Shown: one piece after another, positions 1-38,093 of the stretch | Layout: each line of letters starts with the position of its first letter | How positions within the stretch are numbered: position 1 is the first letter of the stretch | NCBI RefSeq assembly: GCF_024346075.1 | Contig: NZ_JAGQEK010000004.1 | Span: 1-38,093, forward strand | Direction of reading: 5' to 3' | Length of the DNA stretch: 38,093 nt | DNA from: Synechococcus sp. Cruz CV12-2-Slac-r | GTDB taxonomy: Bacteria > Cyanobacteriota > Cyanobacteriia > PCC-6307 > Cyanobiaceae | Notes under the pieces: model-generated | What the model was told of the DNA's origin: nothing | Databases searched by the model: none | Seen by the model: only the letters and a program-made list of their open reading frames with translations | Translations under genes and position numbers: made by a program

Positions 1-1288
1 CGCCAAAGGATTCGTCGTAAGAGAAATCCATATCTACCGGCCGGCTGCGCATGCCGGAGCCAGGGGCTTTCACCTCAAAACGAAAATCAGCACCTTCATT
101 GGGCTGAATTCTCAGAATCAATTGGTTTGCAGTGGGACCAGCTCCCGCGGAGTCAAATAAATGCACAGGTGCTTCGCGGAAGGTGAGCACCACTTCGCTG
201 AGGCGCTTAGGCATGCGTTTGCCGGTGCGTAAATAAAAGGGCACCCCCTGCCAACGCCAATTATCGATGAATAATTTCATCGACACATAGGTTTCGGTGG
301 TGCTGTTGGGATCAACGCCAGGCTCCTGGCGATAGCCCGTAAGGGGATCAGCGCTGCTGCCACCGGGGCCATATTGACCGCGAACGCAACACTTCCAGGG
401 TTCTGCTTCATTTGCTAAGCGAGCTGCCTGCAGCACTTTTGCTTTTTCGTTGCGGATTGATTCCGGCTCGTAACGCCCAGGCGGTTCCATGGCCGTGAGG
501 GCAAGCATCTGGGTGAGATGGTTTTGAACCATATCCCGCAGGGCACCGGCACTCTCGTAATAACCAGCCCGTTCTTCAACCCCAACGGTTTCAGCTGCGG
601 TGATTTGCACGCTGGAGATGTAATTACGATTCCAGATTGGTTCAAAGATGGTGTTTGCAAAGCGCAGCACCAAAATGTTTTGAACTGTTTCCTTGCCGAG
701 GTAGTGATCAATACGGAAGATCTGGTTTTCCTTGGCGCAATTGTTCACGATTCGATTTAGGTCTTGAGCGCTAGCAAAATCACGGCCAAAGGGTTTTTCG
801 ATTACCACCCGGCTGCGTTTTGAATCCGCTAGCAGGCCAGCAGCAGCCAGGGCTCGGCAACCACTGCCATAAAAATTAGGCGACACCGACATATAGAAAG
901 TGCGATTGCTGCGGGTGGCCCGCAGGCGATCTATCTGCTCAAGCCGCTTCCCAAGGCGCACCAAATCTTCATCAATCTGAAGATCCACCGGCTCATAAAA
1001 AAGACCATCACAAAAAGTTTTCCAGGCTTCTGGATCAGCGGCAATTTCTACTGCTAAGGATTTCTCCATTTTTGAGCGAAATTCAGCGTCGCTCCAGGGC
1101 CTCCTGGCGCAACCCAAGATTGCAAATTCGCTCGGCAAGCGCCGCTGGCGAAATAGCTCAAATAAGGCTGGGATCAATTTGCGGTGGGTGAGATCGCCGC
1201 TGGCGCCAAAGATCACCAAACATTGCGGCGAAATTACTCGTTCCTGCCGCAGACCAACACGGAGGGGGTTAGTGAGAGATGCCGTCAT
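1..1288 (-). CDS. zwf: Glucose-6-phosphate 1-dehydrogenase, 3' end cut by window start
   Basis: Oxidises glucose-6-phosphate to 6-phosphogluconolactone with NADP+, the entry to the oxidative pentose phosphate pathway that cyanobacteria rely on for reductant in the dark. The start is ATG at 1288 and 429 codons are present; the family has about 500 residues, so roughly 75-80 C-terminal residues lie outside the window. The nucleotide-binding motif GASGDL is at residues 28-33 and the substrate-site signature RIDHYLGKE at 192-200. The conserved EKPFG stretch is at about 164-168. The gene lies 90 bp downstream of petH on the same strand, and that gap holds a direct repeat and an inverted repeat that may be regulatory. 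In many cyanobacteria opcA follows zwf, but that position is outside the window. Identification is secure. Confidence 0.96.
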   Translation of the reverse strand, partial: MTASLTNPLRVGLRQERVISPQCLVIFGASGDLTHRKLIPALFELFRQRRLPSEFAILGCARRPWSDAEFRSKMEKSLAVEIAADPEAWKTFCDGLFYEPVDLQIDEDLVRLGKRLEQIDRLRATRSNRTFYMSVSPNFYGSGCRALAAAGLLADSKRSRVVIEKPFGRDFASAQDLNRIVNNCAKENQIFRIDHYLGKETVQNILVLRFANTIFEPIWNRNYISSVQITAAETVGVEERAGYYESAGALRDMVQNHLTQMLALTAMEPPGRYEPESIRNEKAKVLQAARLANEAEPWKCCVRGQYGPGGSSADPLTGYRQEPGVDPNSTTETYVSMKLFIDNWRWQGVPFYLRTGKRMPKRLSEVVLTFREAPVHLFDSAGAGPTANQLILRIQPNEGADFRFEVKAPGSGMRSRPVDMDFSYDESFG

Positions 1289-1313
1289 TTGCAGAGGTGT
1301 TCGCCGAGTTCTT

Positions 1314-1347
1314 ACAGGTTGCCTGTTAGAGGTGAACAGAAGGTGAA
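1314..1347 (-). promoter_or_regulatory. Candidate regulatory region of zwf: 11-bp-period direct repeat plus inverted repeat
   Basis: On the minus strand the 7-mer TTCACCT occurs twice (plus-strand 1341-1347 and 1330-1336), separated by TCTG, so the period is exactly 11 bp. Tandem 7-mers with a 4-bp spacer are the architecture of Pho boxes and other OmpR/PhoB-family sites. Immediately downstream is an inverted repeat, ACAGG-TTG-CCTGT at 1314-1326. A weak -10-like TGTAAG overlaps its downstream arm on the minus strand. The region lies 26-59 bp upstream of the zwf ATG. The repeats are directly visible; binding by any regulator is inference. Confidence 0.4.
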
Positions 1348-1378
1348 TGGTCTATCTGTCTGCAGATTTGAAACAGAT

Positions 1379-2554
<1,176 letters not shown>

Positions 2555-2633
2555 TTAACTATAGGAACTGCCCTGCTCGGCTTCAGTTGTATCCCTTTCC
2601 TCGGGATCATTCGGTTAGGAAGAAAACACAGTT

Positions 2634-2662
2634 ATTGTATTTAACGTTGCAGCTCATGCCAA
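2634..2662 (-). promoter_or_regulatory. Candidate sigma70-type promoter for petH
   Basis: Read on the minus strand, TTGGCA (plus-strand 2657-2662) is followed after exactly 17 bp by TACAAT (2634-2639). Each hexamer matches the -35 or -10 consensus at five of six positions. Transcription would start near 2627, giving a leader of about 90 nt before the petH ATG at 2536. The -35 element lies about 18 bp from the start of the divergent gene at 2680, so the two genes share this 143-bp region. I saw no GTA-N8-TAC site for NtcA in it. The prediction rests on consensus match only. Confidence 0.55.
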
Positions 2663-2679
2663 CAGGCCGCTATTAAATC

Positions 2680-3219
2680 TTGCAGCCCCCTCCTCTACTT
2701 ACGCTTCCTTCCGAGCCCATCGAGCAGGAAATTGAACGCCTGCCCTCGGCTACTCGCCGCCTTGCTGCTCAGCTCAGGTTGCCCCTAGCTGAGGAGGCTG
2801 TGTGGCAAGTGCTTACAGACTATGAGAGCCTTCCCACCTTTATTCCAAATTTGGTTAGTTCCAGGCTGTTGAGCCGCGATGGTTCTTTCGTGAAGGTGGA
2901 GCAGGTGGGAAGCCAGAAATTTGTAGGTCTGAGCTTTTCAGCAAGCGTTCGCCTCGAATTGCAGGAGCGCTGCGCTGAAGGAATTCTTAGTTTTAGGATG
3001 GTTTCGGGCGATTTTCGCCGTTTTGAAGGGGCATGGACAGTGGTTAAAACCTCTGATGGGGTGAGATTGCGCTACGAATTACTTGTTCAGGCTTGCATTG
3101 GTATGCCAATTGCCTTGATAGAGCAAAGATTGCGGGAAGACTTGGCTACAAATTTGCGATGCGTTGCCCTTGAGGCCTTGCGTAGAGCTCAGGCAGTGAA
3201 ACTTGCGGAAATTGTTTAA
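2680..3219 (+). CDS. SRPBCC (START/polyketide cyclase-like) family protein
   Basis: A 179-residue soluble protein with the pattern of the SRPBCC/Coq10-like helix-grip fold: after a charged N-terminus comes the motif AEEAVWQVLTDYESLPTFIP (about residues 37-56), then alternating beta strands, and a long C-terminal helix (about 142-170). Such proteins bind hydrophobic ligands; the ligand here cannot be told. The start is TTG at 2680. An in-frame stop lies at 2674-2676, and the nearby ATG at 2656 is in a frame that stops after six codons, so TTG is the first usable start. It is divergent from petH. Many cyanobacteria have a similar uncharacterised protein. The fold assignment is reasonable; function is unknown. 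Confidence 0.75.
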   Translation: MQPPPLLTLPSEPIEQEIERLPSATRRLAAQLRLPLAEEAVWQVLTDYESLPTFIPNLVSSRLLSRDGSFVKVEQVGSQKFVGLSFSASVRLELQERCAEGILSFRMVSGDFRRFEGAWTVVKTSDGVRLRYELLVQACIGMPIALIEQRLREDLATNLRCVALEALRRAQAVKLAEIV

Positions 3220-3340
3220 CTGAAGATTTAGCTAAAATATAATGGTGTATTAATTAACATCAATATTTTTAGGTGCTATTTGATATCCAAGTTGAAGTTT
3301 TTTGGCGCGCGGCCATCTCAATTTTGTGCCAATTAAATGA
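3220..3340. other. AT-rich gap between SRPBCC gene and tRNA-Glu
   Basis: A 121-bp AT-rich spacer. It contains a perfect plus-strand TATAAT at 3238-3243 with only a weak -35-like TTTAAC 17 bp upstream. No open frame of note follows. I found no convincing terminator; the TTGGC and GCCAA arms near 3302-3334 enclose a long loop and lack a T-run on the correct side. Confidence 0.4.
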
Positions 3341-3413
3341 TACCCCCAAGGGGATTCGAACCCCTGTCGCCTCCGTGAAAGGGAGGTGTCCTAGGCCTCT
3401 AGACGATGGGGGC
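3341..3413 (-). tRNA. trnE: tRNA-Glu (anticodon UUC)
   Basis: A 73-nt cloverleaf on the minus strand. The acceptor arm GCCCCCA pairs with TGGGGGT followed by discriminator A. The anticodon arm is CCTCC-CTTTCAC-GGAGG, giving anticodon TTC, and the T arm is AGGGG-TTCGAAT-CCCCT. CCA is not encoded. In cyanobacteria glutamyl-tRNA(Glu) also feeds 5-aminolevulinate synthesis by the C5 pathway, so this tRNA supplies heme, chlorophyll and bilin synthesis as well as translation. It lies 56 bp downstream of sasA on the same strand and appears to have its own promoter. Confidence 0.97.
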
Positions 3414-3437
3414 AAGGCCTAATTGGCAAGAATTGAG

Positions 3438-3465
3438 CCTATACAGGCAACTCACCTTGAGTCAA
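3438..3465 (-). promoter_or_regulatory. Candidate promoter of tRNA-Glu
   Basis: On the minus strand TTGACT (plus-strand 3460-3465) is followed after 16 bp by TATAGG (3438-3443), with the tRNA 5' end 24 nt further on. The -35 matches five of six and the -10 four of six consensus bases. The element lies wholly in the gap between the sasA stop codon and the tRNA, suggesting independent transcription. Confidence 0.55.
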
Positions 3466-3469
3466 GTAT

Positions 3470-4609
3470 TCAGTCACTTTGACCACGCCACACCGGCACG
3501 GTGAAATGAAAGCAAGCACCTTCACCAGGGGCAGATACAACCCAAATGCGTCCGCCATGTACTTCCACAATGCGGCGACATACCGAAAGACCCACCCCAA
3601 AGCCGGAAGCTTGCGCTGCTGTTTGTGGTAACCGCACCCGATCTTGAAATATTCGTTGCTGTTCCTCCATTGGGATGCCGGGTCCGGTGTCGCTAACGCT
3701 CACTTGCACCCACTGGCTGGTGCGGTGAAGCAATGAAAGGTTCACCTGGCCCCCATCAGGGGTGAACTTGAGGGCATTTTCGATCAAGTTCAACAAAACC
3801 TGCCGCATCCGTCTTTGGTCTGCGTATACATCGGGTAAATCTCCTGGCACATCGGTGTGCAACTCCAAAGAACGGTTTACCCAAAGTTTTTCCAGCTCAA
3901 GAATCGCTTCAGCAGCAATTGGCGCTAGCGGTAAGCGTTGAGGATTAAACATTGCTTCCCAACGGGTGCTTCCCACCTCCAGGAGGTCTTTTGAAAGCTG
4001 CTCAATATCGTCTAAACGGCGATCCACCACATCAAAAAATCGTTCGCTATCAATTTGATTGCGTCTGAAGCTCTGCAAAGCCAAATTTGCAGCGGTGAGG
4101 GGGGTGCGCAATTCATGGGCCACCATGCGCAGCAAACGTTCCTGAACCCCAAGCCGTGAGGTGAGGGTTTCATTTTCTTGCCGCAGCACCAATAACTGAT
4201 CTTCCAGCTGCAATTCTCTCTGGCTGAGTCCGCCACTTGGTTCCGCCGTTCGCAAGCCCATGCCAAGGCCGCTTACAAGGCCCAGTTGGCGCCAGCGTGG
4301 GAGCCAATTTTCCATTTGGCGCCGGATTGCATTACCAGCAAATACCTGTTTGGGCGGTGGATCTAGCTTGATTAATGCAGGGGTGGCAACCAAGCGATGC
4401 AACTCCAGCAGTTCTGGTTGCTTTTGCGGATCAGCAATGGTGAGGGTGAGCTCAAAATTTCCTTTTTGCTCCTCAAGAAATTCCAGCAGAGCTCTTAAAT
4501 CCGCACCCGCCAATTGGTTGGGGCCCGCCAGCAGCAGCAGGTTTAAGACCTGTTGTTGAGTTGTTTCTCCCTGGCCGGGCACTACAAAATTCAGATATTT
4601 GACCCACAC
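3470..4609 (-). CDS. sasA: Circadian adaptive-response sensory histidine kinase SasA
   Basis: Relays timing from the KaiABC oscillator to the response regulator RpaA, and so to global transcription. Of 379 residues, about 20-105 form a KaiB/thioredoxin-like sensor domain ([32 protein letters not shown]) that binds KaiC. A coiled linker follows (about 128-160), then the HisKA domain with phospho-acceptor H165 in [13 protein letters not shown], and the ATPase domain with the N box [10 protein letters not shown]1 DTGPGIP and G2 [18 protein letters not shown]. No membrane segment is present, as expected. The start is GTG at 4609 in this reading; the N-terminal tail is variable in the family, so the start is less certain than the identity. 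The kai genes are not in the window. Confidence 0.95.
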
Positions 4610-4681
4610 TATTAAAAAAATCTGATTTACATACCTAAAAAGGCAAAATCGGCTTCATTATTCCTTTTTAACCACACTTTG

Positions 4682-5224
4682 ATGGCCTTGGGTTTGATCA
4701 AGCAAGACCCCAGCCGCATCAATCTCGATAGCTCCCTGCGCCGCTGGTTTTCCCGCAATTTGGGGCTTTGGCGTTCTCGCCGTCAATACGTTTTTGGCGA
4801 TGATGAGTCACTTAAAATTGATGTGCTGCTTCGGATCGAAGCTTTTAGTGAGCCGGTGGAGGGTGATGCCGCTTACCGCTTTAGCTGGTGGCCGGAGAAG
4901 GAACACAACTTTTTCGAAAAACAACCACGCTTTGTGCCCACAGGCACCATGGAGGCATTCCTTTGCGGCCACCAGTTGCGCCGCAGCCGTGGTTTTTTTA
5001 GTGGCTCTCCAACTAAAAGCCAGATCCGTCAGGTGGATGAACACGAATTGGTTTTTGAATCCCATTACCAGGAATGGGACATCCTTGAGCACATCCGCCT
5101 AGTAGCCCAAGATTGCTACCGGAGCAGATCGATTTATTCCTGGCGTAATGGGGAATTGGAGGTTGCTGAGGTGCACCACGAGATCCGCATTGAAAGCGGT
5201 GGAACAACAATTGAGGCTGAATGA
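4682..5224 (+). CDS. CpcS/CpeS-like lipocalin-fold protein (possible bilin lyase relative)
   Basis: A 180-residue protein. It shares spaced features with CpcS/CpeS-type phycobiliprotein lyases: an early W-R-S-R-R segment (compare W-F-S-Q-R-T in CpcS), a central GTMEAF, and a C-terminal R-S-R-S followed by an EIRIE strand, where CpcS has R-M-R-T and SEIRM. The family folds as a lipocalin-like barrel and attaches bilins to phycobiliprotein cysteines. The match is by eye and distant, so it may instead be a related binding protein. ATG at 4682 is preferred to the adjacent TTG at 4679. It is divergent from sasA, and its stop overlaps the next gene by 4 bp (ATGA), so it probably leads an operon with the secreted protein and pepN. 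Confidence 0.6.
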   Translation: MALGLIKQDPSRINLDSSLRRWFSRNLGLWRSRRQYVFGDDESLKIDVLLRIEAFSEPVEGDAAYRFSWWPEKEHNFFEKQPRFVPTGTMEAFLCGHQLRRSRGFFSGSPTKSQIRQVDEHELVFESHYQEWDILEHIRLVAQDCYRSRSIYSWRNGELEVAEVHHEIRIESGGTTIEAE

Positions 5225-5673
5225 AGGGAATGGTGCAACATGGATTGGTACTAAGTAAGAAGTTTGTGGTGTTGCGTCAGCTGATCTCCGCGTCTGCACT
5301 GCTGGCGCTTTCAACTTTTAGCTCAATTACTGCGGTGCAAGCTCAAGTGGGTCCAAAGCCGGCAAGCGAGGCTGAAATGACCCTCTACACCAGGATTTCA
5401 GCTCTAAATGCTTGTATCGCGGCAGCCAACGGAGTCGATTTCAATAAGTCGATCGGTATTGCTGGTGAAACGCTTACCCAGGTGCTTCAGGGGCAAAACG
5501 GTGGCGCGATTCAGCAGTTAGGGGCAAAAGCTTTGCCCTTAGAAGAGTTGCGTAAAGGTTCGATCAACTCAGTATTGATTGGTGTTTCTCAAGTTTGCCC
5601 AGATCTGATGCCAGCAGATGTGCGCGACAAGGTAAAGCAGGCGCTGCAGCAGCAAGGCAAGCCAGCTAAGTAA
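5221..5673 (+). CDS. Small secreted protein of unknown function
   Basis: A 150-residue protein I cannot assign to a function. The N-terminus has a basic segment (about residues 13-19), a hydrophobic core (about 20-38) and a likely signal-peptidase site after AVQA (about 41), so it should be exported. The mature part has two cysteines, C65 and C126, which could form a disulfide, and it ends in a short Gln/Lys-rich tail. The ATG at 5221 overlaps the previous stop by 4 bp. A second in-frame ATG at 5230 would give a shorter n-region and is also possible. pepN begins 2 bp after its stop codon, so the three genes are probably co-transcribed. Confidence 0.75.
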   Translation: MKGMVQHGLVLSKKFVVLRQLISASALLALSTFSSITAVQAQVGPKPASEAEMTLYTRISALNACIAAANGVDFNKSIGIAGETLTQVLQGQNGGAIQQLGAKALPLEELRKGSINSVLIGVSQVCPDLMPADVRDKVKQALQQQGKPAK

Positions 5674-5675
5674 CC

Positions 5676-8327
5676 ATGCTTTCCCCTGGCGCAGCGGTAG
5701 TGCCGATCCGATTAATCGATTACAAGCCCCCAACGGTGCTGATCGAGCAAGTGCAATTGCTGGTGCAATTGTTTCCAGATAAAGCCCTGGTGGATTGCCA
5801 GCTCAGCATTACGCCCAATGGCTTAGCCCCAGGGGACCCCTTAGAACTTCAGGCCCTAGACCTAGAGCTGCTAGAGCTCAGTATTGACGGTTTACCAGTG
5901 GCTGATTGCCATTGGCAGCACAGTGCAGGTGTGCTGCGTTTAGAAGCTGGAATCCTGCCGCATACCAGTTTTTGTTTACGCAGCCTCAGCCGTTTACAAC
6001 CCGCGGCTAATACCAGCCTTGAGGGGCTCTACACCAGTGGTGATTTATTCACCACCCAATGTGAAGCTGAGGGGTTTAGGCGAATCACCCCTTTTCTTGA
6101 TCGCCCCGATGTGTTGAGTAGCTATCGGGTGCGAATTGAAGCTGGCCGCCAATGGGCACCAGTATTGCTGAGTAATGGCAACTGCATCGCCACAGGTGAA
6201 TTACCTGGTGATCGCCATTACGCCGAATGGCACGATCCATTTCCTAAACCCTGTTATCTCTTTGCATTGGTAGCTGGCCCCTTAGTGGAAGTGGCTGATC
6301 AGTTCTTGAGCGCATCTGGCAAGCAGGTGCGCTTACGAATTCATGTGGAAAATGGTGATCAAGAGCTCTGCGGCCATGCAATGGCCAGCTTGAAACGTTG
6401 TATGGCCTGGGATGAACAGGTTTATGGATTGGAATACGACCTTGAGGAGTTCAATATTGTTGCGGTGCGCCATTTCAACATGGGCGCTATGGAAAATAAA
6501 AGCCTTAATATTTTTAACTCTAAGTTGGTATTAGCCGATGCAGAAACTGCAACCGATGCAGAACTTGAAAGTGTTGAAAGCGTAATAGCCCATGAATATT
6601 TCCACAATTGGACCGGCAATCGAGTTACTTGCCGCGATTGGTTTCAGCTTTCATTAAAAGAGGGATTAACGGTATTTAGAGATCAGCAATTTAGCGCTGA
6701 TCTCCATGGCAATGCCATGAAGCGGATTGAAGATGTGGCCATGTTAAGAGCCTATCAATTCCCTGAAGACAGTGGCCCCACAGCCCATCCAGTGCAGCCT
6801 GATCAATACATAGCTATCGATAATTTTTATACCACTACCATCTATGAGAAGGGAGCAGAACTCATAAGGATGCAGCAAACTTTGCTGGGTAAAGATGATT
6901 TTATGGCAGGGGTTGCACTTTATTTAAAGCGTCATGATGGTAAAGCTGCCACCTGTGAAGAGTTTTTGCAGGCCCTTGAGGCGGCCTCATCTAAGTCTTT
7001 GGCTTCATTTCGGCTTTGGTATCAACAAGCTGGCACCCCAGTGCTAGCGATCAAGCAGCAGTGGGATTCAAGCCTTGGTCAATTGCAGCTGCTGTTGAGC
7101 CAGTCGTATCCGTTAATTGCAAACCAAAGCTCAACAAAGCCGGTACCCATCCCGGTGAGCATCGCCTTGATTGCTGGCGGCGGAGAGCTGCTTAAAGAGC
7201 AGCTGCTTGTTTTAGATGCTGCTTCTAAGCAGTGGCAATTCAACGATTTACCCCCAGGCGATCAGCCCCCTTTAATTTCAGTGCTGCGTGGTTTTTCTGC
7301 GCCCGTGCGTTTGCAGTTTGAGCGTTCTAATCACGATTTAAAACGTTTGCTTTTGCATGAAAGCGATGCCTTTAGCCGTTGGGATAGTGCTCAACAACTT
7401 TGGCAACGTTGTCTTTTGCAACCCTCCTTAGAACAGCAAGAGAGCCTGCTGGCCATCTGCAAACAATTTCTAGCTGATCAAATTAGTGCTGAACAAATTA
7501 GTGCTGAACAAATTAGTGCTGAACAAAGTTTTGATCCGCGCTTGCTGGTGGCGTTGTTGCAAGCTCCTGCTCTAGAGGAATTGGAGGCCGCCTGCTTAGA
7601 GCTGGAGATAACTCCAGATCCTCCTGCTTTAGAGCGGGCTTTGCTAGAGCGCAAGATCTGGCTTGGCCGTGAATTAGCCAGCCAATTACAGGTGCTTTGC
7701 CACCAATTAGCACAACCGGTTCAGCAGCTCTGGCCCGCAGGCGTAGGGCAGAGGCAGCTGTTGGGGTTGGCTTGGAGCTGGCTTGTGGCAGGTGGTTTAA
7801 AGCCAACGGAGCTTTCGCTTATCCAGCATGTTGAGGGTTCTTCTATGACCCTTGCCCGCGCAGCGCTTGCTGCTCTACAGCCGTGGGATTGCCCAGAGCG
7901 CAGCGATGCCATGGAAGTATTTCAAAGCCGCTGGCTTGAGCGGCCTGTAATTCTTGACAACTGGTTTGCCCTGCAAGCTTCTGCCCCTTTTGGTGATGCG
8001 ATCGCCAGGGCAGAAGCGCTGTTGAGCCATCCTCGCTTTGATCCCCAAGCACCGAATAGTTTGCGGGCGGTGTTAGGCGGATTTGCCCGCTGCGCTCAGT
8101 CTTTTCATAAACCAGATGGCAGTGGCTATCGCTGGCTGGCTGATCAACTAGTGGCACTCGATGTGCAAAATCCAATTGCCGCTTCGCGGTTTTTAAAATT
8201 ATTCATGGGTTGGCGCAACTATGGCCCCCAACGCAAAGATCAGATGCAAAAAACTTTATATTGGCTCCTTGATCGTTTGCATTCAGCCAACAGCCAAGAA
8301 ATTACGCGTCAATGTTTAGGGTTGTAA
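5676..8327 (+). CDS. pepN: Aminopeptidase N (M1 family zinc metallopeptidase)
   Basis: Removes N-terminal residues from peptides in the cytoplasm. The 883-residue length fits the bacterial PepN class. The substrate-binding motif GAMEN is at 270-274, and the zinc site is HEYFH (H306, H310) with the third ligand E329 at the expected spacing of 18 residues. The N-terminal DYKPPTVLIEQVQL matches the beta-bowl start of PepN. The C-terminal helical domain (about 550-883) contains an in-frame triplication of the pentapeptide QISAE at 602-616. ATG at 5676 lies 2 bp after the upstream stop. Identification is secure. Confidence 0.96.
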   Translation: MLSPGAAVVPIRLIDYKPPTVLIEQVQLLVQLFPDKALVDCQLSITPNGLAPGDPLELQALDLELLELSIDGLPVADCHWQHSAGVLRLEAGILPHTSFCLRSLSRLQPAANTSLEGLYTSGDLFTTQCEAEGFRRITPFLDRPDVLSSYRVRIEAGRQWAPVLLSNGNCIATGELPGDRHYAEWHDPFPKPCYLFALVAGPLVEVADQFLSASGKQVRLRIHVENGDQELCGHAMASLKRCMAWDEQVYGLEYDLEEFNIVAVRHFNMGAMENKSLNIFNSKLVLADAETATDAELESVESVIAHEYFHNWTGNRVTCRDWFQLSLKEGLTVFRDQQFSADLHGNAMKRIEDVAMLRAYQFPEDSGPTAHPVQPDQYIAIDNFYTTTIYEKGAELIRMQQTLLGKDDFMAGVALYLKRHDGKAATCEEFLQALEAASSKSLASFRLWYQQAGTPVLAIKQQWDSSLGQLQLLLSQSYPLIANQSSTKPVPIPVSIALIAGGGELLKEQLLVLDAASKQWQFNDLPPGDQPPLISVLRGFSAPVRLQFERSNHDLKRLLLHESDAFSRWDSAQQLWQRCLLQPSLEQQESLLAICKQFLADQISAEQISAEQISAEQSFDPRLLVALLQAPALEELEAACLELEITPDPPALERALLERKIWLGRELASQLQVLCHQLAQPVQQLWPAGVGQRQLLGLAWSWLVAGGLKPTELSLIQHVEGSSMTLARAALAALQPWDCPERSDAMEVFQSRWLERPVILDNWFALQASAPFGDAIARAEALLSHPRFDPQAPNSLRAVLGGFARCAQSFHKPDGSGYRWLADQLVALDVQNPIAASRFLKLFMGWRNYGPQRKDQMQKTLYWLLDRLHSANSQEITRQCLGL
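7479..7523 (+). repeat. Three perfect 15-bp tandem copies within pepN
   Basis: The unit CAAATTAGTGCTGAA occurs at 7479-7493, 7494-7508 and 7509-7523 without a mismatch, followed by a partial CAAA. It encodes QISAE three times and keeps the frame. The identity at synonymous positions points to recent slipped-strand expansion. Confidence 0.95.
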
Positions 8328-8334
8328 AAAAAAG

Positions 8335-9564
8335 TTACCTAATTGTGCGTAGATTATTTGAGTTTGGGAACGGATCTGGGTATAAGCTGCGGTGCACTTG
8401 ATTAAGAACTGTTTTACGTATTTCTCCTCCTTCTTTACCAGCGTATTGCCCCCATAAACCTTCCCAATAAAAGTAAATAACACCAAATCCTCTCTCGGCG
8501 CTAAGTGCTATCTTTTTGCGCAGAGTGTTTGTATCTGTGCTGCGCCCACCAAAACCAGCAAGCACGCCAATATTAATTGGGATACCCCAGCTGCGGGCAC
8601 GATCGAGGGCTGGTTGATTGAGATCTTGTTCAAATCCGCGCACTGAATATGCATAATTTTGAACTACCAATTCATCCACCAATCGCCTCACAGACCAGAT
8701 CTCCCAATCCTGCAACCACTTGTTGTAAGCAAAGCGAAATGGACCTGGCGATAAACTGATCCTGCCATTGCCATTACTGCGTTGTAGGGCTTGGCGCAAT
8801 TCCACCAATAGCCCGGTTAATTTTTGACGACGCCAGGTCATCCAGGCGCGATTTGTGTAATCGGCTGGAGGTTCAAGGCCTGTTTCTTGTTTATATAATG
8901 CTGCTGTGTAAGCGTCGTAACCTAAATCCACAGGCCAGGCAAAATGATCATCTAGCTGAACCCCATCAACTTTGCATCGCTCTACGATTTCGGTGATTAA
9001 ACCAATAAATCGCTCTCGCACTCCAGGGTGGGCTGGATTTAACCACACCCTTAAATCTTTTAAAGGAGATGTTTTTAAGTTTGCTCCGTGCATTGCGTAG
9101 TAAGGGGAACCATCTATCTTCTTTAAGATCCAATCGGGATTTTGTTTAACAACCGCTGCATCACCCGGTTCCATTAAGCCATATTCATACCAAGGAATAA
9201 CTTGTAAGCCTCTTTTGTGGGCTACGGCTGTCATCCGGCAGATCGGGTCTAAATCAGGTGAACGCGTTGCTAGAGCCGGCTCCATAGGTGCCCATTTTGA
9301 GCGATGGAAGGTGGTGCCACGGCTCCATACATTTGGGTAAAGAGTATTAAATCCTGCATCAGCTAACTCATTCACTGCCCGATCAATACGAGTTGCTTCG
9401 TAATAGAGCGGGCTTGGAGTATTAGTAAGCCATACCCCAACTCGGTTTGAATTTGCTATGGCGGGATTTATAAAATAAGCATTAGCTCCAATGAACAGAG
9501 GTAAAAGCAGGCTGGATCGCTTCGGGATATGTATTTTCGCGAATAGTTTTGCGATTAAGTTCAT
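8335..9564 (-). CDS. Exported GHL10 (DUF187)-family glycoside hydrolase-like protein
   Basis: A 409-residue protein with a signal peptide: basic MNLIAKLFAKIHIPKR, a hydrophobic stretch (about 17-30), and probable cleavage near residue 38. The mature part matches the GHL10/DUF187 TIM-barrel family: GVWLTN at the start, NTLYPNVW, the RGLQVIPWYEYG segment, VDGVQLDDHFAWP (candidate catalytic acids D and D), and later VVQNYAYSV and GVIYFYWEG. Relatives include enzymes acting on denuded peptidoglycan glycan strands, but the substrate here is inferred only. It starts 5 bp after prs on the same strand, so the two are likely co-transcribed. It ends 7 bp from the pepN stop, in convergent orientation. 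Confidence 0.85.
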   Translation of the reverse strand: MNLIAKLFAKIHIPKRSSLLLPLFIGANAYFINPAIANSNRVGVWLTNTPSPLYYEATRIDRAVNELADAGFNTLYPNVWSRGTTFHRSKWAPMEPALATRSPDLDPICRMTAVAHKRGLQVIPWYEYGLMEPGDAAVVKQNPDWILKKIDGSPYYAMHGANLKTSPLKDLRVWLNPAHPGVRERFIGLITEIVERCKVDGVQLDDHFAWPVDLGYDAYTAALYKQETGLEPPADYTNRAWMTWRRQKLTGLLVELRQALQRSNGNGRISLSPGPFRFAYNKWLQDWEIWSVRRLVDELVVQNYAYSVRGFEQDLNQPALDRARSWGIPINIGVLAGFGGRSTDTNTLRKKIALSAERGFGVIYFYWEGLWGQYAGKEGGEIRKTVLNQVHRSLYPDPFPNSNNLRTIR

Positions 9565-9569
9565 CTTTT

Positions 9570-10565
9570 TTAACGAAACATTGAGCTCACAGAACTCTCT
9601 TCATGAATGCGCCAAATCGCTTCACCGAGCATATTTGCTACAGAAAGAACCTGCAGTTGTGGGAAGTATTGATCTGCAGGTATTGGAATGCTATTTGTAA
9701 CCAGCACCTCTTCAAATAAGCCTGGTTCAGCAAGCCTCTCAATAGCTGGCGGTGAAAACACCGCATGGGTGGCGCAGGCAATTACCCGTTCAGCGCCCCT
9801 CTGCCGCAGTAGTTGCGCCCCTTTTGAAATCGTGCCGCCGGTATCGATCATGTCGTCTACTAAAACTGCCGTTTTACCTTTCACATCACCAATAACTGTG
9901 AGGCTTTCAGCCACGTTGTGAGCAGAACGGCGTTTATCAATAATCGCTAGGGGAGCATCATCCATCCGCTTTGCAAAAGCTCGCGCTCTTGCAACTCCAC
10001 CCACATCGGGTGATACCACCACCACCTCACCTAGGTCGCGGGTGGCTAGGTAATCCACCAGTACCGGTGCCCCGTAGATGTGATCGCAGGGAATATCAAA
10101 ATAACCTTGTATTTGGGATGAGTGCAGATCCATCGCCAGCACCCGATTAACCCCAGAGGCAAGCAATAAATTTGCTACCAATTTTGCAGCAATCGATTCC
10201 CTACCCGCTGTTTTGCGATCTGCCCTTGCGTAGCCGTAGTAGGGAACCACTGCTGTGATTTGACGCGCCGACGCTCTACGGCAGGCATCCACCATGATCA
10301 GCAGTTCCATCAAGTGGTCGTTTACCGGCGCACAGGTGGGTTGCACCAGGAACACATCGCAACCGCGGATCGATTCCTGGATTTGGATGTAAATCTCACC
10401 ATCAGCAAAGCTTTTGCTTACCCGAGGTCCGTCTGGGATACCTAAATAAGCAGCAATTTCATTGGCAAGTGCTGGGTTTGCGCTGCCGCTAAACAACCGC
10501 AAACGATTGCCGTCGCCAGGATGGAGGCTGGTGATACTGCGTTCGGTGGCCAAAAATCTCGTCAC
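9570..10565 (-). CDS. prs: Ribose-phosphate pyrophosphokinase (PRPP synthetase)
   Basis: Makes 5-phosphoribosyl-1-pyrophosphate from ribose-5-phosphate and ATP for nucleotide, histidine and tryptophan synthesis. I choose GTG at 10565, giving 331 residues, the usual length in picocyanobacteria. The frame stays open to a TTG at 10631, but those 22 extra residues look non-conserved. Visible features are the RLRLFSGSANPAL start, RADRKTAGRES (about 114-124), and the PRPP-binding loop VLVDDMIDTGGT at 234-245. The C-terminus is EESSVSSMFR. The divergent gene begins at 10632, leaving a 66-bp shared upstream region. Confidence 0.95.
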   Translation of the reverse strand: MTRFLATERSITSLHPGDGNRLRLFSGSANPALANEIAAYLGIPDGPRVSKSFADGEIYIQIQESIRGCDVFLVQPTCAPVNDHLMELLIMVDACRRASARQITAVVPYYGYARADRKTAGRESIAAKLVANLLLASGVNRVLAMDLHSSQIQGYFDIPCDHIYGAPVLVDYLATRDLGEVVVVSPDVGGVARARAFAKRMDDAPLAIIDKRRSAHNVAESLTVIGDVKGKTAVLVDDMIDTGGTISKGAQLLRQRGAERVIACATHAVFSPPAIERLAEPGLFEEVLVTNSIPIPADQYFPQLQVLSVANMLGEAIWRIHEESSVSSMFR

Positions 10566-10631
10566 GGCGCTTGGGCTGTGATTGTGATGATGAGCCCCGA
10601 TCGTAGAAGCGAGCCCTCTATCCCGCCTCAA

Positions 10632-11096
10632 ATGGATGTTTTGTTAATTTGCGCTCCCCACGCCAGTGCCGTGGTTGCCCCCTTCGCTTGGGCCTGTGGC
10701 TCCATGGGTTGGGGCCCTCTGCGCTGGTTGAATAATGCCGCTGCAAACCCTCAATTGCAGTTTGGGGAAGAGCGCCTTTGGGTGCTGCCAGATGATCTGG
10801 AATTGGTGGATTGGGTTGAACCCCTTGCCGCCCATCGGCTGCCAACACTTTTGGTTTTACCTGGCGGGCCGCGGCTGCATGGCGAGGCAGCACTGCATCA
10901 GGCGTTGCTGAAACAGGCGGGCGTACCTCTTGTGGGCTTATTGCAGGTGGGGGGGGATTGGGAGCCTCAACAGCGGCGGCAAGAGAATTTGGCTTGGTTA
11001 GGTAATTGGCAGCCAGGGGATCGCCAGGCCCTTGCTCTCACAGCCCCATTGGCAATTCTGATGAAGCAAAGGCTGCGGCAGCTCGATTTGGCCTAG
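10632..11096 (+). CDS. Conserved cyanobacterial protein of unknown function
   Basis: A 154-residue protein I cannot assign to a family. It begins with a hydrophobic strand (MDVLLICAPHA) and alternates predicted strands and helices (PTLLVLPGG, AGVPLVGLLQVGG), suggesting a Rossmann-like alpha/beta fold. It has no signal peptide or membrane segment. ATG at 10632 is chosen; the frame is open upstream to 10521, but those residues would overlap prs and its start. It is divergent from prs. Its TAG stop shares the tetranucleotide CTAG (11093-11096) with the convergent LCP gene, so the coding regions overlap by 4 bp. Confidence 0.65.
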   Translation: MDVLLICAPHASAVVAPFAWACGSMGWGPLRWLNNAAANPQLQFGEERLWVLPDDLELVDWVEPLAAHRLPTLLVLPGGPRLHGEAALHQALLKQAGVPLVGLLQVGGDWEPQQRRQENLAWLGNWQPGDRQALALTAPLAILMKQRLRQLDLA

Positions 11097-12373
11097 GGCT
11101 TTTTAACGAGCCAATCTTTGCCAAGCAACACTTCAACCTCGGCGCCAGGGCTCAAAGGCCCCCGTTGCAGTTCCCCAACCCCGAGCACTTTTCGCACTGC
11201 CAGGGCCTGCTTTGGATTGCGGCCGTGCAGGATCAATGTGCGTTGCCGTTGCTGTTCTGCGCTGTTGATACTCAGCTGCGCGATTAAGCCTGCCCCTTGA
11301 AGCAGCTCGAGGGCCCTTGTGGTGCTTTCTCCTTCTGCGCCTTCAAGGTTTATTAAGGAATTTTCTGAAGTTGGGCTTTGGCCTTGATGCCAAAGCTCGA
11401 GCAGGGGGGTGGCCCGTTGTTGATCAAGGCGGCGCGGCCCAGATGTGCTGCTAAGCGGTAGCCGGCTGAGGCTGATTAAATCCGGATTTTTTAGCCCTGC
11501 GGCCAGCAGGCTGAGCATTTCTCCATGGCCCAGATTTGTATCGAACTTTGAGCGAAGCCCTAGTAATAAAGCGGGAAGTTTTGGCACAACATTGGGATCA
11601 GCCAGGCGCTCTGCCAGGGGCAACACAAGTTGCTGTTGGCGTTGGCGCCTACCGCTATCACCTTGATCAGGGCCTTGAAAGCGCAATAGTTGATCTAGCT
11701 GAGCGCCCCCTAGCCATTGCTGGCCCGCATCTAATTCAATTTTTAATTTGCTTTTTTTATCTTGATATCTCATGGCGGTTTCAATGTTGAAGGGCAGCCC
11801 GCCGATGCCATTAATTGCTTCCTGCATGGCACCCCTTGGTATCAATAGGTAGCGATCTGGCAGCACGGGTTCACCGCCATTTGCCAGCAATTGAGCCACC
11901 ACATCTGCAATTAAGGCAACACCCCCCTGGCGATAGAGATCCGTTAGCGGTTGCAATTTTTGCTGGCCCGGCAGTAGCACCGCTAATTCGCTTGGGATCT
12001 GCAGCAGCTCTAGGCCCCCTGCTGGATGCACCCGCGCCATAAGTAACAGCTGCACCTGGGCTAGGGCTTGGTTTTTGGCGTTGATCTTTTCGCTATCAAG
12101 GCCAAGTAGTAGCAGGGTTTGGGGCCGGCCGGGCGGATCTGCAAGGCGGCTGATGGCCGGCTGTAGATCCTCGATTGGCTTGGGTGCCTTCAGAGGAATT
12201 AGTTGCCCCCCTAGAACTGCACCCAGGCCGATCCCAGCAGTTAAAACTCCAAGCCGCCAAAGCACCCGGCTGCGCCGCCGCAGTTGCTGCCAAGGTTGTT
12301 TGTTTGAAGGCGGCGAAACGGTAACCATGCCCGATAGTTTGGGGCCTGAGCGCGAGTTCGTGTGCATTGACAT
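11093..12373 (-). CDS. LytR-CpsA-Psr (LCP) family envelope protein
   Basis: A 426-residue membrane-anchored protein. A basic cytoplasmic N-terminus (RRRSRVLWR, about 32-40) leads into one transmembrane helix (about 39-58). An LCP domain follows, starting at TLLLLGLDSEKINAKNQ, with an RVHPAGGLELLQIPSEL core and INGIGGLPFNIE. A C-terminal LytR_C-like domain starts near residue 350. LCP enzymes transfer lipid-linked polymers onto peptidoglycan or other acceptors; the polymer here is unknown. The usual early Asp/Arg residues that bind the pyrophosphate lipid are less clear than in Gram-positive members. ATG at 12373 or the in-frame ATG at 12367 could start it. Only 26 bp separate it from the divergent bciB. 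Confidence 0.8.
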   Translation of the reverse strand: MSMHTNSRSGPKLSGMVTVSPPSNKQPWQQLRRRSRVLWRLGVLTAGIGLGAVLGGQLIPLKAPKPIEDLQPAISRLADPPGRPQTLLLLGLDSEKINAKNQALAQVQLLLMARVHPAGGLELLQIPSELAVLLPGQQKLQPLTDLYRQGGVALIADVVAQLLANGGEPVLPDRYLLIPRGAMQEAINGIGGLPFNIETAMRYQDKKSKLKIELDAGQQWLGGAQLDQLLRFQGPDQGDSGRRQRQQQLVLPLAERLADPNVVPKLPALLLGLRSKFDTNLGHGEMLSLLAAGLKNPDLISLSRLPLSSTSGPRRLDQQRATPLLELWHQGQSPTSENSLINLEGAEGESTTRALELLQGAGLIAQLSINSAEQQRQRTLILHGRNPKQALAVRKVLGVGELQRGPLSPGAEVEVLLGKDWLVKKP

Positions 12374-12399
12374 TTGCTCCCCACGAAAGGGCCCGCCCC

Positions 12400-13560
12400 A
12401 TGGCCCGTGGCACGGTTAGGCCAGCCAAGCAGCTTTGCAGTGATTGCGGCCTTTGCGATACCCGCTGGGTGGCCTATGTGCGCCAGGCCTGCGCCTTCAT
12501 ACATCAACAATTTGATCAGCTGGAATTCCAAGCCCATGGCCGCAGCCGCAAGCTTGATAACGAGGATGAGCTTTATTTCGGTGTTTTCCAGCGCATGTTG
12601 TGCGGCAGGCTTGAACCTGGGCTGGAGGGGGCACAGTGGACTGGCATCGTTAGCAGCATCGGTGAACGTGCCCTAGAGCAGGGGCTCGTTGATGCGGTTG
12701 TCTGCGTGCAGCAAAGCCCAGATGATCGTTTTACGCCGGTGCCGGTGCTTGCCCGCAGCGTTGCTGAGGTGCGCGCAGCACGGGTAAATAAACCAACTCT
12801 TTCCAACAACCTTTCGGTGCTGGAACAGCTACCTGGCAGTGGCATCCGTCGCTTACTTGTGGTGGGTGTGGGCTGTCAAACCCAGGCGCTAAGGGCGGTG
12901 CAAAGCAGTCTTGGCCTCGAAGAGCTTTATGTGTTGGGTTTGCCTTGCGTAGACAACGTGAGCAGGGCTGGTTTGCAAACCTTCTTGAATTCCAGTAGTC
13001 GCTCCCCAGACACAGTGGTGCACTACGAATTTATGCAGGATTTTCGAATTCACTTTCGCCACAGCGATGGCAGTAAAGAAACTGTGCCCTTTTTTGGCCT
13101 CGACACACCAAAACTTAAGGAGGTGTTTGCCCCCAGTTGCCTTAGCTGTTTTGACTACGTAAATGCCGCTGCTGATTTAGTGGTGGGTTACATGGGAGCG
13201 CCATTTCGCTGGCAATGGTTAGTGGTGCGTAACAACCGTGGCCAGCAGCTTTTGGATCTTGTTGAGAAGGAATTACAAACCCAACCTGTGATGAGTGCAG
13301 GTAACCGCAGGCAAGCTGTGCAGCAGGGCATAGAGGCATACGACAAAGCCCTGAAACTGCCCGGTTGGCTGGCGGAACTAGTGGGTTTTGTTGTGCAAAA
13401 AGTGGGGCCTAAAGGCTTGGAATATGCGCGTTTCTCTATTGATTCCCACTTCACAAGAAATGCGCTGTGGTTAAAGCGCCATCATCCCCACATGGTGGAA
13501 AGCCATCTGCCCCCCTTTGCCCGCAAGATTGTGAACCGCTACCGCCTACCTCAGCTATGA
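12400..13560 (+). CDS. bciB: Ferredoxin-dependent divinyl (proto)chlorophyllide 8-vinyl reductase BciB
   Basis: Reduces the 8-vinyl group to ethyl, giving monovinyl chlorophyll. The 386-residue protein belongs to the F420-hydrogenase beta-subunit-like family. An N-terminal iron-sulfur motif is CSDCGLC (C13, C16, C19). Further conserved cysteines are in VGVGCQTQALRAV, GLPCVDN and PSCLSCFDYVNAAADLVVGYMGAP. ATG at 12400 is preferred; the frame is open to TTG at 12367, but that would overlap the divergent LCP start. The stop overlaps malQ by 4 bp (ATGA). Presence of BciB argues against the divinyl-chlorophyll pigment type of Prochlorococcus. Confidence 0.9.
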   Translation: MARGTVRPAKQLCSDCGLCDTRWVAYVRQACAFIHQQFDQLEFQAHGRSRKLDNEDELYFGVFQRMLCGRLEPGLEGAQWTGIVSSIGERALEQGLVDAVVCVQQSPDDRFTPVPVLARSVAEVRAARVNKPTLSNNLSVLEQLPGSGIRRLLVVGVGCQTQALRAVQSSLGLEELYVLGLPCVDNVSRAGLQTFLNSSSRSPDTVVHYEFMQDFRIHFRHSDGSKETVPFFGLDTPKLKEVFAPSCLSCFDYVNAAADLVVGYMGAPFRWQWLVVRNNRGQQLLDLVEKELQTQPVMSAGNRRQAVQQGIEAYDKALKLPGWLAELVGFVVQKVGPKGLEYARFSIDSHFTRNALWLKRHHPHMVESHLPPFARKIVNRYRLPQL

Positions 13561-14957
13561 GCAATCTCTTAAAGCTGCTGGGGGGCCAGCGCCAATTCGG
13601 TGTATTGATGCATGTTTCCAGTTTGCCTGGCCCTGGCTCTAGCGGTTGCTTTGGCCAAGCGGCCCTTGAGTGGATCGATCTTCTTGCCGATCATCAAGTG
13701 AAGGTGTGGCAGGTTTTACCGCTTGCCCCAACAGATAACACTGGATCCCCTTACAGCTCCCCTAGCGGTTTTGCCCTTAATCCGCAATTTTTAGATCCCG
13801 ATCAGCTGGAGCCCCAATCAGCTCTCGATCAAAGCTTCAGCCGCTGGTGCTTGCAGCAGCAGTTTTGGTTAAAAGATCATTGCCGCTTCATGGTGCTGCA
13901 CCGCCGTTTTGAGGGGGCCCCTTGGTGGCGGTGGCCTAAAGCCTATGCCGCTCGCCATAAAGCTGTAATTCAGCAACTAGACGAACAGGAGGCGCCACTG
14001 CTGCAGCAAGAGGCTCTACAGCAGTGGCAGTTGCAGCAGCAATGGCAGGCATTGCGCGCCCACAGCCAAAAGCGCGGCGTGCAATTACTAGGTGATCTAC
14101 CTTTTTATGGCGCTCACGACAGCGCTGATGTGTGGAGTAAGCCGGGCTTATTTAGCCTTAATCCCGATGGCAGCCTTGCTCAACAAAGTGGTGTACCGCC
14201 AGACTATTTTTCAGCTACCGGTCAGCTTTGGTCTACGCCTGTATATCGCTGGAGCCGTCATCGTTTAAATGGCTACCGTTGGTGGTTGCAGCGGCTTGAA
14301 AGGCAGCTGGAGTTATTTGATTTGCTGCGGCTTGATCACTTCCGCGCCTTTGCCGGTTTTTGGAGTGTGGCTGGTGCCGATAGCACAGCTGAAGCTGGCG
14401 AATGGCTGCCTTCACCTGGGCAAGCAATCCTGAAAAAGCTCAGCCGCCGTTGCGCCGGCCCCTTGCCGCTTGTGGCTGAGGATCTTGGTGTAATTACCCC
14501 TGATGTAGACACTCTACGGGAAAGTTTTGATCTCCCTGGCATGAAGGTGTTGCAATTCGCATTTGAAGCTGATCCAACTAATGCCTACCTACCTCAAAAC
14601 TTTGGCACTGGTAGTTGGGTTGTTTATACCGGCACCCACGACAACGCCACAGCAAGGGGCTGGTGGCAGCAACAATCAGATGCAGTGAAACAGCAACTGC
14701 AAAATCTTTTGGGTCATCCGGTGGAATCCCCTGGTTGGGAATTGTTGCGGTTAGCGCTTGGATCCACAGCAGATTTAGCAGTGGTGCCGCTGCAGGATCT
14801 GATGAGCCTTGATGATCAGGCCCGTTTCAATACTCCAGGCACAGCAAGCGGAAATTGGAAATGGCGATTGGATCAACCAATTGCCAATTTGAGGGGCCAT
14901 CTTGAGGGGCTGCAACAACTAGGCAAGCTTTATGGCAGAGGTCTTAGTTCTGGGTAA
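13557..14957 (+). CDS. malQ: 4-alpha-glucanotransferase (amylomaltase, GH77)
   Basis: Moves maltodextrin segments between alpha-1,4-glucans during glycogen turnover. The protein has 466 residues, slightly short of the usual 500. It opens with RQFGVLMHVSSLPGPGSSG. It shows GDLPFYGAHDSADVW (179-193), the nucleophile Asp in LLRLDHFRAFAGFW (D260), the acid/base Glu in VAEDLG (E308) and the transition-state Asp in YTGTHDN (D362). ATG at 13557 overlaps the bciB stop. A longer open frame back to 13467 lies entirely within bciB and is not used. The 3' end overlaps the convergent RodZ-like gene by 28 bp. bciB and malQ are probably co-transcribed. Confidence 0.95.
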   Translation: MSNLLKLLGGQRQFGVLMHVSSLPGPGSSGCFGQAALEWIDLLADHQVKVWQVLPLAPTDNTGSPYSSPSGFALNPQFLDPDQLEPQSALDQSFSRWCLQQQFWLKDHCRFMVLHRRFEGAPWWRWPKAYAARHKAVIQQLDEQEAPLLQQEALQQWQLQQQWQALRAHSQKRGVQLLGDLPFYGAHDSADVWSKPGLFSLNPDGSLAQQSGVPPDYFSATGQLWSTPVYRWSRHRLNGYRWWLQRLERQLELFDLLRLDHFRAFAGFWSVAGADSTAEAGEWLPSPGQAILKKLSRRCAGPLPLVAEDLGVITPDVDTLRESFDLPGMKVLQFAFEADPTNAYLPQNFGTGSWVVYTGTHDNATARGWWQQQSDAVKQQLQNLLGHPVESPGWELLRLALGSTADLAVVPLQDLMSLDDQARFNTPGTASGNWKWRLDQPIANLRGHLEGLQQLGKLYGRGLSSG

Positions 14958-15490
14958 AGCTGCAGCAATTTAGTGAGCGGTTGAGCTTCTCTTTGTAGGC
15001 CTTGTTGCGGTGCAATCGGAGCAGGGCTGAAACTGCCGGATCTAATTAATTGTTGTTGTTGAAGGTTTAGGCCGTAGATGAGCGCCATTAGCAATGTTCC
15101 ATAGGCAATAGTGCCTTGCCAGGTACTAAATAGTTCGATCGAGCCAAGGGTGAAACCAGTTAAGGTATCATCTCCGCCCACTGAGCTTTTGTGGATTGGG
15201 GGTAAAGCTGTCTTAATTACTTCTGCAACTTCTGTTTTTGGAAGCGCTAAGCGTTCCGCCAGTTTCTTCAGGATCGTGCCAAGAAAAGCAGCTTCCGGCA
15301 GCCGTTGAATCCAGCCTTTTTCCAGGGCTTCCAGCACAGCTGTGCTAACTCGCGTATCAAGGGCTAGCTGGCGCATGCTGAGGTTTTGCTGTTCCCTTTC
15401 CCGCTGCAAGCGCAGGCCAAAGGAACGCAATGCAGCTTCCTGCTGTTGCTGCTTTACGGAAATCTTTTGGTTGCTTTTAACTTTGGCCAC
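14930..15490 (-). CDS. RodZ-like membrane protein with N-terminal helix-turn-helix
   Basis: A 186-residue protein. Residues about 22-90 match the RodZ-type HTH (SFGLRLQREREQQNLSMRQL, then DTRVSTAVLEALEKGW), ending in a Leu-rich helix. One hydrophobic segment (about 125-145, GTIAYGTLLMALIYGLNL) could cross the membrane, with a short Gln/Pro-rich tail outside. RodZ proteins link the MreB cytoskeleton to the wall machinery; this one is shorter than E. coli RodZ and lacks its large periplasmic domain. The start is GTG at 15490, inside the preceding gene by 14 bp, so translation is probably coupled. It overlaps the malQ 3' end tail to tail. Confidence 0.75.
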   Translation of the reverse strand: MAKVKSNQKISVKQQQQEAALRSFGLRLQREREQQNLSMRQLALDTRVSTAVLEALEKGWIQRLPEAAFLGTILKKLAERLALPKTEVAEVIKTALPPIHKSSVGGDDTLTGFTLGSIELFSTWQGTIAYGTLLMALIYGLNLQQQQLIRSGSFSPAPIAPQQGLQREAQPLTKLLQLYPELRPLP

Positions 15491-16262
15491 GGAAACGCTT
15501 TGGCTTTTCGGATTGTTCGTAATCGGGTTCAGGGGGATTTAATAATTTGGCAAGGGCAGTGGTTTCGCTTTCACTTAACCATCGCCAGGCTCCAGGCTCC
15601 AGATCACCTAATTGCACTGGCCCCACTGATAAACGCTGCAGATCTAAAACCGGGTGGCCCAATAATTCCGCGGTGCGGCGAATTTGACGATGACGCCCCT
15701 CCTTCATCTCAATTTCTACCAAGCTGCGCCGCCTGCCATGTTCCTTTAATGCCACAAATACCGCACGGCTAGCGATCCCATCAAGGGGCACCCCTTTGCT
15801 CCAGCGCTCCAATACCTGAGGGCTGGGGTTCCCCTCTACCCACACCAAATAGCGCTTGGGATGATTAAAACGGGGGTGGGTGAGGCTGAGGGTGATCTCA
15901 CCATCGTTGCTAAGCAGCAGAGCCCCATGGCTAAAGGCATCCAAGCGCCCCACTGGGTGGAGCCCTTGCCCCCTCGCTAGATCCGGCGGCAGCAGATCTA
16001 AAACCGTGGGTCTGCCCATTGGGTCGTGGCAGGTGCTGTGCACTCCCCTTGGTTTGTGCAGCAGCAAGGTGCAGCAGGAAGCCTTGGCAGGGAGTGGCTT
16101 GCCATTTATTTCAATGCGATCAATTGCTGGATCGGCTTGGTCGCCTGGTTTTGCCCGCACCCCATTTACCAAAATGCGGCCTTGAAGCATTAGCTCCTCA
16201 GCGCGGCGCCTGGAGCACACCCCAGCGGCAGAAAGTAATTTTTGCAACCGTAAACGGCTCAT
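15477..16262 (-). CDS. RsuA/RluB-family rRNA pseudouridine synthase
   Basis: Isomerises specific uridines of rRNA to pseudouridine. The 261-residue protein has an N-terminal S4 RNA-binding domain (MSRLRLQKLLSAAGVCSRR, residues 1-50). The catalytic domain shows LLLHKPRGV, HPVGRLDAFSHGALLLSNDG with catalytic Asp at 108, and EMKEGRHRQIRR near 195. Its length and S4 domain fit RluB (23S) or RsuA (16S); sequence alone does not let me choose. ATG at 16262 overlaps the kinase stop by 4 bp. Sitting in an operon behind a two-component system is a recurring picocyanobacterial arrangement as far as I recall, but its meaning is unclear. Confidence 0.9.
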   Translation of the reverse strand: MSRLRLQKLLSAAGVCSRRRAEELMLQGRILVNGVRAKPGDQADPAIDRIEINGKPLPAKASCCTLLLHKPRGVHSTCHDPMGRPTVLDLLPPDLARGQGLHPVGRLDAFSHGALLLSNDGEITLSLTHPRFNHPKRYLVWVEGNPSPQVLERWSKGVPLDGIASRAVFVALKEHGRRRSLVEIEMKEGRHRQIRRTAELLGHPVLDLQRLSVGPVQLGDLEPGAWRWLSESETTALAKLLNPPEPDYEQSEKPKRFRGQS

Positions 16263-17353
16263 GGGCTCACGGGCAACGACAAAACCAACAATGCACCACC
16301 ACTGCTGTTGTTGCGGGCGCGGATATGGCCCCCATGGGCTATTGCGATCTGTTGCACGATTGCTAAACCAAGGCCGCTGCCCACCCTTTTGGCACTGGCT
16401 CGGGATGGATCACCTCTATAAAATCGTTCAAACATATGTTGCAAATCCTCCGGGCTAAAACCATTGCCTTGGTCGCTAATTTCTATGCGCTGCCAACGAC
16501 CTTCAAGCTGAAGTTTAACGTTGATTTCGGTTTCATCTGGGCTGAAACGCAAGGCATTATCAAGCAGATTTAATAGGGCTCTGTGTAATAAAGTTTGATT
16601 ACCCATTACGGGGTGGGCATTGCTGCTTTCGAGCACAAGATCAATCTGATGCTGCTCTGCTAATGGAGCAATTGTTTGCCATGCTTTGCCAACTAAATCA
16701 CGAATATTTACTATTTTTATGCTGCTTTCAGTGTTATTTAGAGATGGATTGTCAAGTTTATTTAATTCCAATAGATCTGAAACTAAGCGCTGTAAACGAT
16801 CTAGTTCTCGCTGTAATCGCTCAATCTGAACCACCTGCTTTTTGTTGGGGTTTTGGGCAAGGGATTCGGTTACAAGCGATAGGGCAGTGAGTGGGGTGCG
16901 CAATTCGTGGGCTACATCGCTAATCCAGCGCTCCTGCTGTTGTTGTTGGGATTGCAAAGACTGGCAACTTTGCACAAAAACACCAATCCAACCCCCTGCG
17001 CCAGGGATTGCGAGGGCCTCCAAGGGCTCAGAACTGATGTTTTCCGGTTCAAGTGGAGTAGCGCTCACGGCGGTGGCATTCCAGCTAACTCTTTGGCTGC
17101 TGTTGCTGCGGCGTGCTTCAGCCACCGCAGCGTCTAATTGATGGCAGCGCACTACTTCTAGAAGGTAGCGATTTGACAGTATCGATGCGTTGGATAGATT
17201 TAAGAGGCGCCTTGCCCTACTGTTTATATGCTGCAAGCGGTTCCACGGATCCAAAACCAACAGCCCTTGAGGTGAATCCTCAAGCCAGCCGAGTAATTGT
17301 TCTGCATCCAAGCAATTGGGCTTGCGCCATAACTTTTTTAAACCAAATATCAT
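16259..17353 (-). CDS. phoR: PAS-containing histidine kinase, probably PhoR/SphS
   Basis: A 364-residue sensor kinase partnered with the regulator that precedes it (4-bp overlap). A PAS-like segment is at about residues 15-130 (GLLVLDPWNRLQHINSRARRL). HisKA has H149 in [17 protein letters not shown]. The ATPase domain has LLNLLDNALRF (N box), SDQGNGF (G1), the F-box FERFYRG, and GSGLGLAIVQQIAIAHGG (G2). Domain order and the partner suggest the phosphate sensor PhoR/SphS. Unlike typical members, I see no transmembrane helix: the N-terminus MIFGLKKLWRKPN is only weakly hydrophobic, so it may be soluble or peripherally bound. The identity as kinase is certain; the phosphate role is inferred. Confidence 0.65.
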   Translation of the reverse strand: MIFGLKKLWRKPNCLDAEQLLGWLEDSPQGLLVLDPWNRLQHINSRARRLLNLSNASILSNRYLLEVVRCHQLDAAVAEARRSNSSQRVSWNATAVSATPLEPENISSEPLEALAIPGAGGWIGVFVQSCQSLQSQQQQQERWISDVAHELRTPLTALSLVTESLAQNPNKKQVVQIERLQRELDRLQRLVSDLLELNKLDNPSLNNTESSIKIVNIRDLVGKAWQTIAPLAEQHQIDLVLESSNAHPVMGNQTLLHRALLNLLDNALRFSPDETEINVKLQLEGRWQRIEISDQGNGFSPEDLQHMFERFYRGDPSRASAKRVGSGLGLAIVQQIAIAHGGHIRARNNSSGGALLVLSLPVSP

Positions 17354-18075
17354 CCGAAACGATAACCAAAACCGCGTACAGTTAGTATAAATTCAGGAGC
17401 GCTCGGATTGGTTTCTAATTTCTCTCTTAGCCAGCGAATATGTACGTCTACAGTTTTACTATCACCCATAAAATCAATACCCCAAACTCGTTCTAATAAT
17501 TTATCGCGGCTCCAAACCCGCTTTGGATTTTGCATAAACATTTCAAGCAGGCGATACTCCTTGGGGGAAAGATTTACCTCCTTGCCGCCGCGGGTAACAC
17601 GACATTCCTCCGGATAGAGGGTGATGTCTTCATGGCGCAATACTTGCTTTTCGCCACTGTCGCCGTTGCTGCCGCTGCGGCGCAGCAAAGCGCGGCAACG
17701 GGCCACCAATTCCCGCATGCCAAACGGTTTAATTAAGTAATCATCCGCCCCCACCTCAAGCCCCACCACCTTGTCTGTTTCGGAATCGCGGGCGCTTACA
17801 ACCAAAATCGGTGTTGAGAAGCCCCGGCGACGCACATAGCGGCACACATCTAGGCCGCTAACTCCAGGCAGCATTAAATCGAGCAGCACTAAATCGAAGG
17901 GCAGCTGATCCGGGCTGCCCTTAAAACGCTCAAGGGCTCCATTGCCAGTGGCTACTGCATCCACCACAAACCCTTCATTAATCAGGGCTTCAGTAATGGT
18001 TTCGCGAATTGTTTCGTCGTCTTCCACCACAAGCAATCGGGCTGGATTGGTTTGGCTGGGGGAGCTCACCGCCAC
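17350..18075 (-). CDS. phoB: OmpR/PhoB-family response regulator, probably PhoB/SphR
   Basis: A 241-residue regulator. The receiver domain has the acidic pair D19-D20, phospho-acceptor D66 in LVLLDLMLP, S94 in VVSARD and K116 in YLIKPFG. The C-terminal winged helix (about 145-241) has NLSPKEYRLLEMFMQNP, the LERVWG turn, the recognition helix region SKTVDVHIRWLREKL and the wing VRGFGYRFG. Wording of these motifs resembles picocyanobacterial PhoB/SphR, which activates phosphate-starvation genes; I rate this as likely, not proven. The start is GTG at 18075, or possibly GTG at 18069. A direct repeat with an 11-bp period lies 20 bp upstream, a good candidate for autoregulation. It is the first gene of a four-gene operon. 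Confidence 0.65.
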   Translation of the reverse strand: MAVSSPSQTNPARLLVVEDDETIRETITEALINEGFVVDAVATGNGALERFKGSPDQLPFDLVLLDLMLPGVSGLDVCRYVRRRGFSTPILVVSARDSETDKVVGLEVGADDYLIKPFGMRELVARCRALLRRSGSNGDSGEKQVLRHEDITLYPEECRVTRGGKEVNLSPKEYRLLEMFMQNPKRVWSRDKLLERVWGIDFMGDSKTVDVHIRWLREKLETNPSAPEFILTVRGFGYRFG

Positions 18076-18094
18076 AAAGAAATTGCGTGATATT

Positions 18095-18112
18095 TCAAAC
18101 CTTAATCAAACT
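18095..18112 (-). promoter_or_regulatory. Pho-box-like direct repeat upstream of the response regulator
   Basis: On the plus strand TCAAACC (18095-18101) and TCAAACT (18106-18112) are separated by TTAA, giving an 11-bp period and an AT-rich 4-bp spacer. This is the layout recognised by tandem PhoB/OmpR-family dimers. It lies 20 bp upstream of the regulator's GTG, in the 57-bp gap behind the membrane-protein gene. The repeat is visible; its use as an operator is inferred. Confidence 0.45.
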
Positions 18113-18132
18113 CGGCTCATTTACTAGCCAGT

Positions 18133-18540
18133 TCAGAAAAACTGATCGAAGTTATCGAAATCCACCGCTTTAAAACTACCCTCTTCCACCTGCTTCATCA
18201 AGCGCTCTAGCTGCACCCAGAGGCCACCGCCAGTAAGGAGAGCAAGCAGCATTGATACCAGCATTGCCGCCCCTGCCGCAAAGCCAAACACCTGCAAGGC
18301 CCCTCCGATAAACAGGGTGATTCCAATCAGAGTTCCGGCAAAAGCTATGGAGGTTTCTGCATTGCCAAGGGGCAGCAGGGGTAAGCGATCTTGCTTCCAG
18401 GCCTCTAGGCGATTTTGGATCAGTTTTGCAAAAGTGAGGCCACAGAGCACGCCAATGGCTAGGCCAAAACCACTGAGCAGGAACGGCGGCTGTTGGATTA
18501 CCGCGTAAGGAAGATCAAATTCAATGCTGTCGTAGTCCAA
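18133..18540 (-). CDS. Small cyanobacterial membrane protein, unknown function
   Basis: A 135-residue protein that I do not recognise functionally. Predicted membrane segments lie at about residues 19-37 (PFLLSGFGLAIGVLCGLTFA), 63-80 and 84-105, with the basic loop between the first two (RLEAWKQDR) probably cytoplasmic. It ends in an acidic, Phe-rich tail (DFDNFDQFF). The start is TTG at 18540, as no ATG or GTG precedes the first membrane segment in frame. It begins 24 bp after the UbiB-family gene and ends 57 bp before the response-regulator gene, all on the minus strand. Confidence 0.65.
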   Translation of the reverse strand: MDYDSIEFDLPYAVIQQPPFLLSGFGLAIGVLCGLTFAKLIQNRLEAWKQDRLPLLPLGNAETSIAFAGTLIGITLFIGGALQVFGFAAGAAMLVSMLLALLTGGGLWVQLERLMKQVEEGSFKAVDFDNFDQFF

Positions 18541-18564
18541 TAGCCGCCTGAGTGGTGCTACAGG

Positions 18565-20187
18565 CTAGGAGCTCAACTTGGCCAGTAGGTCGCTGGCAAG
18601 CCGTTTAGGCCCAAAACGGCGCCGCAACAGTTTTGCCAAATTGCTGAGATCCTCCGTGTTGAGGCGTCCGTCCCGCACAAGAGTGAGCAGAAGCCTCTGG
18701 CGCAGATCATGGCCCTGGGGGCCAAGAATTAATCGCAATCCAGCACCCGCCACGGGTAGCAAATCGGTGGGGCTGCCGTCTTGACCCACAACATCAAGCA
18801 AGTTTTCTAATCTTTGAAGTTGTAATTTGCCTGCACTGTCAAATAAAATATCAAGCAATTTTCGCCTTAATTCTTCAGTATCGGCAGCGAGTAAACGTTT
18901 TGCAACGTAGGGATATGCAACCCTAATGATGCTGAAATCTGGATCTAATCTTAAAGCTAAACCTTCCTGACTCACCACTGCTCGAATTATTAAGGCAAAC
19001 CGAGCCGGCACCCTAAAAGGATAATCAAACATCAGCTCTGAAAAGCGATCGGTGATCGTTTTAAAATTAAAGCTGCCAACCGATTCGCCAAGTTGTCCGC
19101 CTAACACCTCTTCTAATGCAGGAAGAATTGGGCTTAAATCAGTATTTGGTTGCAAAAATCCCAGCCGCACAAAATCATGGCCAAGGGATAGGAAATCACG
19201 ATTAATTAAATGAACAACCGCATCGGTAAGGGTTAAGCGATCATCATTACTAAGCATATCCATCATGCCAAAGTCAACATATCCCAAACGGCCATTGCCA
19301 TCCTTGCCGCCAGGTAGCGCAAATAAATTGCCTGGATGAGGATCTGCATGGAAATAACCAAACTCTAAAAGTTGCCGCAACCCTGCAATTACCCCAGCTT
19401 TTACAAGGGTTGTGGGATCCAATTGATTTTCTTCAAGCACCGACCTTTCCTGCAACTTCACCCCTTCAAGCCAGGTGGTAGTAAGCACCTTTTGGCTACT
19501 TAACATTCGCTCAACTGCCGGTATAACTATACTTGGATCATCATCAAATAATGCCGCAAAGCGTTCTGCATTATCAGCTTCTAATTCATAATCTATTTCT
19601 CTAAACAGTGTATTGCCGAATTCATCAACTATTGCTGTTAAATCATCTCCTAAATTTAGGGGAAGAAAGGGGCCCGTAAATTGAGCCAGCAATCTAATTA
19701 CAGCTAGATCAAGCACTAACTTTGCGTGCAGCTTTGGCCTTTGCACTTTTACCGCTACCCAGCGCCCATCGTGCATCTGCGCTTTATAAACCTGGCCAAG
19801 GCTTGCTGCTGCAATTGGCTTACTTGGAAAAATAGCAAACAAATTGCTTGCTGGAGCACCTAACTGATGCTCGATAGTTGCAAGAGCTATATCGTGATCA
19901 AAGGAGGGAAGATCATCTTGCAAACGTGTTAATTGCTCTAACCAATCGCGATTAACTAAATCTGGACGAGTGGATAATGCCTGCCCTAATTTAATGAAAC
20001 AAGGCCCGAGATTAGTAAGAGTACTTAGTAGTAAGGCGCCGAGGCGCTTCTGCACCTGCGGATCCTTACTACTACCTTGGCTTAAAAGAGTGAGGCTTAA
20101 TCGGCCCAGTTGCCATAGCACCACCAGCAGGCGTCCCAGCAGTTGATGAAGGGGAACAGCAGGGCGCTTATAGATGGCCGAACTCAT
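18565..20187 (-). CDS. ABC1/UbiB (AarF)-family atypical kinase
   Basis: A 540-residue member of the UbiB protein kinase-like family. The hallmark KxGQ motif is in FIKLGQAL (K66), the alanine-rich loop replacing the P-loop is AAASLGQVYKA (about 126-136), and the ATP-site lysine is in WVAVKVQRP (K147). Catalytic residues appear in YFHADPHPGNLF and the metal-binding YVDFGMMD. Such proteins support isoprenoid quinone (plastoquinone, tocopherol) metabolism in photosynthetic organisms, usually as ATPases. Cyanobacteria carry several paralogues, so the exact role is open. No clear C-terminal membrane anchor is seen. ATG at 20187; divergent from the decarboxylase gene with 36 bp between starts. Confidence 0.9.
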   Translation of the reverse strand: MSSAIYKRPAVPLHQLLGRLLVVLWQLGRLSLTLLSQGSSKDPQVQKRLGALLLSTLTNLGPCFIKLGQALSTRPDLVNRDWLEQLTRLQDDLPSFDHDIALATIEHQLGAPASNLFAIFPSKPIAAASLGQVYKAQMHDGRWVAVKVQRPKLHAKLVLDLAVIRLLAQFTGPFLPLNLGDDLTAIVDEFGNTLFREIDYELEADNAERFAALFDDDPSIVIPAVERMLSSQKVLTTTWLEGVKLQERSVLEENQLDPTTLVKAGVIAGLRQLLEFGYFHADPHPGNLFALPGGKDGNGRLGYVDFGMMDMLSNDDRLTLTDAVVHLINRDFLSLGHDFVRLGFLQPNTDLSPILPALEEVLGGQLGESVGSFNFKTITDRFSELMFDYPFRVPARFALIIRAVVSQEGLALRLDPDFSIIRVAYPYVAKRLLAADTEELRRKLLDILFDSAGKLQLQRLENLLDVVGQDGSPTDLLPVAGAGLRLILGPQGHDLRQRLLLTLVRDGRLNTEDLSNLAKLLRRRFGPKRLASDLLAKLSS

Positions 20188-20223
20188 AACTAAACAAACT
20201 CTAGAAACTGAATCACTGATCTG

Positions 20224-21639
20224 GTGTGGAATCCATTAGCTGCTGCCCATAAGCCCTGGCCCTTAGAAGTTGCGCTTAGGCGAGAAGCTCGCCGCAAGGG
20301 GGTTTTTTTGCATCTACCAGCCCATGGCCGCGGCAGGGCTTGGCTTGGTAGTGGCGTGCAGCAACAGTTGCCCTGGCAGCTTGATTTACCTGAACTGCCA
20401 GAGCTTGGCGGGCCGTTGCTACGGGAGGGGGCGGTAGCTGCTTCCCAGCAACAGCTGGCCGCTTTTTTTGGCGTAAGCCAGAGCTGGTATGGGGTGAATG
20501 GCGCCAGCGGTTTATTGCAGGCAGCTTTGTTGGGGGCAGCCGCACCAGGGGCACGGGTTTTGTTGCCTCGCAACCATCACCGCAGCTTGTTGCACGGTTG
20601 TTTGCTTGGCAATTTGGAGCCACTTTTTTACGATGTGCCGTTTGATCCAGCCACTGGCTTAGCCCAACCCTTGCCGGCGCAATGGCTGGAACAAATCCTT
20701 GAAAAGGCCGGTTCTGTTGCTTTGCTGGTGCTTGTATCCCCCACCTATCAGGGCTTGGCTGCCGAGCTGGATTCTTTGGTGGCGATCGCCCATGGTGTTG
20801 GGCTGCCGGTGCTTGTAGATGAAGCCCATGGCGCCCATTTTAATTTCGCGGCCAGCCTGCCCCGGGGGGCTCTTGCCGCTGGCGCTGATCTGGTGGTGCA
20901 ATCGATCCACAAAACCCTTGGCAGTTTGGGGCAAACCGCGTTGCTTCATCTACAGGGTGAAAGGTTGCAAAGCCAGCAATTGGAGCGGGCCCTGCTCTGG
21001 TTTCAAAGCAGTAGCCCCAGTGCTTTGTTGCTGCTTTCAACAGAACAAGCGGTGGCTCGATACTCAGCGGTTGCTGGTGAGCGTCACTTGCAACGCTGCC
21101 TAAACCAAGCCTTAAGCCTTAGGGCTGCGCTGATAAAAAAAGGTATCCCCCTTGTGCAAAACCAAGACCCTTTGCGCTTTGTATTGCATTGCGCCCAGTG
21201 GGGCCTTAGCGGTAGTGCCGCAGACGACTACTTAATGCAAAGGGGGGTTGTAGCGGAATGCCCGGAAGCATTAACACTCACTTTTTGCCTTGGTTTGGCT
21301 CCCATCGCGCCACTGCGTCGGCGCCTCTGCCGCGAATTAGAGCGTTTGAAATATTGCCAGCAAAAAGTGCCATCTTTGCCACCGCTTGATCCCCCACCAT
21401 TTCCTCGCTTGGCTGGATTACAAGTGCCTCTTGCCGAGGCATGGCGCCTGCCTTCAATAACACTGCCTTTAGCTGAGGCGGCAGGGCGGATTGCAGCTGA
21501 AACCATCTGTCCGTATCCCCCTGGTATCGCTTTATTGCTGCCAGGGGAACAACTAGATCCAGCCCGCATTCAGTGGTTGCAACAACAGCAGTTGCTATGG
21601 GGGGGGCAGATCGCTGATACGGTTGAAGTTCTGGCTTGA
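20224..21639 (+). CDS. Orn/Lys/Arg decarboxylase-like PLP enzyme (fold type I)
   Basis: A 471-residue PLP enzyme of the Orn/Lys/Arg decarboxylase family. The Schiff-base lysine is K230 in VQSIHKTLGSLGQTA, and the PLP-ring Asp is D199 in VLVDEAHGAH. The early segment WYGVNGASGLLQAA (about 88-101) forms the phosphate-binding region, and RNHHRSLLHG is a family hallmark. The length fits the shorter cyanobacterial group rather than the 700-residue biodegradative enzymes. Substrate (lysine, ornithine or arginine) cannot be fixed from sequence alone. The start is GTG at 20224. cbiT begins 5 bp after its stop. Confidence 0.88.
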   Translation: MWNPLAAAHKPWPLEVALRREARRKGVFLHLPAHGRGRAWLGSGVQQQLPWQLDLPELPELGGPLLREGAVAASQQQLAAFFGVSQSWYGVNGASGLLQAALLGAAAPGARVLLPRNHHRSLLHGCLLGNLEPLFYDVPFDPATGLAQPLPAQWLEQILEKAGSVALLVLVSPTYQGLAAELDSLVAIAHGVGLPVLVDEAHGAHFNFAASLPRGALAAGADLVVQSIHKTLGSLGQTALLHLQGERLQSQQLERALLWFQSSSPSALLLLSTEQAVARYSAVAGERHLQRCLNQALSLRAALIKKGIPLVQNQDPLRFVLHCAQWGLSGSAADDYLMQRGVVAECPEALTLTFCLGLAPIAPLRRRLCRELERLKYCQQKVPSLPPLDPPPFPRLAGLQVPLAEAWRLPSITLPLAEAAGRIAAETICPYPPGIALLLPGEQLDPARIQWLQQQQLLWGGQIADTVEVLA

Positions 21640-21644
21640 TTTAG

Positions 21645-22256
21645 GTGTCGGTCCAGGCCCCCTATCAATGGGATTTCGTTACCCCGGGGATACCAGATGG
21701 AGCCTTTGAGGCTGCCCCTGGCTTTAGCCCCACGCCCATGGAACAACGGGTGATGCTGCTGGCCCATTTGCGGCCACGGCCCGATTCAGTGGTTTGGGAT
21801 GTGGGGGGCGGAACCGGCGCTCTTGCCCTTGAAATCGCCCGTTTGTTACCCATGGGCAGGGTGCAAGCGTTAGAACGCGATCCGGAGGCTGTGGAGTTGC
21901 TTGAGCGCAACCGGGCCCGTTTTGGGATCAAGAATCTGGAGGTGTTGCAAGGGCAAGCACCGGGTGATCTCCATAGGCTTGCCCCTAATCCAGATCGAGT
22001 GCTGCTGGAGGTGGGTCGCCCCCTTGGAGATGTGCTGAGGGCGGTGTGGGATTGCCTTGCTTTGAGGGGGCGTCTAGTGATAAGCACCTCAAGTTTGGAG
22101 GGATTGGTTGATGCCACCGACCATCTTGGCCAGCTTGCAGCCACAGATCTTCAGGTGGTGCAAGCAACGGTGCACCGCATGCAACGCCGGGGCGATCAAA
22201 CCCGCTTGGGGGCGGCAGAACCCCTCTTTTTAATCGCAGCGGAGCGCCATCAATGA
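21645..22256 (+). CDS. cbiT: Precorrin-6B/cobalt-precorrin C15-methyltransferase (decarboxylating), CbiT
   Basis: A 203-residue SAM-dependent methyltransferase. The SAM-binding motif I is VVWDVGGGTGALALEIA (about 49-65), followed by ALERDPEAVELLERN. The segment PGIPDGAF (14-21) near the N-terminus is characteristic of CbiT/CobL C-terminal domains, which methylate C15 and decarboxylate the C12 acetate of the corrin precursor in cobalamin (pseudocobalamin) synthesis. The start is GTG at 21645, 5 bp after the decarboxylase stop. No other cobalamin genes are nearby, which is usual because the pathway genes are dispersed in picocyanobacteria. Confidence 0.88.
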   Translation: MSVQAPYQWDFVTPGIPDGAFEAAPGFSPTPMEQRVMLLAHLRPRPDSVVWDVGGGTGALALEIARLLPMGRVQALERDPEAVELLERNRARFGIKNLEVLQGQAPGDLHRLAPNPDRVLLEVGRPLGDVLRAVWDCLALRGRLVISTSSLEGLVDATDHLGQLAATDLQVVQATVHRMQRRGDQTRLGAAEPLFLIAAERHQ

Positions 22257-22298
22257 GCTTGCTTGGCAGCAGGATATGAAATTGCCTGGAATGAAAAT

Positions 22299-23093
22299 AT
22301 GAATAGGTGGTTGAGCGGCTTGGCGGCGGCAATTTTCGCCTTAATTATTATTTGGCTTGGTGGATGGTGGTTCACCCTCAGCCTTGGGGTAATTGTTCAT
22401 CTTGCTCTTTTAGAATTTTTTCGATTAGCTCAATTTAAAGGAATTAGGCCAGCAACAAAAACCACCTTGGTGGTGTGCCAACTTTTGCTGATTACCACCC
22501 AGTTATTTCAAGCCAGCCCCCTTACGGCAGCTGTGTTGCCGTTGGCGGGTACGGTTATTTGTGGTTGGTTGTTGTTGCAACCAGTAACCGGCAGTATTTC
22601 CGATATCGCGGCTTCGATCTTTGGTCTTTTTTATCTTGGCTTTCTGCCAAGCCATTGGGTGCGCTTAAGGGCAGCTCCTGATGGTTTGGCGATCACCCTG
22701 TTGGCTTTTGTATTGATCTGGGCGGCAGATTGTGGTTCATATCTCTGGGGTAGCCGCTACGGCCGCACGATGCTTTCTGAGATATCTCCTAAGAAAACTG
22801 TTGAAGGTGCCCTGGCGGGTTTAATCGCCTGCGTTGTTTGCGGCGCCATCGGCGGGGTGCTGCTCGGTTGGAATTGGGGCTGGGCTCTTGGGGCGGTATT
22901 GGGCGCGTTGGTGGCCCTTTTCGCTTTGGTGGGTGATCTCACTGAATCGATGATGAAACGGGATGCGGGTGTAAAAGATTCCGGCGCCTTAATTCCAGGC
23001 CATGGAGGAATCTTAGATCGGGTTGATAGTTATTTATTTACGCCGGCGGTTGTTTTTTATTTTGTTACTTTAATTCAGCCGATTTCACGCTAA
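22299..23093 (+). CDS. cdsA: Phosphatidate cytidylyltransferase
   Basis: Makes CDP-diacylglycerol from CTP and phosphatidate for phosphatidylglycerol synthesis. The protein has 264 residues from ATG at 22299, with about seven or eight hydrophobic segments. The C-terminal CDS signature is complete: SMMKRDAGVKDSGALIPGHG followed by GILDRVD. A longer reading from TTG at 22263 adds 12 polar residues and is less likely. It lies 42 bp after cbiT, probably in one operon. Its last 29 bp overlap the convergent DUF2993 gene. Confidence 0.93.
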   Translation: MNRWLSGLAAAIFALIIIWLGGWWFTLSLGVIVHLALLEFFRLAQFKGIRPATKTTLVVCQLLLITTQLFQASPLTAAVLPLAGTVICGWLLLQPVTGSISDIAASIFGLFYLGFLPSHWVRLRAAPDGLAITLLAFVLIWAADCGSYLWGSRYGRTMLSEISPKKTVEGALAGLIACVVCGAIGGVLLGWNWGWALGAVLGALVALFALVGDLTESMMKRDAGVKDSGALIPGHGGILDRVDSYLFTPAVVFYFVTLIQPISR

Positions 23094-23691
23094 CAATTGA
23101 GCTGCCAGATAAGGTTAAATGTTGCTGATTAATTGATAGCTCCTCAAGCCTAATTGCGGAATCGAGAGGCACCTGAATCGCTTTGCTGTTTGCTGCAGTT
23201 ATTGGCGTTAGCCAGAGTTCACCATCTATAACTTCTAAACCGCAATTAATGAATTCGCCCTGGCTGCTATATAAGGTGAGTTTGTTTTCACTGATTTCGT
23301 AGCTTTTTAATTTTGAATTACCAAATAAAAGTATTGCTAGGTTGTTGCTGAAACTTAGCCAATGGGGATTAGCAAGGGATTTGCAAAGGCCTTCACCGCT
23401 AAATTCCACCTTGCCATGAATGCGAAAACGCTTATTTAGCTTTAGATCTTTTCCTTTTAGTAGTTGTGTTAAATCAAAACTGATAGGTTCACTTTGAAGC
23501 TCCACCGTTGCGATGGCTAAAGATTGAAATACCACCCCCTTTGCTTCTAGTTTTGCCCCTTCAAGGTTGCCCCCAAGCATGGCTAAAGCAGAACCCTCTA
23601 ATTGCAGGTTTAGATGTTGTAATTCATCGCAAACGCTATACAACCAAAGGCGTACACCTTGGCTGATCAAATTCAAGAGGGGTCCGCTCAT
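23065..23691 (-). CDS. DUF2993 (LmeA-like) family protein
   Basis: A 208-residue protein with the features of the DUF2993 family common in cyanobacteria and actinobacteria: an N-terminal helix, repeated amphipathic strands (LNLQLEGSALAMLGGNLEGA, VELQSEPISFDL) and the strand IHGKVEFSGEGL. Some actinobacterial members act in lipoglycan maturation; the cyanobacterial role is unknown. I see no clear cleavable signal peptide, although residues 3-20 are moderately hydrophobic. ATG at 23691 overlaps the alpha/beta hydrolase stop by 4 bp, so the two are translationally coupled. Confidence 0.75.
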   Translation of the reverse strand: MSGPLLNLISQGVRLWLYSVCDELQHLNLQLEGSALAMLGGNLEGAKLEAKGVVFQSLAIATVELQSEPISFDLTQLLKGKDLKLNKRFRIHGKVEFSGEGLCKSLANPHWLSFSNNLAILLFGNSKLKSYEISENKLTLYSSQGEFINCGLEVIDGELWLTPITAANSKAIQVPLDSAIRLEELSINQQHLTLSGSSIVSVKSAELK

Positions 23692-24587
23692 GCGGGTGTT
23701 TTAGGCTGAGAATTTAGCCAATGGGCTATCACCTTTTCGGGTTGATCGAGGTGGGGTAGGTGTCCGCAATTTTGCAATTCTGTGCAGCAATCCCCAAGCA
23801 GCGCTGCTGCTGCAAGACGCAATGGCGGCCTCAAAATGCGATCATTTGCGCCCCACAACACTGTTAAGGGGGTAGCTGGTAATGGAGCGCCAACTCCTGC
23901 AAAACCACCACTTCGGGCAAAGCAAGCAAGGGCATGGGCCCAGCCTGGGCTTTGTAAATGCAGGCTGGCAATTTCCTCTTCGGCTGCCCCTACGCTTGAT
24001 TTCGGATCAGCAAATGCTTGGCGGCAAAGCCCTTTGCGCACTGCTGCTAAGCCGAGGAAAGCAACACCAAGTTTGTCTAGTAATGGGGGCAATGGCATTG
24101 CTTTCCCGGTTAATCCAGCTGGTGCCAGTAACAATATTTGCTGCAGTTTTTTGGGGTTGGCCTGCTCCAATTCTCTCGCTAAAACAATTGCAACCGCTCC
24201 GCCCATCGAGGCACCGATTAAGCCGAGGGGTGCAGAGGGATTTTCTGCATTAATTACAGCCGTAAGTGCTAACAAGTGCTCGATCACCAGCTGGGGCCCG
24301 TAAGCGGCAGCGATTGGGCGCGGACAAAAGCCAAATCCGCAAAGATCAGGAATCCAAAGTTGATAGTTACTTGCTAAAAGAGGAGCAATACGGCGAAATT
24401 CTAAAAAAGAACTATCAAATCCATGCAACATTAATAAAGGCGTGCCTTCCCCTAACACCGCTACTGGCCAATTCAAATTTGCTAAAGCGCCCCCGAGATT
24501 TAGCTGCAACCAGCGAACATTTGCAGCTAGGGCCCTGGCTTGTGGATCAATCAGCTGCTGGGCAGCAGCGCTTAGCGGGTTAGGCAT
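23688..24587 (-). CDS. Alpha/beta-fold hydrolase
   Basis: A 299-residue alpha/beta hydrolase. The oxyanion-hole motif is LLMLHGFDSS (about 51-60), the nucleophile elbow GASMGG has S127, the acid is D249 in LWGANDRIL, and the catalytic His is probably H276 in NCGHLPHLDQPE. The substrate is unknown; similar cyanobacterial proteins are often annotated as haloalkane dehalogenase- or esterase-like without evidence. ATG at 24587. It overlaps the upstream GldA-like gene by 16 bp and the downstream DUF2993 gene by 4 bp, so these three form one operon. Confidence 0.85.
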   Translation of the reverse strand: MPNPLSAAAQQLIDPQARALAANVRWLQLNLGGALANLNWPVAVLGEGTPLLMLHGFDSSFLEFRRIAPLLASNYQLWIPDLCGFGFCPRPIAAAYGPQLVIEHLLALTAVINAENPSAPLGLIGASMGGAVAIVLARELEQANPKKLQQILLLAPAGLTGKAMPLPPLLDKLGVAFLGLAAVRKGLCRQAFADPKSSVGAAEEEIASLHLQSPGWAHALACFARSGGFAGVGAPLPATPLTVLWGANDRILRPPLRLAAAALLGDCCTELQNCGHLPHLDQPEKVIAHWLNSQPKTPA

Positions 24588-25678
24588 CCTTGGCTGCTGC
24601 TAACTAAAGCTGCCAACAAATCATCGGCGCCAACAGGAAACGGCAAATGATGCAAATCAGAACCCGGCTTGCAGGCAAATTTGCATACCTGTTGCAATTG
24701 CTCAAGGCTGGCTTTACCAAGCCCTAATTCTTGCAAATTCACTGGCAGGCCCAATTTTTTAAAGAAAGGCAGAAGCTGTCTGCGCGCTTGAGCAGCTAAA
24801 CCGCTGCCACCAATCTGCTCTTCTAAACGCAGTTGCACGAGCACCCCAAAAGCAACTTTTTCGCCATGCATGGAGCCGTGGCATTCAGCTAGCTGGGTTA
24901 GCCCATTGTGGATGGCATGGGCTGCAACAGTGCGGCAACGGGCGCCACCGAGGCCCCCGATCAAACCAGCGGTGAGGCCGCTTGCTTCCGCCACTCGGCA
25001 CCAAGGAGCAGAGCCAGGATCTTGTAATGCTTCAACCCCTTCTAAAAGCAATTGATCGCGCAATACCCTTGCTTGTTGAACAGCTTGTTGCACCAAGCCA
25101 TCACTGCTTTGGCCGCTGCTTACTGATGCTTCGTACCATTTAGCCATTGCATCGGCGATGCCACTGGCCAAGGTGCGAGGTGGCGCTGTGAGGATGAGTT
25201 GGTGATCAAATATCAGTAAATCAGGGCAGCGTTTAAGTGATACATCTGCTTGAAAAGCGCCAGCTGCTGAATAAATATTGGCTAAGGCGGTCCAGCCTGC
25301 GCAGGTGGCCGCGCTGGTAGGAACAGTGATGCAGACAAGATCAAGATGATTCGCTATTAGTTTGCCAGCATCAAGAACCTTACCGCCACCGCATGCAATT
25401 ACCGCATCGCAATTGCTTAATTTAATTTGCTCTTCTACAAGTGCTAGATCTGAATCGCAGCAATCAAAACGTAGTTCCGCATTCTCAACCGCAAGGTTTT
25501 GATTGGTTAAATCCTCACTTAATTGTTTGCGAATTAACCTTGTGGAAGCGCTTCGCCCTAAGAGTAAAGGCCGGCCACATAAACCGTTGATTAGCGGTAA
25601 TGCTTGCTGCCAAGCCCCAGGCCCCCGTAGTAAATGCACAGGGGCAATGCTATGGGAGTTGATGGAATCTAAACTCAT
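24572..25678 (-). CDS. Iron-containing alcohol dehydrogenase family protein, GldA (glycerol dehydrogenase)-like
   Basis: A 368-residue member of the GldA-like branch. The NAD-binding GGGK is at 97-100, with VPTSAATCAG at 119-128. Metal ligands fit D176 in ASGIADAMAKWYE, H254/H257 in AAHAIHNGL and H271 in HGSMHGEKVAFG. The branch includes glycerol dehydrogenases and related polyol enzymes; the physiological substrate is unknown. ATG at 25678, 6 bp after the clpC stop on the same strand, and 16-bp overlap with the hydrolase downstream. Confidence 0.85.
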   Translation of the reverse strand: MSLDSINSHSIAPVHLLRGPGAWQQALPLINGLCGRPLLLGRSASTRLIRKQLSEDLTNQNLAVENAELRFDCCDSDLALVEEQIKLSNCDAVIACGGGKVLDAGKLIANHLDLVCITVPTSAATCAGWTALANIYSAAGAFQADVSLKRCPDLLIFDHQLILTAPPRTLASGIADAMAKWYEASVSSGQSSDGLVQQAVQQARVLRDQLLLEGVEALQDPGSAPWCRVAEASGLTAGLIGGLGGARCRTVAAHAIHNGLTQLAECHGSMHGEKVAFGVLVQLRLEEQIGGSGLAAQARRQLLPFFKKLGLPVNLQELGLGKASLEQLQQVCKFACKPGSDLHHLPFPVGADDLLAALVSSSQGCLTR

Positions 25679-25684
25679 CCTTAA

Positions 25685-28216
25685 CTAGACGTTTGCGCTT
25701 GCTAGCTCAGATTCCTCTTGGGGGAGAGTGGTTTGTCTTATTACAACTTGCTTCTCTTCATTAACATCAACTAGGGCCGCATCACCCTCTGTAAGCCGAC
25801 CGGAAAGGAATTCCTCTGCCAGAGAATCCTCTAGTAGGCGCATCACTGCCCGACGCAACGGACGAGCTCCATAACTAGGGTTGTAACCCTCTTCTACCAA
25901 ACGTTCTTTAAATGATTCTGTTACAGACAGACTAATACCTTTTTCTTGCATTCGTTTAAACACTTCAAGGAGCATTATATCTGCAATTAGTTTAACTTCA
26001 TCGCGGTTGAGTTGGCGGAATACGATTATTTCATCTAAACGATTGAGGAACTCAGGGCGGAAATATTGCTTCAGTTCTTCGTTGACCAATGAACGAATCC
26101 GATTGTATGTATTGTCTTGAGCATCTCCGCCGCCAAATTCAAAACCTAAACCGCCGCCACCTTTTTCAATAACTTTAGAGCCAATGTTAGAGGTCATTAT
26201 TATTAAAGTATTTTTAAAATCTACGGTGCGTCCTTTCGAGTCTGTTAGGCGGCCGTCTTCTAGTAATTGAAGCAAAAGATTGAAAACATCTGGATGAGCT
26301 TTTTCAATTTCATCGAACAATACAACGGTATAAGGGCGACGGCGTACCGCCTCTGTGAGCTGACCGCCTTCGTTAAAGCCCACATAGCCAGGAGGTGAAC
26401 CAATCAGCTTGCTAACTGTAAAGCGCTCCATGTATTCACTCATGTCTAAGCGAATCATCGACTCTTCACTGCCAAAGAAATATGCAGCTAGTGCTTTTGT
26501 GAGTTCAGTTTTGCCAACTCCAGTGGGGCCAGAGAAGATGAAACTTGCAATCGGCCGGTTTGGATTCTTTAAACCAACACGGGCCCTGCGAATCGCTTTT
26601 GAAACAGCCTTAACAGCTTCATCTTGCCCAATCAAGCGTTGGTGGAGGGTTTCCTCCATATTTAATAATTTTACTGATTCTGTTTCAGTTAGTTTTTGTA
26701 CCGGTACGCCGGTCCATGAAGCAACGATCTGAGCAATATCTTCTTCGCTTACAACTGGCGTACCTTCAAAAGAAGAAACTTGGGGAGGATTAGATTCAGT
26801 GGATTCTCCATCAGGAGCTGGTGTGGATTCATCGCGACGGGCCTGGGTGATACCACGCATTTGTTCACGCAATTCCACCTCCTTATCGCGTAATTCACCA
26901 GCTTTGGTGTAGTTCTGTTCCCGAACGGCAACTTCTTTTTCTTTTTGCACAACCCTCAACTGTTTGTCTAATTCTTTTGCAGCTGGCGGCAATTTGGAAT
27001 TCAGTAAACGCACCCTGCTGCCAGCTTCATCAATTAGATCGATTGCCTTATCGGGCATAAAACGATCGGAGATGTAGCGATCACCAAGGGTTGCTGCTGC
27101 TACGAGGGCTTCATCGGAGATCTTTAACCTGTGGTGCGTTTCATAGCGCTCCCTCAAACCTTGTAAAATTTCAATAGTTTCAGCAACTGAAGGTTCACCA
27201 ACATTTACTGGCTGGAATCTTCTTTCTAATGCAGCATCTCTTTCAATATGTTTACGATATTCATCTAGAGTAGTGGCACCAATACATTGGAGTTCCCCCC
27301 TCGCTAGAGCTGGCTTTAAGATATTTGCTGCATCAATTGCACCTTCAGCTGCTCCAGCGCCAATTAAAGTGTGAACTTCGTCTATTACTAAAATTACATT
27401 TCCTGCACCACGGATCTCCTCCATTATCTTCTTAAGACGCTCCTCAAACTCTCCTCTGTATTTAGTACCAGCAACTAGTAAACCAATATCTAATGTAAGT
27501 ACCCGTTTTTCTTCAAGAATATCTGGAATTTCGCCATCGATTATGCGTTGAGCTAAGCCTTCTGCAATAGCTGTTTTACCAACACCTGGTTCACCAATTA
27601 AAACTGGATTGTTCTTAGTGCGGCGCCCGAGTATTTGAATTACCCGTTCAATCTCATTTTGTCTACCAACAACTGGATCAAGCTTTCCATCTGCAGCTAA
27701 CTGGGTGAGGTTGCTGCCAAATTCATCAAGGGTTGGTGTTTTGGTGGAGCCTTTGCTTCCGCCACCTGCACTTACCTCGGCTGTTTCGCCAAGCATGCGG
27801 ATTACTTGAGTACGAACCTTGGCAAGATCTACTCCTAAATTTTCAAGAACTCTTGCAGCTACGCCCTCACCTTCTCTAATTAATCCAAGCAGTAAATGTT
27901 CAGTACCAATGTAATTATGACCTAACTGACGAGCCTCCTCTAGTGATAACTCAAGTACTCTTTTTGCCCTTGGAGTGAACGGTATTTCAACAGCAACAAA
28001 ACCAGAACCGCGCCCGATAATTTTTTCAACTTCCACTCGGGCATCTTTTAGATTTACGCCCATCGACTTGAGTACTTTTGCGGCAACTCCTGTGCCTTCT
28101 CCAATCAAACCTAACAATATCTGCTCAGTTCCCACAAAATTATGGCCCAAACGACGGGCCTCCTCTTGGGCCAACATGATCACTTTGATGGCTTTTTCGG
28201 TGAACCGCTCGAACAT
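25685..28216 (-). CDS. clpC: ATP-dependent Clp protease ATPase subunit ClpC
   Basis: An HSP100 unfoldase that feeds substrates to ClpP proteases; essential in cyanobacteria and related to plastid ClpC. Of 843 residues, 1-145 carry two Clp_N repeats ([28 protein letters not shown]). The first AAA+ domain has [13 protein letters not shown] (208-220) and [13 protein letters not shown] motif (about 430-445, [13 protein letters not shown]) sits in the middle domain. The second AAA+ domain has [12 protein letters not shown] and [16 protein letters not shown] at 28216 is the canonical MFERFTEKA start; a TTG 30 bp upstream is not needed. A near-consensus promoter lies about 130 bp upstream, giving a long leader. 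Confidence 0.97.
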
Positions 28217-28345
28217 GGTTTGAGGCTGAGCCTTCGAATGCAACAAACCTATCAGGAACTAGTGGGTTGTTGTGGGGGGAAATCCGATCACTGCGGTTTG
28301 AAGAATGTTTTAACTGAAATCAATAAAAAGTATTGGCTGCTACTG

Positions 28346-28374
28346 ATTATTTTGGCCGGTAATCACTACGTCAA
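28346..28374 (-). promoter_or_regulatory. Candidate sigma70-type promoter for clpC
   Basis: On the minus strand TTGACG (plus-strand 28369-28374) is followed after exactly 17 bp by AATAAT (28346-28351); each hexamer matches consensus at five of six positions. The -35 overlaps the last codons of rimI. The predicted start near 28339 would give a 5' leader of about 120 nt before the clpC ATG. I saw no obvious stem-loop of riboswitch type in that leader. Confidence 0.5.
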
Positions 28375-28857
28375 AACTTCACAAAACCGTTTCACTTTAA
28401 TCAATGCATTGTCGCCATTTCGGTAGTAGCTCTTACGGATTCCACAGGTTGTGAAGCCAGCTTGCTCGTATAGGGCGATCGCAGCCTTGTTTTTTGCTGA
28501 AACCTCAAGGCTGGCCTCCTGGCAACCCATGCTTTTGGCGCATGCGAGCAACGCCTGCAGCAGGCTGCGCCCCAGCCCCTGTTGCTGTTTATTTGGATCC
28601 ACAGCCACCATGCTGATTTGAAGCTCTTCCGCTACTACGCAACCGCAGATCAAGCCGATCAGCTGATTTGGTTTCTCAACGCACCAATAGCCAAAGCAAA
28701 GATTGCTTTTTGATTGCAGTTCCTGATGCCATTGGTTTGCGCTCCAAAAGCCCGCGAAAACCAGCTGATCAAGAGCAAAACAAGCATCGATTGCGTTCAA
28801 ATCAAGCTTTGTTGGGGCCGCAATGCTGAAAGGATGGGGTGATGGTTCTGATGGCAT
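28366..28857 (-). CDS. rimI: RimI-type N-acetyltransferase (GNAT)
   Basis: A 163-residue GNAT protein that acetylates the N-terminal residue of a ribosomal protein (S18 in E. coli) or other proteins. Acetyl-CoA-binding motif A is VDPNKQQQGLGRSLLQALL (about residues 100-118), preceded by the strand ELQISMVAV, and the C-terminal ALYEQAGF is typical. ATG at 28857 is preferred; the in-frame ATG at 28869 would overlap the start codon of the divergent lysA. The next gene downstream, clpC, is in the same direction 149 bp away with its own promoter. Confidence 0.85.
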   Translation of the reverse strand: MPSEPSPHPFSIAAPTKLDLNAIDACFALDQLVFAGFWSANQWHQELQSKSNLCFGYWCVEKPNQLIGLICGCVVAEELQISMVAVDPNKQQQGLGRSLLQALLACAKSMGCQEASLEVSAKNKAAIALYEQAGFTTCGIRKSYYRNGDNALIKVKRFCEVLT

Positions 28858-28867
28858 CGTGATCAGC

Positions 28868-30250
28868 ATGGCAAGTTCCTCCGGGTTGCCTAAAACTTCG
28901 CTGCCCTGGGCAGAGGGGGATATTGATTTGGAAAGTCCGAATCGCAATCTTGCACCAATAAGCACCGAGCTTGATTCCCAGGGGCGTTTGCGTGTTGGAG
29001 GTTGCTTGCTTAGCGATCTAGCAACTCGTTTTGGTACTCCTTTATATGTGCTTGATGAACTAACCCTGAGGCAGGCTTGCGTTGCTTATCGAGAAGCTCT
29101 GCTACGCCACTACCCAGGCCCTTCCTTAGCTATCTACGCATCCAAAGCAAATAGCAGTTTGGCGATTACAGCCCTTGTTGCATCAGAGGGTCTTGGGCTT
29201 GATGCAGTTTCAGCAGGGGAATTGCTAACCGCTTTGGAAGGGGGGATGCCACCTGAGCGGATTGTTTTGCATGGCAACAACAAATCAGCTGAAGAAATCC
29301 AATTAGCTCTTCAGCATGGGGTGGCTGTAGTGGTAGATAATTGGCGTGATCTTGAGTTGTTGCAGGAGCTTTGCCAGGGTCATTCCAGCAAAGTTCCCCT
29401 GTTCTTGAGGTTTACCCCTGGCATTGAATGCCATACCCATGAATACATCCGCACTGGTCATTTAGATAGCAAGTTTGGCTTTGATCCCGATCAGCTAGAA
29501 ACGGTTTTGCGTTTTTTAGCCAACTGCAGCTGGGCCCATTTGCGTGGTTTGCACGCCCACATCGGCTCACAAATTTTTGAATTAACCCCCCATCGCGATC
29601 TTGCGGCGGTTTTAGCTGATGCTCTGCTTCTTGCCCGTTCCCTCGGCCATAACGTTACCGATTTGAATGTGGGGGGTGGCCTTGGGATTCGTTACGTGAA
29701 CTCCGATGATCCCCCCAGCATCGATTGCTGGGTTCAGGTGGTAGCGGAAGCAATCGCAGGGGCCTGCAAGGAGCGGGAGCTTGATTTGCCACGCTTGCTT
29801 TGTGAGCCAGGCCGTTCCTTAGTGGCGAGCGCCGGGATAACGCTGTATCAAATTGGAAGCAGGAAAGAAATAGCTGGTTTCAGTACATACGTGGCGGTAG
29901 ATGGGGGCATGAGTGATAACCCCAGACCGATTACCTATCAATCTGAATACACGGCCTGCCTGGCTGATCAAGCCGCTGCCCCAGCGGTGGAAAAAGTTAC
30001 TTTGGTTGGTAAGCACTGTGAATCTGGGGATGTGCTGTTGCGCAACCTTGATTTGCCTGCCAGTAAGCCTGGCGATGTGTTGGTGGTGCTTGCCACTGGT
30101 GCATATAACGCTTCGATGGCTTCCAACTACAACCGCATTCCAAGGCCTGCAGCGGTGTTGGTGGCTGATGGTCGCGCTGAATTGGTGCAGCGACGCGAAA
30201 GGCCAGACGAGCTGCTGCGCTACGACGTACTGCCAGAACGCTTGAAATAG
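28868..30250 (+). CDS. lysA: Diaminopimelate decarboxylase
   Basis: Decarboxylates meso-diaminopimelate to L-lysine, the last step of lysine synthesis; its substrate is also a peptidoglycan building block. The 460-residue protein is a fold type III PLP enzyme. PLP lysine K93 is in IYASKANSSLAI, the glycine loop is NVGGGLGIRY, the phosphate contact is LLCEPGRSLVASAG, and the active-site Cys is in HCESGDVL. ATG at 28868 gives MASSSGL; the frame is open upstream to 28823, but that would lie inside rimI. The start codons of lysA and rimI are only 10 bp apart. Confidence 0.95.
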   Translation: MASSSGLPKTSLPWAEGDIDLESPNRNLAPISTELDSQGRLRVGGCLLSDLATRFGTPLYVLDELTLRQACVAYREALLRHYPGPSLAIYASKANSSLAITALVASEGLGLDAVSAGELLTALEGGMPPERIVLHGNNKSAEEIQLALQHGVAVVVDNWRDLELLQELCQGHSSKVPLFLRFTPGIECHTHEYIRTGHLDSKFGFDPDQLETVLRFLANCSWAHLRGLHAHIGSQIFELTPHRDLAAVLADALLLARSLGHNVTDLNVGGGLGIRYVNSDDPPSIDCWVQVVAEAIAGACKERELDLPRLLCEPGRSLVASAGITLYQIGSRKEIAGFSTYVAVDGGMSDNPRPITYQSEYTACLADQAAAPAVEKVTLVGKHCESGDVLLRNLDLPASKPGDVLVVLATGAYNASMASNYNRIPRPAAVLVADGRAELVQRRERPDELLRYDVLPERLK

Positions 30251-30283
30251 CTAAGTTGAATTTATCCACAAGAGGTGGTTGAA

Positions 30284-31129
30284 ATGCTCTGGCTGCGGTT
30301 GATACTCGACCTACTTTTCGCTGCCAGCCTCGGGTTTCTTTTACTGGGCCGCGTTACTGAACCACGCACTTTATGGCTGCTGCGTGGGTATCTATTGCTG
30401 GTGGCTGTGGGATGGTTGCTGCAGCGCTTCGGAGATCTTCCCCTCACTTCCAAATTGATGGAAGCTTTGGTGTTGGTATGCGGCCTTGCCCTGGCGATTT
30501 TATTGCAAGGAGAATTGCGGCGGCTGATGGAGTTACTCGGTACAGGACGTTTGGATGTGTTGCTTGGAAGCCGTCAATCTGGAAAGCAAGATTCCAGCAC
30601 CGTAGATATTTTGGTGGATACGGTTGGCCAACTTTCAAAACGTCGTTGTGGTGGTTTGGTGGTTTTGGATCTTGGCAGTGATCTCAGGCCAGAAGATTTT
30701 CTGAATCCCGGCGTTCAGATCGATGCCTTGCTTTCGGTTGATTTAATGCTGAATTTGTTTTCTTCTGAAACCCCATTACATGATGGTGCGGTATTACTTC
30801 AGGCCAATCGCATTGCATCAGCGGGTGTGATCTTGCCCCTTTCCCGCCAAAGCATTACCCGCCACGGCACCCGTCATCTGGCTGCCCTGGGCTTAACAGA
30901 ACGGCACGAGCGCTGTTTATGCGTGGTGGTGAGTGAAGAATCAGGCACAATTTCACTTGCCTGCCAAGGCAAGTTTGAGCGCCCTATTACGAGGGAAAGG
31001 TTGCGGGCTTTATTGGGGGAGGCATTGCAATTGCAGTCGAGTGATCGGCGTAGGCGCCAGGCGCGTACGCTTTCAAAATCAAAATCCGGCGCTGACCTCG
31101 CCGAATCTGTGCCCAGGAATTCCCCATGA
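30284..31129 (+). CDS. cdaA: Membrane diadenylate cyclase CdaA (c-di-AMP synthase)
   Basis: Makes cyclic di-AMP from two ATP; the messenger controls potassium and osmotic balance and night survival in cyanobacteria. The 281-residue protein has three hydrophobic helices (about 3-22, 30-47, 59-75), then the DAC domain with the catalytic DGA motif in PLHDGAVLL (167-169) and RHGTRH (193-198). ATG at 30284 is preferred because the purine-rich AGAGGTGG lies 5 bp upstream; a GTG at 30275 is in frame. The stop overlaps uppS by 4 bp. Confidence 0.92.
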
Positions 31130-31908
31130 GCCGGCCCCTGGTGGTGGTGCCATGCCCCAACAAACAAACTTGCTTGCCTGAAGGCTTAGATCCCCTCCGC
31201 TTGCCAGCTCATGTGGCGGTGATCATGGATGGCAATGGCCGCTGGGCCTGTCAGCGCGGTTTGCCGCGGGTAATGGGCCATCGCAAGGGGGTAGAGGCTT
31301 TAAAAACCACCCTTAGGCTCTGCAATAACTGGGGCATCGGCACCCTCACCGCTTACGCCTTTTCCACCGAAAATTGGGCTAGGCCTGGGGAAGAGGTGAG
31401 TTTCCTAATGACCTTGTTTGAGCGAGTGCTCGCTAAGGAATTGGAAGCTTTACAAAATGAACAGGTACGGATTCGCTTTCTAGGTGATCTCACCGCCTTG
31501 CCAGAAGGCTTGCAAGATCTGATCGCTGCCGCCTCAGCTAAAACGCAAAACAACAGCGGCATTCACTTCAATGTGTGCACTAACTACGGCAGTAGAGATG
31601 AATTAGTACAAGCAGCTAGGGCCCTAGCTCGCCGCGTTAAGCGTGGTGAATTGGATCCAGAAGCGATTAATGAACATTTACTGGGCCAGGAATTGCATAC
31701 AGCAGGAGATCGTGATCCCGATTTATTAATTCGCACAAGTGGTGAATATCGCCTTAGTAATTTCCTGCTTTGGCAGCTGGCCTACGCTGAGTTTCACGTT
31801 ACGGAAGTGCTTTGGCCTGATTTTGATGGGGCTGCTTTAGAAGCAGCTTTGCGGGATTATCAAGGCAGACGCCGCCGTTTCGGCGGGGTATTGGAGGTGC
31901 AGCCATGA
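31126..31908 (+). CDS. uppS: Isoprenyl transferase (undecaprenyl diphosphate synthase)
   Basis: Builds the C55 cis-polyprenyl diphosphate that carries peptidoglycan and O-antigen precursors. The 260-residue protein has the catalytic Asp in [12 protein letters not shown] (D35), [17 protein letters not shown], and the C-terminal signature [19 protein letters not shown] with YAEFHV. ATG at 31126 overlaps cdaA and its stop overlaps bioB, both by 4 bp. The N-terminal 25 residues before the conserved core are variable. Confidence 0.96.
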
Positions 31909-32870
31909 CAGTTGAAATACGCCACAACTGGAGCTTGAGTGAAATTGAAGCTTTGCTTTCTTTGCCGTTGGTGGATTTGCTTTGGCAAGCCCAGCAGGTG
32001 CACCGTGAAGCAAATCCCGGCTATCGAGTGCAGCTGGCTTCCCTGTTAAGTGTGCGCACTGGCGGTTGCGAAGAAGATTGTGCCTACTGCCCTCAATCGA
32101 TGCACAACAGCAGCGACGTGAGTGGCCGGCCGGAGCTAGAGCTGCAGGTGGCAGCTGTTCTTGAGCGGGCAGAAGCAGCAAAACAAGCAGGGGCGCAAAG
32201 ATTTTGTATGGGTTGGGCCTGGCGGGAAATTCGCGCTGGAGCTCCCTTTGAAGCAATGCTTGAAATGGTGAAGGGGGTGCGAAAGCTTGGGATGGAGGCT
32301 TGCGTTACCGCGGGCATGTTGAACGCTGATCAAGCCCATAGGTTGGCTGAAGCAGGGCTCACTTCTTATAACCACAACCTTGATACCAGCCCTGAACATT
32401 ACGGCGAAATAATAACCACTCGCACCTATCAAGAACGCTTAGATACTTTGCAATTAGTGCGGCAGGCAGGGATCAACCTTTGCTGCGGAGGTATTATCGG
32501 CATGGGCGAAACATTCAGGGATCGTGCCTCGTTATTGCAAGTTTTAGCAAGCCTCAATCCTCACCCTGAAAGCGTGCCGATAAATGGTTTGGTAGCTGTT
32601 GAAGGCACCCCTTTGGAGCACCAGCAACCCTATGAAAATCTTGATTTGTTGCGTATGGTGGCAACCGCTCGCATTTTGATGCCCCACAGCCGAGTGAGGT
32701 TGAGTGCTGGTAGGGAACAATTAAGCCAAGAGGCTCAGATTCTTTGTTTATTGGCGGGGGCAGATTCCATCTTTTATGGTGATACCTTGCTCACCACCTC
32801 TAATCCAAAGGTGGAAACCGATCGGGCCCTGCTTGCAGCCGCAGGGGTGCAGCCCTTCATCGTTGCTTGA
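31905..32870 (+). CDS. bioB: Biotin synthase (radical SAM)
   Basis: Inserts sulfur into dethiobiotin. The 321-residue protein carries the radical-SAM cluster motif [13 protein letters not shown] (C55, C59, C62), the conserved [18 protein letters not shown] and the C-terminal SAGREQLS and FYGDTLLTT motifs. Length fits the family. ATG at 31905 overlaps the uppS stop by 4 bp. trhO follows after 7 bp. Confidence 0.97.
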
Positions 32871-32877
32871 TTAATCC

Positions 32878-33798
32878 TTGACTTACTTAGTAGCCGCATT
32901 TTATAAATTCACAGCCCTCAATCAGTTAGAGAGCCTGCGCAAACGCTTGCTTGATAAAGCAGAGCTAGAGCAGTTGCAGGGAACTTTGCTCTTGGCGCCA
33001 GAGGGAATTAATGCCACATTGTGCGGGCCAGAAGTTGGCATAAAAGAATTCATTTGTTTACTGCAAGAAGAAAAAGAGTTTAGAGATTTAGAAGTTAAAT
33101 ATAGTTGGAGTGTGAGCCAATGCTTCCATCGCCTTAAATTGCGAATTAAACAGGAGATCGTTACAATTGGTATCTCTGAAGTGAATCCTCAGCAGCAGGT
33201 GGGCGCATATGTGGTGCCTGAGCAGTGGGATGAACTTATTAATCAACCCAACACGTTAGTTATTGATACACGTAATAGTTATGAAATTGGTGTGGGCACT
33301 TTCCCAGGTGCAATTAATCCACAAATTGATAATTTCCGCAATTTCCCAGCTTGGGTAGAGCGGCATCTAAAGCCCTTGATGGAGCAGCACAAGGCTGAAA
33401 AGCTAGCTTTATTTTGCACCGGCGGTATTCGCTGTGAGAAAGCAACTGCCCATTTGTTAGCTGAAGGTTTTACAGATGTTCACCACTTAGAGGGGGGAAT
33501 TCTTAAATATCTGGAGCGAGTATCGCCCGAGCAAAGCAGTTGGCAAGGGGATTGTTTTGTGTTTGATCAGCGGGTGGCTTTGAATCATCAACTTACCCCT
33601 GGCGAATATAGCCTTTGCTTTGCTTGCGGAATGCCTTTAGCTGCTGCAGATCGCTCCCTGCCCAGCTATGAAAAAGGGGTGAGTTGTTGCCATTGCCTGG
33701 AGCATTTTAATGAAAAGGATCGTGAGCGTTTTTCAGATCGCCAACAACAAATACAATTATCAGCAGCCCGCAATGAAAGGCATATTGGTAAGAAATGA
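32878..33798 (+). CDS. trhO: tRNA uridine(34) hydroxylase TrhO (rhodanese-domain protein)
   Basis: Hydroxylates U34 of certain tRNAs to ho5U in an oxygen-dependent way. The 306-residue protein has an N-terminal acylphosphatase-like region (LLLAPEGINATLCG, about 37-50). The rhodanese domain (about 125-215) has VIDTRNSYEIGVGTFPGA and the active-site Cys in ALFCTGGIRCEKA (C180). Two cysteine pairs near the C-terminus (CFACG, CCHC) are typical of the family. The start is TTG at 32878, 7 bp after bioB; no ATG or GTG is available before the conserved start. The stop overlaps the next gene by 4 bp. Confidence 0.92.
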   Translation: MTYLVAAFYKFTALNQLESLRKRLLDKAELEQLQGTLLLAPEGINATLCGPEVGIKEFICLLQEEKEFRDLEVKYSWSVSQCFHRLKLRIKQEIVTIGISEVNPQQQVGAYVVPEQWDELINQPNTLVIDTRNSYEIGVGTFPGAINPQIDNFRNFPAWVERHLKPLMEQHKAEKLALFCTGGIRCEKATAHLLAEGFTDVHHLEGGILKYLERVSPEQSSWQGDCFVFDQRVALNHQLTPGEYSLCFACGMPLAAADRSLPSYEKGVSCCHCLEHFNEKDRERFSDRQQQIQLSAARNERHIGKK

Positions 33799-34289
33799 TG
33801 CCTGATCTTGCCGACTTAGAAAGCTACGGAGCCCAGCGTAGTTTGCTGTTGCGGTTGCAGATTGGTGGTTTAGGAGGCCTGAAAACACTGCGGGTTGGGG
33901 TGGCTCGCAGGGAAGGGGATCGCATGCTGCTACTTGGAGAGTTGAAAGGTTGGTCTATACCTATTGGTTCGGGTTTGCAGTTAGATACGATGCGGGTGCA
34001 AGGTACTCAAACACAGGGGGTTGGTAATCTTATTTGGGCTGCTACTTTTGCTTGGGCGCTAGAGCAAACCCCGTGCCGTAGAGCCCAGATATTGGCAATT
34101 CGCGATAATGGACAGCAACATCGCAAGTTGTTACGTTATTTTCGAAAGCTCGGTTTTAGGCCATCGCGTGAGTTGGGAGCTGGTTTATTTGATTTGCCCT
34201 TGCGGATTGTGTGGGGCGGCCCTGGATTGTTAATGATGGCTGATTGCGCTGAGGGTTATGCCGTCAGTATTCGCCGCTTGGGTTTTTAG
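33795..34289 (+). CDS. Cyanobacterial protein with GNAT-like C-terminal region
   Basis: A 164-residue protein. The segment WAATFAWALEQTPCRRAQIL and the following KLLRYFRKLGFRPSREL (about 105-125) resemble the last helix and strand of GNAT acetyltransferases, where a helix ends in a Y/F-x-x-L-G-F motif. A glycine-rich acetyl-CoA loop is not obvious, so the assignment is tentative. No signal peptide is seen. Two adjacent ATG codons (33795 and 33798) are possible starts; the first overlaps the trhO stop. It is the last gene of the lysA-to-here plus-strand series and ends 17 bp before the convergent rlmH. Confidence 0.65.
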   Translation: MMPDLADLESYGAQRSLLLRLQIGGLGGLKTLRVGVARREGDRMLLLGELKGWSIPIGSGLQLDTMRVQGTQTQGVGNLIWAATFAWALEQTPCRRAQILAIRDNGQQHRKLLRYFRKLGFRPSRELGAGLFDLPLRIVWGGPGLLMMADCAEGYAVSIRRLGF

Positions 34290-34306
34290 AGGGCCTAATT
34301 ATGTTT

Positions 34307-34744
34307 TTAATCGCGGTGGTATGGCCCGCCTTGCAAAATTGTGCTCGATCTATAAATCTGCTCAAGCAGAATTAATCTTGCCAATTCATGGGGAAATGTA
34401 AGGGCAGATAAACTAATAATCAAATTTGCTTTCTCCTTCAAACTTTTGCTATGGCCATCGGCGCCACCGATTGCGATTGCGATTCGATCAACCGTTAGGC
34501 TATTTAATTTTTGGGCGAATTCGCGTGAATTATATTGAGCGCCTTCTTCACTTGATAGTATTAATTTTTCGTTATTTTTAAGGCAATTTATAATTGCGAT
34601 TCCTTCTTTTTCAACAGTAGAATCTTTCAGCTCAATGATTTCTAGCCCTGGAAGACGTTTTGAATACATTGTGGCAGCTTCTTGCCACCAGCCTGGCCGT
34701 TGTTTGCCGATTGTTAGAATTCTAATGCGAGAAAGATTAAGCAT
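34307..34744 (-). CDS. rlmH: 23S rRNA (pseudouridine-1915-N3)-methyltransferase RlmH
   Basis: A SPOUT-class methyltransferase acting on helix 69 of 23S rRNA. The 145-residue protein begins IRILTIGKQRPGWW, has the knot strand IAIAIGGADG and ends with the family signature LTFPHELARLILLEQIYRSS followed by GGPYHRD. The usual length is about 155 residues, so it is slightly short, mainly in the middle. ATG at 34744. It is divergent from the outer-membrane barrel gene. Confidence 0.93.
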   Translation of the reverse strand: MLNLSRIRILTIGKQRPGWWQEAATMYSKRLPGLEIIELKDSTVEKEGIAIINCLKNNEKLILSSEEGAQYNSREFAQKLNSLTVDRIAIAIGGADGHSKSLKEKANLIISLSALTFPHELARLILLEQIYRSSTILQGGPYHRD

Positions 34745-34784
34745 TTATTTTGTTTGCATTGGGACGCTTTGACGATTGATTCGA

Positions 34785-34813
34785 TTGGCTTAGATGTGTG
34801 TGTTGGGTATATT
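34785..34813 (+). promoter_or_regulatory. Possible promoter of the beta-barrel gene
   Basis: TTGGCT (34785-34790) and TATATT (34808-34813) are separated by exactly 17 bp. Matches are four and five of six. A transcript from about 34820 would have a leader of only some 15 nt before the TTG at 34835, so there would be no room for a signal-peptide coding segment upstream. Confidence 0.35.
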
Positions 34814-34834
34814 GGGATTTGATATTTTCAAGCT

Positions 34835-35596
34835 TTGACGGATCTTCCCCCTGTGGTAGCAGCTCCAAATTCTAATTGGGCAGCTACGGCTGAATTTTAT
34901 GCACTCATCCCATGGGCGGATTCCAACACTACGGTGAAGGGTTTTGATGCCGTTACCACCCTAAATCCAAGTGAGATTTTTGGGGAACAATTGCAGTCTG
35001 CTTTTGCGATGAGAGCGAGTGTTGAATATAAGCGTGTTGGTTTGCTTGCTGATGTAAGTTATAGCCAATTAGGAGCCCAGCAATCTTTTAATACGAGTAG
35101 CGGATTATTAAGTGGTAATTCAACTGTTAGTTCTATTAATGGCATCTATGATCTCGCATTGCGCTATCGCTTCGGCTCTCGGGAAGCAGCTGTTGGTGTG
35201 CCAGGTGAATTCAGTTTGATCCCCTATGCAGGCGTGAGGGTCGTAGAAGCTCAGTTAGTGGTGGAGGCTCAGTTGCAGAATCCAAGGCAATTTGTTAAGC
35301 AAGGCAAGCTCAGCCGCACCTGGGCGGAACCATTGATTGGGCTACAAGGAAGTGTATTTTTAGCTCCAAGGTTGCGTGCATTTGGTCGTTTTGATCTTGC
35401 TGGCTTTGGTTTGGCTGGGGAGCAAGATCTCACCGGTAATGCCCAATTAGGTTTTGGTTACGCCGTTGGAAATAATACAAGTTTAAATATTTCAATGCGT
35501 TATTTTGGTCAAACTTGGAATAATGGGGCAAGGCTAGATAATGGCTACACATCTCATCAATATGGCCCTGAGGTTGCCGTTAAATTTTTCTTCTAG
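34835..35596 (+). CDS. Outer-membrane beta-barrel protein lacking a signal peptide
   Basis: A 253-residue protein with the alternating polar/hydrophobic strands, aromatic girdles and C-terminal Phe (VAVKFFF) of OmpA-like or OmpW-like barrels; I count about eight to ten possible strands (for example [44 protein letters not shown]). The sequence begins [14 protein letters not shown], which looks like a mature N-terminus just after a signal peptidase site. The start is TTG at 34835 and a TGA lies in frame at 34820-34822, so no signal peptide is encoded. It may be a 5'-truncated or frameshifted remnant, or carry a sequencing error. The stop shares CTAG with the convergent lipA. Confidence 0.6.
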
Positions 35597-36522
35597 GCGG
35601 CGTGATAACTACTACGCACTAATGGACCACTACGAACTTGGCTAAAACCTAGATCTTTGGCAATAATCTCAAGCTCTTTATATTCTTCAAGGCTGCAATA
35701 ACGCTCCACGGGAATATGGGCAAGGGAAGGGCGTAGATATTGACCGATAGTGACCCTTGCGCAATTAACCCGCCGCAATGCTTGCAATGCGGCAATCACT
35801 TCATCATTTGTTTCCCCTAGGCCCAGCATTAAGCCACTTTTGGTAGGAATATCAGGGGCAAGTTCAGCGCTGGTTGCCAATAATCCTAAAGATCTTTCCC
35901 AGGTGGCTCCACGGCGCACCTCCCCTTGCAGCCGATAAACTGTTTCTAAATTATGGTTAAAACACACTGGTTTTGCATCTAATACCTGTTGCAACCTTTG
36001 CCGTTGTCTTTTTAAAGACTCATTGAAATCTTTATGGCCACCCCAGAAATCGGGGGTGAGAACTTCAATTGCAATTTCAGGCATTCTACGCCGAATTGCT
36101 GTGATTGTATTTGTAAATAATCCTGCACCATGATCATCTAAATCATCTCTAGCAACAGCAGTGAGAACAACGTATTTAAGTTGTAAAACCTCTACTGCCT
36201 CAGCAACGCGCTCTGCTTCTTTGAGATCTACTGGTTTAGGGGCGCTGCCTTTTTCTACTTGGCAAAATGCACAACTGCGGGTGCAGATTGGCCCCCCTAA
36301 TAAAAAAGTAGCTGTGCCTGCTGCATAACATTCAGCGCGATTTGGGCAGCGGCCCTCCTCGCAAATCGTATGCAGCCGTTGCTGTTTTACCACCGCTTGT
36401 ACGGCTTCTAATTGGGAGGCATTACCAATCGGTCGTTGTAGCCAGCTCGGTAAGCGTTGCTTTGGTGGTATCGCGCTATAGCGGCTTAGTTTTTGTTTTT
36501 CCATATTGGTTATTTCATTCAA
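35593..36522 (-). CDS. lipA: Lipoyl synthase (radical SAM)
   Basis: Inserts two sulfurs into protein-bound octanoyl groups of dehydrogenase complexes and GcvH. The 309-residue protein has both iron-sulfur cluster motifs: [12 protein letters not shown] (C54, C59, C65) for the auxiliary cluster and CTRSCAFC (C80, C84, C87) for the radical-SAM cluster. The conserved C-terminal RSSYHA provides the serine ligand. ATG at 36522 overlaps recR by 8 bp; an in-frame ATG at 36504 is also possible. Cyanobacteria often carry two lipA copies; only one is seen here. Confidence 0.96.
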
Positions 36523-37114
36523 AGGTTCTTCTACCCTCTAGCGCCCTTGCCAGAGTGATCTCATCGGCAAATTCCAATTCGCTGCCCATCGGAAGGCCAT
36601 AGGCGATGCGAGTTACCTTGCAAAAAGGCCGCAGTAGGCGGGCAAGATAAAGGCTTGTGGTGTCGCCTTCCACGCTTGGGGTGAGAGCAAGGATCACCTC
36701 CTGCACCACTTCTGGATCGAGTCGCTTTATTAAAGCTTGAATCAATAGTGTTTCCGGGCCAACGCCATCCATCGGCGAAATTAAGCCACCTAATACGTGG
36801 TAGTTGCCTTTGAATTCCCTGGTGCGCTCAATGGCCAGAAGATCGCGGGAATCTGCAACTACGCAAATTATCCCGATATTGCGTTCTTGATTTACACAAA
36901 TATTGCAATGGCTCTCGGCGGAAAGGTGGCCGCAACGTAGGCATTGGCCCACCAGTTGGCGTGCCGCCAGCAATGCCTCAGCAAATGCTTGGCTTTGCTC
37001 TTCTGGTTGGCGCAATAAATAAAGGGCCAATCTTTGAGCGCTGCGGGGCCCAATACCAGGCAGCCGCTCGAACTGCTCAATCAGCCGAGCCAGGGGGCGG
37101 GTGAAGGCAGACAG
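36515..37114 (-). CDS. recR: Recombination protein RecR, start codon non-canonical or lost
   Basis: Works with RecO/RecF to load RecA at gaps. It has the zinc-binding cysteines [16 protein letters not shown], the Toprim core [16 protein letters not shown], the [19 protein letters not shown] segment and [15 protein letters not shown]. The conserved N-terminus [20 protein letters not shown] with the helix-hairpin-helix is encoded in frame upstream of TTG 37030. Between the in-frame TGA at 37133-37135 and that TTG there is no ATG, GTG or TTG. I extend the gene to CTG at 37114, which gives 199 residues, the normal RecR size; ATC at 37132 is the other candidate. Starting at TTG 37030 would remove the helix-hairpin-helix. 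The 3' end overlaps lipA by 8 bp. Confidence 0.85.
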
Positions 37115-37192
37115 TGCTTTAAAACAATTGATTCAAATCTAGGCAGGCCGCGGCGCAAGAATGGCAGCATCATGCTGTTGGTTGGCTCTCCC

Positions 37193-37750
37193 ATGAAGGT
37201 TTCGGCTTTGTTTCGGGGGATCCCCCGCCTGATGTGCGTGCTGCTGTTGGTGTTGCTGGTGGGTTGTTCTGCAGCAGCAGCTGGCTTAAATCGGTATAGC
37301 AGTTCCGATGGGCGCTACGCCTTCCTTTATCCCACCGGCTGGATTCGGGTAGCGATCAGTGATGGCCCTGAGGTGGTTTTCCACGACCTAATCAACAGCG
37401 ATGAAACCCTTAGTTTGGTAATTGCACCGGTTGATCCAGATAAACGCCTTGAGGATTTAGGTAGCGCAGTGGCGGTGGGAGAAAAACTTGGCCGCACCGT
37501 TATTGCCCCTGCCGGCAGCGGCCGTGAGGCGGATTTAGTGGAAGCAAGCGAACGGGCCGACCAGGGCCGCACCTTCTACGACCTGGAATACAAAGTGCAC
37601 CTGGCCGATCGCGATCGCCATGAATTTGCCACGGTGGTTGCTGATAAAGGGAAGCTCTACACCCTTGCTGCCAGCACAAATGAGGCTCGCTGGGAAAGGG
37701 TTTCAGCGATGTTTCGCAGTGTTGTTACCTCCTTCACGCTGAACTATTGA
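37193..37750 (+). CDS. CyanoP, PsbP-like photosystem II lipoprotein
   Basis: A 185-residue lipoprotein. The N-terminus has basic residues, a hydrophobic core (CVLLLVLLVG) and a lipobox LVGC, so it should be lipid-anchored on the thylakoid lumen side. The mature part has the PsbP-domain start GLNRYSSSDGRYAFLYPTGW and the closing strands FATVVADKGKLYTLAASTNEARW. CyanoP assists early photosystem II assembly. ATG at 37193 gives a normal n-region; ATG at 37172 would add seven residues. It is divergent from recR, about 79 bp from the CTG at 37114. Confidence 0.9.
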   Translation: MKVSALFRGIPRLMCVLLLVLLVGCSAAAAGLNRYSSSDGRYAFLYPTGWIRVAISDGPEVVFHDLINSDETLSLVIAPVDPDKRLEDLGSAVAVGEKLGRTVIAPAGSGREADLVEASERADQGRTFYDLEYKVHLADRDRHEFATVVADKGKLYTLAASTNEARWERVSAMFRSVVTSFTLNY

Positions 37751-38080
37751 TACCCGATCTACTGGTGGTGGGAGCTGGCCTGGCGGGTGGCTTGTTAGCG
37801 CTGGAAGCTGCTGAACGCGGCGCCAAGGTATGCATTATTTCAACGGCGCCCATGGCTACCCCCATCAGTTATGGGGGGGTGCAGCTATCAGCGCTTGAAC
37901 AATGGCAGCGCCTTGAAAAGCGCCATGGATCTTTGGGTTTGGAGCCAGCTGAGCTTTTGCTCTATTGGCTGGAAGATCAAAAACCAAACATTCCCCCAGG
38001 GGCCCAGCGCTTGGAGCCAAGCCAATGGCGCGGCCTGGAACCGCTGCTGGTGGATGCCCCCCTAGGCGGTGTGGTGGCCA
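37747..38080 (+). CDS. FAD-dependent oxidoreductase, 5' part only
   Basis: The first 111 codons of a flavoprotein, cut by the end of the window. The Rossmann FAD-binding motif is LLVVGAGLAGGLLALEAAERG (about residues 5-25), followed by a strand ending VCIIS. The next region (SYGGVQLSALEQWQRLEK) does not let me choose between families such as FAD-dependent dehydrogenases or oxidases. The start is TTG at 37747, overlapping the CyanoP stop by 4 bp (TTGA). The window's last 13 bases are probably adapter, so I end the real sequence at 38080. Confidence 0.7.
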
Positions 38081-38093
38081 AGATCGGAAGAGC
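38081..38093 (+). other. Illumina adapter remnant at the sequence end
   Basis: The final 13 bases are AGATCGGAAGAGC, identical to the common start of Illumina TruSeq adapters. A chance match of 13 bases placed exactly at the terminus is very unlikely, so this is untrimmed adapter and not genomic DNA. It also shows that the window ends at a contig end. Confidence 0.93.

Follow-up and report, generated by a model that had tools for sequence, protein, structure and literature searches.

Contamination of contig ends by the Illumina universal adapter in microbial genome databases has been reported by Moeller et al. (2024, BMC Genomics; PMC11536531), and adapter remnants at contig ends are thus an already described phenomenon. 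In that report, AGATCGGAAGAG(C) was found at contig 3′ ends in outward orientation, in some cases with the contig stopping on the final adapter base, and those authors trimmed 450 bases from such ends. The contig end analyzed here resembles these cases in position and orientation and, like them, is consistent with adapter-bearing branches breaking contigs. It differs in that only two contigs of the assembly are affected, each by exactly 13 bases and without R1- or R2-specific continuation. Moreover, the genome is that of a freshwater-type cyanobacterium, and the databases screened in the earlier work included none from freshwater (PMC11536531).

The window, that is, the whole stretch of 38,093 bp under analysis, is the entire contig C172; the assembly that it comes from is freshwater-Synechococcus-like and fragmented, with 1.91 Mb spread over 237 contigs. 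C172 is itself 38,093 bp long, and the window therefore stops where the assembled contig stops, not at a boundary imposed by the scan. The features discussed below are as follows, with Synechococcus lacustris Tous (hereafter Tous) as the relative used for comparison.

37190..37750, + strand: PsbP-family protein gene adjoining the truncated gene, context only (Pfam PsbP, E = 8.2e-54).
37747..38080, + strand: truncated FAD-dependent oxidoreductase gene, genomic part, 111 whole codons plus one base (Pfam FAD_binding_2, E = 9.3e-9).
38080..38091, + strand: artefactual codons AAG ATC GGA AGA (K I G R), in which 38080 is the sole genomic base (from translation; Tous reads MPYAR...).
38081..38093, + strand: Illumina TruSeq-type adapter prefix AGATCGGAAGAGC, non-genomic (exact match flush with the contig 3′ end; Tous agrees at 2/13 bases).
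C20:5049-5061 of 5061, + strand: second adapter remnant (13/13 match up to the final base of C20; contig C39, which overlaps C20, contradicts it).

The sequence AGATCGGAAGAGC is the prefix common to both TruSeq-type adapters, whose continuations then read ACAC... and GTCG..., respectively. The adapter sequences used for comparison were taken from general knowledge; the common prefix and both continuations are also given in PMC11536531. Positions 38081-38093 of the forward strand match this prefix at 13/13 bases, facing outward, with the last base of the match being the last base of the contig. C172 ends at the final base common to the R1 and R2 adapters, and no adapter-specific continuation is present in C172 itself. 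This is the single exact copy in the window; the closest other match there differs at two positions and lies within chance expectation. An exact 13-mer would arise by chance with a probability of 1.5e-8 at one given end; for the 474 contig ends of the assembly taken together, this becomes about 7e-6. The original prediction had taken the last 13 bases for adapter sequence, and this identification is borne out by where these bases lie and which way they face, by another flush copy within the assembly, by the departure of Tous at exactly 38081 and by a class-wide pattern. We regard it as virtually certain that the terminal 13 bases of C172 are an Illumina adapter remnant, an ordinary artefact.

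The counterpart locus in Tous lies on NZ_PXVC01000018.1 (30,043 bp; G003:C90) and has the gene order of the window: recR, named by its translated sequence and not by a family search, followed by the PsbP-family gene and the FAD-dependent oxidoreductase gene. Over 37747-38080, the DNA identity between the two is 97.3%. The last mismatch before the junction falls at 38015, and the 65 bases of 38016-38080 are 100% identical; the match then stops at 38081, with 2/13 bases agreeing over 38081-38093, and the Tous-like continuation beyond the 38080 junction reads TGCCCTACGCC... A relative carrying the same 13-mer at this place had been named as an observation that would count against an adapter; Tous is without it, and the adapter reading withstands this check. 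Since they are identical in Tous, bases 38016-38080 are genuine sequence, although a minor or variant strain may be their source.

The earlier claim that the final codons of the oxidoreductase are artefactual is likewise confirmed by the comparison with Tous. Residues 112-115 of the fragment read KIGR where Tous has MPYA, and the Tous gene continues to 372 aa; this full-length homologue matches Pfam DAO with E = 8.5e-15. The codon at 38080-38082 and everything after it are therefore false. The reading frame of the fragment stays open through the 13 adapter bases. Neither DNA nor protein searches located the missing part of this gene anywhere else in the assembly, and it thus probably falls in an assembly gap. 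In addition, a near search of the terminal 1.5 kb against phage records and a protein search of the oxidoreductase fragment against viral contigs each gave no match.

Exact copies of the 13-mer in the assembly number two, at the ends of C172 and C20, and both are forward, outward-facing and flush with the last base of their contig. With uniform composition, 0.057 exact copies are expected in the whole assembly over both strands, and the probability that two random positions are both flush and outward is about 1.5e-8; the reversed control pattern has no exact copy in the assembly. The end of C20 can be compared with another contig of the same assembly, as C20:4564-5048 overlaps C39:1-485 (485 bases) at 96%. 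In this overlap the first 114 bases are identical and mismatches occur afterwards, with identity then about 95%. C39 reads GCTTAGCAGGGG... into the genome exactly where C20 turns into AGATCGGAAGAGC. The end of C20 would fit a branch of the assembly graph that represents a strain variant and dies in an adapter-bearing read. As a separate observation, the 485-base overlap at 96% points to a strain mixture in the assembly despite its low stated contamination (0.31).

Less exact matches in the assembly behave as chance would have it. There is one copy with one mismatch, which is internal (C229:589-601), against one for the reversed control, and the ten-base adapter prefix has three further copies against two for the control. 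Among the sampled contigs (121 ends of 63 contigs, of 237), shorter adapter prefixes occur at chance frequency, the longest being 4 bases, the two 13-base cases aside. A point against the adapter explanation is that no more than 2/237 contigs carry a remnant; either trimming worked in most cases or read-through seldom happened.

The same pattern is seen across the class. In a sample of 291 genomes of the class, comprising the source genome and 290 others, the 13-mer is present in 23/291. The 290 other genomes contain 49 exact matches, 42 of which, in 15 genomes, lie at most about 110 bases from a contig end and face outward. The remaining 7 matches are internal, in 7 genomes, as compared with 8 for the reversed-pattern control in the same genomes. 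Several of the terminal matches in other genomes extend into the TruSeq read-1 (ACACGTCTGAACTCCAGTCA) or read-2 (GTCGTGTAG...) continuation. Contigs ending at exactly 13 adapter bases are C172 and C20 and also G261:C286, G309:C76 and G301:C350.

Based on these findings, we propose a plausible route by which the remnant arose. First, a library insert ending at base 38080 would have been shorter than the read, leading to read-through into the ligated adapter. Left untrimmed, the adapter could then have been built into the assembly as extra contig sequence, forming a graph branch beyond the genome. The stretch common to the two adapters is precisely AGATCGGAAGAGC; a de Bruijn graph made from the reads of both mates would fork where they diverge, and the contig would end after base 13. 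The contigs whose adapter portion is exactly 13 bases fit such a fork after the shared prefix. The first A of the adapter motif matches the base that A-tailing adds before ligation; Tous has T at this position.

The sequence immediately before the adapter calls for separate consideration. The identity shared with Tous amounts to 75% over 36001-36980 and to about 75% across the 17 kb preceding the end. Over 36981-38080, aligned to about 2240-3334 of the Tous contig, it rises in patches to 90%, 84%, 96%, 83% and 97%. The background between the two genomes, estimated from sampled 300-bp windows of the source genome, has a mean of 77% and a 99th percentile of 91%, and the patchwork identity over 36981-38080 is well outside this sampled background. 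One reading, which we put just short of an even chance, is that recombination with an S. lacustris-like lineage has made this last ~1.1 kb (the PsbP/FAD-oxidoreductase region) a true mosaic, as opposed to an assembly chimera; if so, exchange of homologous DNA among related freshwater picocyanobacteria would come as no surprise. A second reading, which we consider tentative and somewhat on the doubtful side, is that about 36981-38080 represents a chimeric or minor-strain branch that was joined by the metagenomic assembler and ended in an adapter-bearing read; it would come in addition to the adapter explanation and is not an alternative to it. The jump from 75% to a patchy 83–97% identity with Tous, above background, is what such a branch could produce, and the overlap of C20 with C39 is in keeping with a branch from a strain variant that runs out in adapter; however, the patchy identity is also compatible with genuine homologous recombination among lineages, the gene order is the same as in Tous, and no parallel contig for the last 2 kb of the window exists in the assembly. 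As to the earlier suggestion of thin read support just ahead of the adapter, the bases there are genuine sequence but may stem from a strain other than the main one.

The remaining possibility, that the 13 bases are real chromosomal sequence equal to the adapter prefix by coincidence, is exceedingly improbable: chance internal exact copies do occur in 7/291 genomes of the class and the frame does stay open across the 13-mer, but a coincidence at the end of C172 has a probability of about 1.5e-8, both copies in the assembly are flush and outward with none elsewhere, Tous departs at precisely 38081, directly behind a run of 65 matching bases, and C39 contradicts the 13-mer at the end of C20. We rejected a genomic origin on the strength of the Tous locus, the flush copy on C20 and the control across the class.

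The significance of the adapter remnant is one of data hygiene only. The 13 bases should be trimmed from C172 and C20, and KIGR should be removed from the end of the terminal protein before deposition. Because the similarity of the last ~1.1 kb to Tous is unusual and patchy, caution should reach beyond the 13 bases; the few hundred bases preceding the adapter need care in strain or recombination analyses, and trimming of 450 bases as in Moeller et al. (PMC11536531) would be a sensible precaution for the end of C172. The presence of a terminal copy in 15/290 other sampled genomes indicates that the problem persists in species-representative genomes. The genomes with terminal adapter include G309, G301, G201, G245 and eleven more, with 13 copies in G309 alone.
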